Shown here piece after piece: positions 1 to 64,000 of a stretch of DNA of 64,000 bases. The DNA comes from Arthrobacter beigongshangensis. GTDB taxonomy: Bacteria; Bacillota; Bacilli; Bacillales_A; Planococcaceae. The DNA is taken from contig NZ_JADHDX010000002.1 of NCBI RefSeq assembly GCF_016820585.1, positions 62,001-126,000 on the forward strand, in the 5' to 3' direction. The position numbers were made by a program, and so were the translations under genes. The notes beneath the pieces were generated by a model that saw only the letters and a list, made by a program, of their open reading frames with translations, was not told the origin of the DNA and ran no database searches. Positions within the stretch are counted from its first letter, which is position 1. Each line of letters begins with the position of its first letter.

Positions 1-214
1 CGAAGGACCAACCGGCTGCCTTCACATCAGGCACTTCCATCAATGGACAGATGATAAAAGGCTCTGCATCCTTGAATACCATAACGCCCAATAATCGTTC
101 ATGTGGATTACTGTGGAATCCTGTAATGTAGAAGACATTATCAGGCGTTGTGATAAAAGCAACGTCTACATTCTCATTGTGCAAATATTGTTGAATTTCT
201 TTCACTTTACTCAC
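1..214 (-). CDS. Xaa-Pro peptidase (M24B family), N-terminal fragment
   Basis: Reading leftward off the window edge, the first 71 codons encode a protein starting VSKVKEIQQYLHNENVDVAF and continuing with a TPDNVFYITGF segment. This is the creatinase N-terminal domain typical of Xaa-Pro dipeptidases/aminopeptidases, cytosolic enzymes that cut peptides next to proline. The start is GTG at 214, with an AGGAGG ribosome site about 9 bases upstream. The metal-binding pita-bread domain lies outside the window, so family membership rests on the N-terminal domain only. It is divergent from ytkL, as expected for this Bacillales neighbourhood. Confidence 0.8.
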   Translation of the reverse strand, partial: MSKVKEIQQYLHNENVDVAFITTPDNVFYITGFHSNPHERLLGVMVFKDAEPFIICPLMEVPDVKAAGWSF

Positions 215-322
215 TCTTAATGACCTCCTCTTCAGATATTATAATCATAACAAAAAAGAGGGTTTTTGGGTTGAAGAACGAAAATTATAGTTTAGTGGAT
301 AAAAAATGAAGGAGGTATTTTT

Positions 323-1003
323 ATGCAAATTTCATATCACGGACATTCCGTTGTCAAAATAATAACAGGCAACACTTCAATTTTCATTGATCCGTTCATT
401 ACTGGAAATAAACTGACGGACTTAGTTGTTGGTGATGAAAAGCCGGATATTATACTACTCACGCATGGACATAATGATCATGTTGGTGATACGGTGGCGC
501 TTGCCAAAGCAAATGATGCACTTGTCATTGCAACCTTTGAGCTTGCTAACTATCTTGAAGGGCAGGGTGTGAAAACGCACGGTATGGGCATTGGTGGAAC
601 GCGTGTCTTTGATTTTGGGACAGTGAAGTTTACGCAAGCATTCCATAGTTCGTCTTATACAACAGAAGATAACGACATCGTTTATACAGGGATGCCAGCA
701 GGTATTTTACTAACGGTGGAGGGAAAAACAATCTATCACGCGGGGGATACGGCACTCTTTGGTGATATGCAAATGATTGGTAAGCGTCATCCGATCGATG
801 TGGCTTTCTTACCAATCGGTGATAATTTCACAATGGGACCTGAAGACGCTGCTTTTGCTGTGGAATTGCTAAATCCGAAAGTAACGATTCCGATTCACTT
901 CGACACATTTCCGCCTATAGAGCAGGATCCAGTAGTTTTTAAAAGACTTGTTACTAATCATGCTGTGAAAATTATGCAGGTCGGCGAGGCTTTCGAATAT
1001 TGA
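323..1003 (+). CDS. ytkL: UPF0173 metal-dependent hydrolase YtkL (metallo-beta-lactamase fold)
   Basis: The 226-residue cytosolic protein has the metallo-beta-lactamase signature HGHNDH near residue 48, an early His (YHGHS, about residue 6), HAGD near residue 140 and a C-terminal IPIHFDTFP segment. These supply the two-metal ligands of the UPF0173 family. The length is normal for the family, and no signal peptide is present. The substrate is unknown; the fold only indicates a metal-dependent hydrolase. The ATG is preceded by GAAGGAGG. It stands alone between the divergent peptidase gene and ytoI, as in B. subtilis. Confidence 0.9.
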
Positions 1004-1111
1004 TCCATTATAGGGATCTTTTATTCACTCCCTAGTCTGCAGGCAGCTTGCGCTTTTCTTTTACTTTTGTGGTAGAATGGCTGTAAGGTCATGATAGGAA
1101 AAGGTGAAGAC

Positions 1112-2419
1112 ATGGCGACGAAGCACGAACTAATATTACAACATATTGAAGGGCTTGCCGTAGGTGAAAAGATATCTGTTCGACAAGTAGCCCGTGCGCT
1201 GTCTGTTAGCGAAGGAACGGCATACCGAGCTATAAAAGAGGCGGAAAATCAAAAACTTGTCAATACAATTGAACGTGTTGGGACAATCCGAATCGAAAAG
1301 AAAAAGAAGGACAATATTGAACGGCTCACGTTTGCAGAGGTGTTGAATATTGTCGATGGGCTTGTGCTTGGGGGACGTGGGGGCTTACATAAAACGTTGA
1401 CCAAGTTTGTCATTGGTGCGATGCAGCTGGATGATATGATGCGCTATATCGATGCAGGCAGTCTATTGATTGTAGGAAATCGTTTAAAAGCGCATGAAAC
1501 GGCTTTATTAGCAGGTGCAGCGGTGCTCGTTACGGGAGGCTTTGATGCATCAGATGATGTGAAAAAATTAGCAGATGAGCTGGAGTTGCCGGTTATTTCA
1601 ACGAGTTATGACACATTTACCGTAGCAACGATGCTGAATCGAGCGATTTACGATCAGTTAATTGAGAAGGAAATATTGCTTGTGGAAGATATTTTGACAC
1701 CATTATCGAAAACAATCACATTGTCAACGAAGGATAAGGTTGCTCATTTCAATGAAGTGAATCGTCAGACGTCTCACTCAGGTTATCCTGTTATTGAAAA
1801 TAACGGCAAACTTATAGGTATTGTTACATCGCGAGATGCTATTGGTAAATCGAATGAAGAATTGATTGAGAAAGTGATGACACGCCATCCGATTACAGTT
1901 ACAGGAAAGACAAGCGTAGCGTCGGCGGGGCATAGTATGATTTGGGAAGGTATCGACCTCATGCCGGTGGTGACAGATGCGGGAATGCTTGCTGGTATTA
2001 TTAGCAGGCAGGATGTTTTAAAGGCATTCCAAATGACACACAGGCAACCACAGCAAGGGGAAACCATTGATGATATCGTAAAAAACCAAATGAAAAGCTT
2101 GGCGAATCAGCAAATGACTGTGGAATTTACTGTTATTCCACAAATGACTAACCAGTTTGGCTCGCTGTCCTATGGAGCATTGACGACTCTTTTGACGGAA
2201 GCGGGTAACAGAGCTATCAAAATGCGCAAGCGTGGAGAAAGTGTTCCGGAAAATATGACATTATACTTTATAAAGCATGTCCAGCTGGGTAGTGTTGTCG
2301 TCGTGGAACCACGTATTTTGCATATGAGCAGGCGCTTTGTAAAAGTAGACTTCGATATTTTGTCGGAAGGCGAATTTGTTGCCAAGGCCGTGTTCATGTA
2401 CCAATTATTTGAACGTTGA
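1112..2419 (+). CDS. ytoI: YtoI: HTH, DRTGG, CBS-pair and hotdog domain protein
   Basis: The 435-residue protein begins with a helix-turn-helix (residues about 1-60, including VSEGTAYRAIKEAE). A DRTGG domain (about 75-185), a pair of CBS domains (about 190-310, with two TSRDAI/SRQDVL-type segments) and a C-terminal hotdog-like domain follow. The architecture suggests a ligand-sensing regulator: CBS and DRTGG domains commonly bind nucleotides, and the HTH could bind DNA. No target is known to me. An in-frame ATG lies at 1091, but 1112 is preferred because GGTGAAGA precedes it and MATKHE matches the family start. Confidence 0.85.
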   Translation: MATKHELILQHIEGLAVGEKISVRQVARALSVSEGTAYRAIKEAENQKLVNTIERVGTIRIEKKKKDNIERLTFAEVLNIVDGLVLGGRGGLHKTLTKFVIGAMQLDDMMRYIDAGSLLIVGNRLKAHETALLAGAAVLVTGGFDASDDVKKLADELELPVISTSYDTFTVATMLNRAIYDQLIEKEILLVEDILTPLSKTITLSTKDKVAHFNEVNRQTSHSGYPVIENNGKLIGIVTSRDAIGKSNEELIEKVMTRHPITVTGKTSVASAGHSMIWEGIDLMPVVTDAGMLAGIISRQDVLKAFQMTHRQPQQGETIDDIVKNQMKSLANQQMTVEFTVIPQMTNQFGSLSYGALTTLLTEAGNRAIKMRKRGESVPENMTLYFIKHVQLGSVVVVEPRILHMSRRFVKVDFDILSEGEFVAKAVFMYQLFER

Positions 2420-2499
2420 ATGTCAATGGAATCATAATTAAATATGCTGCCGTACTCACGACTGCCGCTTTGCTTTCGTCTCGGAAAACATTGTGCATT

Positions 2500-2560
2500 G
2501 ACTTTGAATTGGGCTTCCCCAATTCATCCCTTTCAAAAGCTGTGGCATCCGCTGGAGGCT
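2500..2560 (-). repeat. Dispersed hairpin repeat family B, degenerate copy
   Basis: Read on the minus strand this begins GCCTCCAGCGGATGCCACA, continues with CTTTTGAAAGGGA and ends ATTCAAAGTC. It parallels the copies at 12693, 37786 and 52695. The usual second hairpin is degenerate here. The copy lies between convergent ytoI and ytpI. Confidence 0.55.
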
Positions 2561-2571
2561 TGATTAAAAAC

Positions 2572-2604
2572 AAAAACTGATGCACGTAAAGCGCATCAGT
2601 TTTT
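2572..2604. terminator. Bidirectional terminator between ytoI and ytpI
   Basis: AAAAACTGATGC (2572-2583) pairs perfectly with GCATCAGTTTTT (2593-2604). A and T runs on the two sides allow termination in both directions, fitting the convergent genes. Confidence 0.85.
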
Positions 2605-2910
2605 GTTCAACTCATTTTCTTCATCTACGAAGGTTAGATAATGTTTATAGGCTTTGAAATTGAAAATCGCAACATAAGCGCCTAATCCGATGAATAGCGC
2701 TGCAATTAGGTATGTTACAATGCCGTTAAATAGGAACAGTTGATTGATTCCAAAAAACAACAGAAGACTACCTAGAGCTGAGCCAGCCATACTGGCAAAC
2801 ATTTTTTTTCGTATGGGAAAAACAGATTTTGTTCTGAATTGCCGCGTTTTGAAATAAAAATAAAAGACAAAAGAAGCAATAATAAGAAATACTAAAATGA
2901 AATTTAACAT
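2596..2910 (-). CDS. ytpI: YtpI-like small membrane protein
   Basis: The 104-residue protein has three predicted hydrophobic segments (about residues 1-19, 35-55 and 62-85). A charged loop (KTRQFRTKSVFPIRKK) follows the first segment and the tail is polar. Position between ytoI and nrnA and general character match YtpI of B. subtilis, a membrane protein of unknown function. A ribosome site (GGAGGGC on the minus strand) precedes the ATG. It shares the terminator hairpin with ytoI. Confidence 0.75.
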   Translation of the reverse strand: MLNFILVFLIIASFVFYFYFKTRQFRTKSVFPIRKKMFASMAGSALGSLLLFFGINQLFLFNGIVTYLIAALFIGLGAYVAIFNFKAYKHYLTFVDEENELNKN

Positions 2911-3002
2911 AAAAGCCCTCCATGAAATACAAACTTCTTATATTGTAGCGGCTTTTAGAACGAAATGCGACTCGAATCAATCGAGACCTGGAGGAATCGG
3001 AA

Positions 3003-3938
3003 TTGAAAAGACAAATCATTGACACAATTGAAAAGTACGACAAAATTATTATTCATCGCCATGTAAGACCAGACCCAGATGCGTATGGCTCTCAAATGGG
3101 GTTGAAAGCACTAATACAAGCCAATTATCCATCAAAACAGGTATATGCAGCAGGTGAACATGATGAATCTCTTACATACTTAGCCCTTCCTGACCGCGTA
3201 GATGAAGCTTTATATGAAGGTGCTCTTGTGATTGTCACAGACACAGGTAATACGGAGCGTATCGACGGGGAATTTTACACAAAAGGCGATTTACTAATGA
3301 AAATTGACCATCATCCAGATGCGGATCCTTATGGGGATGTAAAATGGGTGAATACAGCTTCAAGTTCGACCTCAGAAATGATCCATGCACTGTTTGAAGT
3401 TGCGCGGGCAGAGTACGGCTGGACTATGACGACGGAAGCGGCTAGATTGTTGTTCGCAGGAATTGTCGGAGATACGGGGCGCTTTATGTTCCCAAGCACA
3501 TCTGTTCATACGTTTGAAGTTGCAAGTAATCTGATAAAATACGATTTTGATCGAACAGAATTGTTTGCGGGAATGTATGAAGTGAAGCGAGAGTTACTGC
3601 ATTTAAAAGGCTATATGTATCAAAACTTCAAGATGGATGAAAACGGGGCCGCCTTTGTTAAAATAGACAAAGCGATACTGAATCAGTTTCATGTAACTGC
3701 CTCTGATACATCTCAGCTTGTGGGGGCACTTGGAGATGTCAAAGGAATTTGTGCATGGGTTATTTTCATTGAAGAAGAAGACCAAATACGTGTGAGACTA
3801 CGCTCCAAAGGTCCTGTAATTAACCAATTGGCTGCAGAATTTGGAGGCGGAGGTCATCCGCTCGCTTCTGGAGCATCAGTTCACTCATGGGAAGAAGCAG
3901 ATGAAGTCATTGTTAAGTTAACACAATTATGTAAGTAA
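3003..3938 (+). CDS. nrnA: Bifunctional oligoribonuclease / pAp phosphatase NrnA (DHH-DHHA1)
   Basis: NrnA degrades 2-5 nucleotide RNAs and dephosphorylates 3'-phosphoadenosine 5'-phosphate. The 311-residue protein shows RPDPDAYGSQ near residue 21, TDTGN near 79, the DHH motif DHHPDADPYG near 103 and the DHHA1 substrate motif GGGGHPLASG near 281. Length is as expected for the family. The start is TTG, chosen because CTGGAGGAAT precedes it and no ATG fits. It is followed by dnaE after 22 bases, probably as one transcript. Confidence 0.95.
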   Translation: MKRQIIDTIEKYDKIIIHRHVRPDPDAYGSQMGLKALIQANYPSKQVYAAGEHDESLTYLALPDRVDEALYEGALVIVTDTGNTERIDGEFYTKGDLLMKIDHHPDADPYGDVKWVNTASSSTSEMIHALFEVARAEYGWTMTTEAARLLFAGIVGDTGRFMFPSTSVHTFEVASNLIKYDFDRTELFAGMYEVKRELLHLKGYMYQNFKMDENGAAFVKIDKAILNQFHVTASDTSQLVGALGDVKGICAWVIFIEEEDQIRVRLRSKGPVINQLAAEFGGGGHPLASGASVHSWEEADEVIVKLTQLCK

Positions 3939-3960
3939 AAAAACGAGCGGAGGGATTGCG

Positions 3961-6900
3961 TTGACACTTGTCTATCCGCAAGTAGTGACTGGCGCAGATC
4001 TTTTGCGCGGGATTATAAAACTCGATCGACTAGCCCCACTTCTGCAGCGAAGAGGGGCTACCTCTGTTGCTATCGTCAATTCGAAATTATATGGCGTTCG
4101 TTCATTTCATAAAGTGATGACAAAGTATGGGATTCGCCCCGTTATTGGATTATCCATTTTTGCAGAGGTTAACGAAGCAGAAGCCGTTTTGCTATATATT
4201 TATGCGAAAGATGATGAAGGCTACCGCAATTTATTGAAAATGAGCAGCGCTGTAGCTGTCAGAGATTCTGAAACCCTTCCTCTACAATGGTTGAAAGCCT
4301 ATAGCTCGGGGTGCTTCATCGTCTGTCCACTAACGGACAATTCGTGGGATGGATTACGCACAAAGGATGTATTTCAACAGCTACTAGCGAATTGTGAAAA
4401 GTCGCAAATTGTCATTGGGATAAGTCGTGCCGGCGATGTTAAGCATCCTGAAGAAGAGGTAATTGAAACAATCGCACAGGTGGAACAGATTACGATTGTA
4501 GCTGTCCATGAAGCTCGCTATCTTATGCAGGAGGATGCTTTTGCCTATGAGGTTGCGGACGCAATTCGAACGGGGTATAAGTTAAACGATTCAGCAAGAC
4601 CAACCGTCGTGCAACAGGCTGCCTATGTACCAGAAAAAAGTGAGCTTACCGAATGGTTTCAGGACAGACCACAATGGCTTGAAAATATGTCTGAACTGCT
4701 CTTGGCGTGTGAAGTCAGTTTGCCGGCAAGTCAGTCGCTTATGCCGGTATTTCCCGTTCCGCCAGGAGAAACAGCCACCTCTTTATTAAATAAAAATAGC
4801 TTCGCAGGCTTACAAAGAAGGCTTACAACAGTAACAGAAGCTTATATGGAACGTTTACGTTATGAAATAACGGTTATAAGTAGCATGGGCTTCGCAGATT
4901 ATTTCCTCATAGTTGAAGATTTCATGCGCTATGCGAAGGATAATCATATCCTAACAGGGCCAGGTCGAGGGTCTTCAGCAGGCTCACTTGTTGCTTTTTC
5001 ACTTGGAATTACAGATGTTGATCCTCTTAAATATGGTCTACTATTTGAACGATTTTTAAATCCAGATCGTATTACGATGCCTGATATTGATATTGACTTT
5101 GCTGATAACCGTCGTGCCGAAGTAATTGACTATGTCGCACAAAAATATGGTAAAACACATGTGGCGCAAATTATTACATTTGGCACTCTATCTGCCAGAT
5201 CTGTTGCACGCAACGTGGCACGTGTATTTGATTTTTCGAATGAAGAAATGGCTTTTCTATCGAAGGAGATTCCTAATCGTCATGTAGGGACCTTGGAAGA
5301 GGCTGTCGCCCAGTCCAAGGCGCTACGTGATTGGATGTCACTCGATCCAGAACGCAGTAAATGGTTGAAGACGGCTTCATTGATTGAAGGGCTACCCCGT
5401 AACGCATCGACACATGCGGCGGGTGTTATTTTATCGCCTGTGCCTCTTGTGGAGATTGTACCGTTACAAAATGGGGGAGACGACATTTATCTCACCCAAT
5501 GGCCGATGGGGGACGTTGAAGCACAAGGGTTATTAAAAATGGATTTTCTTGGCTTGCGCAATTTGACTTTATTAGACAGAATTCGCTCAATGATTTCCTA
5601 TGATAAGCACATTCGCTTGGATTTTGAGGCCATACCGCTTGATGATGAAAATACTTTTGAACTGTTTCGAATGGGTGACATGACAGGGATTTTTCAATTT
5701 GAATCGGAGGGGATGAGGGAAGCATTGCGACTCATTCAGCCGACAACATTTAATGATATTTTTGCTATTAATGCGTTGTATCGTCCGGGTCCGATGGATC
5801 ATATTCCGCTGTATAGCCGCAGGAAAAATGGTAGCGAGAGCGTCACGTATCTTCATTCGCAGCTGGAAATGGTGTTGAAGGAAACACATGGCGTTATTAT
5901 TTATCAGGAACAAATTATGCAAATTGCTGTTCGAATCGCGGGATTCACAATGGGAGAAGCAGATTTGCTGAGAAGGGCCATTAGTAAGAAAAACCGCGAT
6001 ATACTTCAAAAAGAACGTGCGCATTTTACGCAAAGTGCAGTAAATAATGGGTTTCCAGAAAGTGTAGCTGTTGCAGTATACGATTTGATTGTTAAATTTG
6101 CGGATTATGGATTTCCAAAAAGTCATGCAGTAGCATACTCGCTAATTTCGTATCGGCTTGCTTATTTGAAGGCGAATGAACCAGCTTACTTCTATGCGGC
6201 GTTGCTGTCAACGATGACAGGCAACAATCATAAAACGATGGAGCTACTACGCGAATCGGAGGCGCATGGTATCCAAATACTTCCGCCGTCTGTCAAGCGA
6301 AGTAGATATATGTACACCGTGGAAAACGGGGCTATTCGAATGGGACTAGGCGCCATTAAAGGTGTCACTCCAGTTTTCTATGAAGCGCTTAAAGAGGCAA
6401 GGAAATCTAATGGGGGCTGGAAAACATTATTTGATATGGCGGTTGGACTTGGAGTGGAAGCTTTTACGGAGAAGTCTATTCTACCTCTCATTAAAGCAGG
6501 AGCACTCGACGATTTTGGTGAATCGCGCTCCGTATTACTCGCGTCCATCAAAGGGGCAATCAGTCACCAATTATTTGGTGGGGAAGCAAGTCCGAAGTAT
6601 ACGCCTGCTGAAGATCAGGATCGTATGGAAATACTCGAATTGGAAAAGGAAGTACTTGGCTTCTATTTTTCGGATCACCCAGCTACAGAAATGAAAAGAG
6701 CAGCGGGCGGGGAATTTAACGCTATTACAGCACTCGCCACTGTGAAGGATCGTGAACATGTGAAAATTGCAGGACTTATTACAGGGATTAAACGCATTCG
6801 GACAAAAAAAGGAGAGGCGATGGCATTTGTCACTATCCAAGATGAAACAGCAGATATTTCGTGCACCTTCTTTCCGAGACAATATGCACTTGCGGCAGAA

Positions 6901-6993
6901 CGACTAATTGAAATGACCATTATTCAGTTGAATGGGACTGTGGAGCGCCATAGGGGGAAGCCGCAAATACTTGTGCAGCAGTTATTAGAATAA
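3961..6993 (+). CDS. dnaE: DNA polymerase III alpha subunit DnaE with degenerate PHP domain
   Basis: DnaE is the error-prone replicative polymerase that extends primers before PolC in Gram-positive bacteria. Catalytic PDIDIDF lies near residue 374 and the third acid, in KMDFLG, near 527. The helix-hairpin-helix region and a C-terminal OB fold (IAGLITGIKRIRTKKGEAM) follow. At 1010 residues it is about 100 shorter than my recollection of B. subtilis DnaE. The N-terminal PHP domain aligns but has lost its metal ligands: YPQVVT stands where family members have a His-rich HLxVHS motif, and VNSKLYG replaces TDDHVMYG. TTG start, with GGAGGG upstream. Confidence 0.93.
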   Translation: MTLVYPQVVTGADLLRGIIKLDRLAPLLQRRGATSVAIVNSKLYGVRSFHKVMTKYGIRPVIGLSIFAEVNEAEAVLLYIYAKDDEGYRNLLKMSSAVAVRDSETLPLQWLKAYSSGCFIVCPLTDNSWDGLRTKDVFQQLLANCEKSQIVIGISRAGDVKHPEEEVIETIAQVEQITIVAVHEARYLMQEDAFAYEVADAIRTGYKLNDSARPTVVQQAAYVPEKSELTEWFQDRPQWLENMSELLLACEVSLPASQSLMPVFPVPPGETATSLLNKNSFAGLQRRLTTVTEAYMERLRYEITVISSMGFADYFLIVEDFMRYAKDNHILTGPGRGSSAGSLVAFSLGITDVDPLKYGLLFERFLNPDRITMPDIDIDFADNRRAEVIDYVAQKYGKTHVAQIITFGTLSARSVARNVARVFDFSNEEMAFLSKEIPNRHVGTLEEAVAQSKALRDWMSLDPERSKWLKTASLIEGLPRNASTHAAGVILSPVPLVEIVPLQNGGDDIYLTQWPMGDVEAQGLLKMDFLGLRNLTLLDRIRSMISYDKHIRLDFEAIPLDDENTFELFRMGDMTGIFQFESEGMREALRLIQPTTFNDIFAINALYRPGPMDHIPLYSRRKNGSESVTYLHSQLEMVLKETHGVIIYQEQIMQIAVRIAGFTMGEADLLRRAISKKNRDILQKERAHFTQSAVNNGFPESVAVAVYDLIVKFADYGFPKSHAVAYSLISYRLAYLKANEPAYFYAALLSTMTGNNHKTMELLRESEAHGIQILPPSVKRSRYMYTVENGAIRMGLGAIKGVTPVFYEALKEARKSNGGWKTLFDMAVGLGVEAFTEKSILPLIKAGALDDFGESRSVLLASIKGAISHQLFGGEASPKYTPAEDQDRMEILELEKEVLGFYFSDHPATEMKRAAGGEFNAITALATVKDREHVKIAGLITGIKRIRTKKGEAMAFVTIQDETADISCTFFPRQYALAAERLIEMTIIQLNGTVERHRGKPQILVQQLLE

Positions 6994-6999
6994 CGAACG

Positions 7000-7028
7000 G
7001 GCTTGTGCAATTTAGACAAGCCTTTTTT
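7000..7028 (+). terminator. Rho-independent terminator of nrnA-dnaE
   Basis: GGCTTGT (7000-7006) pairs with ACAAGCC (7016-7022), followed by six T. Confidence 0.85.
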
Positions 7029-7052
7029 GAATGAGGGTTTTCCATCTTTCAC

Positions 7053-7081
7053 TTTACGACGCGCCCTCTTTTCTGTATGCT
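7053..7081 (+). promoter_or_regulatory. Putative sigma-A promoter of the GntR-accD-accA operon
   Basis: TTTACG (7053-7058), a 17-base spacer and TATGCT (7076-7081). The FadR-like palindrome starts 8 bases downstream of the -10, near the expected transcription start. Confidence 0.5.
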
Positions 7082-7089
7082 ATAGACAT

Positions 7090-7106
7090 AAGTGGTCTGA
7101 CCACTT
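7090..7106. promoter_or_regulatory. FadR/GntR-type operator
   Basis: AAGTGGTCTGACCACTT is a perfect 8-1-8 palindrome. Its TGGTC-N-GACCA core matches the operators of FadR-subfamily GntR regulators (FadR, PdhR, LldR). It lies just before a GntR gene, so autoregulation and control of accDA are likely. Confidence 0.8.
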
Positions 7107-7212
7107 TTAACTCGATACAGAAATTTTTTGTATAGAAGTGAAGTGTCAGATACAGAAGTCTTCCATTTTCATAAATGGTGTGATTGATTTTATTATCCAG
7201 AGGGGTCCATGT

Positions 7213-7872
7213 ATGCAAATTCCAAAAACGTCATCGAAAATGTACCTCGATATTGTCGGTGAACTTCGAACGATTATTAAAGAAGAGGGCATTAAAACGG
7301 GTGATAAACTACCATCAGAAAGAGAGTTAGCGGAGCGTCTACAGGCCGGAAGATCGACAATCCGTGAAGCGTTGCGGAGTTTGGAGTTGCTCGGTTTGAT
7401 TGAAACCCGTCGGGGGGAAGGGACGTTTCTTGTAGATTTCAATAAGCATCAGCTCGTTGAAGTGCTAGCCGCATTCATCATGCAGCAACCCGAATCAGTT
7501 ATTGATGTACAAGAAACAAGACAGATTCATGAAACAGCTGCACTAATGTTGGTGTGTAAGGATAGCTCACTGCGCACATTGCCTGTATGGGAAAGTTTGC
7601 TTGTTAAAATCGATATAGATGGGCAAATACTCCGTGAGGATCTCATTCGTGAAATGATTGTTGCGACTGGCAATAGATTGTCGCTTAAAATCTGGTTTTT
7701 ATTGAAACAATATAGTAAGGCTCCTTATGACGAAATGACGGCAGCCGACGAAAATGAAATTGTAAAAGAACTACTCCGTAGTGTAATCGGTGGTCATGAG
7801 TTGAAAGCATTGCAAGCCTATTCGAAATGGATAGAACTAGTTGAAGGTGAAAGAGGGGAAAGAAAGAAATGA
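7213..7872 (+). CDS. FadR-subfamily GntR transcriptional regulator
   Basis: The 219-residue protein has an N-terminal winged helix (residues about 8-75) with [11 protein letters not shown] and the recognition-helix stretch [20 protein letters not shown] diverged, rather short all-helical effector domain follows. The family represses or activates genes in response to small acids or acyl-CoAs. The gene sits between a FadR-type operator and accD, and its stop overlaps the accD start (ATGA), so a role in sensing fatty-acid or acetyl/malonyl-CoA status is a reasonable inference. The effector is not readable. ATG 7213 is chosen over upstream in-frame codons because AGAGGGGT precedes it and the domain starts right after. 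Confidence 0.88.
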
Positions 7873-8729
7873 TTCGCGATATATTCATGAAAAATAAAAA
7901 GAGGCATCCGGTAACGATACCTTCTGATGATGCAAAAAATGATGTACCTGAAGGAATTATGACAAAATGTCCGCAATGTAAAAATATTATTTTAACAAAG
8001 GATTTAATGAAAACATTAAAGGTTTGCCCGAAATGTGATCATCACTTGAAAATGACCGCAGCGGAGCGTGTAGATTGTTTATTTGACGAAGGTACATTTG
8101 AATCGATCGACAATCATCTAAAAACCGAAAATCCGTTACAATTTCCAGCGTATACGGAAAAGATTGAATCGGACGCCAAAAAAACAGGACTAAACGAAGC
8201 AGTTTTAACTGGAACTGGGAAAATTGATGGCTATGAAGTAGCCGTTGCGATTATGGACGCTCATTTTAGAATGGGGTCAATGGGTTCTGTCGTCGGTGAG
8301 AAAATCACACGTGCGATTGAAAAGGCAACAGCGCTCGGTATCCCAATCATTATTTTTTCGGCGAGTGGTGGTGCACGGATGCAAGAAGGCGTATTATCGC
8401 TTATGCAAATGGCAAAAACGAGTGTTGCGTTGAATCGTCATGCTTCAAAAGGCTTATTATTCATATCAGTTATGACTTATCCGACAACAGGTGGTGTATC
8501 GGCAAGTTTTGCATCTGTTGGAGACATTAATATCGCTGAGCCGAAAGCACTTATTGGATTTGCTGGCAGACGAGTTATTGAACAAACAGTTAGGGAGAAG
8601 CTACCGGAGGACTTCCAGACGGCAGAGTTTTTGCTGGATCATGGACAGTTGGATGCGGTTGTTCATCGTAACGAAATGAAAAATACATTGGTCAAAATTG
8701 CACGACTTCATGCGAAGGAGGCGAAGTGA
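7869..8729 (+). CDS. accD: Acetyl-CoA carboxylase carboxyltransferase subunit beta
   Basis: AccD with AccA transfers the carboxyl group from carboxybiotin to acetyl-CoA, giving malonyl-CoA for fatty-acid synthesis. The 286-residue protein has the four-cysteine zinc ribbon (CPQC and CPKC, residues about 36-58) and the carboxyltransferase core with [10 protein letters not shown] and [11 protein letters not shown]. Its start overlaps the regulator stop by 4 bases, indicating translational coupling. accA follows after one base, preceded by AAGGAGGCG inside accD. Confidence 0.96.
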
Positions 8730-8730
8730 G

Positions 8731-9684
8731 ATGAGTAAAACATTAGCATTCGAAGAGCCAATCGTCAGACTTCGTGAAAAAATTAAAGAACTTGAAGAAT
8801 TTACAGAGACGAACACAGTAGATTTATCTGAAGAAATAGGTACACTAAAAACACGTTTAGCGAGCCTAGAGGCAGATATTTATGGTAATATGGAACCGTG
8901 GGACCGAGTTCAAGTTGCGAGGCACCCAGAACGTCCCACGACATTGGATTATATAAATGAGCTATTTGAAGATTTCATGCAGCTGCATGGGGATCGGACG
9001 TTTGGTGATGACGCTGCTATCGTAGGGGGAATTGCCTCATTTGAAAAATCTGCGATTACAATTATTGGTCATCAGCGCGGAAAAGATACGAAAGAAAATG
9101 TTAAAAGGAATTTCGGAATGCCCCATCCAGAAGGCTATCGCAAGGCGTTACGTCTAATGAAGCAGGCAGAGAAATTCGGGCGTCCAATTATTTGTTTCAT
9201 CGACACGAAAGGCGCATATCCTGGTAAGGCAGCTGAAGAACGTGGGCAAAGTGAAGCAATAGCACGTAATTTAGTTGAAATGGCTGGATTGACAGTGCCG
9301 GTTATTTCGATTGTTATTGGGGAAGGCGGAAGTGGCGGTGCGCTAGCACTTGGCGTAGCGAATCATATTCATATGCTGGAGCATTCGACGTATTCCGTTA
9401 TATCTCCTGAGGGTGCGGCTTCAATTCTTTGGAAGGATTCAAGTCTTGCTAAACAAGCTGCTGAAGCAATGAAAATTACGGCACCTCATTTAAAAGAAAT
9501 GGGCATTATAGATAATATTATTCCGGAAGTACTGGGTGGTGCACATCGTGATTTGCAAACACAGGCTGTCTATATCGGAGATGCCATTCGTGCTTCGTTG
9601 GAAAAGTTGGGGGCGCTTGACAGAGATGGACTTATTGAAGATCGTTACAATAAGTTCAGACAAATGGGTGTGTTTTCTGGCTAA
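8731..9684 (+). CDS. accA: Acetyl-CoA carboxylase carboxyltransferase subunit alpha
   Basis: The 317-residue partner of AccD has the crotonase-fold carboxyltransferase with [20 protein letters not shown] and the oxyanion-region motif [13 protein letters not shown] helical N-terminal segment (about residues 1-50) is normal for AccA. ATG 8731 is used rather than the in-frame upstream ATG at 8698 because AAGGAGGCG lies directly before it and [11 protein letters not shown] resembles the family start. No terminator is seen before pfkA 78 bases later, so acc and pfkA may be partly cotranscribed. Confidence 0.96.
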
Positions 9685-9699
9685 GGAATAGATGTGTAA

Positions 9700-10722
<1,023 letters not shown>

Positions 10723-10749
10723 ATTGAACTAATAATTTCACATCACCAC

Positions 10750-10806
10750 TAGCGATGGCTCCTTACTGGCTTATCGCGGGGGACTTCCCTAGGAGCCGAG
10801 CGTTAT
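10750..10806 (+). repeat. Dispersed repeat family A, copy between pfkA and pyk
   Basis: It contains GGCTTATCGCGGG, CTTCCCTAGGAGCCGAGC and GTTATT, the right-hand end shared with the copies at 58255, 37466 and (reverse) 19622. An internal GGCTCC/GGAGCC pair can fold. It sits inside the probable pfkA-pyk transcript. Confidence 0.6.
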
Positions 10807-10858
10807 TTCAATAAAGTTAGTCTGAATGGTTTTATCATTGGAGAAGGGGCGATAATAG

Positions 10859-12619
10859 ATGAGAAAGACAAAAATAGTTTGTACAATTGGTCCAGCAAGT
10901 GAGTCACCAGAAATATTGGGGCAACTGATTGACGCGGGGATGAACGTTGCAAGGCTCAATTTTTCACATGGAGATCATGCAGAGCATAAAGCACGTATCG
11001 ATACTATTCGAAAAGTGGCTCATGAAAAAGGCAAAGTGGTCGGTATTTTATTAGATACAAAAGGACCTGAAATTCGAACGCATTCTATGAAAAATGGCGA
11101 AGTTGAACTTGTTACTGGACAACATGTCGCTATATCTATGCAAGAAGTTGAAGGAGATCAAAGCGTATTTTCTGTCAGCTATGAAAAGCTAATTGAGGAT
11201 GTTGGAATCGGCTCAGTTATTTTACTGGATGATGGACTTATACAACTAGAAGTAACAGGAAAAGACGAAGCGCAAGGTCTTATTCAGACGCTTGTTATCA
11301 ATTCTGGTACTTTAAAAAATAAAAAAGGTGTCAATGTTCCGGGTGTTTCCGTACAACTTCCTGGAATTACAGACAAGGATGCAGCAGATATTTTGTTTGG
11401 AATTCAAGAAGGTGTTGATTTCATTGCGGCATCATTCGTTCGACGTGCCTCCGATGTCATGGAAATTCGTGAAATCTTAGAAGCAAATAACGGAGCACAT
11501 TTGCAAATTATCCCTAAAATTGAAAACCAAGAAGGCGTCGATAATATTGATGAAATCATTAATGTATCAGACGGCTTGATGGTTGCACGTGGTGATCTTG
11601 GCGTAGAAATTCCAGCTGAGGAAGTACCACTTGTTCAAAAAGAGCTTATCAAAAAATGTAATCAGGCGGGTAAACCGGTTATTACTGCTACACAAATGCT
11701 TGATTCAATGCAGCGTAACCCACGTCCTACACGTGCGGAAGCAAGTGACGTTGCGAATGCGATCATGGATGGCTCCGATGCCATTATGTTGTCGGGAGAA
11801 ACAGCAGCAGGTTTGTATCCAGTTGAATCAGTTCGTACAATGGATCGTATTGCTACGACAACAGAAGATGCAATTGACTATCGTTCAGTCGTATCGACTC
11901 GACGTCGTGAAAAACATGGTAATATGACAGATGCGATTGGGCAAGCAGCAGCCTACACAGCTATTAACTTAAAAGTGAAAGCCGTTCTTGCACCGACAGA
12001 AAGTGGTCATACAGCTAAAATGATTGCTAAATACCGTCCGGGTTGCCCAGTTATTGCGGTGACTTCTACTGAATTATGTTCAAGAAAACTGTCACTTGTT
12101 TGGGGCGTCTATCCGATTGTGGGTAAAAAAGTAACATCTATTGATGAAGTTTTGCAAGAATCTGTTGAAGAGAGCGTTAAGCATCAATATGTTGGTCATG
12201 GAGATGTAGTCATTATTACTGCCGGAGTTCCGGTCGGCGAGGCTGGAACGACGAACTTGATGAAAATTCAAGTTGTTGGCGATCAACTTGCCCGTGGTCA
12301 AGGAATTGGTAGAACGACTGCATTTGGTCGTACAGTAGTTGCTAGAAATGCAGCAGAGGCACTAGCGCTTGATACAACTGGTGCAATTCTTGTGACAGTT
12401 GGTTCAGATCGGGATATGATGCCTGCTATTGAAAAGTGTGCTGGGCTCATTACAGAAGAAGGTGGGCTCACTAGTCATGCGGCAGTTGTAGGCCTTAGTT
12501 TAGGTATCCCTGTTATTGTTGGCGTTGAAAATGCAACAAAATTGATTAAGCATGGCAATGAAGTGACAATTGATGCTGAGTCTGGTGTAATTTATAACGG
12601 ACATGCAAGCGTCCTGTAA
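10859..12619 (+). CDS. pyk: Pyruvate kinase with C-terminal PEP-utilising domain
   Basis: Pyruvate kinase converts phosphoenolpyruvate and ADP to pyruvate and ATP. The 586-residue protein starts [15 protein letters not shown] and contains [20 protein letters not shown], the [12 protein letters not shown] segment and TATQMLDSM. Beyond the usual 470-residue enzyme it carries the extra domain of Bacillales pyruvate kinases, related to the phosphohistidine domain of PEP synthase ([11 protein letters not shown] near residue 537). The start follows GGAGAAGGGGCG. Confidence 0.97.
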
Positions 12620-12638
12620 CGATCATTAATGAGTAAAG

Positions 12639-12671
12639 GCTGCTTCCGAATTGATCGGTAAGCAGCTTTTT
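12639..12671 (+). terminator. Terminator of pfkA-pyk
   Basis: GCTGCTT (12639-12645) pairs with AAGCAGC (12660-12666). An inner CCGA/TCGG stem extends it and a T run follows. Confidence 0.85.
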
Positions 12672-12692
12672 CACTTAATTCAGCAGGGTAAC

Positions 12693-12779
12693 CCTCTGCC
12701 GAATGTCACAGATTTTGAAGGGAGTTAATTGAGCTTGCTCAATTCAAAATCTGGACCCAATCACGCCGGGCGCGATTGA
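12693..12779 (+). repeat. Dispersed hairpin repeat family B, copy before fxsA
   Basis: It has a left end CTGCCGAATGTCACA and an 11-bp stem CAGATTTTGAA (12709-12719) / TTCAAAATCTG (12743-12753). A second small hairpin with AATCACGCC and GCGATTGA closes it. The fxsA ribosome site begins 5 bases after the repeat, so the repeat may lie in its leader. Confidence 0.65.
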
Positions 12780-12801
12780 TAATAAGGAGGTTGATTACGT
12801 A

Positions 12802-13185
12802 ATGAAATGGCTAATCCTTGCCTTTATTGCAATTCCAACGGCAGAGCTTGCGTTACTTATTTATTCTGGGAAAACGCTAGGTCTGTTCTCTACGGTTGCT
12901 ATCATCTTAATAACGGGTGTAGGTGGCGCTTATATGGCTAAACGGCAAGGCATGAAAGCGTGGAATGAGCTCAGAACTCGAATGGCAACAATGGAAACGC
13001 CAGGGAATGCTCTGATTGATAGTGTCTGTATTTTTTTAGGTGGTATCTTGCTTGTCATGCCGGGCTTTATAACGGATATTGTTGGGATATTGCTGTTATT
13101 CAAAGGGCCGAGAAATTTTATTCGTCCTTTTATCCAAAAATGGATCTATAACAAAATGAAAAATGGTCGTATCATTATGATGTAA
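12802..13185 (+). CDS. fxsA: FxsA family membrane protein
   Basis: The 127-residue protein has hydrophobic segments at about residues 1-20, 25-47 and 76-103. It carries the FxsA-type N-terminal pattern (PTAELALLIYSGKTLG) and the turn MPGFITDIVG. FxsA proteins are small inner-membrane proteins, first known in E. coli for relieving phage T7 exclusion when overproduced; the normal role is unclear. AAGGAGGTTG precedes the ATG. Its last 11 bases overlap the 3' end of convergent ytvI. Confidence 0.88.
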   Translation: MKWLILAFIAIPTAELALLIYSGKTLGLFSTVAIILITGVGGAYMAKRQGMKAWNELRTRMATMETPGNALIDSVCIFLGGILLVMPGFITDIVGILLLFKGPRNFIRPFIQKWIYNKMKNGRIIMM

Positions 13186-14149
13186 ACATGGGATGTTGTT
13201 TAATTTTTAGAGCGGCAAATAATAAGAATGGCGTAAGTAAAATGCCGGGTAATCCGAATAAGTAAACTGAGCATGCAGTAATGAAAAATGCATGGATCGG
13301 TTTTAATTGAAATGTGGAGGCCCACATATACGATTCGGCCATTTGCCGGGTAATCATCGTAAAAAGATAGAGTAAAATTAGCGTAATTCCAACGTATAGA
13401 TTATTTGTGTAGATGAAAAAGGCTGCCATTGGTAACAGGAATAAGCCGATTCCGAGAAAGGGAAGGCTGTCCGCAAGTGAAATTAAAAATGCCATACCAA
13501 TGGGGGAACTGAATTGAAGAAAGAAGAACCCTATGGTGATAATTAAAAAGGTTAGAAAAAATAACCGCATTTCCACGGCTACGAAAGTACCAATTAGTTG
13601 CCCGGCTTTTGTAAACATCTTTTTTGCAGGGGCGCGGACTTTTGCAGGAAAATAGACAAGAAACCAAAAACGATTTTTCCCAGATTCGCGAAGTGCAAAG
13701 AAATAAGCGATAAGGAAAATAACAAGGCTGAACAATTGTTGGAATATCATGCTAATCATTGTGACGGCGTATTCGAGTAAAGCATGTCCATACTGAACAA
13801 CTTTATCCTCGAGAAAAATGAATAGCCTGCCTACGATATCGGTATTTTTTGTGAAAGGTGCTATGTGTCGCTCGATGGCAGGAATCGTATCCATCAATCC
13901 ATGAAGCGCGACGAAGGTAAACGCACTAAATAGGAATACAATTAGCGTCATAACGAATAGCGTTGCAATTGTTAGAGGTAATTTTATTATGCTACGTAAA
14001 GACACTAAAATGGGTGAGGTAAAATAGGCAACAATAACTGCAATGGCAGCTGGAGGGACAGTAAAAAAAAGAATTGCTGTCAAAATAACAGGTAGCCATT
14101 TAAATAATATTAATTGGAAAGTCTGTTGCTTGTCGCGGTTTGCAGGCAT
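13175..14149 (-). CDS. ytvI: AI-2E family membrane protein YtvI
   Basis: The 324-residue integral membrane protein has about seven to eight transmembrane segments, a typical central extramembrane stretch and the conserved LPFLGIGLFLLP region late in the protein. The AI-2E family contains AI-2 exporters and Na+/H+ antiporters. YtvI in Bacillus lies next to fxsA and citZ as here, and its substrate is unknown to me. AAAGGTGGGAG precedes the ATG. It is divergent from citZ and convergent with fxsA. Confidence 0.88.
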   Translation of the reverse strand: MPANRDKQQTFQLILFKWLPVILTAILFFTVPPAAIAVIVAYFTSPILVSLRSIIKLPLTIATLFVMTLIVFLFSAFTFVALHGLMDTIPAIERHIAPFTKNTDIVGRLFIFLEDKVVQYGHALLEYAVTMISMIFQQLFSLVIFLIAYFFALRESGKNRFWFLVYFPAKVRAPAKKMFTKAGQLIGTFVAVEMRLFFLTFLIITIGFFFLQFSSPIGMAFLISLADSLPFLGIGLFLLPMAAFFIYTNNLYVGITLILLYLFTMITRQMAESYMWASTFQLKPIHAFFITACSVYLFGLPGILLTPFLLFAALKIKQHPMFTS

Positions 14150-14197
14150 TTATCTCCCACCTTTTTATAAATATAAAAACAAAAATAAGCGTAACCA

Positions 14198-14226
14198 TTC
14201 ACAAAGATGCCGAAATTGATTATAAT
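14198..14226 (+). promoter_or_regulatory. Putative sigma-A promoter of citZ
   Basis: TTCACA (14198-14203), a 17-base spacer and a consensus TATAAT (14221-14226). This is about 107 bases before the citZ start, leaving a long leader. Confidence 0.7.
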
Positions 14227-14231
14227 GGTCT

Positions 14232-14246
14232 TTGTAAGCGTTTTTT
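14232..14246 (+). promoter_or_regulatory. cre-like site near the citZ transcription start
   Basis: TTGTAAGCGTTTTTT matches the relaxed cre consensus WTGNAANCGNWNNCW at all but the penultimate base. It sits at about +1 of the citZ promoter. Citrate synthase is catabolite-repressed in B. subtilis, which makes a functional site plausible. Confidence 0.4.
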
Positions 14247-14332
14247 AGATAGTGATTTAATATTATAAGCAGACTGGCCGTCCTTCTTTTTTAGGAGATT
14301 GAACGGCTACACTGAAAGAAGGAGCGATTTAC

Positions 14333-15448
14333 ATGACATCAGCCAAAGGGTTGGAGGGAGTCGTAGCGACACAGTCAGCAATTAGTTCAATTATTGATGA
14401 CACACTTACATACGTCGGCTATGATATTGACGATCTCGCAGAGAATGCCAGTTTTGAAGAAGTCATTTATCTTCTATGGCATCAGCGTCTACCTAAAGAG
14501 GACGAACTTGCAGAGCTAAAAAAACAGCTTGCAGATAACATGTCTGTTCCTCAAGAAGTACTTAATCATTTTAAATCGTACCCAATCGGAGAGGTACATC
14601 CGATGGCAGCGCTACGCACGGCAGTTTCACTTCTTGGATTATACGATGACAAGGCAGAAGATATGTCTGACGAAGCAAACTACGAAAAAGCAATTAAGCT
14701 TCAAGCGAAAATTGCGACAATCGTAACAGCATTCGCACGTATTCGTAAAGGTCTTGAGCCGGTTGCTCCAAAAGCAGGTTTTGGCTATGCTGAAAACTTC
14801 CTTTATATGCTTTCTGGCAAAGAGCCAGAGGCAATTGCAATCGAAGCATTCGATAAAGCGTTAGTTCTTCATGCTGACCACGAATTAAATGCATCGACAT
14901 TCACAGCGCGTGTCTGTGTTGCGACACTATCTGATGTATACTCTGGCGTAACAGCTGCCATTGGTGCACTCAAAGGACCACTTCATGGTGGTGCTAATGA
15001 GCAAGTAATGAAAATGCTAATGGAGATCGGTTCTGAAGAAAATGTGGAACCTTACATTCGTGAGAAATTAGCAAACAAAGAAAAAATTATGGGCTTTGGG
15101 CACCGTGTATACCGTAAGGGTGATCCACGTGCGAAGCACTTACGTGCAATGTCTAAAAAATTGACAGCACTTCGTGGTGAAGAGAAGTACTACAATATGT
15201 CAAATCAAATTGAAGCGATCGTGACAGGCGAAAAGAACTTGCCACCAAACGTCGATTTCTATTCAGCATCTGTTTACCACTCGCTTGATATCGACCACGA
15301 TTTGTTTACGCCGATTTTTGCGGTTTCTCGCGTATCTGGCTGGATTGCACATATTCTTGAGCAATATGCAAACAATCGTTTGATTCGCCCACGTGCAGAC
15401 TATATCGGACCTGGTATGCAGAAATATGTACCAATTAACGAGCGATAA
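14333..15448 (+). CDS. citZ: Citrate synthase
   Basis: CitZ condenses acetyl-CoA with oxaloacetate to start the TCA cycle. The 371-residue protein has catalytic-region motifs HADHELNASTF near residue 181, the GPLHGGANE loop near 216, GFGHRVYRKGDPR near 255 and VDFYSASVYHSL near 308. Length fits the short Gram-positive type II enzyme. GAAGGAGCG precedes the ATG. icd follows after 92 bases without an obvious terminator, so citZ-icd is likely one operon. Confidence 0.97.
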   Translation: MTSAKGLEGVVATQSAISSIIDDTLTYVGYDIDDLAENASFEEVIYLLWHQRLPKEDELAELKKQLADNMSVPQEVLNHFKSYPIGEVHPMAALRTAVSLLGLYDDKAEDMSDEANYEKAIKLQAKIATIVTAFARIRKGLEPVAPKAGFGYAENFLYMLSGKEPEAIAIEAFDKALVLHADHELNASTFTARVCVATLSDVYSGVTAAIGALKGPLHGGANEQVMKMLMEIGSEENVEPYIREKLANKEKIMGFGHRVYRKGDPRAKHLRAMSKKLTALRGEEKYYNMSNQIEAIVTGEKNLPPNVDFYSASVYHSLDIDHDLFTPIFAVSRVSGWIAHILEQYANNRLIRPRADYIGPGMQKYVPINER

Positions 15449-15540
15449 TCACATTAAATGAAGCAGTAAACTATGACTATCTATGGGGCGGCGTATTTAT
15501 ATGTCAGCCCTAAGATTTTGAAATTAGGAGGAAATTATTC

Positions 15541-16809
15541 ATGACTAACGGTGGAAAAATTACAGTAACTAACGGTGTACTAAATGTTCCAGATCACGCA
15601 ACAATCCCTTTCATTATCGGTGACGGTACTGGTCCGGATATTTGGCATGCAGCATCACGTGTACTTGAAGCAGCTGTAGACAAAGCGTATGACGGTAAGA
15701 AGAAACTTGTGTGGAAAGAAGTTCTTGCAGGAGAGAAAGCATTCAACGAAACGGGCGAATGGCTTCCACAAGAAACACTTGACACAATCGAAGAGTATTT
15801 GATCGCTATTAAAGGACCACTTACAACACCAATCGGCGGCGGTTTCCGCTCATTGAACGTAGCACTTCGTCAAGAATTAGATCTTTACACTTGCTTACGT
15901 CCAGTACGTTACTTTGAAGGTGTACCTTCACCAGTTAAACGTCCTGAAGACTGTGATATGGTTATTTTCCGTGAAAACACAGAAGATATCTATGCAGGAA
16001 TTGAATACAAAGAAGGCACGCCAGAAGCGAAAAAAGTAATTGATTTCCTTCAAAATGAAATGGGTGTTAAAAATATCCGCTTCCCAGAAACTTCTGGAAT
16101 CGGTATTAAACCAATTTCTGAAGACGGCACAAAACGTCTAGTGCGCGCTGCACTTAACTACATCATCAAAGAAGGTCGTAAGTCTTTAACACTTGTTCAT
16201 AAAGGGAACATCATGAAGTTCACTGAAGGAGCATTCAAAAACTGGGGCTATGAAGTGGCTGAACAAGAATTCGGCGACAAAGTATTCACGTGGAACCAAT
16301 ACGACAAAATCCAAGAAGCTGAAGGAACTGAAGCTGCAAACAAAGCACAATCAGATGCTGAAGCGGCTGGCAAAATCATCGTTAAAGATGCAATTGCTGA
16401 TATCTTCCTACAACAAATCTTGACACGTCCAAAAGAGTTCGATGTTGTTGCAACAATGAACTTGAATGGTGACTATATTTCTGATGCACTTGCTGCACAA
16501 GTTGGCGGAATCGGTATCGCACCTGGTGCGAACATTAACTACGATACAGGTCATGCAATCTTTGAAGCAACACATGGTACTGCACCGAAATATGCAGGTC
16601 TTGATAAAGTAAACCCATCTTCAGTACTTCTTTCAGGTGTTTTAATGCTTGAACACCTTGGATGGAATGAAGCAGCTGCAATGATTACAGCTTCAATCGA
16701 ACAAACAATTGCATCTAAAGTTGTTACTTACGACTTTGCGCGTCTAATGGACGGTGCAACAGAAGTAAAAGCATCTGAATTTGCTAATGAATTGATCAAA
16801 AATCTATAA
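15541..16809 (+). CDS. icd: NADP-dependent isocitrate dehydrogenase
   Basis: The enzyme oxidatively decarboxylates isocitrate to 2-oxoglutarate, yielding NADPH. The 422-residue protein shows the phosphorylation/substrate loop region [20 protein letters not shown], the metal-binding [13 protein letters not shown] stretch and the NADP-binding [23 protein letters not shown] precedes the ATG. Two terminators follow, closing the citZ-icd unit; in B. subtilis the next gene would be mdh, which is not present here. Confidence 0.97.
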
Positions 16810-16816
16810 TTTAGTG

Positions 16817-16854
16817 TAGTTGTAGGGGGACAGCTCCCCTTACAACTATTTTTT
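16817..16854 (+). terminator. First terminator after icd
   Basis: TAGTTGTA (16817-16824) pairs with TACAACTA (16841-16848), extended inward by GGGG(A)/(T)CCCC, and is followed by six T. Confidence 0.9.
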
Positions 16855-16859
16855 GAGAG

Positions 16860-16889
16860 TCGAGTAGCAGATGCTACTCGATTTTTTTT
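16860..16889 (+). terminator. Second, tandem terminator after icd
   Basis: TCGAGTAGC (16860-16868) pairs perfectly with GCTACTCGA (16873-16881), then eight T. It lies only 5 bases after the first terminator and isolates icd from the following gene. Confidence 0.88.
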
Positions 16890-16941
16890 CTGATTATTGT
16901 TAAACTTATAGTGTTCGAGTACATCTAAAGGGGGAAGCAAG

Positions 16942-17418
16942 TTGATACTTGGAAAGAAAAGACGTCTTGGAAGAAAGATTGAGGATATTACTGTTGGAGA
17001 AAAGTTAAAGTTAACAGAAAAAATAGAAGACAAAGACCTGCTACTTTACCTTGGGCTAACGAATGATAGTAACCCGCTTTATATTCAGCATGATTATGCT
17101 TCGCAGACTGCTTTTGAAAAACCAATTGTACCGACCATTATGCTAACTGGAATTGTAACGTCGGCTATTTCGAAATATTTGCCTGGTCCTGGTTCTCATG
17201 TTGTGGAACAGCATCTAACATTCCAGAAACCTGTTTATCATTATTCGACGATTGACTTTCTATTCGAAGTAACTCGTGTCACTAAAGAAGATAATTGTAT
17301 TGATATTTCAGTAGAAGCTCGTGACGAGCAACAAGAGATTGTCATTTTAGGAACAGTGTCGGCACTGCCACCAAAAGTGGAGGAACGTTTAACTTCACAA
17401 GCGATGGAAAATTTTTGA
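16942..17418 (+). CDS. MaoC-like hotdog protein lacking the hydratase histidine
   Basis: The 158-residue cytosolic protein has a single hotdog fold of the MaoC/R-hydratase type. The usual signature is a G-D-x-N-P-[aliphatic]-H run carrying the catalytic Asp and His. Here the corresponding stretch is TNDSNPLYIQHDYA, keeping Asp and Asn-Pro but with Tyr at the His position. Enoyl-CoA hydratase activity is therefore doubtful, and an acyl-CoA or acyl-ACP binding role is possible. The TTG start follows AGGGGGAAG. The gene lies 18 bases before phoP and may be cotranscribed with phoPR. Confidence 0.75.
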   Translation: MILGKKRRLGRKIEDITVGEKLKLTEKIEDKDLLLYLGLTNDSNPLYIQHDYASQTAFEKPIVPTIMLTGIVTSAISKYLPGPGSHVVEQHLTFQKPVYHYSTIDFLFEVTRVTKEDNCIDISVEARDEQQEIVILGTVSALPPKVEERLTSQAMENF

Positions 17419-17436
17419 TGGGAGAGCTGATTGAAA

Positions 17437-18147
17437 ATGTCTAAACAGAAGAAAATATTAATTGTCGATGATGAGCAACCGATTCGTACATTGCTCGAAT
17501 ATAATTTACAGCAAGCGCAATATGAAACGATTTCAGCGGCTGACGGTGAAGAAGCGGTTCAACAAGCGGAGTTAGAAAAGCCTGATTTAATATTACTTGA
17601 TTTAATGCTACCGAAAATGGACGGTCTAGATGTTTGTAAAACATTAAGACAACGTGGTGCCGATATTCCAATCATCATGTTAACAGCAAAAGGGGACGAG
17701 TTCGACAAAGTGTTAGGGCTTGAGATTGGTGCAGATGACTATATGACCAAACCATTTAGCCCGCGTGAAGTAGTAGCCCGTGTAAAGGCTGTACTGCGAC
17801 GTAGCGGGGATGCTGGTGGTCGTGATGAAGAAGAAAGTGGAATCATTAGTTCTGGAGCACTCACTGTCCATCCAGAGCAATATGTTGCGTACCTAGACAA
17901 TGGAGAACTCGAATTCACACCAAAGGAATTTGAATTACTCGTTTATTTTATGCAAAATAAAAATCGTGTCCTGTCGCGTGATCAATTATTAAGTGCGGTT
18001 TGGAATTATGACTTTGCAGGGGACACACGTATTGTCGACGTCCATGTCAGCCATTTACGTGAAAAAATTGAAGAAAACACAAAGAAACCAGCATTCATTA
18101 AAACGGTAAGGGGAATTGGCTATAAATTTGAGGAGCAAAAAGCATGA
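17437..18147 (+). CDS. phoP: Phosphate-response regulator PhoP (OmpR family)
   Basis: PhoP is the DNA-binding response regulator of the phosphate-starvation system. The 236-residue protein has a receiver domain (about 5-120) with the acidic pair in IVDDEQ, phospho-acceptor Asp in LILLDLMLPKMDG and conserved Lys in MTKPFSPRE. A C-terminal winged helix follows (about 140-235; VWNYDFAGDTRIVDVHVSHL). A TTG at 17431 is also possible and closer to GGGAG; the ATG two codons later is used. Its stop overlaps the phoR start by 4 bases. Confidence 0.94.
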   Translation: MSKQKKILIVDDEQPIRTLLEYNLQQAQYETISAADGEEAVQQAELEKPDLILLDLMLPKMDGLDVCKTLRQRGADIPIIMLTAKGDEFDKVLGLEIGADDYMTKPFSPREVVARVKAVLRRSGDAGGRDEEESGIISSGALTVHPEQYVAYLDNGELEFTPKEFELLVYFMQNKNRVLSRDQLLSAVWNYDFAGDTRIVDVHVSHLREKIEENTKKPAFIKTVRGIGYKFEEQKA

Positions 18148-19562
18148 GAAAAGGTCTCTACGCCCGCCTCGTAATTGCTTGCGCAATCCTTCTTTCGGTT
18201 CTTTTAACTGGCCTTGGTATTGTACTCGGTCAGTTTTTCCCATTATTTGCGGAAAACAGCCATCTTGCATTGCAACATCAATATTGGTTATTCCTAATTG
18301 TCACACTCGTAATTGCCTTTTTATTGTCTTTATTTATCGCGTCAAAGATGATGTTGCAATATGCCCGTCCAATTGATGAAATGACGAAAATAGCGACTCG
18401 GATTGCAAATGGGGATTATTTGGCAAGGGTCCAAACAAGTGAGTCAGAATATGATAATGATTTAGCAAAAGCAATTAACAAAATAGCGAGTGATTTTCAA
18501 GAAATGTCGACGCAGCAAGCGATGGAAAAAGAGCGTTTGAAAACCCTAATTGAAAGTATGGGTAGTGGACTTCTTATGTTTGGGCGGGGGGGTACGGTCA
18601 ATCTTTTCAATGAAGTATTTAAAAAAACGTTTGGATTATCAGAGCATGAAGTAGTCGGCAAAACGTTTAAAGATATTGGCTTACCAATTGCGATTGAAAA
18701 TTTGATTGAGGATGTTTTTATGACAGAACAAGTTCACGCCAAACAGATACGTATCGATAGTAGTGATCACCCTGCTTATATGAGTGTATATGGAGCGCCT
18801 GTTATTGGTATTCATGGAAATTGGTTAGGGATTGTTGTCGTCATTCATGACATTACGGAGCTTGTCCGGCTTGAAGAAGTTAGAAAAGACTTTGTGGCGA
18901 ATGTTTCACACGAATTGCGCACACCTATTACATCTATAAAGGGCTTTACTGAAACATTATTAGACGGTGCAATGAATGAACCTGTTATTATGAAAGAGTT
19001 TCTTGGAATTATTCAGAAAGAAAGTGACCGTTTGCATTTGCTAATAGATGATTTACTTGAGTTATCGGGAATGGAAAGAGAGGGGTTTTCTCTTACGTAT
19101 GCAGCTGTTAATGTGAAAGAAATGATACATGATGCAATGAGAATTGTCTCTAGGAGCATGGAACGCAAGAAGATGAAAATTGTAACTGAGATTCCTAAAA
19201 ATCTATTCATTGAAGCGGATGCTAGTAGACTTATTCAGGTGATGGTCAATTTGTTATCGAACGCGATTAGTTATTCAAAAGAGGAAACGACGATTACAGT
19301 CACTGTTACTAGCTCTATGAATGAAGTAATCATTAACATTCAAGATCAGGGGATTGGTATTGAGCAGTCGGAGCTACCACGACTGTTTGAGCGATTTTAT
19401 CGAGTGGACCGTGCGAGAAGCCGTGATTCAGGTGGAACAGGCTTAGGTCTAGCAATTGTCAAACACCTTGTTGAAATTCATGGTGGTCGGGTTGAAGTAG
19501 AAAGTACGATTGGCGTGGGGACTAGATTTTGTATTCATTTGCCAATTACGCATGATAAGTGA
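18144..19562 (+). CDS. phoR: Sensor histidine kinase PhoR, short extracytoplasmic loop
   Basis: The 472-residue membrane kinase has TM1 (about 7-29), TM2 (about 47-69), HAMP (about 70-122), PAS (about 130-235) and HisKA with phospho-acceptor His in FVANVSHELRTPITS. The ATPase domain carries DQGIGI, FERFYRVD and GGTGLGLAIV. Only about 17 residues separate the two TM segments, whereas B. subtilis PhoR (about 580 residues) has a large external domain. Sensing must therefore be by the membrane, HAMP or PAS regions. The 4-base overlap with phoP supports the assignment as its partner. Confidence 0.92.
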   Translation: MRKGLYARLVIACAILLSVLLTGLGIVLGQFFPLFAENSHLALQHQYWLFLIVTLVIAFLLSLFIASKMMLQYARPIDEMTKIATRIANGDYLARVQTSESEYDNDLAKAINKIASDFQEMSTQQAMEKERLKTLIESMGSGLLMFGRGGTVNLFNEVFKKTFGLSEHEVVGKTFKDIGLPIAIENLIEDVFMTEQVHAKQIRIDSSDHPAYMSVYGAPVIGIHGNWLGIVVVIHDITELVRLEEVRKDFVANVSHELRTPITSIKGFTETLLDGAMNEPVIMKEFLGIIQKESDRLHLLIDDLLELSGMEREGFSLTYAAVNVKEMIHDAMRIVSRSMERKKMKIVTEIPKNLFIEADASRLIQVMVNLLSNAISYSKEETTITVTVTSSMNEVIINIQDQGIGIEQSELPRLFERFYRVDRARSRDSGGTGLGLAIVKHLVEIHGGRVEVESTIGVGTRFCIHLPITHDK

Positions 19563-19591
19563 GCGATCCAATTCTCTGGGTCGCTTTTTTT
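19562..19591 (+). terminator. Terminator of phoPR
   Basis: AGCGATCC (19562-19569) pairs with GGGTCGCT (19578-19585), one G-T pair included, followed by a T run. Confidence 0.8.
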
Positions 19592-19621
19592 CATTCGGAG
19601 TGTTGGCATAAAGAGTCTTAG

Positions 19622-19649
19622 TAACGACGCTCGGCGCTTGGGGATGCCT
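19622..19649 (-). repeat. Dispersed repeat family A, right-end fragment
   Basis: On the minus strand it reads AGGCATCCCCAAGCG followed by CCGAGCG, matching the conserved right end of the copy at 58255 (AGGCATCCCCTAGCGCCAAG). Confidence 0.5.
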
Positions 19650-19675
19650 AAGCGGATTCAACGTAATGTTTTATT

Positions 19676-19715
19676 AGCGTAGAACTCTCCCTTTCCCGAG
19701 AGTTCTACGCTTTTT
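19676..19715 (+). terminator. Strong terminator-like hairpin before hflK
   Basis: AGCGTAGAACTCTC (19676-19689) pairs perfectly with GAGAGTTCTACGCT (19698-19711), followed by T. It could end readthrough from phoPR or act in the hflKC leader. Confidence 0.75.
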
Positions 19716-19785
19716 CACGTTATTATGAAACTTCCAGCAAACTAATCCGTATAACATAGATATACATAAAAGGAGGGACTTTAAA

Positions 19786-20754
19786 ATGAGTACACGCCGA
19801 ATTTCAGTTATTGTCGGTATGGCGATTGCCGCTTTATTACTTATCGTTATTGCTTTTACAACGTGGTATACAGTTGACGAGTCAGAGCAGGCTGTTGTAA
19901 TCACTTTTGGAAAGGCAGATACACCCGTTACAGATTCGGGACTGCATTTCAAACTACCTTGGCCAATTCAGAATGTAGAAATACTTTCGAAGGAAACGTT
20001 TAGTCTTCAATTTGGTTATAAGCAAGATCCGGGTGGGGAACTTGTATCATTTGATAAAGAAACAAAAATGATTACAGGGGATGAATATATTGTCCTGACA
20101 GACCTTGTCGTACAGTGGAAAATTACCGAGCCACAAAAATATTTATTCAATGCACAAGACCCAAAGGAAATTCTTTCTGATGCAACGTCTGCATCGATTC
20201 GATCAGTTATCGGAAGTTCGACGATAGATGCTGCGTTAACAGACGGTAAAGCTGAAATCGAAGCGCAGACACGTGAACTGCTTTCAACACTTATTGAAAA
20301 ATATGATATTGGTATTGCGATTCAAGGTGTGAAACTGCAGGATGTTGAACTTCCGAATGCAGAAGTTCGAGCGGCGTTTACGGCAGTGACAGATGCCAGA
20401 GAAACGAAAAATACGAAAATAAACGAAGCGGAAAAATATGAAAATCAGAAAAAGAATGAAGCGCAGGGGGAGCGTGACGCTATCAAATCGCGGGCAGCAG
20501 GGCAAAAAACAGCTCGTATCGAACAGGCACGCGGTGATGTTGCCCTTTTTAACAACCTGCACACGGAATATATGAAAAATAAAGAAATTACACGTCAACG
20601 ATTAGTCCTTGAAACGCTTGAGCAAGTATTACCGAAAGCGAAAATTTATATTATGAATGATCAAGGGGAAACGGTGAAATATTTACCGTTGCAACAACTG
20701 GAAAACCAAACACCTCCACCAGTAGAATCAGCTAAAGAAGGAGGCGGAAACTAA
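19786..20754 (+). CDS. hflK: HflK, SPFH-domain membrane protease modulator
   Basis: HflK and HflC form a membrane cage around the FtsH protease in well-studied bacteria and tune its activity. The 322-residue protein has one N-terminal TM segment (about 8-28) and a band-7/SPFH domain (about 30-190, with ESEQAVVITFGK). A long charged coiled coil rich in Glu/Lys/Ala (about 205-270) follows. GGAGGGAC precedes the ATG. Its stop overlaps the hflC start as TAATG, so the pair is translationally coupled. Confidence 0.9.
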   Translation: MSTRRISVIVGMAIAALLLIVIAFTTWYTVDESEQAVVITFGKADTPVTDSGLHFKLPWPIQNVEILSKETFSLQFGYKQDPGGELVSFDKETKMITGDEYIVLTDLVVQWKITEPQKYLFNAQDPKEILSDATSASIRSVIGSSTIDAALTDGKAEIEAQTRELLSTLIEKYDIGIAIQGVKLQDVELPNAEVRAAFTAVTDARETKNTKINEAEKYENQKKNEAQGERDAIKSRAAGQKTARIEQARGDVALFNNLHTEYMKNKEITRQRLVLETLEQVLPKAKIYIMNDQGETVKYLPLQQLENQTPPPVESAKEGGGN

Positions 20755-21737
20755 TGGCAAACGATAACAATCCATTCAAAACAATTGAGGGTAAGCTATT
20801 AGAAAAGCAACGTGCGAAACAAAAGGGAACTGGAGAACCTAAAGCACCGATAGAAGTAAAGAAATATGTGAAGCTGACGCTTTTTTGGACCACTCTATTC
20901 GCGCTTGTAATTATTTTAGTCGCCAATGTCTTCGTCGTCAAAGAAGGAGAATATCACGTCGTCCGTCAATTCGGTGAGATTAAGCGTACTGTCCACGAGC
21001 CAGGTATCAACATAAAAATACCATTCATTCAAAGTGTCACGACCTTACCAAAAAGCCAAATGACGTTCAATGTATCAGAAGAGGAAATAAATACAAGAGA
21101 TAAAAAGCGTATTATTATTGATAACTATGCTGTTTGGAAAATTACAGATCCTGGTGATATGATTTCAAATGCACGAAACATCGTCAATGCTGAAGCGAGA
21201 ATGGAAGAGTTCATTTACTCAGTTGTAAGGACAGAGCTTGGACAGCTTGACTATGTAGATGTTGTCAATGATGAGAATTCTTCGCGAGGGAGTTTAAATG
21301 ACAGGGTAACAGAACGAGTCAATGAATTTCTCGCTGAAGGAAATTATGGTATCGAAGTGGTTGACGTACGCATGAAACGCATTGATCTTCCACAAGAAAA
21401 CGAACAGTCCATCTACACGAGGATGATTTCTGAGCGTGAATCGACTGCTCAAACGTATTTATCCGAAGGGGATGCGGCAAAGCAACGCATCGAAGCAGAA
21501 ACAGATCGTGAAGTGCAGGAAATGCTTGCCTTAGCGAAAAAGGAAGCTGCTATTATTCATGCTGAGGGTGAATCAGAAGCCGCAAAAATCTATAATGATA
21601 CTTTTTCAAAAGATCCCGAGTTCTATAATTTATATCGTACTCTCCAATCTTATTCGAAAACGATCGGTGATGACACAATGATCATTCTTCCAGCCGATTC
21701 CCCGTATGCGAAAGTGTTAACGGGTTACTTGGAATAA
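20754..21737 (+). CDS. hflC: HflC, SPFH-domain partner of HflK
   Basis: The 327-residue protein has a TM segment at about residues 40-62 and an SPFH domain starting KEGEYHVVRQFGEI. Its coiled coil (about 215-280) contains the typical SERESTAQTYLSEGDAAKQR stretch, and it ends SPYAKVLTGYLE. The latter motifs distinguish HflC from HflK. The start overlaps the hflK stop by one base. B. subtilis lacks this pair at the corresponding place between phoR and polA, so it is an insertion relative to that map. Confidence 0.9.
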   Translation: MANDNNPFKTIEGKLLEKQRAKQKGTGEPKAPIEVKKYVKLTLFWTTLFALVIILVANVFVVKEGEYHVVRQFGEIKRTVHEPGINIKIPFIQSVTTLPKSQMTFNVSEEEINTRDKKRIIIDNYAVWKITDPGDMISNARNIVNAEARMEEFIYSVVRTELGQLDYVDVVNDENSSRGSLNDRVTERVNEFLAEGNYGIEVVDVRMKRIDLPQENEQSIYTRMISERESTAQTYLSEGDAAKQRIEAETDREVQEMLALAKKEAAIIHAEGESEAAKIYNDTFSKDPEFYNLYRTLQSYSKTIGDDTMIILPADSPYAKVLTGYLE

Positions 21738-21740
21738 TGG

Positions 21741-21784
21741 AATGCCTGCATGGCTAGCGGAAAGCCCGCCATGCAGGCATTTTC
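21741..21784 (+). terminator. Terminator of hflKC
   Basis: AATGCCTGCATGGC (21741-21754) pairs perfectly with GCCATGCAGGCATT (21768-21781), then T. Confidence 0.88.
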
Positions 21785-21849
21785 ATTTACTATGCCTATC
21801 GTGGTAAGATAAATGCAGATGATGTCTTATAAAGAGGAGTGGATTGAAT

Positions 21850-24474
21850 ATGACGACAAAGAAAATTGTACTATTGGACGGCAATAGCTTGGCTTATCGT
21901 GCCTTTTTCGCTTTGCCTTTACTAACAAATGATAACGGAATCCATACGAACGCGGTGTATGGTTTTACAATGATGCTACAAAATATTCTCGCGGATGAAA
22001 AGCCGACCCATATACTGGTGGCTTGGGATGCTGGCAAAACAACATTTAGGCATTCGACATACGGGGAATATAAGGGAGGGCGTCAGAAAACGCCGCCTGA
22101 ATTATCCGAGCAGTTCCCTTATTTGCGGAAGCTACTAGAGGCTTATCAGATCCCTCAATATGAATTGGACCAGTACGAGGCAGATGATATTATTGGCACG
22201 CTGAGCAAAACAGGCGATGCAGATCAAGCAGAAGTTGTTGTCATTTCGGGTGATAAAGACTTGACGCAACTAGCAAGCGGTCATACGACTGTGTACATTA
22301 CCCGTAAAGGGATGACAGATATTGAAAAATATACACCTGACCATGTGCGCGAGAAATACGGCATTGAGCCCCATCAGATCATTGATATGAAAGGTTTAAT
22401 GGGTGATGCATCTGATAATATTCCTGGAGTACCAGGTGTTGGTGAGAAGACAGCCCTTAAACTATTGAAAGAGTATGGATCAGTTGAAAATGTTTATAAA
22501 TCGATTGATGCGATTACTGCCAAAAAGCTTAAAGAGAATTTGACGGACAATGAAGAGCAAGCTTATATGAGTAAAGTACTTGCAACGATTGAAGTCAATG
22601 CACCAATCAAGGTAACAATTGATGATTTGTCTTATGAGGGTCCAGATTTGGACAAAGTTATAAGTATTTATCAGGAGCTGAAATTCAAAACACTTCTTGA
22701 AAAAATTGCGCCACAAGCAGCGGAAGAACCACAAGAGGAAATTGAACTGACAATCGCATCCACGCTATCAGAAGCGGATTTGACAGATGAAATGGCAATC
22801 CATCTTGAAATGATTGAAGAACACTATTTGACTGCCGACATTTTAGGAATTAGTGTGGCAGATGATAGCCACACGCTATTCATTCCTCTCCCAGTTGCGT
22901 TAGATTCTGATGTATTTAAAAATTGGTTGAAGAATCCAGCTAAAAAGAAGTATTCATCTGATTCAAAAGCAACTATGGTCTCACTAGCGCAGCGTGGATT
23001 GGAAGCAGATGGATTCGAGTTTGATTTTCTTCTTGCCTCCTACATCGTCAACCCATCGTCTACGTTTACAGATGTTGCTTCAATTGCACGTGAATTCGGC
23101 TATGGGGACGTACAATCCGATGAAGTGATTTATGGTAAGGGAGCAAAGAAATCAGTACCGGTTGAAGCGATAGTTGCGGAAACTGCCAGTCGGAAAGCGC
23201 AGGCAGTTTGGAAGCTACGTCCATTGATTGAAGAAAAGTTAAAAGAAAATAACCTATATGATTTGTACCACGAGCTCGAACTCCCACTAGCAAAGATTCT
23301 AAGTAAAATGGAATCGACTGGTGTTAAAACCGATTTGAAGACATTAGAAGCAATTGGAGTCGATTTAACTGCAAAATTATTGGAGCTAGAAGCAGCTATT
23401 TACGAGTCGGCCGGTGACAAATTCAATATTAATTCACCGAAGCAGTTGGGCGTTATTTTATTTGAAAAAATTGGACTTACACCGATTAAAAAAACAAAAA
23501 CGGGCTATTCAACTGCGGCAGATGTCTTGGAAAAGCTTGAAAATGAGCATGAAATTATTAGCTTGATTTTAACATATCGCCAGCTGGGTAAACTCAATTC
23601 GACCTATATAGAGGGGTTATCTAAAGAGATTCATGACGATGGAAAAATCCATACACGTTTCCAACAGGCCCTGACAACAACTGGCCGACTCAGTTCCATC
23701 AACCCGAACTTGCAAAACATTCCCGTTCGCCTGGAAGAGGGACGGAAAATTCGGGCAGCCTTTGTTCCATCTGAGCCAGGCTGGTATTTATTTGCAGCGG
23801 ATTATTCCCAAATTGAGTTGCGTGTACTTGCCCATATGTCACAGGATGCCAAAATGATTGAAGCATTCCGTGCCGGTGTAGATATTCATACGCAAACAGC
23901 AATGGATGTATTTGGAGTTGACAAAGAGTCTGTCACTTCAGATATGCGCCGTGCTGCAAAAGCGGTTAACTTTGGAATTGTTTATGGTATCAGTGATTAT
24001 GGGCTGTCACAAAACTTGAACATTACTCGAAAAGAAGCGGCTAAATTTATTGATACCTATCTCAATAGCTTCCCAGGTGTCAAACAATATATGGTTGATA
24101 TCGTTGCAGACGCAAAGCAGACGGGATATGTCACTACGCTGATGAATCGTCGTCGCTATCTACCAGATATTACGAGCTCGAATTTCAATTTACGTGGTTT
24201 TGCCGAAAGAACAGCTATGAATACGCCAATCCAAGGAAGTGCGGCCGATATTATTAAGAAAGCAATGATTGATATGGCGGCAAGGCTGGAAGTAGAAGGT
24301 TTGCAGACGCGTATGCTATTACAAGTGCATGATGAATTAATATTTGAAGCACCAGAAGATGAAATTGAAAAATTAAAAGTAATTGTACCAGAAGTAATGG
24401 AATCGGCTATTGCACTCGATGTGCCGTTAAAAGTCGATTGGGCATTTGGATTGTCTTGGTACGAAACGAAGTGA
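21850..24474 (+). CDS. polA: DNA polymerase I
   Basis: PolA fills gaps and removes RNA primers. The 874-residue protein has an N-terminal 5'-3' exonuclease (about 1-290; ADDIIGTL, SGDKDLTQLA, GLMGDASDNIPGVPGVG). A vestigial 3'-5' exonuclease region (about 310-470) follows, in which the acidic catalytic motif is absent (IHLEMIEEH at the expected position). The polymerase has motif A DYSQIELRVLAH near 650, motif B RRAAKAVNFGIVYG near 700 and motif C QVHDEL near 826. An upstream in-frame TTG (21844) is possible. mutM follows after 9 bases and coaE after that: a repair/coenzyme operon as in B. subtilis. Confidence 0.96.
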   Translation: MTTKKIVLLDGNSLAYRAFFALPLLTNDNGIHTNAVYGFTMMLQNILADEKPTHILVAWDAGKTTFRHSTYGEYKGGRQKTPPELSEQFPYLRKLLEAYQIPQYELDQYEADDIIGTLSKTGDADQAEVVVISGDKDLTQLASGHTTVYITRKGMTDIEKYTPDHVREKYGIEPHQIIDMKGLMGDASDNIPGVPGVGEKTALKLLKEYGSVENVYKSIDAITAKKLKENLTDNEEQAYMSKVLATIEVNAPIKVTIDDLSYEGPDLDKVISIYQELKFKTLLEKIAPQAAEEPQEEIELTIASTLSEADLTDEMAIHLEMIEEHYLTADILGISVADDSHTLFIPLPVALDSDVFKNWLKNPAKKKYSSDSKATMVSLAQRGLEADGFEFDFLLASYIVNPSSTFTDVASIAREFGYGDVQSDEVIYGKGAKKSVPVEAIVAETASRKAQAVWKLRPLIEEKLKENNLYDLYHELELPLAKILSKMESTGVKTDLKTLEAIGVDLTAKLLELEAAIYESAGDKFNINSPKQLGVILFEKIGLTPIKKTKTGYSTAADVLEKLENEHEIISLILTYRQLGKLNSTYIEGLSKEIHDDGKIHTRFQQALTTTGRLSSINPNLQNIPVRLEEGRKIRAAFVPSEPGWYLFAADYSQIELRVLAHMSQDAKMIEAFRAGVDIHTQTAMDVFGVDKESVTSDMRRAAKAVNFGIVYGISDYGLSQNLNITRKEAAKFIDTYLNSFPGVKQYMVDIVADAKQTGYVTTLMNRRRYLPDITSSNFNLRGFAERTAMNTPIQGSAADIIKKAMIDMAARLEVEGLQTRMLLQVHDELIFEAPEDEIEKLKVIVPEVMESAIALDVPLKVDWAFGLSWYETK

Positions 24475-24483
24475 GGGAGCGGC

Positions 24484-25356
24484 ATGCCTGAATTACCAGA
24501 AGTAGAAGGGGTTGTCCGTGCGCTTGCACCCATCGCGATGGGCAGGACAATCTGTGCAGTAACCGTTTCAGATACGGTTATACAGTCTAAGCAATTAGGG
24601 AAAGAAACGATTGTGAAGGGGATTACAACAGAAGACCTTGCGAGTGATTTAGTCGGTATGTCGATTACTAATGTCACACGTCGTAGCAAATATATTTATT
24701 TTCATCTATTAAAAAATGGGCAGACATGCCTCCTTGTTAGCCATTTAGGCATGACGGGGGCATGGTTCACAGTCGGCTCTGTAGATGACATTGTGGAGCT
24801 GAAATTCCGGAAGCATGTCCATATAATTTTAACGATGGATGACGGGGAACTCCTTGTTTATTCAGATATACGCCGATTTGGTGAGTTACGACTTATTGGC
24901 TGTGAAGCTGATCACCCGCCTTTATTGAAAATGGCGCCTGAACCGTTCGTGGATGGAGCATGTCAACACTTCTTAGAGATGGCCGCTACGCCGAAGTATG
25001 CACGAAAGGCGATTAAGGAAGTCATCATGGACGGGCAAGTGATCTCTGGTTGCGGTAATATTTATGCAACAGAGGCATTGTTTAAGATGCATATGCATCC
25101 TGCGAGAACGGCTGAACGAGTGAGTATAGCGCGGAAAAAAGAATTGTTTCAGGTCATTGTGGATATATTGCAGGAAAGCATTGATGCAGGTGGGAGCTCG
25201 ATTTCCGATTATCGTAATATTGATGGACAAGCGGGGACAATGCAGGATCGCCTGAAAATGTATGGACGAAAAGCATGCAGTGCATGTGGTACGGAAACAG
25301 CAAGCTTAAAAATTGCGGGTAGGACATCGGTGTATTGCCCGTCCTGTCAAAAGTGA
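24484..25356 (+). CDS. mutM: Formamidopyrimidine-DNA glycosylase (Fpg/MutM)
   Basis: The bifunctional glycosylase/AP lyase removes oxidised purines such as 8-oxoguanine. The 290-residue protein starts MPELPEVEGV, placing catalytic Pro and Glu right after Met. It has the helix-two-turn-helix region (about 150-225, GCGNIYATEALF) and a C-terminal zinc finger with CSACG and CPSCQ. GTGAGGGAGC precedes the ATG. It is encoded between polA and coaE with minimal spacing. Confidence 0.95.
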   Translation: MPELPEVEGVVRALAPIAMGRTICAVTVSDTVIQSKQLGKETIVKGITTEDLASDLVGMSITNVTRRSKYIYFHLLKNGQTCLLVSHLGMTGAWFTVGSVDDIVELKFRKHVHIILTMDDGELLVYSDIRRFGELRLIGCEADHPPLLKMAPEPFVDGACQHFLEMAATPKYARKAIKEVIMDGQVISGCGNIYATEALFKMHMHPARTAERVSIARKKELFQVIVDILQESIDAGGSSISDYRNIDGQAGTMQDRLKMYGRKACSACGTETASLKIAGRTSVYCPSCQK

Positions 25357-25367
25357 GGAGACCGCGG

Positions 25368-25964
25368 ATGATTATTGGTTTAACGGGTAGCATTGCTAGC
25401 GGAAAAAGTACAGTGTCTGCCATGCTACGAAAAAGAGGATACCCAATTGTGGATGCGGATGAGATTGCCAGGCTTGTTGTTGAGCCGGGCAGTCCTGTTT
25501 TGCTTGAAATCAGTCGCCAGTTTGGTAAGGATATTGTCAATGAGGATGGTTCACTTAACCGTGAAAAATTAGGTGTACGTATTTTCGGACATGATAAGGA
25601 ACGAGAAAAACTGAATAGTATTATTCATCCAGCCATACGTCGCGAAATGCTACGTCAAAAAGAAGAGTGGCTATCGAATGGTGCAAATACAGTTATTATG
25701 GATATCCCCTTGCTATTTGAAAGTAAGCTCCAATCATTCGTCGATAAAATCATTGTCGTTGCTGTTTCACCTGAAATTCAAAAAGAACGTCTTATTGCAC
25801 GAAATGTGTTATCGCAAGAAGAAGCAGATGCACGAATACGTTCTCAATTGTCTATGGAGATTAAAAAGCAGGGAGCCAACGCGGTTTTATCTAATGATGG
25901 AACGCTGGAAGAGACGGAGTTACAGCTTGAACAAGTATTGCTGAGATGGCAAGTGACGCCTTGA
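25368..25964 (+). CDS. coaE: Dephospho-CoA kinase
   Basis: CoaE phosphorylates dephospho-CoA in the last step of coenzyme A synthesis. The 198-residue protein has the P-loop GLTGSIASGKST at residues 4-15, the DADEIAR segment near 33, and MDIPLLFE and RNVLSQEEADARIRSQ further on. ATG 25368 follows GTGAGGAGACC; an in-frame ATG within the end of mutM would add 11 atypical residues. No ytaF homologue intervenes before gapB. Confidence 0.94.
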   Translation: MIIGLTGSIASGKSTVSAMLRKRGYPIVDADEIARLVVEPGSPVLLEISRQFGKDIVNEDGSLNREKLGVRIFGHDKEREKLNSIIHPAIRREMLRQKEEWLSNGANTVIMDIPLLFESKLQSFVDKIIVVAVSPEIQKERLIARNVLSQEEADARIRSQLSMEIKKQGANAVLSNDGTLEETELQLEQVLLRWQVTP

Positions 25965-26026
25965 ATAGCATTCTGAAAACTGAAATTTAATAAATATGCT
26001 GACAAAATCATTGTTTTTCTTTCGAA

Positions 26027-26037
26027 TGTGTTATACT
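26027..26037 (+). promoter_or_regulatory. CcpN-like box 1 upstream of gapB
   Basis: TGTGTTATACT matches the CcpN consensus TRTGHYATAYW at every position and includes a -10-like TATACT. CcpN represses gluconeogenic gapB and pckA in B. subtilis. Confidence 0.6.
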
Positions 26038-26058
26038 AATTAACGAATAACAATTAAG

Positions 26059-26069
26059 AGTATAACATA
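26059..26069 (-). promoter_or_regulatory. CcpN-like box 2 upstream of gapB, inverted
   Basis: On the minus strand TATGTTATACT matches TRTGHYATAYW at every position. It lies 21 bases downstream of box 1 in opposite orientation, just before the gapB ribosome site. Confidence 0.55.
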
Positions 26070-26090
26070 CATGCAGGGGGACTGGTTTTG

Positions 26091-27113
26091 ATGACTACTT
26101 CTATAGCGATTAATGGCTTTGGTCGGATTGGACGGATGGTTTTCCGCCAAATGATTATGGAGGAAGATGTTACGATCGTAGCGGTGAATGCGATGTACGC
26201 ACCAGAAACTCTTGCTCATCTACTCAAGTATGATACGAATCATGGATCATTTGATGGTGAAGTGATTGCGGACGAACATGCGCTAATTGTCAATGGAAAA
26301 CGTGTCACAATTGTTTCGGATCGTGATCCGCTCAATCTGCCTTGGAGAGACCTAGGTGTAGACATTGTGATTGAAGCGACGGGTAAATTCAATTCGCGCG
26401 ACAAAGCTGCACTTCATCTAAAAGCGGGTGCGAAAAAGGTTATCATCTCTGCACCAGGTACAGATGAAGATGTAACAATCGTTTTGGGAGTTAACGACGA
26501 CAAGCTTGATATTGAAAAACATGATATTATTTCGAATGCTAGCTGTACAACGAACTGTCTAGCGCCGGTAGCGAAAGTATTGAATGATACATTTGGGATT
26601 GAAAACGGCTTGATGACGACGGTTCACGCGTTTACGAATGACCAAAAAAACTTAGATAATCCACATAAGGATCTTCGTCGTGCACGTGCTTGTGCACAGT
26701 CGATTATTCCAACTTCTACAGGAGCTGCGAAAGCGTTATCACTTGTGCTTCCTGAACTGGAAGGAAAAATCCACGGCTTGGCATTACGTGTACCAACGCC
26801 GAACGTATCACTTGTTGATCTCGTTGTAGATGTGAAAACGGATGTTACGGTTGAAATGGTGAATGAGGCGTTCAAACAAGCATCTGTTGGAGCGATGACT
26901 GGTATTCTGCGTTTTACGACGGAACCGCTAGTGTCCATTGATTTCAACACAACGACAGACTCTGCAATTATTGACGGTTTGTCAACGATTGTCATGGGCA
27001 ACCGAAAAATAAAAGTGCTCGCTTGGTATGATAATGAGTGGGGGTACTCCGCACGCGTTGTCGACTTAACAAAGAAGGTAGCCCAAGCCTTACAAACTGC
27101 TCTTGCAGCCTAA
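26091..27113 (+). CDS. gapB: Glyceraldehyde-3-phosphate dehydrogenase, gluconeogenic GapB type
   Basis: GapB runs the GAPDH reaction in the gluconeogenic direction with NADP(H) preference. The 340-residue protein has the Rossmann motif INGFGRIGR, active-site Cys in SNASCTTNCLAP near residue 152 and WYDNEWGYSARVVDL near the end. VNAMYAPETLAHLLKYDT and the other internal segments resemble B. subtilis GapB more than GapA. An upstream TTG (26088) is adjacent, but ATG 26091 is preferred. CcpN-like boxes upstream support the gluconeogenic assignment. Confidence 0.93.
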   Translation: MTTSIAINGFGRIGRMVFRQMIMEEDVTIVAVNAMYAPETLAHLLKYDTNHGSFDGEVIADEHALIVNGKRVTIVSDRDPLNLPWRDLGVDIVIEATGKFNSRDKAALHLKAGAKKVIISAPGTDEDVTIVLGVNDDKLDIEKHDIISNASCTTNCLAPVAKVLNDTFGIENGLMTTVHAFTNDQKNLDNPHKDLRRARACAQSIIPTSTGAAKALSLVLPELEGKIHGLALRVPTPNVSLVDLVVDVKTDVTVEMVNEAFKQASVGAMTGILRFTTEPLVSIDFNTTTDSAIIDGLSTIVMGNRKIKVLAWYDNEWGYSARVVDLTKKVAQALQTALAA

Positions 27114-27120
27114 TCATGAA

Positions 27121-27151
27121 TCCTCCATCAAATTGATGGAGGATTTTTTTA
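27121..27151 (+). terminator. Terminator of gapB
   Basis: TCCTCCATCAA (27121-27131) pairs with TTGATGGAGGA (27133-27143), followed by seven T. Confidence 0.9.
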
Positions 27152-27329
27152 CCTTTGCATTGTTTTCTGATGTTCTCGCTAATGTTCTGTTATAATTAAC
27201 TTGATACATTCGAAACACTCCATTTTAGGAGTGGCGGACTAACTATTAAACCTGCGTATGAATTTAGACGTAATTGCGTTGAGGCGTAATTTATTAAATA
27301 TATTTATGAAAAATCGGAGGATACATATT

Positions 27330-27794
27330 ATGAAATGTCCAGCTTGCCAATACAATGGCACTCGGGTCATCGATTCTAGACCGGCTGAGGAGAATCGATC
27401 GATTCGTCGTCGTAGGGAATGTGAACAATGTTCATTCCGATTTACAACTTTTGAAAAAGTGGAAGAAACACCACTCGTTGTTGTGAAGAAGGATGGCTCG
27501 AGAGAAGAGTACAGTGGAGAGAAAGTGCTACGAGGCCTTATCCGTGCGTGTGAGAAGCGTCCTGTATCTCTTGAGGAGTTGAAATCAATCGTTTATTCCA
27601 TCGAAAAAGAACTGAGAAGCGCGGGTGTCGCGGAAATCAATTCTGATGAAGTCGGAGAAATGGTGATGAAATTATTAGCAGATGTCGATGAAGTGGCTTA
27701 TGTCCGATTTGCATCGGTTTATCGTGAATATCGAGATGTGACAGTTTTCATTGAAGAGCTCCAACGGTTGCAACAGCGTTCAAAAAATGAATAG
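27330..27794 (+). CDS. nrdR: Transcriptional repressor NrdR
   Basis: NrdR represses ribonucleotide reductase genes when dATP is bound. The 154-residue protein has an N-terminal zinc ribbon (CPAC near residue 3 and CEQC near 31) and an ATP-cone domain (about 49-139) with [19 protein letters not shown]. The ATG at 27330 follows ATCGGAGGAT and gives the canonical MKCPAC start; upstream in-frame codons give an untypical extension. speD, which precedes nrdR in B. subtilis, is absent. dnaB and dnaI follow as in Bacillus. Confidence 0.95.
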
Positions 27795-27840
27795 TTTTTA
27801 CTTCAATCATTAGTCACCTAGAAAGGAAGGAGGAGCCGCG

Positions 27841-29202
27841 ATGGCATACCTCTACAAGGAACTTCAGCCAATTGATGCATATACAATCATGTTGGCACAC
27901 CCGTTTACGGATTATGATCGCCAATTAGTTACGTTATTCTATCAACCACTTATTGGTCGGGATGCTATGAGCCTATTTATGACATTATGGGCAGATGCCG
28001 AGCAGCATGAGAATTTGGTCTATAATCACTATCACCTGATGAATATTTTAACGATGCCGCTAGGCCCCGTTTTTGAAGCTCGTATTTCACTCGAAGCTAT
28101 TGGGCTATTGCGAACATCCCGAAAAAAAAGTGGTGATACTCGAGAATTTTTGTACGAACTATTGCCACCACTTGATGCCAAAGCTTTTTTTGCGGACCCT
28201 TTACTGTCGACATTTCTATTTAGTAAAATAGGGGAGCAGGCGTATCGGGGCTTACGTGCTCGATTTTCCTTGGATGTGAAGCAGGACAATAACTATGAGG
28301 ATATATCTAGGACGTTTTTAGATGTGTATACACCTATTCAAAAAGGAACTAGTATTGATGTAGATGAAGTTGTTGATTTTAAAGGCCGTGATGAGCCGGT
28401 CGGTGTTCCTTTTATGCAGACGGATTTTGATTTTGATCTTTTACGGTCTGGATTGTCTGAGCAAATGGTTCCTCAATCCGCGTTGTCTACTGTTTCCAAG
28501 CTGATGATCGCAAAACTAGCATTTTTGTATACACTCAATCCACTCGACATGCAAAAAGTTGTGATGATGGCACTTGATGAGGATCTTAAATTGCCGGAAG
28601 AACGATTGCGCAAAGCAGCTGCTGAATTTTATAAGATGAATGTAACAAAACAGCCGCCCAAATTGCAAAAAGTTTTTGTACAGGAGCCAATTAGACAACA
28701 GGTTGAACTAAAATCACGGGGCGATGAAAATGCCTATTATCTCGAAAATACATCTCCAATTGATATACTCCGTGAATTAAGGGGTGGCAAGGAGCCATTA
28801 TCTGTGGATGTGGAGTTAGCTGAAAGGCTAGTCAATACCTATGAGCTGTCCTATGGCGTGGTCAATACGCTGCTACAATATGTTTATCTCCGTAATGATG
28901 GGAAGCTGACGAACAAGTATGTGGAGCGAATTGCCTCCCATTGGGCGAATAAAAAAGTAGAGACGGCAGAAGCTGCTATGGAATTGGCTCGGCAAGAGCA
29001 TGATAAGTATACGAAGTGGAAAAACGAAGGTCAAAAGCCGGCAGCACAAAGAAGACCAACACGTGAAGAGCAAGTGCCAGAATGGTTTTATAAAAAAGAG
29101 CAAACGCAGGACAAGCAAGAGAAGAAGGAATCAACAGCTGTCGACGAGGAACGTCGTCGACTATTGAAGGAATTAGGCGTAACAGGAGACGGGGTGGAGT
29201 AA
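27841..29202 (+). CDS. dnaB: Replication initiation / membrane attachment protein DnaB
   Basis: Gram-positive DnaB (not the helicase) acts with DnaD and DnaI in loading the replicative helicase at oriC. The 453-residue protein has a winged-helix N-terminal domain (about 1-110; TDYDRQLVTLFYQPLIGRDA). A middle region and a C-terminal DnaB/DnaD domain follow (about 305-385; VNTYELSYGVVNTLLQYV with the YxxxIxxxW-like ERIASHW). The highly charged tail (about 395-440) is probably disordered. GGAAGGAGGAGCC precedes the ATG. dnaI starts two bases after the stop. Confidence 0.92.
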   Translation: MAYLYKELQPIDAYTIMLAHPFTDYDRQLVTLFYQPLIGRDAMSLFMTLWADAEQHENLVYNHYHLMNILTMPLGPVFEARISLEAIGLLRTSRKKSGDTREFLYELLPPLDAKAFFADPLLSTFLFSKIGEQAYRGLRARFSLDVKQDNNYEDISRTFLDVYTPIQKGTSIDVDEVVDFKGRDEPVGVPFMQTDFDFDLLRSGLSEQMVPQSALSTVSKLMIAKLAFLYTLNPLDMQKVVMMALDEDLKLPEERLRKAAAEFYKMNVTKQPPKLQKVFVQEPIRQQVELKSRGDENAYYLENTSPIDILRELRGGKEPLSVDVELAERLVNTYELSYGVVNTLLQYVYLRNDGKLTNKYVERIASHWANKKVETAEAAMELARQEHDKYTKWKNEGQKPAAQRRPTREEQVPEWFYKKEQTQDKQEKKESTAVDEERRRLLKELGVTGDGVE

Positions 29203-29203
29203 A

Positions 29204-30148
29204 ATGGAAAGAATCGGAGATACGATGAAACGCGTCGTAAAAGCACCAGCATTTGCTGCACGTTACGAGGAATTACGTAATGAAGTGATGGAAAATCCAG
29301 GTGTCCAGCAATTTTTAACAGATCATGCAGATGCAATTGATAAGGATGTCGTTGATCGTAGTTTAGCGAAACTATATGATTACGCTTCAGCTTCCCATGA
29401 TTGTGAAAAGTGTTCAGATCTTGGGGGCTGTGTGAATTTACTAAAAGGGTTTGAACCGAAATTAGTCCTAACACGTGGTTTGATAGACGTGGAATATATG
29501 AAATGTAAAAATAAGCTTATAGATGAAGAAAGTAGAAATGTATCCAAGATGATAGACAGTTTTTATATGCCGAAGGATGTCATGGAGGCTAGACTGCAAA
29601 ATATTGATATGTTTTTCGATGATAGTCGAGTAAGAATTGTGCGCGTAGCAAAAGACTTTTTGAATGCTATTGATGAAACAGGCGAGCTTCCTGAAAAGGG
29701 GATGTATATATACGGCCCCTTTGGGATTGGAAAGTCCTTTATTTTAGGTGCTTTAGCGAATGAGTTAGCGAACCGTCGAATTCGTACAGTTGCTGTTTAT
29801 GTACCGGAATTTTTACGTGAAATAAAACAATCCATTCAAGATCAGACGCTTAATGAAAAAATTGACTTTGTAAAAAAAGCGCAAGTGCTTATGCTCGATG
29901 ATATCGGTGCGGAAACAATGTCTGCTTGGACACGTGATGAAGTACTGGGGACTATTTTGCAATATAGAATGGCCGAAAAATTACCAACGTTTTTCACGTC
30001 GAATTTTAGTTATGAAGAGCTAGAACATCATTTGACGTATACTCAACGCGGTGAAAAAGAAGCGGTGAAAGCTGCGCGTGTCATGGAAAGAATACGCATG
30101 GTCAGTAGTCCGTTACGACTCGATGGAAAAAATAGGCGTGGGAAGTAA
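29204..30148 (+). CDS. dnaI: Primosomal protein DnaI (helicase loader)
   Basis: DnaI is the AAA+ loader of the replicative helicase DnaC. The 314-residue protein has an N-terminal helicase-binding domain with a zinc site (CEKCSDLGGC near residue 67), Walker A GPFGIGKS near 169, Walker B VLMLDDIGAE near 229 and TSNFSYEELEHHL near 266. Start ATG 29204 is preferred over the ATG at 29225 because GGGTGGAG precedes it and MERIG fits the family start. It is the last gene of nrdR-dnaB-dnaI. Confidence 0.94.
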   Translation: MERIGDTMKRVVKAPAFAARYEELRNEVMENPGVQQFLTDHADAIDKDVVDRSLAKLYDYASASHDCEKCSDLGGCVNLLKGFEPKLVLTRGLIDVEYMKCKNKLIDEESRNVSKMIDSFYMPKDVMEARLQNIDMFFDDSRVRIVRVAKDFLNAIDETGELPEKGMYIYGPFGIGKSFILGALANELANRRIRTVAVYVPEFLREIKQSIQDQTLNEKIDFVKKAQVLMLDDIGAETMSAWTRDEVLGTILQYRMAEKLPTFFTSNFSYEELEHHLTYTQRGEKEAVKAARVMERIRMVSSPLRLDGKNRRGK

Positions 30149-30153
30149 ATAAA

Positions 30154-30194
30154 ATGCGTATGATTAAGAAGTGATTCTTAGTCATACGCATTTG
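30154..30194 (+). terminator. Terminator of dnaB-dnaI
   Basis: ATGCGTATGATTAAGAA (30154-30170) pairs, with one mismatch, with TTCTTAGTCATACGCAT (30175-30191), then T. Confidence 0.85.
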
Positions 30195-30264
30195 TAATGA
30201 TTACAGTAGAGAACTTCTGTAACTGCCGTTTCGCTTACGGTACAAATACATTTGCTGAATCAAG

Positions 30265-30480
30265 TTAAAAGTGTCTTTTTCCCGGATCTAAATCATTATT
30301 ATTACGTTTTTGACTGTTGTTTTTTTGATCCTTTAATCGTTCGATGTCAAATGTTTCGCCAAATTCCCCGCGCATATCGTTTTTACTTGCGTCTTGATTT
30401 TGTTTAGGGTCTTTGTTTTTGATAGGGTTATTGTTCAAGTTTTTGTTTTTGTTTTCGTTTTTATTTTTATTATTTTGCAA
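30265..30480 (-). CDS. Asn/Lys-rich small hydrophilic protein, unknown
   Basis: The 71-residue protein has an N-terminal third almost entirely Asn, Lys, Gln and Glu (NKNKNENKNKNLNNN). A more complex centre (DMRGEFGETFDIERLKDQ) and a basic tail ending GKRHF follow. It starts with TTG, 7 bases after a full GGAGGTGATC ribosome site on the minus strand, which strongly supports translation. It is probably disordered, without a signal or membrane segment. I do not recognise the family. Its composition is reminiscent of small spore or coat-associated proteins, but that is only a suggestion. Confidence 0.7.
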   Translation of the reverse strand: MQNNKNKNENKNKNLNNNPIKNKDPKQNQDASKNDMRGEFGETFDIERLKDQKNNSQKRNNNDLDPGKRHF

Positions 30481-30647
30481 GATTGATCACCTCCATGAAT
30501 GTATCATGTGCAGAAAAGTCTGATTTATTCCTTGAGAAATTGCGTATAGATCTTTAAAACAACAACCGTTTTATTTTAACCGTTCACATAAAATCTAACA
30601 GTCCCGCATAGCATACAAGGCTACTACTAACATGGAAGAGGTGGGTT

Positions 30648-31421
30648 ATGCCTTACACAGATAACTATGAAAGGGATACCTTTGGAATTATCGACTTTTG
30701 GGTGCGTAATAATTTTGAGCATGGTGAATTTTTTGACCGGGAAATTAGTCATCATGAGCTGGAGCTGGCTCGTGCAAATCAGCGCATGACCCAACGAATG
30801 GGCATGATATTCAAAAAAGCGGAGTCGAAAACAGGTTCTATTGAAGCTTTACTCGACGAGGCAAAAAGTTCTACGCATGAGTTCCATGATTTACTCGTTC
30901 ATACGATGGATAAGGCGCTTCATTGTGAAGTCATTATTTCAACCCCCACATCTTTACTCGACCACATGATTCGTGAGGCAGAAGAGGCGCAGAAGGTTTT
31001 TAAATTAATTGAAACAGGTGCTTATGTCACTCCGGCGAACGCGACAATCCATGAAAATAATTTTTGGCTTAGACAAATGGTCGATCATTTAATTTTCATC
31101 AGCCATTATGTAGATGCCTCTAACTATGAACTGCATGACCAAGTAAGAGCGATGACAAGAAAATTTGAGAACTTATTCCTCCAAGCAAATGCACTTAAAA
31201 CCATACTCCGTCAGCCGCGCAACGAAGTTTCTCCAGTATTAAATACTTTTAACCAGATGGTTATTAAAGAAGCCAAAGCATTGGAAGCATTTAAATTAGA
31301 ATTAAGCGCACTCATCAAATCCTGTGCCGCGATCACAACAGCTCCGCCTGATTTGTTAGAGCATATTGCAAGAGAAGCACATCATTTATGGAGGAACCTA
31401 GAGGATCAGGTTGTCTTATAA
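30648..31421 (+). CDS. DUF2935 helical-bundle protein
   Basis: The 257-residue cytosolic protein has two similar helical halves. The first contains FWVRNNFEHGEFFDREISHHELELA and the second ENNFWLRQMVDHLIFISHYVD. Repeated E/H/D residues spaced as in hemerythrin/ferritin-like bundles match DUF2935, common in Bacillales and suspected to bind metal. Function is unknown. AGAGGTGGGTT precedes the ATG. It is closed by a long terminator and is followed by an iron transporter. Confidence 0.8.
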   Translation: MPYTDNYERDTFGIIDFWVRNNFEHGEFFDREISHHELELARANQRMTQRMGMIFKKAESKTGSIEALLDEAKSSTHEFHDLLVHTMDKALHCEVIISTPTSLLDHMIREAEEAQKVFKLIETGAYVTPANATIHENNFWLRQMVDHLIFISHYVDASNYELHDQVRAMTRKFENLFLQANALKTILRQPRNEVSPVLNTFNQMVIKEAKALEAFKLELSALIKSCAAITTAPPDLLEHIAREAHHLWRNLEDQVVL

Positions 31422-31464
31422 GTGAGTTAAGCACCAACTGTTGTTTATAGCAATCTTTTTAGGC

Positions 31465-31524
31465 CATAGATAAACCCAACACAGCGATTATTTTGTATTC
31501 CTGTGTGGGTATCTATGGTTTTTT
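31465..31524 (+). terminator. Long terminator after the DUF2935 gene
   Basis: A long imperfect stem has a left arm from CATAGA at 31465 through ACACAG at 31484. The right arm runs from CTGTGT (31501) to TCTATG (31517), and T follows. Confidence 0.85.
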
Positions 31525-31555
31525 CTGTTTTACGCTACCGTTCGCAGATTAATTG

Positions 31556-31584
31556 TTGACACAGGATTGAATTCGTTATATTCT
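31556..31584 (+). promoter_or_regulatory. Sigma-A promoter of the iron ABC transporter
   Basis: Consensus TTGACA (31556-31561), a 17-base spacer and TATTCT (31579-31584). A Fur box overlaps the expected transcription start. Confidence 0.75.
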
Positions 31585-31594
31585 TGGAAAGTGT

Positions 31595-31609
31595 TGAGAA
31601 TCATTTTCA
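31595..31609. promoter_or_regulatory. Fur box
   Basis: TGAGAATCATTTTCA matches the 7-1-7 Fur consensus TGATAATNATTATCA at 12 of the 14 defined positions and is itself nearly palindromic. Its location just after the -10 predicts iron-dependent repression. Confidence 0.85.
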
Positions 31610-31638
31610 ATTAAAAAAGGGTTTGGAGATGAATAACT

Positions 31639-32715
31639 ATGAAGAAAAATTTGGTGTTACTTGTTGTCGCTATGGTACTCATACTTGCAGCATGTAACGG
31701 TAAAGGCACGACAGATACGACAGACGATAGTAAAAACACAGATAAAGAAGCAGCAGTAAAATCAGGTGAAGTGAATTTATATACGAGCAGACATTATGAT
31801 GTCGATGATGAACTTTATAAACAATTTGAAAAAGAAACAGGCGTTAAAGTGAATGTTATTAAAGGTGATGCAGACGAACTTCTGGAGCGCATTAAACGTG
31901 AAGGAGCAGCTACAAAAGCAGATATTTTCTTAACGGCTGACGTTGGCAGATTATACCGTGCAAAAGAGGATGGTTTGCTACAAGCTGTGTCAAGTGACAT
32001 ATTATCGAAGCAAGTTCCTGCTAATTTCCGTGATAACGAAGATATGTGGATCGGTTTAACGAAGCGTGCACGTGTATTAGTGTATAATAAGGATAAAGTA
32101 AAACCCGAAGAGTTATCTACGTATGAAGCTTTGGCAGAGGATGTTTGGAAAGGACGAGTTCTTGTTCGTTCTTCTGAAAGTGTTTATAACCAGTCACTTC
32201 TTGCTTCATTCATTGAAATAAATGGTGAAGAAAAAGCAAAAGAGTGGGCGCAAGGGATTGTAAATAACTTTGCACAAAGTCCACAAGGTGGCGATCGAGA
32301 CCAAGCGAAAGCAATTGCTGCTGGTATTGGCGATATTGCGATTATAAACACATATTATTTTGGCCAAATGCTTAATTCCCAAGAACCAGAAGAAGTGAAA
32401 GTTGCTGAAAATCTTGGCGTATTCTTCCCGAACCAAGATACTACAGGCGCACATGTCAATATAAGTGGGGCTGGAATTGTCAATGGATCGGCTAATGCGG
32501 ATAACGCGCTAAAGCTACTTGAATTCTTGACGGCGGAAGAAGCGCAAGGTCAGTTTGCAGCAGCAAACTACGAATACCCTGTCAACGAAAATGTGGAACC
32601 AGCTGAACTCCTGAAATCATGGGGAGACTTTAAAGAGCAAAATATTCCACTATCCACATTTGGCGAACATAATGCAAAAGCAATTATGATTTTCAATGAG
32701 GTAGGTTGGAAATAA
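31639..32715 (+). CDS. Iron(III) ABC transporter substrate-binding lipoprotein
   Basis: The 358-residue lipoprotein has a signal peptide with lipobox LAAC (Cys 19), then a Thr/Asp/Lys-rich linker and a periplasmic-binding fold of the Fbp/Fut iron(III) class. This begins VNLYTSRHYDVDDELYKQFE and includes KADIFLTADVGRL and the VNIYYFGQ-like INTYYFGQM region with paired tyrosines, the usual iron ligands. It would sit on the outer face of the membrane and deliver ferric iron. The Fur box upstream supports iron as substrate. The permease and ATPase follow. Confidence 0.92.
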   Translation: MKKNLVLLVVAMVLILAACNGKGTTDTTDDSKNTDKEAAVKSGEVNLYTSRHYDVDDELYKQFEKETGVKVNVIKGDADELLERIKREGAATKADIFLTADVGRLYRAKEDGLLQAVSSDILSKQVPANFRDNEDMWIGLTKRARVLVYNKDKVKPEELSTYEALAEDVWKGRVLVRSSESVYNQSLLASFIEINGEEKAKEWAQGIVNNFAQSPQGGDRDQAKAIAAGIGDIAIINTYYFGQMLNSQEPEEVKVAENLGVFFPNQDTTGAHVNISGAGIVNGSANADNALKLLEFLTAEEAQGQFAAANYEYPVNENVEPAELLKSWGDFKEQNIPLSTFGEHNAKAIMIFNEVGWK

Positions 32716-32720
32716 AGAGT

Positions 32721-32753
32721 AAGCCCCCTGCCGTATTTGCGGTAAGGGGTTTA
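32721..32753 (+). terminator. Intra-operon hairpin after the binding-protein gene
   Basis: AAGCCCC with CCG pairs around a short loop with CGG and GGGGTTT. The T tract is weak (TTTATT), so it may partly terminate or protect the upstream mRNA. This is a common arrangement for making more binding protein than permease. Confidence 0.6.
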
Positions 32754-32784
32754 TTGTGGAAATGGAAAAGGATGGTTTTTTGAT

Positions 32785-34416
32785 ATGAGCAGGCGTTTGG
32801 CGAGCGTAAACGGGTGGACAATTAGCGCAGTACTTATAATCATCTTGCTGTTTTTACCGAATGTGTCGATTGTGTCGGGGATATTTTCACAGGCAAGTGA
32901 CAATTGGGCGCATATTAAGGAATACATGCTCTTCAACTACATAAAAACATCGCTAACGCTCGTGCTATTTACAGCGGTGTTTACGATTGGGATTGGTCTT
33001 AGCCTCGCTTGGCTTATTGCCCAATATGATTTTCCATTAAGAAACTTTATGAAGTGGGCACTCATCTTACCTTTGTCAATTCCTCCGTTTATCGGAGCCT
33101 ACACGTATCACGGCATTATCAATTATACGGGTGTCATTCAAAAGACGCTCCGTAATCAGTTTGATATTACGCCGAATCCGGCATTTTTTGATATTATGAA
33201 TATACCGGGTGCGGTCTTTATTTATACATTGTTTTTGTACCCTTATGTTTATATGATTACCAGAATTTACTTGTCGCATCAATCTGCGTCGTTAATTGAA
33301 AGTGCCAGGACTCTTGGCAAAGGTCCATGGGAGATTTTCTTCAAAATTGTTTTACCGATTTCGCGTGTGTCTATTATTGGTGGTGTCAGCCTAGTTATTT
33401 TAGAAGTTCTCAATGACTATGGCGTTGTAAAATATTTCGGTATCCAAACGTTTAGTACCGCAATTTTTCAAACGTGGTTTGGGCTTGGAGATTTGGATTC
33501 GTCCATTAAGCTCGCAGCCTCACTGATGGGGATCGTTATTTTCATTCTAATCATTGAACGGTTGCTACGCGGCGGCAAACAATATAGTTATGCAACGACA
33601 AAGGTTAGGCCGCTTCCGCTCGTTAAACTACGTGGCAAGGCAGCTAGGTTTGCGACAGCCTACACTTTGTTCATCTTTAGCATTGCGTTTCTCATTCCGA
33701 TTATCCAACTGATAGATTGGGTTATTCTCACATTTGGCAAAGTTCCGATGGCAGAAGTGCTCACGTATACAAAAAACTCAGTGACCGTTGCTGGACTAAG
33801 TGCGGCGCTCATCATTGTGTTCTCGTTACTCGTCGGAAACTTTAGCCGCATCGTGCATCATCGGCTGGCAAAAGTGTTACCTAAGCTGACAATCCTTGGT
33901 TATTCCATACCGGGAGCAGTTATTGCGGTAGCCGTCGTGACGACATTCATCGCACTAGATAAGTTCCTTGCTCCTGTTTATCAGTTTTTTGGTGTAGATT
34001 CTGTACTTGTGTTAAGTGTTAGTTTATTCATGCTTATTAGTGCGTATGTCATCCGATTTTTTGCAATCGGTTATAATTCGATTGAATCCGGATTCGATAA
34101 AATCGGTACGGATTTCCGTGATGCCTCGCGTATGCTAGGGGCTACCAGTATGCGAACATTTTTCAAAGTAGACGTTCCGATGATGAAAGGCGCTATTATT
34201 AGTGGATTTACGCTTGTTTTTGTCGATATACTTAAAGAGATACCGTTAACACTTATTTTGCGTCCATTTAACTACGACACGCTTGCAACAAAAGCGTTTC
34301 AATATGCAAGTGATGAAAGAATCATGGAGGCATCTCAGGCTTCGCTACTCATTGTCGGAGTCAGTACAATTGCTATTTTTGTTTTCCATAAGTTATTGAG
34401 AGAGGAGCCAAAATGA
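32785..34416 (+). CDS. Iron(III) ABC transporter permease (fused two-domain type)
   Basis: The 543-residue membrane protein consists of two consecutive six-TM permease domains (about 50-260 and 320-540). Each has an EAA-type loop that contacts the ATPase: SARTLGKGPWEIFFKIVLP near 174 and ASRMLGATSMRTFFKVDVP near 450. This fused form is typical of FbpB-like iron transporters. The ATG lies 69 bases after the binding-protein stop. Its stop is one base from the ATPase ATG. Confidence 0.9.
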   Translation: MSRRLASVNGWTISAVLIIILLFLPNVSIVSGIFSQASDNWAHIKEYMLFNYIKTSLTLVLFTAVFTIGIGLSLAWLIAQYDFPLRNFMKWALILPLSIPPFIGAYTYHGIINYTGVIQKTLRNQFDITPNPAFFDIMNIPGAVFIYTLFLYPYVYMITRIYLSHQSASLIESARTLGKGPWEIFFKIVLPISRVSIIGGVSLVILEVLNDYGVVKYFGIQTFSTAIFQTWFGLGDLDSSIKLAASLMGIVIFILIIERLLRGGKQYSYATTKVRPLPLVKLRGKAARFATAYTLFIFSIAFLIPIIQLIDWVILTFGKVPMAEVLTYTKNSVTVAGLSAALIIVFSLLVGNFSRIVHHRLAKVLPKLTILGYSIPGAVIAVAVVTTFIALDKFLAPVYQFFGVDSVLVLSVSLFMLISAYVIRFFAIGYNSIESGFDKIGTDFRDASRMLGATSMRTFFKVDVPMMKGAIISGFTLVFVDILKEIPLTLILRPFNYDTLATKAFQYASDERIMEASQASLLIVGVSTIAIFVFHKLLREEPK

Positions 34417-34417
34417 T

Positions 34418-35158
34418 ATGTTCATAGATATTCAAAATTTAAGCTTCAGTTATTCGAATGCCGTGACGAAGGCAGTTAATGCTTTTTCGTTTACGATAGA
34501 GAAGGGCGAAGTTATCTCCATACTCGGTCGAAGTGGCAGTGGGAAGAGTACCATTTTACGTCTCATTGCTGGACTTGAAATGCCAGATGGAGGTTCATTT
34601 GCACTTGGCGGTAAAAAAATGATCGATAGTCATCTTTTTATCCAACCTGAGAAACGTGGAATCGGAATGGTATTTCAAGACTACGCGCTTTTCCCACATA
34701 TGAGTGTGGAAGAAAATATTATCTTTGGACTCACTAAAATGACGCGGAAAGACAAGAAAAAACGTACGCATGAAGTGCTCGAACTCGTCGAGTTAGTAGG
34801 GTTTGAAAAACGCTATCCACACCAATTGAGTGGTGGCCAACAGCAACGTGTAGCACTTGCACGTGCGATTGCTCCAGAGCCAGAGCTGCTTTTGCTGGAT
34901 GAGCCATTTAGTAACCTCGATACAGATTTGCAAGTGAAAATTCGTGAAGATTTGCGCCGCATATTGAAAAAGACCAACACGACTGTTATTTTTGTTACGC
35001 ATAATGAAAATGACGCCCACGCACTTGCGGATCGCATTGTGAAGATTAAAGACGGTAAGATTGATAAAATTGGACGTCCTTGTGATTTACTTGGGATTCC
35101 GCCTTTGGAAAATCCGGATTTAATTGAAATTACAGTGGAAGAACTTTTATCTGTTTAA
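34418..35158 (+). CDS. Iron(III) ABC transporter ATP-binding protein
   Basis: The 246-residue cytosolic ATPase has Walker A GRSGSGKST near residue 37, Q-loop VFQDYALFPH, signature LSGGQQQRVALARA near 137, Walker B LLLLDEP near 157 and the switch His in VTHNENDA. It lacks the C-terminal regulatory domain of longer FbpC proteins. The start is coupled to the permease stop. The gene completes the three-gene Fur-controlled uptake system. Confidence 0.93.
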   Translation: MFIDIQNLSFSYSNAVTKAVNAFSFTIEKGEVISILGRSGSGKSTILRLIAGLEMPDGGSFALGGKKMIDSHLFIQPEKRGIGMVFQDYALFPHMSVEENIIFGLTKMTRKDKKKRTHEVLELVELVGFEKRYPHQLSGGQQQRVALARAIAPEPELLLLDEPFSNLDTDLQVKIREDLRRILKKTNTTVIFVTHNENDAHALADRIVKIKDGKIDKIGRPCDLLGIPPLENPDLIEITVEELLSV

Positions 35159-35168
35159 TAAAACAGAC

Positions 35169-35197
35169 TTGCATTTATAAAGTAACCAGCGTATACT
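35169..35197 (+). promoter_or_regulatory. Sigma-A promoter of the thrS T-box transcript
   Basis: TTGCAT (35169-35174), a 17-base spacer and TATACT (35192-35197), about 34 bases before the leader's conserved start. Confidence 0.65.
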
Positions 35198-35230
35198 CAG
35201 CTTTAATAATTAATCACTAAGTTAAAATGC

Positions 35231-35470
35231 AACGAAGAGGACAATAATTGTTTAGTTGACCTACAGAGAACGGGGCCATTGGCTGGAAGCCCTGACGGAT
35301 AGACGAACGATTTACCACCTTGGAGCAGCGATGACGAATCATCGACGGTACCGGCCCGTTAGCCGATGTCAAGCTTCATCTTTCCAACGTTTATTTGTGT
35401 TGGACTGAAGAAACAAGGGTGGAACCGCGAGCTAAAGCTTCGTCCCTTTCCAGGGATGGGGCTTTTTTTG
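35231..35470 (+). promoter_or_regulatory. T-box riboswitch leader of thrS
   Basis: The leader begins GAAGAGGACAATA, a typical stem I start. It contains the T-box sequence AAGGGTGGAACCGCG (35415-35429) and ends in a terminator (stem GTCCCT/AGGGAT near 35442-35456, then T). Uncharged tRNA-Thr pairs with the specifier and the T-box, favouring the antiterminator. ACC triplets at 35314 or 35317 could be the Thr specifier; I cannot fix the loop without folding. Confidence 0.93.
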
Positions 35471-35502
35471 ATTCCAAAAAATAAGAAGGAGTGTTTAAAA
35501 CA

Positions 35503-37437
35503 ATGGCAGAGATGATCAAATTACAATTTCCAGATGGCGCAGTGAAGGAGTTCCCACAAGGGACAACTACAGAGGATGTTGCAGCATCCATTAGCCCAGG
35601 ACTACGAAAAAGTGCATTGGCAGGTAAAGTGGGGGACAAACTGATCGATTTAAAAACACCACTTACTGAAGGTGGCGATTTTGGAATCATTACACCGCAA
35701 TCAGCTGAAGCACTTGAGATTTTACGTCATAGCTCAGCGCATCTTTTAGCGCAGGCTGTAAAACGTAAATTCCCGGATGCAAAATTGGGTATCGGACCTG
35801 TTATTTCTAGCGGTTTTTATTATGATATTGATTCACCAACACCAATCACAGCGGAGGATTTACCGGAGCTTGAAAAAGAAATGCGGAAAATCATTGCTGA
35901 AAACGTTGAAGTCATCCGTCATGATGTGTCACGCGAAGAGGCGGCAGAAATCTTCAAGAAAATTGATGATGAATACAAATTGGAATTGCTTGAAGCGATT
36001 CCAGCAGGCGAGCAAGTATCGCTTTACGAACAAGGCGATTTCATCGATCTATGCCGTGGGGTTCACGTACCATCCACTGGGAAATTAAAAGAATTCAAAT
36101 TGCTTAGTATCGCAGGTGCTTATTGGCGCGGCGATTCCAATAACAAAATGCTACAACGTATTTACGGGACAGCATTCTTCAAAAAAGACGAACTAAAAGA
36201 GCATCTACGTTTACTAGAAGAAGCAAAAGAACGTGATCACCGTAAAATCGGTAAAGAATTGAATCTGTTCATGAACTCACAAAAAGTGGGCCAAGGTTTA
36301 CCAATGTGGTTACCAAAAGGTGCAACAATTCGTCGCATTATTGAACGTTATATTGTCGATAAAGAGCAGAAGCTTGGTTATGATCATGTCTATACGCCAG
36401 TTCTCGGTAGTGTGGAATTGTATAAAACATCAGGTCATTGGGATCACTATCAGGATGGTATGTTCCCTGTTATGAGTATGGACAACGAAGATCTTGTGTT
36501 GCGTCCGATGAACTGTCCACACCATATGATGATTTACAAAAATGGCATTCATTCATACCGGAGCTTGCCATTACGGATTGCAGAACTAGGAACGATGCAC
36601 CGTTATGAAATGTCTGGTGCATTATCAGGCTTGCAACGTGTTCGTGGAATGACATTGAATGATGCACATATCTTTGTCCGCCCCGATCAAATCAAAGACG
36701 AGTTCAAACGTGTTGTGCAACTTGTCATTGACGTTTATAAAGATTTCAAAATTGAAGACTATTCATTCCGTGTATCTTATCGTGATCCAGCAGATACAGA
36801 GAAATACTTTGATGACGATGCAATGTGGAATCGTGCACAAACCATGTTAAAAGAAGCGATGGATGAAATGGGTCTGGATTATGTAGAAGCGGAAGGTGAA
36901 GCAGCATTCTACGGTCCGAAATTGGACGTTCAAGTAAAAACGGCTATTGGTATGGAAGAAACGTTGTCAACTGTACAGCTAGACTTCTTGTTACCAGAAC
37001 GTTTTGACCTAACATATGTAGGAGAAGACGGTAAGCAACATCGTCCAGTCGTTATTCACCGTGGTGTTGTATCTACAATGGAACGTTTTGTCGCATTCCT
37101 AATTGAAGAATACAAAGGTGCATTCCCAACTTGGTTGGCGCCTGTTCAAGTAGAAGTGATTCCCGTATCACCAGATGCGCATTTTGACTATGCAGATGGC
37201 GTACGTGAAAAACTAGTTGCAGCTGGCTTCCGTGTCGATATTGATAGCCGCGAAGAAAAAATCGGTTATAAAATCCGTGAAGCACAAATGCAGAAAGTAC
37301 CTTATATGCTCGTGCTTGGCGACAAAGAAGTGGAAACGGGCGAAGTGAATGTTCGTAAATATGGTGAACAGAAGTCCGAGAGTATGCCGTTTGATGATTT
37401 CATCGCTAGGTTGCAAGAAGAAGTAACTTCATTATAA
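35503..37437 (+). CDS. thrS: Threonine-tRNA ligase
   Basis: ThrS charges tRNA-Thr. The 644-residue protein has an N-terminal TGS domain (about 1-63) and an editing domain (about 64-225, with [15 protein letters not shown]). The class II catalytic core includes RPMNCPHHM (zinc Cys) and [19 protein letters not shown], and the anticodon-binding domain is about 540-640. ATG 35503 is used; an in-frame GTG at 35491 overlaps the AAGGAG site. The T-box leader upstream matches the product. Confidence 0.97.
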
Positions 37438-37465
37438 TAAGTTGAGCTAATGAATTTATCTAAAC

Positions 37466-37493
37466 TCTAGCGCAGGCATCCCGAAGCGTTATT
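37466..37493 (+). repeat. Dispersed repeat family A, right-end fragment after thrS
   Basis: CTAGCGCAGGCATCCCGAAG followed by CGTTATT resembles the right end of the 58255 copy. Only about 28 bases are recognisable. Confidence 0.5.
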
Positions 37494-37539
37494 GGAAGAA
37501 TTATTTAAGGCAGCTCAAATAGCTATTTTATTAAAATTG

Positions 37540-37568
37540 TTGACACGCACAATGGTGTATGATAAAGT
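37540..37568 (+). promoter_or_regulatory. Sigma-A promoter of infC-rpmI-rplT
   Basis: Consensus TTGACA (37540-37545), a 17-base spacer and TAAAGT (37563-37568) preceded by an extended-type TGA. Confidence 0.6.
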
Positions 37569-37742
37569 AAATAAGGTTAGTAATGACTGAATACAGTTTG
37601 TGGTATAAGAAGAGGCTACCCGCTTCTCACCTGTTTGACGCCTTGACGTTGTTGACAGGTCAACACATGAGTGAACGTGCCGTGCATTTCGATGTGCGTA
37701 CACATACGCGGGTAGACAAATCTAATTTGTCTACCTTTTTTA
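37569..37742 (+). promoter_or_regulatory. L20-type autoregulatory leader with attenuator
   Basis: The leader contains GAAGAGGCTACCCGCTTCTC and GACGTTGTTGACAGGTCAA, able to pair in several ways. It ends in a strong terminator, GGTAGACAAAT (37711-37721) / ATTTGTCTACC (37725-37735) plus T. Position before infC-rpmI-rplT and the terminator match the Bacillus L20 leader, where excess ribosomal protein L20 promotes termination. Confidence 0.8.
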
Positions 37743-37785
37743 TTTTGATCAGCGAGTGTCCAAACACCTGCTGAAACAAAATAAT

Positions 37786-37872
37786 GCCTCCGGCGGATTT
37801 CATAGATTTTTAAAGTGAGCTTTTCGAGCGAACTCGAAAAAATCTAGATGCAATTACGCCGGGCGTAATTGA
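37786..37872 (+). repeat. Dispersed hairpin repeat family B, copy in the infC leader
   Basis: The left end is GCCTCCGGCGGATTTCA. The stem is TAGATTTTT (37803-37811) / AAAAATCTA (37838-37846), with an inner TTTTCGAG/CTCGAAAA. The second hairpin is CAATTACGCC with GGCGTAATTGA. It lies between the L20 attenuator and the infC ribosome site. Confidence 0.7.
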
Positions 37873-37955
37873 TTGGATGGACCTGTGGTACCGACCTATT
37901 TGGCCGGTGTACCCAAACCATGTATTCGCGAGATAACATCCGGAGGTGGATTACT

Positions 37956-38474
37956 ATTAGCAAAGACATGTACGTAAATGAGGGTATTCGTGCCCGCGAG
38001 CTGCGAATTATCGACCATAACGGCGATCAGCTCGGAATCAAAACTCGTACCGAGGCACTAGAAATCGCCGCTCGTGCGAATTTGGATCTCGTCCTTGTCG
38101 CTCCACAAGCGAAACCCCCAGTAGCTCGTATCATGGACTATGGGAAGTTCAAGTTTGAGCAACAGAAAAAGGACCGTGAAGTACGTAAAAATCAGAAGAT
38201 TATCCTACTCAAAGAAGTTCGGTTAAGCCCGACAATTGATGAGCACGATTTTCAAACGAAACTACGTAATGCGATCAAGTTCCTTGAAAAAGGCGACAAA
38301 GTAAAATGCTCTATCCGTTTCCGCGGACGTGCGATTACGCACAAGGAAATCGGACAGCGTGTCCTTGACCGCTTTGCAGAAGCGTGCAAAGATGTATCGA
38401 CGGTTGAACAACGACCGAAGATGGAAGGTCGCAGCATGTTCTTAGTGCTTGCGCCAACTGCTGAAAAACAGTAA
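37956..38474 (+). CDS. infC: Translation initiation factor IF-3, ATT start
   Basis: IF-3 binds the 30S subunit and checks start-codon pairing. The 172-residue protein has an N-terminal domain with [17 protein letters not shown], a linker with [13 protein letters not shown] and a C-terminal domain with [13 protein letters not shown]-like and [12 protein letters not shown] segments. The start is placed at ATT 37956: GGAGGTG lies 7 bases before it, the following codons read SKD as in Bacillus, and bacterial infC genes characteristically use such a codon for self-control. The in-frame ATG at 37968 has a poorer spacing. Confidence 0.93.
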
Positions 38475-38501
38475 CAACGAAAGATTTAGGAGGAACAGAA
38501 C

Positions 38502-38702
38502 ATGCCAAAAATGAAAACTCACCGCGGTTCAGCGAAACGTTTCAAAAAAACCGGTTCTGGTAAATTGAAACGCGGCCGTGCTTACACAAGTCACCTTTTT
38601 GCGAATAAATCGACAAAAGCGAAACGCCACCTGCGTAAAGCTTCACTCGTTTCTTCAGGAGACTACAAACGTATCCGCGAAATGCTCACATACGTAAAAT
38701 AA
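38502..38702 (+). CDS. rpmI: Ribosomal protein bL35
   Basis: The 66-residue basic protein starts [19 protein letters not shown] after Met and has the canonical [16 protein letters not shown] stretch. It is a component of the 50S subunit. AGGAGGAAC precedes the ATG. It is the second gene of infC-rpmI-rplT. Confidence 0.97.
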
Positions 38703-38743
38703 TTCAAACCATAATCGGACAGAAAAGCAGGAGGTAATGAACT

Positions 38744-39103
38744 ATGCCACGCGTAAAAGGTGGAACAGTGACGCGCAAGCGTCGTAATCGAGTATTGAAA
38801 TTAGCAAAAGGTTATTACGGTTCAAAACATAGACTTTACAAAGTCGCAAACCAACAGGTCATGAAATCATTGAACTATGCATACCGTGACCGTCGTCAAA
38901 AGAAACGTGAATTCCGCAAACTTTGGATTACACGTATCAATGCAGCTGCACGTATCAATGGTCTTTCATACAGCACACTTATGCACGGTTTGAAAGTAGC
39001 TGGTATCGATGTTAACCGCAAAATGCTTGCTGATCTTGCAGTAACTGACGCATCAGCGTTTGCACAACTTGCAGATGCAGCTAAAAAATCAATCGCAAAA
39101 TAA
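38744..39103 (+). CDS. rplT: Ribosomal protein bL20
   Basis: The 119-residue protein starts [18 protein letters not shown] after Met and contains [18 protein letters not shown], both canonical for bL20. It binds 23S rRNA early in 50S assembly and in Bacillus also represses its own operon through the leader. GCAGGAGGTAAT precedes the ATG. A terminator follows. Confidence 0.97.
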
Positions 39104-39116
39104 GTCTTTGACTAGA

Positions 39117-39162
39117 AGCCGCCAAGAGAACCGGAGTTAATCCGGCCTCGGGGCGGTTTTTT
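39117..39162 (+). terminator. Terminator of infC-rpmI-rplT
   Basis: AGCCGCC (39117-39123) pairs with GGGCGGT (39151-39157). An inner CCGGA/TCCGG hairpin lies at 39131-39145 and a T run follows. Confidence 0.82.
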
Positions 39163-39202
39163 ATTTATTGGCAAAGTAGAAAAGTTATATAAAGGGCATC
39201 AT

Positions 39203-39388
39203 GTTTGCCCGCGAGGTAGTCGAGTTTGCATTATAGGTAGCCGAGTTTGTCCGCGAGGTAGCCCAGTTTCCATTATAGGTAGTCGTGTTTGCCCAAGGTA
39301 GCTCAATTTCATTATTGGAAGCCGAGTTTGCCCGCGAGGAAGTCCAGTTTCCATTATAGGTAGTCGAGTTTGATCGTAAGGTAGTCCA
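39203..39388. repeat. Alternating 21-bp tandem repeat, nine units
   Basis: Seven units are exactly 21 bp, one is 19 and one is 20. They alternate between type A (GTTTGCCCGCGAGGTAGTCC plus A) and type B (GTTTCCATTATAGGTAGTCG plus A), giving a 42-bp higher-order period. The shared parts are the leading GTTT and the trailing AGGTAGYCNA; the middle differs by type. It lies between the rplT terminator and ysdA. No promoter or gene is seen inside. Confidence 0.85.
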
Positions 39389-39455
39389 CTTCACCAGATT
39401 AGCGACATTCCGGTTAACAAATGGTGTAAAATGGAGGATATAAGGGGGAATGCAG

Positions 39456-39746
39456 ATGCAGCCGATATTGGTCAGTTGGTTGATGTTTATGTCGATTTGG
39501 GCTTTTGCAGCAATGGGATATGATAAGCGGCAAGCGAAGAAAAGAGGGCGCAGAGTGCCGGAAAGAAATTTATGGTTACTAGCAATCCTTGGTGGTGGCA
39601 TCGGTGCTTATTTGGGCATGCAAATGTTTCGTCATAAGACAAGACATACGTCATTCCGCATAGGTTTTCTCCTATTAGCGATGATCTATGGAATTGGCAT
39701 TCTTTATCTTTTAGGCGTTCGTATGCCGGGGAGTTTCACAGCATAA
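39456..39746 (+). CDS. ysdA: DUF1294 membrane protein YsdA
   Basis: The 96-residue protein has hydrophobic segments near 3-20, 40-58 and 68-88. It shows the DUF1294 pattern YDKRQAKKRGRRVPERNLWL, then GGIGAYLGMQMFRHKTRHTSF. Function is unknown. Position after rplT and before ysdB equals B. subtilis. Start 39456 is preferred over the ATG at 39450 because AAGGGGG is then 7 bases away. Confidence 0.85.
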   Translation: MQPILVSWLMFMSIWAFAAMGYDKRQAKKRGRRVPERNLWLLAILGGGIGAYLGMQMFRHKTRHTSFRIGFLLLAMIYGIGILYLLGVRMPGSFTA

Positions 39747-39772
39747 AAAAAGCCCGTCAAATCGACGGACCT
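39747..39772 (-). terminator. Terminator of ysdB
   Basis: CCGTC (39754-39758) pairs with GACGG (39764-39768). The A run at 39747-39751 gives a U tract for leftward transcription. The stem is short. Confidence 0.6.
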
Positions 39773-39775
39773 TTA

Positions 39776-40156
39776 TCAAGTATTCATCAATTGCTCAATT
39801 GGATTTTTCCAACCGATATCTGCTTTTGGGTAATTAGAAAGAATTTCTGACTTTAGAAAATGGAAATCATCTTTCGTGAATCCTTGTAGTTTCGCTTCGT
39901 CCTTCACCCGGACAAAAATGGATACAACATCAAAGGAATCTTCAGTTGTTCCTAAGTATTTTTCGCCTTCAAACATAGCACCTTTGTACGTAATGAAGAA
40001 GTTTTTTCGAACATTTTTCACATCATCATAAAAGTAAAATTGCTGTTGTTCATAAGCTTCATCCAATTTGCGCTTGGGGTCCGTTAAATAACGAATACCT
40101 CGGTAAAATAAATAGATGATGAAAGCAATAATGACAAAACGGATCAGCAATGGCAT
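39776..40156 (-). CDS. ysdB: YsdB-like protein (sigma-W pathway)
   Basis: The 126-residue protein has one N-terminal membrane segment (about 3-22), then the soluble segment KLDEAYEQQQFYFYDDVKNVRKNFFITYKGAMFEGEKYLG. This resembles B. subtilis YsdB, named for its part in the sigma-W pathway, and the position next to ysdA agrees. The biochemical role is unknown. AGGGGGAT precedes the ATG on the minus strand. Confidence 0.82.
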   Translation of the reverse strand: MPLLIRFVIIAFIIYLFYRGIRYLTDPKRKLDEAYEQQQFYFYDDVKNVRKNFFITYKGAMFEGEKYLGTTEDSFDVVSIFVRVKDEAKLQGFTKDDFHFLKSEILSNYPKADIGWKNPIEQLMNT

Positions 40157-40249
40157 AACAGATCCCCCTCACTTTAAACGTAGTACTCTCCTATACGGAT
40201 GAGGAGGTAGATTGGTTTCACTTTTATAAAATTTTCTGGAGGTTTTTTT

Positions 40250-40735
40250 ATGCAACTGTCAACATTATTTTCTATGCAGCGAGAATTGGATTCATTTATC
40301 CAAAATAATCGCCAACAGCAAAGCGATGTATTTCAAGAAAAAGGCTTGGCACTTCTTATCGAACTGGCGGAACTGGCGAATGAAACACGGTGTTTTAAAT
40401 TTTGGAGTACGAAGGGGCCATCAGAGGACGCCGTTATTTTGGAGGAGTATGTGGACTCGATTCACTTCCTACTTTCCCTTGGAATTGAAAAAAATTTACA
40501 TACATTGACAACTTGGCCGGTGCGTGAAGTAGAAGGCAATTTAACACAATTGTTTTTGGCAACAACAGCTGTCATTCACCGTTTTTTGGAGGATCTATCA
40601 ATGGAGTCCTATGAGCAAGTGTGGGTATATTACGGTGCAATTGCTAATAAACTGGGCTTTACGAATGAGGACATCATTCAGGCTTACATAGCGAAGAACG
40701 AAGAGAATTATAATCGCCAGAAAACAGGCTACTAA
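40250..40735 (+). CDS. Dimeric all-alpha dUTP diphosphatase (dUTPase_2)
   Basis: The enzyme hydrolyses dUTP to dUMP, keeping uracil out of DNA. The 161-residue protein is all-helical with the family motifs ELAELANETRCFKFW near residue 41 and EEYVDSIHFLLSLG near 72, which supply the metal-binding acids. AYIAKNEENYNRQKTGY near the C-terminus is also typical. TGGAGGTTTTT precedes the ATG. It is monocistronic. Confidence 0.9.
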   Translation: MQLSTLFSMQRELDSFIQNNRQQQSDVFQEKGLALLIELAELANETRCFKFWSTKGPSEDAVILEEYVDSIHFLLSLGIEKNLHTLTTWPVREVEGNLTQLFLATTAVIHRFLEDLSMESYEQVWVYYGAIANKLGFTNEDIIQAYIAKNEENYNRQKTGY

Positions 40736-40831
40736 AAAAGTTTTATAGAAAAATCAAAAAATTGATTGACAGAAACCTCTGAATAAAAAATAATAGAGTA
40801 TAGCAACTTGACTATTAAAGGAGGCGTCAGT

Positions 40832-41326
40832 ATGAATGAATGGAATAAAGAGGATTTTGGTGTACGTTTAAAAGCTTTGCGGGAGCAACGTGGGTTGTCC
40901 ATGATGGCATTTGGTACCGCTATTGGAACATCTGCTAGTCGAATTAAAGATTGGGAAAAAGGAAAGAATGCCCCATCTGCTGCATGGATAGCCAAAATTT
41001 CAGAGCGCTTTAATGTTTCGACAGATGAGCTAATTCTTGGCAATGCAAAGGTTTCAAAAGCGTTTAAGAACTCGGGATCCCCGAATGTTGATTTATTGTA
41101 TGATAAGTTAAGGGAAACGATTGCGGATGAGTTAGAAGCGGATGAAGAAACTGATCGTACAGCTGATTTGTACGCAGAACTGGATGCGGTGAATAAAGAA
41201 AACTATAGAAGTGGAAAAGGGAGAAGGCGTGCGGAGCGCGAACTGTTAGCTATCTTGACAGAACTTCCGAAGAAAGAAGTGCTTGAATTGCTAGAGCTTG
41301 CAAAGGTTAAAAAGCGCTGGCTGTAA
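40832..41326 (+). CDS. XRE-family HTH regulator
   Basis: The 164-residue protein has an N-terminal Cro/CI-type HTH (about 6-65: LKALREQRGLSMMAFGTAIG and SRIKDWEKGKNAPS). A charged region follows, and the C-terminus is leucine/lysine-rich (KKEVLELLELAKVKKRWL). Targets are unknown. ATG 40832 follows AAAGGAGGCG; an in-frame TTG at 40808 lacks a site. Its stop overlaps the phosphoesterase start as TAATG, so the pair is translationally coupled. Confidence 0.85.
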   Translation: MNEWNKEDFGVRLKALREQRGLSMMAFGTAIGTSASRIKDWEKGKNAPSAAWIAKISERFNVSTDELILGNAKVSKAFKNSGSPNVDLLYDKLRETIADELEADEETDRTADLYAELDAVNKENYRSGKGRRRAERELLAILTELPKKEVLELLELAKVKKRWL

Positions 41327-42201
41327 TGGAATCAACTACCGCTACGAAGAGAAAGAATAGGAAGCCGATTTTTATTCTCATAATTGTACTATTCATTGTT
41401 ATTATTCTGCTAACTTATTGGGGTAATACAACAGTCGGTGTGACACAAAATACTATTATATCCGATAAAATTCCTGTTGATTTCAACGGATATAAAATTG
41501 TTCAATTATCAGATTTGCATGATGCCATGTTTGGTGACAGTCATGCGGAAGTCGTCGATAAAGTAAAAATGATTGCACCAGATGTTATTTTCATCACGGG
41601 GGATTTTATTGACAGCAATCGTTATAATCTTGAGCAAAGTTTACTTCTGGTTAAAAGGCTGCAAGGGGTTGCACCGATGTACTATGTCACGGGAAATCAT
41701 GAAATTGCAACGAATGATATAGAACGTATTAAAGATGCACTAGAAGATTTGGGTGTTCGAGTCTTATCAGATGAAGCGGAAATTATAACGTCGAATCAGC
41801 GTGGCGGGATAGCGATTGGTGGGATTGAAGATCCGTTGCTCAGCTATCTGGATGATGAGGAAGCAGTCAAGACTTCAATGAATCAGGCATTTGAACATGT
41901 ACCTAATCAGATGTTTAAAATTCTATTGTCACATAGACCAGAGCAATTTGAGGCTTACGTCGAACAAGGAATGGATGTCATATTTAGCGGTCATGCACAC
42001 GGAGGTCAATTTCGAATTCCGGGATTCGGTGGACTTGTATCACCGGGGCAAGGTTGGTTTCCAACTTATACAGCAGGTGTCCACAACAAGGATGGTAGTC
42101 AGATGGTAGTTAGTCGTGGATTGGGTAATAGTATCATTCCTATCCGGATTTTTAATCAACCGGAAATTATTGTCGTTACTTTACAAAATGAAAGTCAGTA
42201 A
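41326..42201 (+). CDS. Membrane-anchored metallophosphoesterase
   Basis: The 291-residue protein has an N-terminal membrane anchor (about 14-34, after a Lys/Arg-rich start). The calcineurin-like fold shows DLHDAMFG near residue 64, TGDFID near 97, TGNHE near 123, LSHRPE near 203 and GHAHGGQFRIP near 224, a full set of metal ligands. It resembles the YkuE/YaeI group, whose substrates are poorly known. The ATG overlaps the preceding stop and has no ribosome site of its own. Confidence 0.87.
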   Translation: MESTTATKRKNRKPIFILIIVLFIVIILLTYWGNTTVGVTQNTIISDKIPVDFNGYKIVQLSDLHDAMFGDSHAEVVDKVKMIAPDVIFITGDFIDSNRYNLEQSLLLVKRLQGVAPMYYVTGNHEIATNDIERIKDALEDLGVRVLSDEAEIITSNQRGGIAIGGIEDPLLSYLDDEEAVKTSMNQAFEHVPNQMFKILLSHRPEQFEAYVEQGMDVIFSGHAHGGQFRIPGFGGLVSPGQGWFPTYTAGVHNKDGSQMVVSRGLGNSIIPIRIFNQPEIIVVTLQNESQ

Positions 42202-42203
42202 GA

Positions 42204-42239
42204 AAAACGCAAAGAGCAGAGTGCTTCTTGCGTTTTTTG
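42204..42239 (+). terminator. Terminator after the phosphoesterase gene
   Basis: AAAAACGCAA pairs with TTGCGTTTTT, with an inner AGC/GCT, and T follows. Confidence 0.85.
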
Positions 42240-42328
42240 TTGTATAGACAATTTAGAACAGTGAGAACGCTAGTGTGATTTCATGGTATACTAGAAGTAG
42301 TATGTCGAGGTAATGAGTGGGGGAAAGG

Positions 42329-43321
42329 ATGATAGATGTGAAAGCGTTTATTCATGAAGCTGGACAGTTGAAAATTAGTGAGATGGAAGAACCTATTGCG
42401 ACAAAGGGGGAAGTTGTTGTTGCGATTCGGGCAGCGGGTCTGAACCGGCGTGACCTATACATTCCTGCTCGTAGAGGGAATGCAACAGAGGCATTAATCA
42501 TCGGTTCCGACGGGTCAGGCGTAATTGAGTCAGTTGGTGAAGACGTAACGGCATTTAATGTTGGAGATGAAGTCATTATCAATCCCGCACTTCGTTGGTA
42601 CGACAATAGCGATGCGCCGCCAGAAGGCTTTGATATTTTAGGTATGCCTGATCACGGGACGTTCGCAGAAAAGATTGCTATTTCAGCGGAGCAAGTTGAA
42701 AGAAAGCCAGCTCATTTAACGTGGGAGGAGGCAGCTGTGCTATCTCTCGCTGGTGTCACAGGTTATCGTGCTTTATTTACCAAAGGGGGCTTGCAGGCGG
42801 GAGATACGGTTTTTATCCCTGGTGCGGGGAGTGGTGTAGCAACTTATCTCATTGCATTCGCTAAAAATAGTGGGGCGCGTGTCATTGTTACATCGCGTAA
42901 TGAAGATAAGCGAAAACAGGCGCTGGCGCTCGGGGCGGATGTCGCACTAGATACAGCTAGCGATTGGCAACAGGAACTAGCAGGTGAAACGATTGACTTG
43001 GTGATTGAAAGTGTCGGACGAGCAACATTCAATCGTTCGCTAGGAGTGTTAAAAAAAGGAGGGCGTATCGTCGTGTTCGGGGCGACGGCAGGTGATACGG
43101 TTGACATGGATTTACGTGCCTTTTTTTATGGCCAATATCAATTATTTGGATCGACGATGGGAAGCAGAGAAGAATTGCGTGATATGCTGACACATATTGA
43201 AAAGTACGGGACACGTCCAGTGGTCGATACAGTGTTTGCTTTGAATGATGCGCTGGCGGCGTTTGACTATATTGAAGACAGTAAGCAGTTTGGAAAAGTG
43301 GTATTGCGTGTAAGTGAGTGA
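42329..43321 (+). CDS. MDR-superfamily zinc-independent oxidoreductase (quinone oxidoreductase-like)
   Basis: The 330-residue cytosolic protein has a GroES-like N-terminal domain (about 1-125, GLNRRDLYIPARRG). Its Rossmann domain contains GAGSGVATYLIAFAKNSG for NAD(P) binding and GGRIVVFGATAG. The cysteines that bind structural or catalytic zinc in true alcohol dehydrogenases are absent, so a quinone/enone reductase activity is more likely. Start ATG 42329 is used; GTG 42338 is an alternative, as GGGGGAAAGG lies between optimal spacings. It stands alone. Confidence 0.82.
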   Translation: MIDVKAFIHEAGQLKISEMEEPIATKGEVVVAIRAAGLNRRDLYIPARRGNATEALIIGSDGSGVIESVGEDVTAFNVGDEVIINPALRWYDNSDAPPEGFDILGMPDHGTFAEKIAISAEQVERKPAHLTWEEAAVLSLAGVTGYRALFTKGGLQAGDTVFIPGAGSGVATYLIAFAKNSGARVIVTSRNEDKRKQALALGADVALDTASDWQQELAGETIDLVIESVGRATFNRSLGVLKKGGRIVVFGATAGDTVDMDLRAFFYGQYQLFGSTMGSREELRDMLTHIEKYGTRPVVDTVFALNDALAAFDYIEDSKQFGKVVLRVSE

Positions 43322-43441
43322 TTTGCAAAGTGCCGTAGTGATTCCGAGAGAGCGTAAATTTGTCATATGAATGTCAGAAAGTAAGGATTAATCCGAAATA
43401 TGAATGCGCTATACTGTAGACAAAGAAAGGTGGGGGTTTTT

Positions 43442-45121
43442 ATGACAGAAGAAGTTATTCCGTTGACGGATTTAGAAATTGCATCAAAAGCGGTGATGAA
43501 ACCGATTTGGGCAATTGCTGAAAAAGCTGGCATCCCAGAAGAAGCAGTTGAGCCATATGGTAAGTTTAAAGCGAAAATTGATGTTACGAAACTAACTGGA
43601 TCGAGTAAGAACGGCAAAGTTGTACTTGTTACGGCGATTAGCCCGACACCAGCAGGAGAAGGCAAGTCGACGGTTACTGTAGGACTGGCGGATGCACTTT
43701 CAAAATTAGGCGAAAAGACAATGATTGCTTTGCGGGAGCCATCCCTTGGTCCAGTTATGGGGATGAAAGGTGGGGCAACTGGCGGCGGTTATGCACAAGT
43801 GTTACCAATGGAAGAGATTAATTTGCATTTCAATGGCGATATACATGCTATTACGACGGCGAATAATGCGCTAAGCGCTATGATTGATAACCATCTCCAT
43901 CATGGCAATATTCTTCGAATTGACCCGCGAAGAATTACATGGAAGCGTGTACTCGATATGAATGATCGAGCGCTGCGTCATGTAACAATCGGTCTAGGAG
44001 GACCTGCCCAAGGCGTACCGAGAGAAGATGGCTTTGACATTACGGTAGCCTCTGAAATTATGGCAGTATTTTGCTTGGCAACTAGTCTAACGGATTTGAA
44101 GGAACGAATTGCCCGGATTGTCATCGGTTATACATATGACAAGGAAGCGGTTACAGTTCGTGATCTTGGCGTACAAGGCGCATTGACCCTGCTATTAAAA
44201 GAAGCATTCAAACCAAATTTGGTCCAGACGATTGAAGGGACCCCAGCCTTGATACACGGTGGACCATTTGCCAATATTGCACACGGTTGTAATTCACTCA
44301 TAGCGACAAATACAGCACGAAAACTAGCGGATATTGTCATTACTGAGGCTGGATTCGGAGCTGATTTAGGTGCCGAGAAATTTATGAATATTAAAGCGCG
44401 ACATGGGAATTTTGCACCCGATGCAGTTGTTATTGTCGCAACAGTGCGTGCATTGAAAATGCATGGCGGTATGCCAAAAAATCAGCTGAAAGAAGAGAAT
44501 ATTCAAGCTGTGAAAGATGGCATGGAAAACTTGGCAAAGCATGTCGATACAGTACTGGTTTTCGGTGTAGAGCCTGTAATCGCTCTCAATCGTTTCTTAA
44601 CAGACACACCGGATGAACTTGAAGTGATTTTTGATTGGTGTGAAACGAATGCAATCCGTGTGGCATTAACGGATGTTTGGGAGCATGGAGGAGAAGGTGG
44701 ACTTGCGTTAGCGCGGGAGGTAATTAGCCTGTTGGATAAACCGAACCATTTCGCCCCACTCTATCATGTAGAACAACCTGTTCGTGATAAAATCACAGCG
44801 ATTGTACAGAAGGTGTACGGTGGGCAAGGAATCATTTTGACTGACAATGCATTGAAAAATCTACAGAATATCGAAAAAAACGGCTGGGATGTCCTACCTA
44901 TTTGTATGGCGAAAACCCAATATTCATTTTCTGACGATCCAACAATGTTAGGCCGTCCAGAAGGGTTTACAATTACAATTCGGGAAATCATTCCGAAACT
45001 AGGCGCAGGATTTCTTGTATGCTTAACAGGCGATATTATGACAATGCCTGGATTGCCAAAAACACCAGCTGCACTTGGAATGGATATAGATGCTAACGGT
45101 AATGCAAAGGGTTTGATGTAG
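43442..45121 (+). CDS. fhs: Formate-tetrahydrofolate ligase
   Basis: Fhs makes 10-formyl-tetrahydrofolate from formate, THF and ATP, feeding purine and formyl-Met synthesis. The 559-residue protein has the P-loop [13 protein letters not shown] near residue 63, [15 protein letters not shown] and the [20 protein letters not shown] region, all canonical. ATG 43442 follows AAAGGTGGGGG; the upstream in-frame ATG at 43400 lies close to a -10-like TATACT and is unlikely. It is single, convergent with the M3 peptidase. Confidence 0.96.
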
Positions 45122-45182
45122 TAAAAGGCGTAAAAAGATAGAGAAAAACAAATTCACTTGTACAAAGTGGTGTAATGGACGA

Positions 45183-45223
45183 AAAAACAGGCAAATCCGT
45201 AAATACGGATAGCCTGTTTTATT
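45183..45223. terminator. Bidirectional terminator between fhs and the M3 peptidase
   Basis: AAAAACAGGC with AATCCG pairs with CGGAT and GCCTGTTTT. A and T runs occur on both sides. Confidence 0.82.
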
Positions 45224-45224
45224 T

Positions 45225-46922
45225 TCACAACGCTTTGTCATCTACTGCATTCAGCCATGATTCAATTGTGCCAATGACGGATTCGACGCAGCCGTCTTCA
45301 AATGGAGATATTAAATTCGCTTCAGCAACGAGTTGCGTGAATGATTTAGAACCGCCAAGTGTACATAAGTGTAAATAGTCCTTCCAAGCAGCTGCATGAT
45401 CTTCGCGTGAGCGTTTCCAAAATTGGAACGCACAAATTTGTGCCAATGTGTAATCGATGTAATAGAATGGACTTGCGAAAATATGACCTTGACGTTGCCA
45501 GACCGCACCCGATTCTAGGTATTCAATCCCATCATAATCACGCATTGGTAAATAGATTTTCTCAATCATTTTCCAAGCTGCTTTGCGTTCAGCAGGCGTC
45601 ATTTGTGGGTTTTCATACACAACATGCTGGAACTCATCCACAGCTACACCGTACGGTAAAAAGAGCAATGCGTCACTAAGATGTGAAAACTTATACTTAT
45701 CGGCCTGTTCTTTAAAGAAGAGCTCCATCCACGGCCAAGTGAAAAATTCCATACTCATCGAATGGATTTCAGCCCCCTCATATGTCGGCCACATATATTC
45801 AGGTATGCCGATATTGCGGCTAGAATACACTTGGAATGCGTGTCCGACCTCATGCGTCAGTACATCAATATCCCCGGAAGTGCCATTAAAATTGGAGAAG
45901 ATAAACGGAGAATCATAATCGTCGATAAATGTACAATAACCGCCCGCTTCTTTCCCTTTCTTCGCTTCCACGTCCATTAAGTTTTTGTCTGTCATAAACT
46001 TGAAGAATGTATTTGTTTCAGGTGATAGTTCAGCATACATCTTTTTTCCATTCTCGATGATCCACTCAGGAGAGCCTTGAGGCGTTGCATTGCCTGTTAG
46101 GAAATTGAGTGACTGGTCATAGAATTTTAACTGATCGACGCCAATTCGTTCTGCTTGACGCTCGTAAAGGCGACTGGCCAGTGGAACGATGAAATCTCGA
46201 ACTTGATCTCGGAACTTCTTCACCATTTCTGCATTATAATCAATGCGATTCATGCGAACATAACCAAGCTCTACAAAGTTTTTATAGCCAAGTGTTGTCG
46301 CAATTTGATGACGAAGTGTAACGAGTTCATCATAAATCGTATCGAATTGCTCCCCATTATCCGCATAGAATTTTTGAGTAGCTTCCATCGCGGACTTGCG
46401 AATCGAACGATCTGTCGATTCCGCGTATGGCCCCATTTGTGCAAGCGTTAACGTTTTGCCATCAAATTCGATTTGTGCAGATGCAACGAGTTTTGAGTAG
46501 TCAGATGATAATTTGTTTTCCTTTTGGAGCAATTCAACAATTTCTGGAGCAAATGACTTGATGGAATTATCAGCTAGCGCAAATAATTGGCTTCCCCATT
46601 GCTCTTCAAGCTGTGCTCTAAAGGGAGTTGACACGAGTTCCTTATAGTAAGCGGTTTCAAGTTCTTGGTACTCTGGTCCAATTTCATCGAAATAATCCCG
46701 TTCATTTTGATAGAATTCATCATTAGTATCAATGGAAGCGCGGATGTAGACGAGATTAGATTGTGTGGAGTAGTTGCTACCGATGGCATTAATCTTTTTC
46801 ATCACGTCATTTTGCTGTTCGTAAGAGCTTGCGGAACGAAATTCCTGAAGTAGGGCTTCAAATTCTTTTTTTAACGACGCCATTTCAGGTTTGGTGTATT
46901 GATAGTCTTCAAATTTTAACAA
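45225..46922 (-). CDS. M3-family oligoendopeptidase
   Basis: The 565-residue cytosolic zinc peptidase of the M3B (PepF-like) group cuts short peptides. The zinc motif HEVGHAF is near residue 355, in DVLTHEVGHAFQVYSSRN. The FNGTSGDIDVL and EIHSMSMEFFTWPW segments around it are family-typical, as is the late YYIDYTLAQICAFQFW. TTG 46922 is preferred because CAGGGGGAA lies just upstream on the minus strand; a longer in-frame start exists at 46961 but would contain this site. Confidence 0.92.
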   Translation of the reverse strand: MLKFEDYQYTKPEMASLKKEFEALLQEFRSASSYEQQNDVMKKINAIGSNYSTQSNLVYIRASIDTNDEFYQNERDYFDEIGPEYQELETAYYKELVSTPFRAQLEEQWGSQLFALADNSIKSFAPEIVELLQKENKLSSDYSKLVASAQIEFDGKTLTLAQMGPYAESTDRSIRKSAMEATQKFYADNGEQFDTIYDELVTLRHQIATTLGYKNFVELGYVRMNRIDYNAEMVKKFRDQVRDFIVPLASRLYERQAERIGVDQLKFYDQSLNFLTGNATPQGSPEWIIENGKKMYAELSPETNTFFKFMTDKNLMDVEAKKGKEAGGYCTFIDDYDSPFIFSNFNGTSGDIDVLTHEVGHAFQVYSSRNIGIPEYMWPTYEGAEIHSMSMEFFTWPWMELFFKEQADKYKFSHLSDALLFLPYGVAVDEFQHVVYENPQMTPAERKAAWKMIEKIYLPMRDYDGIEYLESGAVWQRQGHIFASPFYYIDYTLAQICAFQFWKRSREDHAAAWKDYLHLCTLGGSKSFTQLVAEANLISPFEDGCVESVIGTIESWLNAVDDKAL

Positions 46923-47140
46923 ACTAATTCCCCCTGAATATTTACTAGTGAAATACTTCACTGTTTCTATTGTTCACGAAGTTCGGTCAGATTGCAAAAG
47001 TTATTGACGATAATTGTGAATTTCTTTTTAGGAAAAGGGGTCCAGTGCATCATTTTGTTGGAGAATGATGTATGATGGAGAGTAGTGTGCAGCTTATGCA
47101 TCGTTATCTGAAAAATTGTAAGTGAGAGGTTGTTAAAACT

Positions 47141-47422
47141 ATGGAAATTAATGAACATATTGTTGATCAAATTCTTGATCCAACTGGAATTATTGCTGGT
47201 GAACGCTATCAATTTCGACTTTATTTAACGTTAGACGAAGAAGATGAGTTGTACGCTGAAGGCGGAACTGGACTTCGCGTTATTTTTGCTGTCGATGGTG
47301 AGGAAGAACGCATTGCGTCATATCATTTTTTTGAGCGTGCAACTGAAAAAGTCCTTGATTTTGAATTAGAGGATGACGAAAAAGAAATCGTCTTAGCTTT
47401 TTGTAAAGCGAACCGGGAATAA
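47141..47422 (+). CDS. Small acidic protein, DUF6509-like
   Basis: The 93-residue protein is strongly acidic, without signal or membrane segments. It contains ILDPTGIIAGERYQFRLYL, ELYAEGGTGLRVIFAVDGEE and a C-terminal run of Glu/Asp. It resembles small Bacillales proteins that I recall under DUF6509 (sometimes mislabelled pullulanase). The function is unknown. GAGAGGTTG precedes the ATG. Confidence 0.7.
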   Translation: MEINEHIVDQILDPTGIIAGERYQFRLYLTLDEEDELYAEGGTGLRVIFAVDGEEERIASYHFFERATEKVLDFELEDDEKEIVLAFCKANRE

Positions 47423-47434
47423 TAAAAGGCAAGG

Positions 47435-47464
47435 GCCTGTACATTTAATTGTGCAGGCTTTTCT
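47435..47464 (+). terminator. Terminator after the DUF6509-like gene
   Basis: GCCTGTAC (47435-47442) pairs with GTGCAGGC (47451-47458), then TTTTCT. Confidence 0.75.
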
Positions 47465-47598
47465 CTAATTCGTCATACAAATGTAAAACATATTATGTGT
47501 TTTTTTAAGCGAATTAGTAGATAATGAGTGAAGTGGATGCAAAGAGTTTTCTTTTTCATCCAGACGAGAAAGAAAAACTATAACAGGAGTGTTAGCTT

Positions 47599-48582
47599 AT
47601 GGACAACAAAATCGTTGATATTACAATCATCGGGGGAGGACCAACGGGACTTTTCTCTTCATTTTACGCAGGAATGCGAGAAATGTCTGTCAAGATTATT
47701 GACAGCCTGCCACAGCTTGGCGGTCAACTCATTGAGCTTTATCCCGATAAATATATATATGATGTCGGGGGATTCCCGAAAATACTTGCAAAGGATTTCG
47801 TTGCGAATCTAGTGACACAGGCACATTACGCGAAGCCAGAAATCATTTTAGGTGAAACGGCGCTTTCAGTAACACGCGATGGTGATCACTTCATCCTGCA
47901 AACAGATAAAGGTATCCACCTGACACGTACAATCCTGCTGACAGCTGGAATTGGAGCATTCCAACCACGGAAGATTGGCTTGAAAGAAGAAGTAGACTTC
48001 GAAGGAACAACATTGCACTACGGTATAAAGGATCTGTCTATTTTTAAGGATCAAAACGTGGTCGTTTGCGGCGGGGGCGACTCAGCTGTTGACTGGTCAC
48101 TGATGCTTGAAGATATTGCAGCAAGCGTCACACTTGTTCATCGTCGTGAACGTTTCACTGCGCATGAAACTAGCGTTAATCAGCTCATGGAATCGAAAGT
48201 GACTGTCGTAACGTCACGTTCAGTAAAAGCGATTGAAGGCGAAGCAGGGACAATTAGTGGCGTTGTGCTAGCTGATAAAGAAGGCACGGAAGAACGATTG
48301 AATGTCGATCATTTGATCGTGAACTATGGTAATATCTCTTCACTCGGACCATTGAAAGAATGGGGACTTGAGATGGACCGTAATTCGATTTTAGTCAATA
48401 CGCGGATGGAAACAAATATTGAAGGCATTTATGCAGCTGGTGATATTACGAACTATGATGGCAAAGTGAAGCTAATCGCTGTTGGACTAGGCGAAGCGCC
48501 GATTGCTGTCAATCATGCGAAATCGCATATCGACCCGAAAGCAAGAGTACAACCACTTCATAGTACGAGCGTGTTTAGCTGA
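47599..48582 (+). CDS. Ferredoxin/flavodoxin-NADP reductase, thioredoxin-reductase-like (YumC type)
   Basis: The 327-residue FAD enzyme has the FAD-binding GGGPTGLFSSFYAG near residue 10, NADP-binding CGGGDSAVDW near 155 and IYAAGDITNYDGK near 275. It lacks the CxxC redox pair of thioredoxin reductase, which identifies the YumC-type ferredoxin-NADP oxidoreductase. The role is to pass electrons from NADPH to ferredoxin or flavodoxin. ACAGGAGTG precedes the ATG, and a strong terminator follows. Confidence 0.92.
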   Translation: MDNKIVDITIIGGGPTGLFSSFYAGMREMSVKIIDSLPQLGGQLIELYPDKYIYDVGGFPKILAKDFVANLVTQAHYAKPEIILGETALSVTRDGDHFILQTDKGIHLTRTILLTAGIGAFQPRKIGLKEEVDFEGTTLHYGIKDLSIFKDQNVVVCGGGDSAVDWSLMLEDIAASVTLVHRRERFTAHETSVNQLMESKVTVVTSRSVKAIEGEAGTISGVVLADKEGTEERLNVDHLIVNYGNISSLGPLKEWGLEMDRNSILVNTRMETNIEGIYAAGDITNYDGKVKLIAVGLGEAPIAVNHAKSHIDPKARVQPLHSTSVFS

Positions 48583-48594
48583 ATAGATTGAATG

Positions 48595-48624
48595 AAAAAA
48601 AGCCGCATAATTGCGGCTTTTTTT
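48595..48624 (+). terminator. Terminator of the ferredoxin-NADP reductase gene
   Basis: AGCCGCA (48601-48607) pairs with TGCGGCT (48612-48618), with seven A before and T after. It could work both ways. Confidence 0.9.
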
Positions 48625-48780
48625 GTCTAGCTCCGGGCGCCAGATGCATTTCGTGATTGTTTTACCGCGTCTGTTGATTAACCAAAAAATAATTTAATCA
48701 AACACCTAGGTACTCTGTGTAATGTTTTCTTTTGTCTCGTTCTGGATTGAACGACTTCTATACAATAGCCGTGATATTTT

Positions 48781-48815
48781 ATGTGTAGGATGCGACGAAG
48801 TCGCATCCTACACAT
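48781..48815. repeat. Perfect 16-bp hairpin with GAA loop (element hairpin 1)
   Basis: ATGTGTAGGATGCGAC (48781-48796), GAA, then the exact complement (48800-48815). The apex is GAC-GAA-GTC. No U tract follows, so it is not a normal terminator. Confidence 0.9.
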
Positions 48816-48928
48816 TCTGTTCGGTAATCGTATGGTGGTCGTTCATCCGTCACTCTACAAAAACACAGATACACAAAGTGCTAATGCTTTTGAGGACGAG
48901 GGAATAGAGGGCTTCTTAACCTGAGAGG

Positions 48929-48954
48929 GCCGCCAAAGATACAATTTTGGCGGC
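48929..48954. repeat. 9-bp hairpin (element hairpin 2)
   Basis: GCCGCCAAA (48929-48937) pairs perfectly with TTTGGCGGC (48946-48954) around an 8-base loop. Confidence 0.85.
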
Positions 48955-49057
48955 TGAATCTTCTACTATGGTCTTTTCCACTGTTATTGTAGGTAGTGTC
49001 ACCTTCTTGATAAAACTTGCTAAAAGTACAGTGAGAATACCTTGTACAACGTGCAAG

Positions 49058-49085
49058 AGTGCCCGAAATTTCATCTTCGGGCACT
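49058..49085. repeat. 10-bp hairpin (element hairpin 3)
   Basis: AGTGCCCGAA (49058-49067) pairs perfectly with TTCGGGCACT (49076-49085) around an 8-base loop. Confidence 0.85.
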
Positions 49086-49168
49086 TACAGCCTTTATAGA
49101 AAGTCATCTATTCTTTTCTTCTCAAACCACTGCATTTTTCACTTAAACAGTGTAGGTACGCGACAGGC

Positions 49169-49292
49169 AACTATTCACAACAAAATGACCGAAAATAATG
49201 TATCTAGAAATGACGAAGTCATTTCTAGATACATTAACCTCCGCGGAGGAATGAACTGCAATTCCTCCTTGGTAATGATGTCGTGAATAGTT
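49169..49292. repeat. Outer 10-bp stem enclosing two hairpins
   Basis: AACTATTCAC (49169-49178) pairs with GTGAATAGTT (49283-49292). It encloses the 19-bp hairpin at 49196-49236 and the hairpin GGAGGAAT/ATTCCTCC at 49245-49268, forming a three-way-junction-like layout. Confidence 0.8.
49196..49236. repeat. Perfect 19-bp hairpin with GAA loop (element hairpin 4)
   Basis: TAATGTATCTAGAAATGAC, GAA, then the exact complement. It has the same GAC-GAA-GTC apex as hairpin 1 but a different stem sequence. Confidence 0.9.
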
Positions 49293-49395
49293 AGCTGAGA
49301 GCGAACCGGCAACGATTTAGTGAAAAAAGTGATTTTCAAGCCTTTATTCACCTACGATTTATGCAAGTAAATGGTTAATCAACAGACGTGTTATT

Positions 49396-50499
49396 TTACA
49401 ATAGAAAAGTAATAACCAAGATGAGCACTAACGGACCCAATAAGATGACATAGCCAAGAGGCTGCCCAAAGTTGACGGTCCAACCTACACCAAATCTTTT
49501 TTCAACAAAAATGGATGGATCGTTTTTATTGACGTAAATGACGCCAAACTTCCAATATTGGTCATCATCAACATCTGTGACTCCAGGTGTCGATTCATCT
49601 TCAAATGCAACATCTATGCGTGACCCACTTTGACCGACTTTGAAGGCATAGATGGCTGTACCGATGAGGATAAGTAATAGAAAACCGAGTGGCATAGCAA
49701 GCATAAGTGCAGTGTTGCCAATACCTTCATGAATCGTTGATAAGTGTAGAAAACTCATAAGAACTGTCGAGAGTACAGTTGTCATGAACAAAAACCAACT
49801 ACTATATTTTCTGAAGGATAACTGTTGTACTTGGGAACTTTTACTTTTAGCGGCATTCAATTTAATGCCTGACCGTTTTATTAACGCATTGAATCCAAGT
49901 AACATCCCTTGCATGATTAATTGAATAAGTAGAAGAGCAATAACAGAAAATGGTGTTTTAGGGCTGAAAGCATCAGGTTGCCCATTAGGTCCCCAGTGCG
50001 TCGGAATCATATCGGGCATATTGCCGTATTGCGTTGCGGTATAGGCAATCAGACCAATTGTAATTGCTAATGGTATGGCATAGATAGACGTTGGAAGCAT
50101 TTCATCTTTCGTACGGATGGCTAAGTCGACAATCCGTATTTGTTTCAAGTCTGCACCCCAGTTATTCATGCGTTTCAGCTGGGTTGTTTTCGCATGGAAA
50201 TATAAATACAGAGCCATGCTGAGAAAAAGGATACCAAATTGAATCGCTAAACCTATCAAGACAATTTGTTCTTCGGTAATGCTGCCGTTAGCCCAAATGG
50301 CAAAGCCAATGAGCGAAATGAGACCAATGCTACTGACGATTGCTGAGTACATTTTTCGATAGGATGCGATAATAGTATTATCCGTATGGCCTTCCGGAAT
50401 GGTCACTCCAAAAGCAATCGTCCGTCTTAGTAAAAATGGGATGGCAGACTGTATAACGACAATGAAGCCGAAAATAATTAGAAAAATGGTAGTCGTCAT
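49396..50499 (-). CDS. DUF1648/DUF5808 multispanning membrane protein
   Basis: The 367-residue protein has about eight membrane segments. It carries the DUF1648 signature (GNMPDMIPTHWGPNGQPD, near residue 160) and a C-terminal DUF5808-like stretch (YWKFGVIYVNKNDPSIFVEK). This architecture is common in Bacillales and usually stands beside a YtrA-type GntR regulator, as here. Function is unknown, though such pairs often respond to cell-envelope stress. The regulator ends 3 bases upstream, so they form one operon. Confidence 0.85.
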   Translation of the reverse strand: MTTTIFLIIFGFIVVIQSAIPFLLRRTIAFGVTIPEGHTDNTIIASYRKMYSAIVSSIGLISLIGFAIWANGSITEEQIVLIGLAIQFGILFLSMALYLYFHAKTTQLKRMNNWGADLKQIRIVDLAIRTKDEMLPTSIYAIPLAITIGLIAYTATQYGNMPDMIPTHWGPNGQPDAFSPKTPFSVIALLLIQLIMQGMLLGFNALIKRSGIKLNAAKSKSSQVQQLSFRKYSSWFLFMTTVLSTVLMSFLHLSTIHEGIGNTALMLAMPLGFLLLILIGTAIYAFKVGQSGSRIDVAFEDESTPGVTDVDDDQYWKFGVIYVNKNDPSIFVEKRFGVGWTVNFGQPLGYVILLGPLVLILVITFLL

Positions 50500-50502
50500 T
50501 TT

Positions 50503-50886
50503 TTATTCCCCCTTGATGTCAGTAATGATTGATGATGCAAGTGTTATGAGATCCTCTTTCCCCATCCCAAGTACGATTGCTTCAGCAAGTAACGGTTTCA
50601 ATTCCTCTGCAATTCTCTCGCGATGGCTGTCCTGTATGCCTTCTTCGACAGGTGGATTAATAATCGCCCCCGATTTCGGCACAATTTCAATGATGCCTTT
50701 CTTTTCTAACGCATGATATGCCTTGTTAACTGTATGCATATTCATACTCAGATCCGCCGCCAATGAGCGGACGGAAGGCAAGGCATCCCCGCCGATCAGT
50801 TCCCTTCGAGCAATCAATTCAATTAACTGATTAGCCAATTGTGTATAAATCGGGATATCCGAAGAAGGCTCAATTTGAATAAACAT
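50503..50886 (-). CDS. YtrA-subfamily GntR regulator
   Basis: The 127-residue protein has an N-terminal winged helix (about 10-75; PIYTQLANQLIELIARREL and PSVRSLAADLSMNMHTVNKAYHALE). A short C-terminal dimerisation helix follows, without an effector domain, as in the YtrA subfamily. Such regulators typically repress their own operon. TAGGAGGTATC precedes the ATG on the minus strand. Paired TGTTCTAGT repeats flank the presumed -10. Confidence 0.9.
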   Translation of the reverse strand: MFIQIEPSSDIPIYTQLANQLIELIARRELIGGDALPSVRSLAADLSMNMHTVNKAYHALEKKGIIEIVPKSGAIINPPVEEGIQDSHRERIAEELKPLLAEAIVLGMGKEDLITLASSIITDIKGE

Positions 50887-50902
50887 GGTGATACCTCCTA
50901 AC

Positions 50903-50946
50903 TGTTCTAGTTTTATTATAGCAGATTTGTTCTAGTATGTATAGAA
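50903..50946 (-). promoter_or_regulatory. Promoter/operator of the YtrA-type operon
   Basis: The minus-strand -10 TATAAT is at 50915-50920. The direct repeat TGTTCTAGT occurs at 50903-50911 and 50928-50936 (25-bp spacing), flanking the -10. TTCTA and TAGAA at 50930-50946 also form an inverted repeat. Confidence 0.6.
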
Positions 50947-50994
50947 TAGAAGTGAATTATTTTAACTTGATTCAGCATTTCAATCAGAGGGAGT

Positions 50995-51032
50995 TCAATT
51001 ACGCCAACGCAATTATGCCTTGGCGTAATTGA
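50995..51032. repeat. Family B right-end fragment as an inverted repeat
   Basis: TCAATTACGCCAA (50995-51007) pairs with TTGGCGTAATTGA (51020-51032). The right half, GCAATTATGCC plus GGCGTAATTGA, equals the second hairpin of family B. Confidence 0.65.
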
Positions 51033-51036
51033 CAAA

Positions 51037-51069
51037 CAAAAATCCCACCGATGAGTTTCGGTGGGATTT
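51037..51069 (-). terminator. Terminator of the pdaC-like gene
   Basis: On the minus strand AAATCCCACCGA pairs with TCGGTGGGATT, followed by a T run (51037-51042 as A on the plus strand). Confidence 0.88.
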
Positions 51070-51072
51070 CAA

Positions 51073-52590
51073 TTAATCTAGCTCTGAAACGGTTACAAAT
51101 ATATAGCCTTCACTTTGTAGATAGGAAAGGACGGCATCGAGTCCATCGGCTGTGGATTGGTGGATATCATGCATAAGGATAATACTACCGTTCTTTGTTT
51201 CTTCCTTGACTCTCATCAATAGTCGATGGGCATCACGGTGTTTCCAATCGAGTGTATCGACATCCCAAAGGACAGTTGGTAAATTGGATTGTTTTTTGAC
51301 CATTTGATTGACAGCACCGTAAGGCGGCCTAAAAACTGTGGCTTTCGTTCCTGTTACTGATTCAATAATCGCTGATGTTCGATTGATTTCTTTGCGTACT
51401 TTTTCCATATCGGCTTTTGTTAGATCTGGGTGATTCCACGTATGATTGCCAAGTTCATGGCCTGCATCATTGATATTTTTTGCGATGTCGGGGTAGTATT
51501 CGACCCGACTACCAAGCATGAAGAATGTGGCTTTGGCATTGTATTTTTGTAATGTATCAAGAATTTGCGTCGTTACCTTTGGATCAGGTCCATCATCAAA
51601 TGTTAGCGCAACCTTTTTTACGATCGTTTCCCCTGTACCATCGGGAAGTGGTGTTCCACCAGTGTTTGTATCGGTGTTACTGGCATTATCCTCTTTGTCG
51701 GGTTGTTCGTTGACATCGGGAGTTGTACTATCGTCTGGCTTTTCAACTTCTGAATCATTATCTGGTTGTGGATTGGACTGTTGTTCTTGTAGCTTAAATT
51801 CTTCGGCTAATAAGTTGTCGATAGTATGGAGAGGAATAGCGACAATTGGAGGTCCAACTGCTCCAGCAGCTAGCGCGTATTCATCAAAATAAAAGACGAT
51901 AGAATCATCTGCCAAAGCAAAATTACTATAATTCTCCCAAATCGGCTCTGTATTAAGATGAAGCTCCTCGGGATATAAATGGTTTTCTAAAGTCAAATCG
52001 TTATAAAGGTGTTCTCTTACTAAAGTAGAAATCGTTTCAAGCCTTTTCTGATCCCATTCAAAGACATCTTCAATGGAAATGATTTTCTTTGTTATAGGAT
52101 TTAAATGAAAGGAGCGGATTTCTGTTGAACCATTTGCTCCCACGATAGAATTAGAATTGACGACGACAAACGAATAATTGCCGGAGTGATGGGACAATGT
52201 CTCAAAAGAGATATTCAATTCTCCTTTATATTCACTCGCTAGTTCTCTATTCTTTTCCATGGCAGTCAAATAGCTTTTTTTCGTATGTGAGATATAAGCA
52301 GAAATCGCATCATTGAATGTACTATGTAAGCTTTGCGGATATTGAATTGCAAATGGAGAATATGGATCGTTCGATGTTTCGGTAATAATTTTGATGCCTG
52401 GATAGCTGGAGTCAATCGTATCGATTACTACAGGAGTCGGTTTGGTAGCTTGTGTTTTAGGGGGTGGGGCAGCCGTACTTTTGTTGTTTATTGAAATTAA
52501 ATAAATGGTCGCAACCGTCAGTGCGATAATAGTTGCAGAAAATGTGATGTCAATCCATGTCGAACGGCGCTTACGATGTGTTCTTGTCAT
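51073..52590 (-). CDS. pdaC: PdaC-like polysaccharide deacetylase with DUF4163/DUF3298
   Basis: The 505-residue protein has an N-terminal membrane anchor (about 15-33). An extracellular DUF4163/DUF3298 region (about 60-260) and a Pro/Asp/Asn-rich linker (about 262-310) follow. The NodB deacetylase domain (about 320-505) carries TFDDGPDPKV near 326, HTWNHPD with its two zinc His, RPPYGA, DVDTLDW and LMHDIH, a full active site. PdaC in B. subtilis deacetylates peptidoglycan N-acetylmuramic acid, lowering lysozyme sensitivity; the same role is inferred. AAAGGAGCC precedes the ATG. Confidence 0.88.
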   Translation of the reverse strand: MTRTHRKRRSTWIDITFSATIIALTVATIYLISINNKSTAAPPPKTQATKPTPVVIDTIDSSYPGIKIITETSNDPYSPFAIQYPQSLHSTFNDAISAYISHTKKSYLTAMEKNRELASEYKGELNISFETLSHHSGNYSFVVVNSNSIVGANGSTEIRSFHLNPITKKIISIEDVFEWDQKRLETISTLVREHLYNDLTLENHLYPEELHLNTEPIWENYSNFALADDSIVFYFDEYALAAGAVGPPIVAIPLHTIDNLLAEEFKLQEQQSNPQPDNDSEVEKPDDSTTPDVNEQPDKEDNASNTDTNTGGTPLPDGTGETIVKKVALTFDDGPDPKVTTQILDTLQKYNAKATFFMLGSRVEYYPDIAKNINDAGHELGNHTWNHPDLTKADMEKVRKEINRTSAIIESVTGTKATVFRPPYGAVNQMVKKQSNLPTVLWDVDTLDWKHRDAHRLLMRVKEETKNGSIILMHDIHQSTADGLDAVLSYLQSEGYIFVTVSELD

Positions 52591-52646
52591 GCTGTGGGCT
52601 CCTTTATTGGTTGTAAAAAGTTAGACGGCTGAAACTAGTAAATAGT

Positions 52647-52694
52647 TTCACTTGAATTAGTAGAGGCTTTAAATCCTTTGTTGATTCAAGTGAA
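52647..52694. repeat. 11-bp inverted repeat abutting a family B repeat
   Basis: TTCACTTGAAT (52647-52657) and ATTCAAGTGAA (52684-52694) are perfect complements. The right arm ends exactly where the family B copy begins. Confidence 0.7.
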
Positions 52695-52807
52695 GTCTCC
52701 GGCGGATGTCAAAAATTTTGAAAGGGGGTGTGGAAGGCAACCTAAATTCGCCTCGTCCTGCGGGCACAATTCAAAATTTGGACGCAATTACGCTAAGGCG
52801 TAATTGA
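52695..52807 (+). repeat. Dispersed hairpin repeat family B, long copy before trhO
   Basis: The left end is GTCTCCGGCGGATGTCA. The stem is AAATTTTGAA (52713-52722) / TTCAAAATTT (52770-52779) with a larger loop than other copies. The second hairpin is GCAATTACGC with GCGTAATTGA. Confidence 0.7.
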
Positions 52808-53150
52808 TTGAAAAATAAAGTATAATGTCTACTGATACGATAAACATATTCTATTAGTATACATGAAAGATAGTGGTAGACCAATGAAAGGAAAGTGTTT
52901 GTGAGATGCTAATTTTAACCATGTAAGGAATTAGCTTGTTGTCCTTTTGTGATATTGTGAAAAACTATTAACAATCGCCTAGGAGTGGGCTCTTAACAAT
53001 CAAAATCCCTTTTTTCTCCTGCATACATATGGTACAATAGCTTCGTCTCGTATTGTGCATATACGGGTATCTTTTGTATGTTTACACTTAATACCGATCC
53101 GGTTGTTGACTTATAACATGCAATTATAAAAAAACAAGGTGGTTGGAAAA
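52808..53150. other. Gene-free leader region of trhO
   Basis: There is no open reading frame of note. A TACAAT -10 (53033-53038) lies 17 bases after a poor -35 (TTTTTT) and may be the trhO promoter, leaving a leader of about 110 bases. Nothing else convincing is seen. Confidence 0.4.
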
Positions 53151-54125
53151 TTGGAAAACAGTACTTATCGGGTTCTTCTGTATTATAAATACGTCACTAT
53201 CGAAGACCCAGAAGCATTTGCTATTGAACATTTACAAGCTTGTAAAGAAATTGGACTAAAAGGTCGTATTTTAGTCAGTACTGAGGGTATCAATGGTACA
53301 TGTTCAGGTACGCTTGAACAGACGGATGCTTATATGGACCTTATGAAACAGGATGAGCGTTTCGCTGATATGGTTATCAAAATCGACGATACGGATCGAC
53401 ATGCCTTCAAGAAAATGCATGTACGCGCACGTGAAGAAATTGTGAATCTGAGCCTTGAGGAAGATATCAATCCGAATGAGCTAACAGGTAAACGCTTGAG
53501 CCCTGAAGAGTGGTTCAAACAAATGCAAGAGGAAGATACCATCATCATTGATGCACGCAATGATTATGAGTTCGACTTAGGCCATTTCCGTGGCGCGGTT
53601 CGTCCAGATATCGAAAACTTCCGCGATTTACCAGAGTGGATTCGTGATAACAAAGAGCAGTTTGAAGGGAAGAAAATCCTAACATATTGCACAGGTGGAA
53701 TCCGTTGTGAAAAATTCTCAGGATGGCTTGTCCGTGAAGGCTTCGAGGATGTATCGCAATTACACGGTGGAATTGCGACATACGGTAAAGATCCTGTAGC
53801 AAAAGGCCAGCTTTGGGATGGACAAATGTATGTCTTTGATGAGCGTATTGCTGTGCCAATCAATCAAGTAGAACAAGTCATTGTCGGTCGTGATCATTTT
53901 GACGGGACACCATGTGAGCGCTACGTGAACTGTGCCAACCCAGAATGTAATGCGAAAATCATTACTTCTGAAGAAAATGAGCATTTATATATGCGCAGTT
54001 GTACTGATGAATGTCGTACGCATCCTCGCAATCGTTATTTTGTCGAGCATAATATGACAGTTGAAGAGTATGATGAACGTCTTGCAGCGATTGAAAAGCG
54101 TAAAAACGAAATACAAGTATCTTAA
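53151..54125 (+). CDS. trhO: tRNA uridine(34) hydroxylase TrhO (UPF0176, rhodanese domain)
   Basis: TrhO makes 5-hydroxyuridine at the wobble position of tRNA, using oxygen. The 324-residue protein has the N-terminal UPF0176 domain ([18 protein letters not shown]). A rhodanese domain (about 120-215) has the catalytic-loop Cys in [13 protein letters not shown], and a Cys-rich C-terminal region ([29 protein letters not shown]) probably binds zinc. TTG 53151 is used: AAGGTGGTTGG lies 7 bases upstream and [12 protein letters not shown] fits; a GTG at 53139 overlaps that site. Confidence 0.92.
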
Positions 54126-54164
54126 ATCAAACATACTAGAGCTGACCGGATGTTGATCCAGAAA

Positions 54165-54206
54165 GGTTGCTGAAACAGTGAATGCTGTTTCAGCAACCCT
54201 TTTTTT
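54165..54206 (+). terminator. Terminator of trhO
   Basis: GGTTGCTGAAACAG (54165-54178) pairs perfectly with CTGTTTCAGCAACC (54185-54198), then seven T. Confidence 0.92.
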
Positions 54207-54251
54207 ATCCGTGCTTCATGCCGTCTACCGGCAGAAATGATATCATCACTA

Positions 54252-54280
54252 TTTACTAATCTGCATTAATCGTCTAATAT
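54252..54280 (+). promoter_or_regulatory. Putative promoter of the acyl-CoA operon
   Basis: TTTACT (54252-54257), a 17-base spacer and TAATAT (54275-54280). Confidence 0.5.
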
Positions 54281-54305
54281 GAAGCCAAATCCTACTACAC
54301 CAAAA

Positions 54306-54320
54306 TTGAAAGCGCATACA
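54306..54320 (+). promoter_or_regulatory. cre-like site upstream of the acyl-CoA operon
   Basis: TTGAAAGCGCATACA fits the relaxed consensus WTGNAANCGNWNNCW at every position. It lies about 20 bases after the expected transcription start, where CcpA would block elongation. Confidence 0.55.
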
Positions 54321-54380
54321 TGATTCTGTGGGAGAATAAAGGATTTTTGATTCGAAAATCAATTGTGGGGGATGGGACCA

Positions 54381-55151
54381 ATGGATATCAAAGGTAAGGT
54401 CGCAATTGTGACGGGTGGAGCCTCTGGATTAGGGCTAGGAACAGTAACGGGTTTAGTAAACAAGGGTGCAAAGGTTGTCATATTTGATTTGAATGAAGAA
54501 GCTGCCAAAGAAGTCTGTATGGAACTAGGGGGAAATGTTGATTTTGCACATGTAGATGTAACAAGTGAGGAGTCCGTTGAGGCAGGTATTCAAAAAGTGA
54601 TAGCAGCATTCGGTGCGATTCATATTTGTGTCAACTGTGCGGGTGTAGCTCCGCCGCAAAAGGTTATTGGGCGAACAGGAGCGATGCCTTTGGCAAACTT
54701 TAAAAGGGTTTTGGATATTAACTTGAATGGGACGTTCAATGTACTGAGACTAGCAGCAGCTGAAATGATTAAGAATGAGCCTTTAACAGAGGATGACGAA
54801 CGTGGAATTATCATTAACACGGCATCGATTGCGGCTTTTGATGGGCAGATGGGGCAAGCCGCCTATGCCGCTAGTAAAGCGGGTGTGGCAGGAATGACGT
54901 TGCCAATTGCACGTGATCTGTCATCCTACGGCATTCGTATCAATACCATCGCACCGGGATTATTCCGTACACCAATGGCAGCGGGACTGCCCGAACCTGT
55001 TATAGAGAAATTAGAAAGTATGGTTGAGTTTCCAAAACGCTTGGGCGTTCCAGCTGAATATGCGTCCTTGGCTATTTTCATGATGGAAAATGGCTACGTC
55101 AATGGAGAAGTGATTCGTTTAGATGCCGGCATTCGTATGTCACCGCGGTGA
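54381..55151 (+). CDS. SDR-family 3-hydroxyacyl-CoA dehydrogenase-like protein
   Basis: The 256-residue short-chain dehydrogenase has TGGASGLG for NAD binding near residue 12 and NCAGVAPP. The catalytic Ser lies in NTASIAAF, and Tyr/Lys in YAASKAG near 163. The sequence resembles the HSD10 / 2-methyl-3-hydroxybutyryl-CoA dehydrogenase group, which works in fatty-acid and isoleucine breakdown. Its place before a thiolase and an acyl-CoA dehydrogenase fits that. ATG 54381 follows GGGGGATGGGA; an in-frame TTG at 54363 is less likely. Confidence 0.88.
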   Translation: MDIKGKVAIVTGGASGLGLGTVTGLVNKGAKVVIFDLNEEAAKEVCMELGGNVDFAHVDVTSEESVEAGIQKVIAAFGAIHICVNCAGVAPPQKVIGRTGAMPLANFKRVLDINLNGTFNVLRLAAAEMIKNEPLTEDDERGIIINTASIAAFDGQMGQAAYAASKAGVAGMTLPIARDLSSYGIRINTIAPGLFRTPMAAGLPEPVIEKLESMVEFPKRLGVPAEYASLAIFMMENGYVNGEVIRLDAGIRMSPR

Positions 55152-55183
55152 GGAAATTTATTAAATGAGGGGTGGGATGAATC

Positions 55184-56335
55184 ATGACAGAAGTGGTCAT
55201 TGTAGAAGGGCTTCGCACAGCAGTAGGACGAAGAAAAGGAACTTTTGCTAGTTATCGACCAGATGAATTAGCGGCAGTTGTACTAGATGAGCTCGTTCAG
55301 CGTGCGGGGGTTGCGAAGGAAGATGTAGAAGATGTCATTTTAGGCTGTGTCACACAAACGGGAGAGCAGGCAAGTAATGTTGCCCGAACAGCGCTACTCA
55401 TTGCTGGTTTTCCAATCGAAGTGCCAGGTGTCACAATTGATCGACAATGTGGTTCGAGCCAACAAGCGGTTCATTTCGCATCACAGGCTATCGCTTCAGG
55501 TGATATGGATATCGTCATTGCGGGCGGCGTCGAAAATATGACGAGGGTGCCGATGATGTCCAATATCGGGAATGTAAAACCGAGTGACAAGTTAACGGAA
55601 AAATACGAAATTATTAATCAGGGTTTATCGTCAGAACGAATGGTGAAAAAATGGGGACTGACACGTGAAGAGTTGGATCGCTATTCAGTCAACAGTCATA
55701 TCAAAGCAATCAAAGCAATTGAACAGGGCCATTTTGAAGCTGAAATAGTCCCCATTGATGTCGAACAGAAGGATGGTGAGATAATTCGTTTTGCTGTCGA
55801 TGAAGGGCCGCGTCCTGGCACGACGATGGAAGTGCTAGGTGGCTTGAAAACAGTTTTTGATGAACAAGGTGTTATTACGGCAGGAAATGCGAGTCAAATC
55901 AGTGACGGTGCATCAGCGGTATTGCTTATGTCACGAGACAAAGCAGATGAGCTTGGCTTGAAACCAAAAGCGCGTATCGTCGCTCGCAGTGTGATAGGCT
56001 CAGATCCAACGCTTATGTTAACAGGGCCTATTGATGCTACGAGAAAAGTGTTGAAAAAAGCAGGGTTGACGATTGAAGATATCGACACATACGAAGTGAA
56101 CGAAGCCTTTGCACAAGTACCGCTTGCTTGGTTACAAGATATTGGGGCAGACCCTGAAAAACTGAATCCAGATGGGGGAGCAATTGCACTAGGGCATCCA
56201 TTAGGGGCTACGGGAACGAAATTACTAGTGACACTAATGAATAGACTGGAACGAACGGGTGGACGTTATGGTCTGCTAGCGATTTGTGAAGGTATGGGGA
56301 TGGCTAACGCAACGATTATTGAACGATTGTCTTAA
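55184..56335 (+). CDS. Acetyl-CoA acyltransferase (thiolase)
   Basis: Thiolase cleaves 3-ketoacyl-CoA with CoA, the last step of beta-oxidation. The 383-residue protein has the nucleophilic Cys in DRQCGSSQQA near residue 88, NEAFAQVPLAW near 305, the His in GHPLGATG near 345 and the second Cys in CEGMGMANA near 373. It is of the degradative type by gene context. GAGGGGTGGG precedes the ATG. It lies 32 bases after the SDR gene and 23 before the dehydrogenase. Confidence 0.94.
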   Translation: MTEVVIVEGLRTAVGRRKGTFASYRPDELAAVVLDELVQRAGVAKEDVEDVILGCVTQTGEQASNVARTALLIAGFPIEVPGVTIDRQCGSSQQAVHFASQAIASGDMDIVIAGGVENMTRVPMMSNIGNVKPSDKLTEKYEIINQGLSSERMVKKWGLTREELDRYSVNSHIKAIKAIEQGHFEAEIVPIDVEQKDGEIIRFAVDEGPRPGTTMEVLGGLKTVFDEQGVITAGNASQISDGASAVLLMSRDKADELGLKPKARIVARSVIGSDPTLMLTGPIDATRKVLKKAGLTIEDIDTYEVNEAFAQVPLAWLQDIGADPEKLNPDGGAIALGHPLGATGTKLLVTLMNRLERTGGRYGLLAICEGMGMANATIIERLS

Positions 56336-56358
56336 GTAAGGCGAAAGGGGAGGTAGGG

Positions 56359-57507
56359 ATGGGGAGATATAAATTTGAAACAGAGGAACATATTATGTTC
56401 AGAGATTCACTTAGAAAGTTTCTGCAAAAAGAAGCAATCCCGCATTATGATACATGGGAGAAACAACGTATCATTCCAATTGTGTTTTGGAAAAAGTTTG
56501 GGGAAATGGGCTTTCTTTGTCCGCAAGTAGCTGACGAATATGGTGGACTTGGGCTTGACTTTAGCTTCGGTGTTATCATTTCTGAAGAATTAGAAAGGGT
56601 AGGCACCAGCTTGGTCGGGGTCAGCTTGCATAATGATATTGTTGTGCCTTATATCGAGTCGTATGGTTCAGTTGAACAAAAAAAACGTTGGCTACCGGGT
56701 TGTGTGTCAGCGGATATCATTACAGGGATTGCCATGACGGAGCCTGGAACAGGATCTGATTTGGCAAATGTGCGGACGACCGCGATTCGTGACGGAGATC
56801 ATTATGTCGTCAATGGGCAAAAGACATTCATTACAAATGGCATTAATGGCAATCTTTTTGTTGTCGTAGTGAAGACGGATTCGCATGTCGAGCCGAAGCA
56901 CCGTGGTATTAGTCTACTTGTAGTTGAAGAAGGAACACCTGGGTTTACGAAAGGACGCAAGCTCGATAAAGTGGGGCTTCATGCGCAGGATACGGCTGAA
57001 TTATACTTTGAAGATTGTCGAGTTCCTGTTGGCAATTTGCTTGGCGAAGAAGGGAAAGGCTTCGGGTATCTCATGTCGAAACTTCAACAAGAGCGGTTAG
57101 TCGTGGCGATTGCTGCACAAATTGCATCGGAGGATATGCTGGAAACGACCATCCGTTACGTGAAATCTCGTGAGACGTTTGGAAAGCCTGTCTCTTCATT
57201 CCAAAATACGCAGTTTAAAATTGCAGAGATGGCAACGAAGATTGAGCTTGGAAAAGCGTTTTTGGAGTCATTGATTGAGGATCATATCGCCGGTAAAGAC
57301 GTCGTGACAAAAGTGTCGATGGCAAAATATTGGCTAACTGAAACCGCGCAGGAAATTTCGGCGGAGTGTATGCGATTGCATGGTGGCTATGGGTATATGG
57401 AGGAGTATACCATTGCTAGGCGTTACCGGGATATCCCCGTAGCCTCTATTTACGCGGGGACGAATGAGATTATGAAAGTGATTATTGCGAAGAATATGGG
57501 GTTGTAG
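56359..57507 (+). CDS. Acyl-CoA dehydrogenase
   Basis: The FAD enzyme introduces the 2,3 double bond into acyl-CoA. The 382-residue protein has the signature GIAMTEPGTGSDLANVRTTA near 130, FITNG near 155 and a helical C-terminal domain with RETFGKPVSSFQNTQF. The segment YAGTNEIMKVIIAKNMGL near the C-terminus matches the flavin-binding family signature. GGGGAGGTAGGG precedes the ATG. Together with the SDR and thiolase it forms most of a beta-oxidation or branched-chain acyl-CoA route; an enoyl-CoA hydratase gene is not in this cluster. Confidence 0.94.
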   Translation: MGRYKFETEEHIMFRDSLRKFLQKEAIPHYDTWEKQRIIPIVFWKKFGEMGFLCPQVADEYGGLGLDFSFGVIISEELERVGTSLVGVSLHNDIVVPYIESYGSVEQKKRWLPGCVSADIITGIAMTEPGTGSDLANVRTTAIRDGDHYVVNGQKTFITNGINGNLFVVVVKTDSHVEPKHRGISLLVVEEGTPGFTKGRKLDKVGLHAQDTAELYFEDCRVPVGNLLGEEGKGFGYLMSKLQQERLVVAIAAQIASEDMLETTIRYVKSRETFGKPVSSFQNTQFKIAEMATKIELGKAFLESLIEDHIAGKDVVTKVSMAKYWLTETAQEISAECMRLHGGYGYMEEYTIARRYRDIPVASIYAGTNEIMKVIIAKNMGL

Positions 57508-57509
57508 AG

Positions 57510-57542
57510 AAAAGTGCCAGCGAGTAATTTGCTGGCACTTTT
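57510..57542. terminator. Bidirectional terminator after the acyl-CoA dehydrogenase gene
   Basis: AAAAGTGCCAGC (57510-57521) pairs perfectly with GCTGGCACTTTT (57531-57542). It serves both this operon and the convergent membrane-protein gene. Confidence 0.9.
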
Positions 57543-57549
57543 AATTGAT

Positions 57550-58005
57550 TTATCGCAGGTAATGACGGCGGTATGAAAAATAATAGGTAATTAAACCGAC
57601 AATCGGGATGGTGGCTACAAGTAAAAAGGTTAGTAAAAGTGGTAGTGTACTTTCAGAAAGCATGGTTATACCCAAAAGGACTATGGAAATTGGAGAAAAG
57701 ACAAGGACTGCTGACAATGCATCTTTTGCAGCCTTCCCAGTCAACTCCATTTCGCGTTCATCCTTGGAGCTTAATTCGGGTAAAATTAGATCCTTCATAA
57801 TAAATCTACCATCTGTCTGGCTTTTACTATATTTATACTCCCGAATCTGAATAATAAGTACTACAATCCAAAATGGGAGTGCAAGGTAAATGTTTGAATT
57901 TCTTAGATAGTCAGATGCACCTGAATGAAGTAAATTAAACGCATACAGGCTAAGCGTGATAAATAATAGAATCCTTAGTATTACTGCAATCGTTAAATTC
58001 TTCAT
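57550..58005 (-). CDS. Four-TM membrane protein of an XRE/membrane pair
   Basis: The 151-residue protein has two TM segments near the N-terminus (about 5-25 and 37-53). A cytosolic stretch with [22 protein letters not shown] and two more TM segments (about 98-140) follow. The SKDERE-type motif is common in small Bacillales membrane proteins encoded beside a short XRE regulator. Function is unknown. Its ATG overlaps the regulator stop by 4 bases. Confidence 0.78.
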
Positions 58006-58205
58006 ATTTCACCCTCCTTGGAAAAAATCTCTTCAATCGGCATGTCAAACACTTCAGCGATATTCATAGCAAGTAGTAGCGAAGGTGTGTAACTACCCTT
58101 TTCAAGTGACACAATCGTCTGCCGCGTCACCCCGACCTTGTCCGCCAAATCACCTTGCGTCAAATTAAAACGTGCTCGTAATTCTTTTACACGGTTTTTA
58201 AGCAA
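58002..58205 (-). CDS. Short XRE-family HTH regulator
   Basis: The 67-residue protein is essentially one Cro/CI HTH ([40 protein letters not shown]). It ends [10 protein letters not shown], typical of the small YozG/YgzD-like regulators. TTG start with AAGGTGGAA upstream on the minus strand. It overlaps the membrane-protein gene by 4 bases, so the two are translationally coupled. A 15-bp palindrome 220 bases upstream may be its operator. Confidence 0.85.
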
Positions 58206-58254
58206 TTGGATTCCACCTTGCTGTTATATGTTGACCCAATGATCACCTCGTAAT

Positions 58255-58384
58255 CTCCAGCGAAAGCGCCTAACAGGGGTAGCCGAAGCGATAAGACAAA
58301 GGAGGGATGCAGTTTAATCCCTCCCTGATGGTGGTTTTCCATCCGGCTTATCGCGGGAGGCATCCCCTAGCGCCAAGCGTTATT
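58255..58384 (+). repeat. Dispersed repeat family A, full-length copy
   Basis: It runs from CTCCAGCG to AGCGTTATT. An outer stem GCGATAAG (58288-58295) / CTTATCGC (58347-58354) encloses two hairpins: GGAGGGAT/ATCCCTCC (58301-58324) and GATGG/CCATC (58327-58343). The right end GGCATCCCCTAGCGCCAAGC is shared with the other copies. Confidence 0.75.
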
Positions 58385-58425
58385 AGTAGGATTCTCTATT
58401 GCAACTTATCCGAATTGTATAACAA

Positions 58426-58465
58426 ACTATTCATTATGTAAAGTCAACTATACATAATGAATAGT
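58426..58465. promoter_or_regulatory. Large palindrome between the XRE gene and the DUF368 gene
   Basis: ACTATTCATTATGTA (58426-58440) and TACATAATGAATAGT (58451-58465) are perfect 15-bp inverted repeats with a 10-base centre. No T tract follows. It is a candidate operator for the adjacent XRE regulator or a shared divergent control site. Confidence 0.6.
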
Positions 58466-58571
58466 CGATTGTACTTCAAGTGTTAACATTTTCGTAACGA
58501 CTACACTTACTTAAAAAGCATCAAAAGTGGTATACTATGAACATTGATTTAAAATTGGAGGAACTTTTTTT

Positions 58572-59399
58572 ATGCAGTGGAGAAATTTATATCGAGGATT
58601 CTTTATGGGGATCAGCGATCTGATTCCTGGAGTGAGCGGGGGAACCATTGCGTTCATTCTCGGGATATATGATGAATTATTAACGTCTATTAGTGGCTTT
58701 TTCAGCCGCGATTGGAAAAAATACATCGGTTTCCTATTGCCACTTGGCATCGGAATTGGAGCTACCCTCTTACTATTCAGTAGAGTCATTGAGTTTTTGT
58801 TGAAAAACTATCATGCACCTACTCAATTTTTCTTTATAGGGCTTATATTAGGCGTGCTGCCTTTCATTACGAAACAAGCAGGTGTGAAAAGGAATTTCAA
58901 ATGGACACATTTCCTCTTTATTATCCTTCTTGGGGCCGCGCTTGCTTCAACTGCCTTTATCAAGCCATTGGATACGACCCCGATTACGTCATTGACAGCT
59001 ACGAACGCGATTGGCTTGTTTTTGGCTGGCTGGGCAGGTAGTATGGCAATGCTTCTTCCAGGGATTAGCGGCTCATTCATCTTGCTATTGCTAGGTGTCT
59101 ATTCAACGGCAATTGGTGCCTTATCCAATTTGAATCTGCCAATCATCGCTGTTATTGGTGCAGGCGTTATTGTCGGTTTCATCGTGAGCAGTAAAGTCAT
59201 TAGCTATTTACTAGCCAAATTCACACACATTACCTTTGCGGCCATCATTGGTCTGATCATCGGTTCGGTATTCGTTGTCTATCCAGGTATTCCAGAAAGT
59301 GGTACACCATTTGTGATGAGTGTCATAGCTTTCATCACGGGGTTAATTGTTGCGAATATGTTTAGTTCACCGAATAAAGCTTCTGTTTCTCATCACTAA
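58572..59399 (+). CDS. DUF368 undecaprenyl-phosphate translocase (PopT-like)
   Basis: The 275-residue polytopic protein has about eight membrane segments. It shows the DUF368 pattern: GISDLIPGVSGGTIAFILGIYDELL at the start (split motif SGGT) and a repeated related motif LPGISGSFILLLLGVY near residue 160. DUF368 proteins were identified as carriers that return undecaprenyl phosphate across the membrane for cell-wall synthesis. AATTGGAGGAAC precedes the ATG. It is monocistronic. Confidence 0.9.
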   Translation: MQWRNLYRGFFMGISDLIPGVSGGTIAFILGIYDELLTSISGFFSRDWKKYIGFLLPLGIGIGATLLLFSRVIEFLLKNYHAPTQFFFIGLILGVLPFITKQAGVKRNFKWTHFLFIILLGAALASTAFIKPLDTTPITSLTATNAIGLFLAGWAGSMAMLLPGISGSFILLLLGVYSTAIGALSNLNLPIIAVIGAGVIVGFIVSSKVISYLLAKFTHITFAAIIGLIIGSVFVVYPGIPESGTPFVMSVIAFITGLIVANMFSSPNKASVSHH

Positions 59400-59404
59400 T
59401 ACCT

Positions 59405-59449
59405 AAAAGCACCTTATTCTAATGTATTTTTAGAATGAGGTGCTTTTTT
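59405..59449 (+). terminator. Terminator of the DUF368 gene
   Basis: AAAAGCACCTTATTCTAA pairs, with one mismatch, with TTAGAATGAGGTGCTTTT, then T. Confidence 0.88.
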
Positions 59450-59550
59450 ATTGTCTAGCCCGCGCTCTTCGCTTTTCTTGAATGCCCTGCATCATAACCT
59501 TCCGCTACGCATACTATGGATAAAACCATGCCCTGACTGGAGGGAATAGT

Positions 59551-61446
59551 ATGGATATATTAAACCAAGTAAAAAGTTTCCGAGAAGAAGAAAACAAGCT
59601 GAAATGGCAAGGCACATTTGCGGAATACTTGGATATTGTGAAGGAACGACAAGAAGTTGCTCAAACGGCACATTCACGTGTATATCATATGATTAAAAGT
59701 TCTGGTTTGGCGGAGAAAGACGGACAAAAGCTATACAACTTTTTTGGAGAAGAAATTTTCGGTCTAGAGGAAGCGATTGAACGACTTGTCGAAGAGTACT
59801 TTCATCCCGCTGCTAAAAGACTCGATGTACGTAAGCGGATTTTATTGTTAATGGGTCCTGTTAGTGGTGGGAAATCTACCATTGTGACCTTATTGAAAAG
59901 AGGCCTTGAAAGCTATTCTAAAACAGACGAAGGCGCGGTTTATGCCATTAAAGGCTGTCCGATGCATGAGGATCCATTGCATTTAATCCCGCATCATTTA
60001 CGCAAGGATTTTGCTGAGCAATTTGGAATTCGGATTGAAGGCAGCTTATCTCCGCTTAATACAATGCGTTTGGAACAGGAATATGACGGTCAAATTGAAA
60101 ACGTCCTAGTCGAACGTATTTTTTTCTCAGAAGACAAACGTGTCGGAATTGGTACATTCACGCCTTCTGACCCGAAATCACAAGATATTGCCGACTTAAC
60201 GGGGAGCATTGATTTTTCAACAATCGCTGAATTTGGCTCCGAGTCAGATCCGCGCGCCTATCGCTTTGATGGTGAATTAAACAAAGCAAATAGAGGCATG
60301 ATGGAATTTCAAGAAATGTTGAAGCTAGACGAGAAATTTTTATGGCACTTATTGTCCTTGACGCAGGAAGGAAATTTTAAGGCGGGTCGATTTGCCTTGA
60401 TCAGTGCAGATGAACTCATCGTTGCGCACACAAACGAAACCGAGTATCGTTCCTTTATTGCCAATAAAAAGAATGAGGCATTGCATTCTAGAATTATTGT
60501 TATGCCAATTCCGTACAATTTGAAGGTAAGTCAGGAAGAACGAATTTATGAAAAAATGATTAATGAAAGTGATATTGCTGACGTTCATATTGCGCCTCAT
60601 GCTTTACGAGTGGCAGCGATTTTTTCGATTTTAACTCGATTAGAAATTTCCAAGAAACAAGGTATTGATGTTGTGAAAAAAATGTATTTGTATGATGGGC
60701 AAAGTGTAGAAGGCTTTAACCCAATGGATGTTGAGGGTTTGAAGAAAGAGTTCCCGAATGAGGGAATGAATGGCATTGACCCACGGTATGTCATTAACCG
60801 GATTTCATCAGCCATTATTCGCAAGGAAATTCCGGCCATCAATGCACTTGATGTACTACGAGCGTTGAAGGATGGACTTGACCAACATGCTTCGATTTCA
60901 CAAGAGGATCGCGAGAAATACATGAATTATATAGCAGTTGCCCGAAAAGAATATGATGAAATTGCTAAGCAAGAAGTGCAAAAAGCATTTGTCTATTCCT
61001 ACGAAGAGTCAGCTGTAAATTTAATGGATAATTATTTAGATAATGTTGAAGCGTTTTGCAATAAAAATAAATTGAGAGATCCGTTAACAGATGAAGAGAT
61101 GAATCCTGACGAGAAGCTTATGCGCTCAATTGAGGAGCAAATTGGGATTTCCGAGAATGCCAAGCGAGCCTTCCGGGAGGAAATTCTCATTCGGATTTCT
61201 GCGTACGCACGGAAAGGGAAACGTTTTGAATATAAATCGCATGATCGTTTACGTGAAGCGATCCAAAAAAAGTTATTTGCTGATTTAAAGGATGTCGTGA
61301 AGATTACAACGTCCTCCAAAACACCGGATGAATCGCATTTGAAAAAAATCAATGAAGTCGTCGCGAGACTCATTGATGAACATGGCTATAATTCAATCTC
61401 CGCCAATGAATTACTACGCTATGTGGGAAGCTTACTGAACCGCTGA
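59551..61446 (+). CDS. prkA: PrkA family AAA+ protein
   Basis: The 631-residue protein has an AAA+ module with Walker A MGPVSGGKST near residue 103 and the C-terminal PrkA domain. The early segment FREEENKLKWQGTFAEYL is typical of the family. It was first described as a serine protein kinase; B. subtilis PrkA has also been reported as a Lon-like protease, and it acts in sporulation. GGAGGGAATAGT precedes the ATG. yhbH follows after 52 bases. Confidence 0.93.
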   Translation: MDILNQVKSFREEENKLKWQGTFAEYLDIVKERQEVAQTAHSRVYHMIKSSGLAEKDGQKLYNFFGEEIFGLEEAIERLVEEYFHPAAKRLDVRKRILLLMGPVSGGKSTIVTLLKRGLESYSKTDEGAVYAIKGCPMHEDPLHLIPHHLRKDFAEQFGIRIEGSLSPLNTMRLEQEYDGQIENVLVERIFFSEDKRVGIGTFTPSDPKSQDIADLTGSIDFSTIAEFGSESDPRAYRFDGELNKANRGMMEFQEMLKLDEKFLWHLLSLTQEGNFKAGRFALISADELIVAHTNETEYRSFIANKKNEALHSRIIVMPIPYNLKVSQEERIYEKMINESDIADVHIAPHALRVAAIFSILTRLEISKKQGIDVVKKMYLYDGQSVEGFNPMDVEGLKKEFPNEGMNGIDPRYVINRISSAIIRKEIPAINALDVLRALKDGLDQHASISQEDREKYMNYIAVARKEYDEIAKQEVQKAFVYSYEESAVNLMDNYLDNVEAFCNKNKLRDPLTDEEMNPDEKLMRSIEEQIGISENAKRAFREEILIRISAYARKGKRFEYKSHDRLREAIQKKLFADLKDVVKITTSSKTPDESHLKKINEVVARLIDEHGYNSISANELLRYVGSLLNR

Positions 61447-61498
61447 TCCTAATGCACGGGTGTTTTCAAGTTTGCCAATAGATAGGTGTGAATGAAAA

Positions 61499-62659
61499 AT
61501 GAGCGAACGGCAAAATCAGTTTATCGTTTCACAGGAAAATTGGTCTCTCCATCGAAAAGGACATCGTGATCAAGAACGGCATATGGACAAAGTGAAGGAA
61601 GCTATTCGCAGCAACCTACCGGATTTAATTAGCGAAGAAAGCATTGTGATGTCTAATGGACGGGATGTTATTAAAATACCTATCCGTTCGTTAGATGAAT
61701 ATAAAATTCGTTATAATCATGAAAAATCAAAACACGTTGGGCAAGGCGATGGCAGTAGCCAAGTCGACGACGTTGTCGCAAGTGATGGGAAGCAGGCACA
61801 AAGTGGTCAAGGAAAGCAAGCCGGTGATCAGCCCGGGCAGGATTATTATGAAGCAGAAGTTTCCATGGCTGAAATCGAAGAAATTCTTTTCGATGAACTT
61901 GAATTACCGAATTTACAACAAAAAGAGCTGGCCGAAATAGTGGATGAGGAAATTGAATTTAATGATATTCGAAAAAAAGGTTTGATTGGCAATATCGATA
62001 AAAAACGAACGATATTAACGGCTATTAAAAGAAATGCGATGAAGGGAAAAGCTGAAATCTCACCGATTCATAATGATGATTTACGCTTTAAAACGTGGAA
62101 TGATATTGAAAAACCTGAATCTAGAGCAGTTGTACTTATGATGATGGATACGAGCGCCTCTATGGGAAACTTTGAAAAGTATATGGCAAGAAGTTTCTTT
62201 TTCTGGATGATGAAGTTTTTACAGACGAAATATGAAACGGTTGAAATTGAATTCATTGCCCATCATACAGAAGCAAAAGTTGTCACGCAAGAAGCCTTTT
62301 TTTCAAAGGGAGAGAGTGGGGGAACGATTTGTTCGTCGGCTTATGAGAAGGCACTAGAGCTCATAAAAAAACAATACCATCCCTCGCGCTATAATATTTA
62401 CCCTTTTCATTTTTCCGATGGTGAAAATATGTCATCGGATAATGAAAAATGTATTGAACTAGTTAATGAGCTAATGGAAGTATCTAGCTTATTTGGTTAT
62501 GGCGAGGTCAATGCACATAGTCGTTTTTCGACATTAATGGCTACTTACAAAAAAATCGAAAACCCAAAGTTTCGTCATTATATTCTAAAGGAAAATCAAG
62601 ATGTGTATCATGCATTGAAAAAGTTTTTTTATAATGAAAATCCGGAGGGAGCCGATTGA
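61499..62659 (+). CDS. yhbH: YhbH (YeaH-type) sporulation-associated protein
   Basis: The 386-residue protein belongs to the YeaH/YhbH family. It has an N-terminal region with [20 protein letters not shown], a Gly/Gln-rich spacer (about 85-110) and a C-terminal von Willebrand A-like fold with MMDTSASMG near 217. Family members are encoded next to PrkA/YeaG in many bacteria, and B. subtilis YhbH is sporulation-controlled; the molecular role is unclear. AGGTGTGA precedes the ATG. Its stop overlaps the spoVR start by 4 bases. Confidence 0.92.
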
Positions 62660-64000
62660 CGGATCGACATGCACTTGAGTATGCTATCGACGAGATTACG
62701 GAAATTGCAACTGGATTCGGCTTAGATTTCTATCCAATGCGCTATGAAGTATGTCCCGCTGATATTCTTTATACATTTGGTGCATATGGTATGCCTACGC
62801 GATTTACACACTGGAGTTTCGGCAAGCAGTTTCATAAAATGAAGCTACAATATGACCTCGGATTAAGTCAAATCTATGAATTGGTCATTAACTCCAACCC
62901 TTGCTATGCGTTCTTATTGGATACGAATAGCCTAATCCAAAACAAGCTGATCATTGCTCATGTCCTTGCTCACTGCGACTTTTTCAAAAATAATGTTCGT
63001 TTTTCGAATACGAGGCGGGATATGGTGGAGAGCATGACGGCTACTGCAGAGCGGATTGCGGGCTATGAAATGCTTTACGGGAAAGAGGAGGTAGAACGTT
63101 TTTTAGATGCAGTTTTAGGCATTCAAGAGCACATCGACCCCTCTATCCGAAGACATCACCTACCAGAGGATTCCCTAGAAGAGAAAGAAATCATACGAAA
63201 AACGGCCTATGATGATTTATGGGATTTAGATAAACGTCAACCAGATAAGAAGAAAACGTCTCCGACTACCTATAAAACACCGCCAAATCCAGAAAAAGAT
63301 CTCCTATTATTTATTTTAAAATATAGTCGTCATTTGGAAGAGTGGCAGCGTGATATTGTAACGATGATGCGTGAAGAAATGCTCTATTTTTGGCCACAGC
63401 TTGAGACGAAAATCATGAATGAAGGCTGGGCATCCTATTGGCATCAACGGATTATTAGAGAGATAGATTTAACGACAGATGAAACAATTGAGTTTGCGAC
63501 TTTGAATGCTAATGTTGTCCAGCCCTCCAAAACAAGCATCAATCCGTATTATCTTGGTGTGAAAATTTTCGAAGATATTGAACAGCGTTATAACCATCCG
63601 ACTGAGGACATGAAGAACTTTGGCGTTCAATTAAATTCAGGTAGAGAGAAAATGTTTGAAGTGAGGGAAATAGAATCGGATATTTCCTTCATTCGAAACT
63701 ATTTAACGAAGGACTTAGTACAGAAGGGAGATCTGTATTTATTTGAAAAGAAGAGGGGAGATTACCGAATTACAACGAAAGATCATGAGGATGTAAGGGA
63801 TCAGCTTATTGCGATGCGTGTGAATGGTGGTTTTCCTTATATCGTCGTAGAAAATGGCGATTATTTGCGGAATGGGGAACTGTATTTAGTCCATCAGTTT
63901 GATGAAAAGGAGCTCGATGTTCGTTACCTAGAACACGTCCTGCCATATATTCATCAATTATGGGGACGTATTGTTCATTTGGAAACGTATGTGGACAATA
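62656..64000 (+). CDS. spoVR: SpoVR family protein, 3' end cut by the window
   Basis: About 448 codons are open to the window edge; family members have about 470 residues, so only the end is missing. The protein starts [20 protein letters not shown] after the initiator and contains [42 protein letters not shown] and [19 protein letters not shown]. All are hallmarks of SpoVR, needed for normal spore cortex in B. subtilis. The start is TTG 62656, overlapping the yhbH stop (TTGA), with CGGAGGGAG upstream. Confidence 0.93.

Follow-up and report, generated by a model that had tools for sequence, protein, structure and literature searches.

The element and its insertion site

Between a terminator and the end of a convergent gene, the analysed window (the whole stretch of 64,000 nucleotides) contains a segment for which a preliminary description reported no convincing gene, inverted terminal repeats and dense hairpins. 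This raises the question of whether the segment is mobile and whether its folded interior has a role as RNA, as DNA or no role at all. The perfect 17-bp inverted ends are present at 48668–48684 and 49372–49388, and the position between the terminator (48595–48624) and the convergent gene (49396–50499, minus strand) is as described. The proposed 721-bp segment (48668–49388) is real, but its boundaries are too tight: comparison of 40 complete copies, drawn from the same genome and from other genomes, places the real ends 2 bp outside the perfect repeats. Together with the table of ends and target-site duplications and an empty site in the relative G014, this alignment delimits a complete non-autonomous element of 725 bp (48666–49390, plus strand).

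The left terminal inverted repeat, CGCGTCTGTTGATTAACC (48666–48683, plus strand), has one mismatch to the family consensus CACGTCTGTTGATTAACC, reading CGCGTCTG at 48666 where the consensus reads CACGTCTG. The right repeat (49373–49390, minus strand), which ends in ...CAGACGTG at 49390, matches the consensus exactly, and the consensus element is bounded by CACGTCTGTTGATTAACC...GGTTAATCAACAGACGTG. The 9-bp target-site duplications are TTGTTTTAC on the left (48657–48665) and TTATTTTAC on the right (49391–49399), the latter including the stop codon of the convergent gene; their single difference is a later change. At the orthologous place the congener G014, in which the pre-insertion sequence is TTATTTTAC, has a single uninterrupted ATTATTTTACAATAG, representing an exact empty site, and in other relatives the alignment runs across the junction without an insert.

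The left flank of the element (48625–48656) is a remnant of a second dispersed repeat, beginning GTCTAGCTCCGGGCGCCAGATGC. A version of about 115 bp lies at the same place in G014, and the genome under study holds at least nine matches to this repeat, mostly partial.

Copies and distribution

At least 45 matches to the element were found in its own genome (G000), more than 10 of them complete or nearly complete, with identities of 69–94%, and the element is present in 13 of 68 congeneric genomes. Its length varies from about 640 to 780 bp among copies, and many copies are truncated. Perfect 9-bp duplications flank 18 of the 40 complete copies, while in 12 more the duplications match at 7–8 of 9 positions. 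Because many copies end at the same bases, 9-bp duplications are found at their ends and a relative keeps the empty site, the segment is a real mobile element and a member of a repeat family; the search for multiple copies and empty sites suggested in the preliminary description has therefore been answered positively.

Some Sporosarcina and Psychrobacillus genomes carry dozens of copies. A scan of 84,980 species genomes for the exact motif of the central hairpin H3 (see below) gave 66 stretches, all of them from Sporosarcina (E16_8, BP05, psychrophila and JAI121) or Psychrobacillus. With a covariance model of the H3 domain, matches were obtained in 35 of 261 family genomes, distributed over 3 of 19 genera that include these two. 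The counts for the genus and for the family dispose of the idea that the segment is unique and unconserved in relatives. A 693-bp copy in another genus (L261, genus g28) is flanked by the perfect duplication TTAGCAAAT; it is about 69% identical to a Sporosarcina copy over a central stretch of 487 alignment columns, and both ends match too. The repeat of Sporosarcina and Psychrobacillus is previously undescribed: it has no match in Rfam, and no paper on it was found in the literature library searched.

All 28 copies examined for their context are intergenic. A preferred gene context was considered and rejected, as orientations are mixed and divergent sites are few among these copies. Carriage by phages or plasmids was rejected, given the absence of matches between the exact H3 motif and viral contigs and between the element and plasmids.

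Probable helper insertion sequence

To find the source of the transposase, the family genomes were scanned with the 18-bp element end, which revealed full insertion sequences of 1,254–1,259 bp with ends CACGTCTGTTGATTAACY / CACRCGTGTTGATTAACC and 9-bp duplications (for example, ATATCTTCT and AAAATCGAA; copies L055, L056, L057 and L065). The element shares their 18-bp ends with 1–3 differences. The transposase frame of this “helper” has 389 codons in L055 and L057 and matches NCBIfam IS4_1 (E 8.2e-66) and Pfam DDE_Tnp_1 (E 2.9e-29), which identifies it as a DDE transposase of the IS4 family; the Y-(2)-R-(3)-E-(6)-K signature, compared by eye, is readable in YKERWAIESFFRWIK of L055. Subgroup IS4Sa is defined by CA------T ends, duplications of 8–10 bp and a size of 1150–1750 bp (PMC2266710); the helper begins with CACGTCTGT..., duplicates 9 bp and is 1,255 bp long, so that it fits this subgroup by its ends, size and duplication length. 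Within the genus, the end motif is matched by insertion sequences of the helper subfamily but not by other IS4-type elements.

Since the same ends and 9-bp duplications occur in an IS4-family insertion sequence, the element is almost certainly mobilised in trans by an IS4Sa-like transposase. We consider it highly probable that the segment is a non-autonomous IS4-family transposon whose ends are IS4Sa-like and whose movement depends in trans on the transposase of the full-length insertion sequence, and this assessment concerns the transposon itself and not the role of its interior. The transposase of the insertion sequence with the common ends would act on the element by the usual cut-and-paste route of the IS4 family.

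Intact or near-intact relatives of the helper are found in G002, G022 and G213. The only helper copy found in the genome under study is decayed and lies on contig C8 (L231, G000:C8:40476-41008); like L232 of G223, it is an IS4-family helper with matching ends and an internal deletion, common to both genomes. No intact helper of the subfamily was found in the copy-rich genomes G031, G009, G211, G223, G224 and G182, some of which are draft assemblies. Present-day activity in these genomes is therefore unproven: it may have ended, or the helper may be missing from the drafts.

Related ends were also met elsewhere. A genome of another genus (G192; L053, L054) has about 49 matches to the closely related ends CAGGTGTGTTGATTAACC, which surround a gene-free repeat of another sequence (CTGATTTCCGCTACGGGCTACTCG...); this is a further non-autonomous family, apparently with the same kind of ends. 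Short elements of 135–510 bp with the same end core occur in G093 (L051, L052 and L066; 58 end matches in the genome), with direct duplications at the ends of L051 and L066. G212 (L235, L242, L245, L247) holds an IS4-type insertion sequence of another kind in seven intact and nearly identical copies; its frame has 386 codons, and its ends do not match the element.

Absence of a gene

The preliminary description saw neither a convincing gene nor the coding remnants of a decayed insertion sequence, and both statements hold. The five small open reading frames of the element have no Pfam match, and across the 40 copies the longest stretches without a stop codon (63–112 codons) lie in different frames, so no frame is common to them. 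Likeness of the interior to the helper is limited to about 20–40 terminal bases. The suggestion that the element is a decayed insertion sequence or a prophage remnant is extremely improbable, although it would account for the insertion-sequence terminal repeats; it is refuted by the copy comparison, in which size and ends are uniform across many copies, no coding remnant is present and the interior is unrelated to the helper, and the H3 motif is without a match in viral contigs.

Fold of the interior

The interior is occupied by two branched arms and two central hairpins. Arm A (48708–48878) is a branched long hairpin with outer stems 48748–48771/48822–48845 and others, tipped by hairpin H1 (48781–48815), which has a perfect 16-bp stem and a GAA/TTC loop. 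The central hairpins are H2 (48929–48954; GCCGCCAAA-gatacaat-TTTGGCGGC, perfect 9-bp stem) and its inverted counterpart H3 (49058–49085; AGTGCCCGAA-atttcatc-TTCGGGCACT, perfect 10-bp stem), which is the most conserved motif. Arm B (49135–49327), the inverted counterpart of arm A, is built of the stems 49135–49161/49301–49327 and 49164–49190/49271–49297 and tipped by hairpin H4 (49196–49236), with a perfect 19-bp stem and a GAA loop. The dense hairpins reported earlier were recovered at their places, with perfect stems of 19, 16, 10, 9 and 8 bp, as was the enclosing 10-bp stem, which lies inside the 27-nt inverted repeat 49164–49190/49271–49297 and encloses two hairpins. The fold is much more stable than chance would give: as RNA, the window copy reaches −282 kcal/mol (z = −23.5, 20 dinucleotide shuffles); the RNA of the other strand has z = −12.5 and the DNA fold has z = −11.9.

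The 8-bp stem belongs to an optional small hairpin of 24 bp (GGAGGAATGAACTGCAATTCCTCC, with the stem GGAGGAAT...ATTCCTCC; 49245–49268, alignment columns 704–728 in A1), which is present only in some copies. L075 carries a similar small hairpin on the opposite side of H4 as well, which gives the impression that the hairpin itself comes and goes.

In 39 of 42 elements the left half, once reverse-complemented, aligns to the right half with a score exceeding that of every shuffle, and in none does it do so in the direct orientation; the element is accordingly either a diverged inverted duplication or a single long quasi-palindrome kept by selection. Inverted similarity exceeds shuffles in 35 of 40 copies for H2 and H3 and in 22 of 40 for the two arms. 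We suppose that the interior is an old inverted duplication, each half of which would consist of one branched arm and one central hairpin. In 30 of 40 copies, 7–8 of the 8 positions of the H2 loop are complementary to the H3 loop (6 of 8 in the window copy); kissing of these loops was considered and rejected, since the inverted symmetry accounts for the match and no covariation is seen at the variable positions.

Possible selection on the structure

Pair statistics were based on a strand-neutral consensus structure. Two-sided changes occur at 58 of 161 pairs compared to 33.6 in shuffles, and consensus partners pair in 90% of cells versus 33–40% for slid partners. A tree-aware null was obtained by re-placing substitutions at random on the tree in 200 simulations; arm A, arm B, H1, H2 and H4 have a surplus of compensatory pair types over it, the observed value being reached in 0–5 of the 200 simulations (12 types vs 6.1 expected for arm A and 15 vs 6.9 for arm B). 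No compensatory surplus over this null is seen in H3, in the terminal repeats or in the central long stem, and the last of these (helix 9) was dismissed as a candidate helix for lack of compensatory support. The behaviour of the terminal repeats is thus that of binding sites and not of a stem. The share of paired cells in the tree simulation is elevated in the terminal repeats as well, which makes it a weaker measure. The rate of change of paired columns is about half that of unpaired ones in arm A and in the middle; in arm B the difference is less clear. These data suggest that the arm folds are held by selection.

Under the per-pair tree-aware covariation test, 6 of 159 pairs are significant, one in H1 (columns 140–168) and five in H4. 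The covariance analysis recommended in the preliminary description thus speaks for the arms, H1, H2 and H4 as groups of pairs exceeding the tree-aware null, but at the level of individual pairs its support is confined to these six. Template switching is a credible alternative explanation for the covariation in H1 and H4, because their loops interchange between GAA and TTC among close copies.

Possible role of the interior

The balance of mismatches at helix pairs bears on the nature of the folded molecule. For the whole element, G-U and A-C mismatches number 206 and 240, compared to 69 and 11 (about 6:1) in RNase P of the same genus treated by the same procedure. In both arms the strand running from the centre to the end is favoured, with 125 G-U vs 62 A-C inferred events in all (2:1), a bias that is much weaker than that of RNase P and only suggestive because the split was noticed after the data had been seen; unpaired columns have no C>T strand bias and no mutation bias matching the arm wobble. 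Promoter-like and terminator-like signals in the element are at chance level, the only terminator-like match being H4 on the minus strand. A structural RNA spanning the whole plus strand, to which the strong fold of the window copy had pointed, was rejected: of 40 copies only 23 have the lower minimum free energy on this strand, and G-T mismatches are about as frequent as A-C.

Our preferred reading, which we hold tentatively, is that the interior acts on transcripts entering the element from either side. As the centre-to-end strand tolerates G-U over A-C in both halves, transcripts reading through from one side or the other would have their best fold in the last arm that they cross on the way out of the element. 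The element may then be a two-way structured 3' barrier or stabiliser, which would dampen transcription that crosses the element's own ends and enters its neighbours. A serious alternative is that the structure operates at the DNA level, with hairpins acting as cruciforms or folded single strands of DNA, for instance in replication-coupled transposition or end synapsis, and with no RNA function. The overall balance of G-T and A-C is as expected if both strands matter, the DNA fold is much more stable than in shuffles, and the hairpin tips have the C-GAA-G motif, which forms very stable DNA mini-hairpins; however, one strand is preferred within each arm with no corresponding bias at unpaired columns, and the terminal repeats lack compensatory pairing.

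We find it doubtful that the interior has no function and is passively carried, its hairpins staying perfect via template-switch repair of palindromes. Truncated copies are indeed common, GAA and TTC loops alternate between closely related copies, and the covariation surviving the per-pair test is found only in two perfect short-loop hairpins, but the long-range imperfect stems of both arms exceed expectation, paired sites evolve more slowly and the layout is kept in Psychrobacillus at about 70% identity. The preliminary description had raised a mobile structured RNA. Mobility and a conserved structure with compensatory changes agree with this suggestion, but RNA as the functional molecule is unsupported by the mismatch balance and the six significant pairs; since the latter are limited to two perfect hairpins and there is no overall wobble bias, a mobile structured RNA is possible but unproven. 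In its dedicated form, in which transcription outward from the centre would yield one or two functional RNAs that aid the spread of the element or act on the host, we regard it as quite unlikely: the conserved structure, the outward-strand wobble bias in both halves, the mutually complementary H2 and H3 loops of most copies and the tens of copies per genome, conserved across genera, point to it, but no promoter rises above chance, the overall wobble bias is not RNA-like, Rfam 15 yields no relative at or above the gathering score, and the loop complementarity follows from the inverted symmetry without covarying. Also unlikely, in our opinion, is that the structure is the only “cargo” of the transposon, two folded RNAs, quasi-palindromic and read divergently, that would be under selection for the persistence of the element by controlling read-through, its own ends or the expression of the helper transposase.

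Relation to known elements and significance

The element resembles IS4Sa insertion sequences in its CA------T ends and 9-bp duplications (8–10 bp in the subgroup), but has no transposase gene and an interior unrelated to the insertion sequence (PMC2266710). Mobile insertion cassettes (MICs) such as MIC231, with the IS231 ends of the IS4 family, are described in Bacillus cereus (PMC2266710, PMC6542083). Like the element, they place IS4-family ends around DNA without a transposase and are presumed to be mobilised in trans. MICs carry passenger genes and use IS231 ends, whereas the element is gene-free, with no family-matched open reading frame or conserved frame between its ends, which are IS4Sa-like and enclose a conserved structured inverted duplication. 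MITEs are similarly gene-free, with inverted ends, target duplications and many intergenic copies; the element is longer (about 640–780 bp), has a multi-domain fold conserved between genera and, at about 725 bp with only about 20–40 terminal bases alike, is not a short internal-deletion derivative of its helper. The bcr repeats (bcr1) are known in the Bacillus cereus group (PMC6542083). They are also mobile, gene-free and foldable repeats of Bacillales, but by description they are set apart from the element in length and ends. The bcr1 repeat is far shorter and is not known to have IS4-type ends.

The element represents a new family: large, without genes, in all likelihood IS4-mobilised, and with a folded interior that is conserved and quasi-palindromic. 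Gene-free transposons are usually viewed as short deletion leftovers, whereas the present element is long, has an interior unrelated to its helper, comes close to mirror symmetry, reaches tens of copies and is kept across genera with compensatory changes. It thereby opens to experiment the question of whether selection on a bacterial transposon can act through nucleic-acid structure alone.
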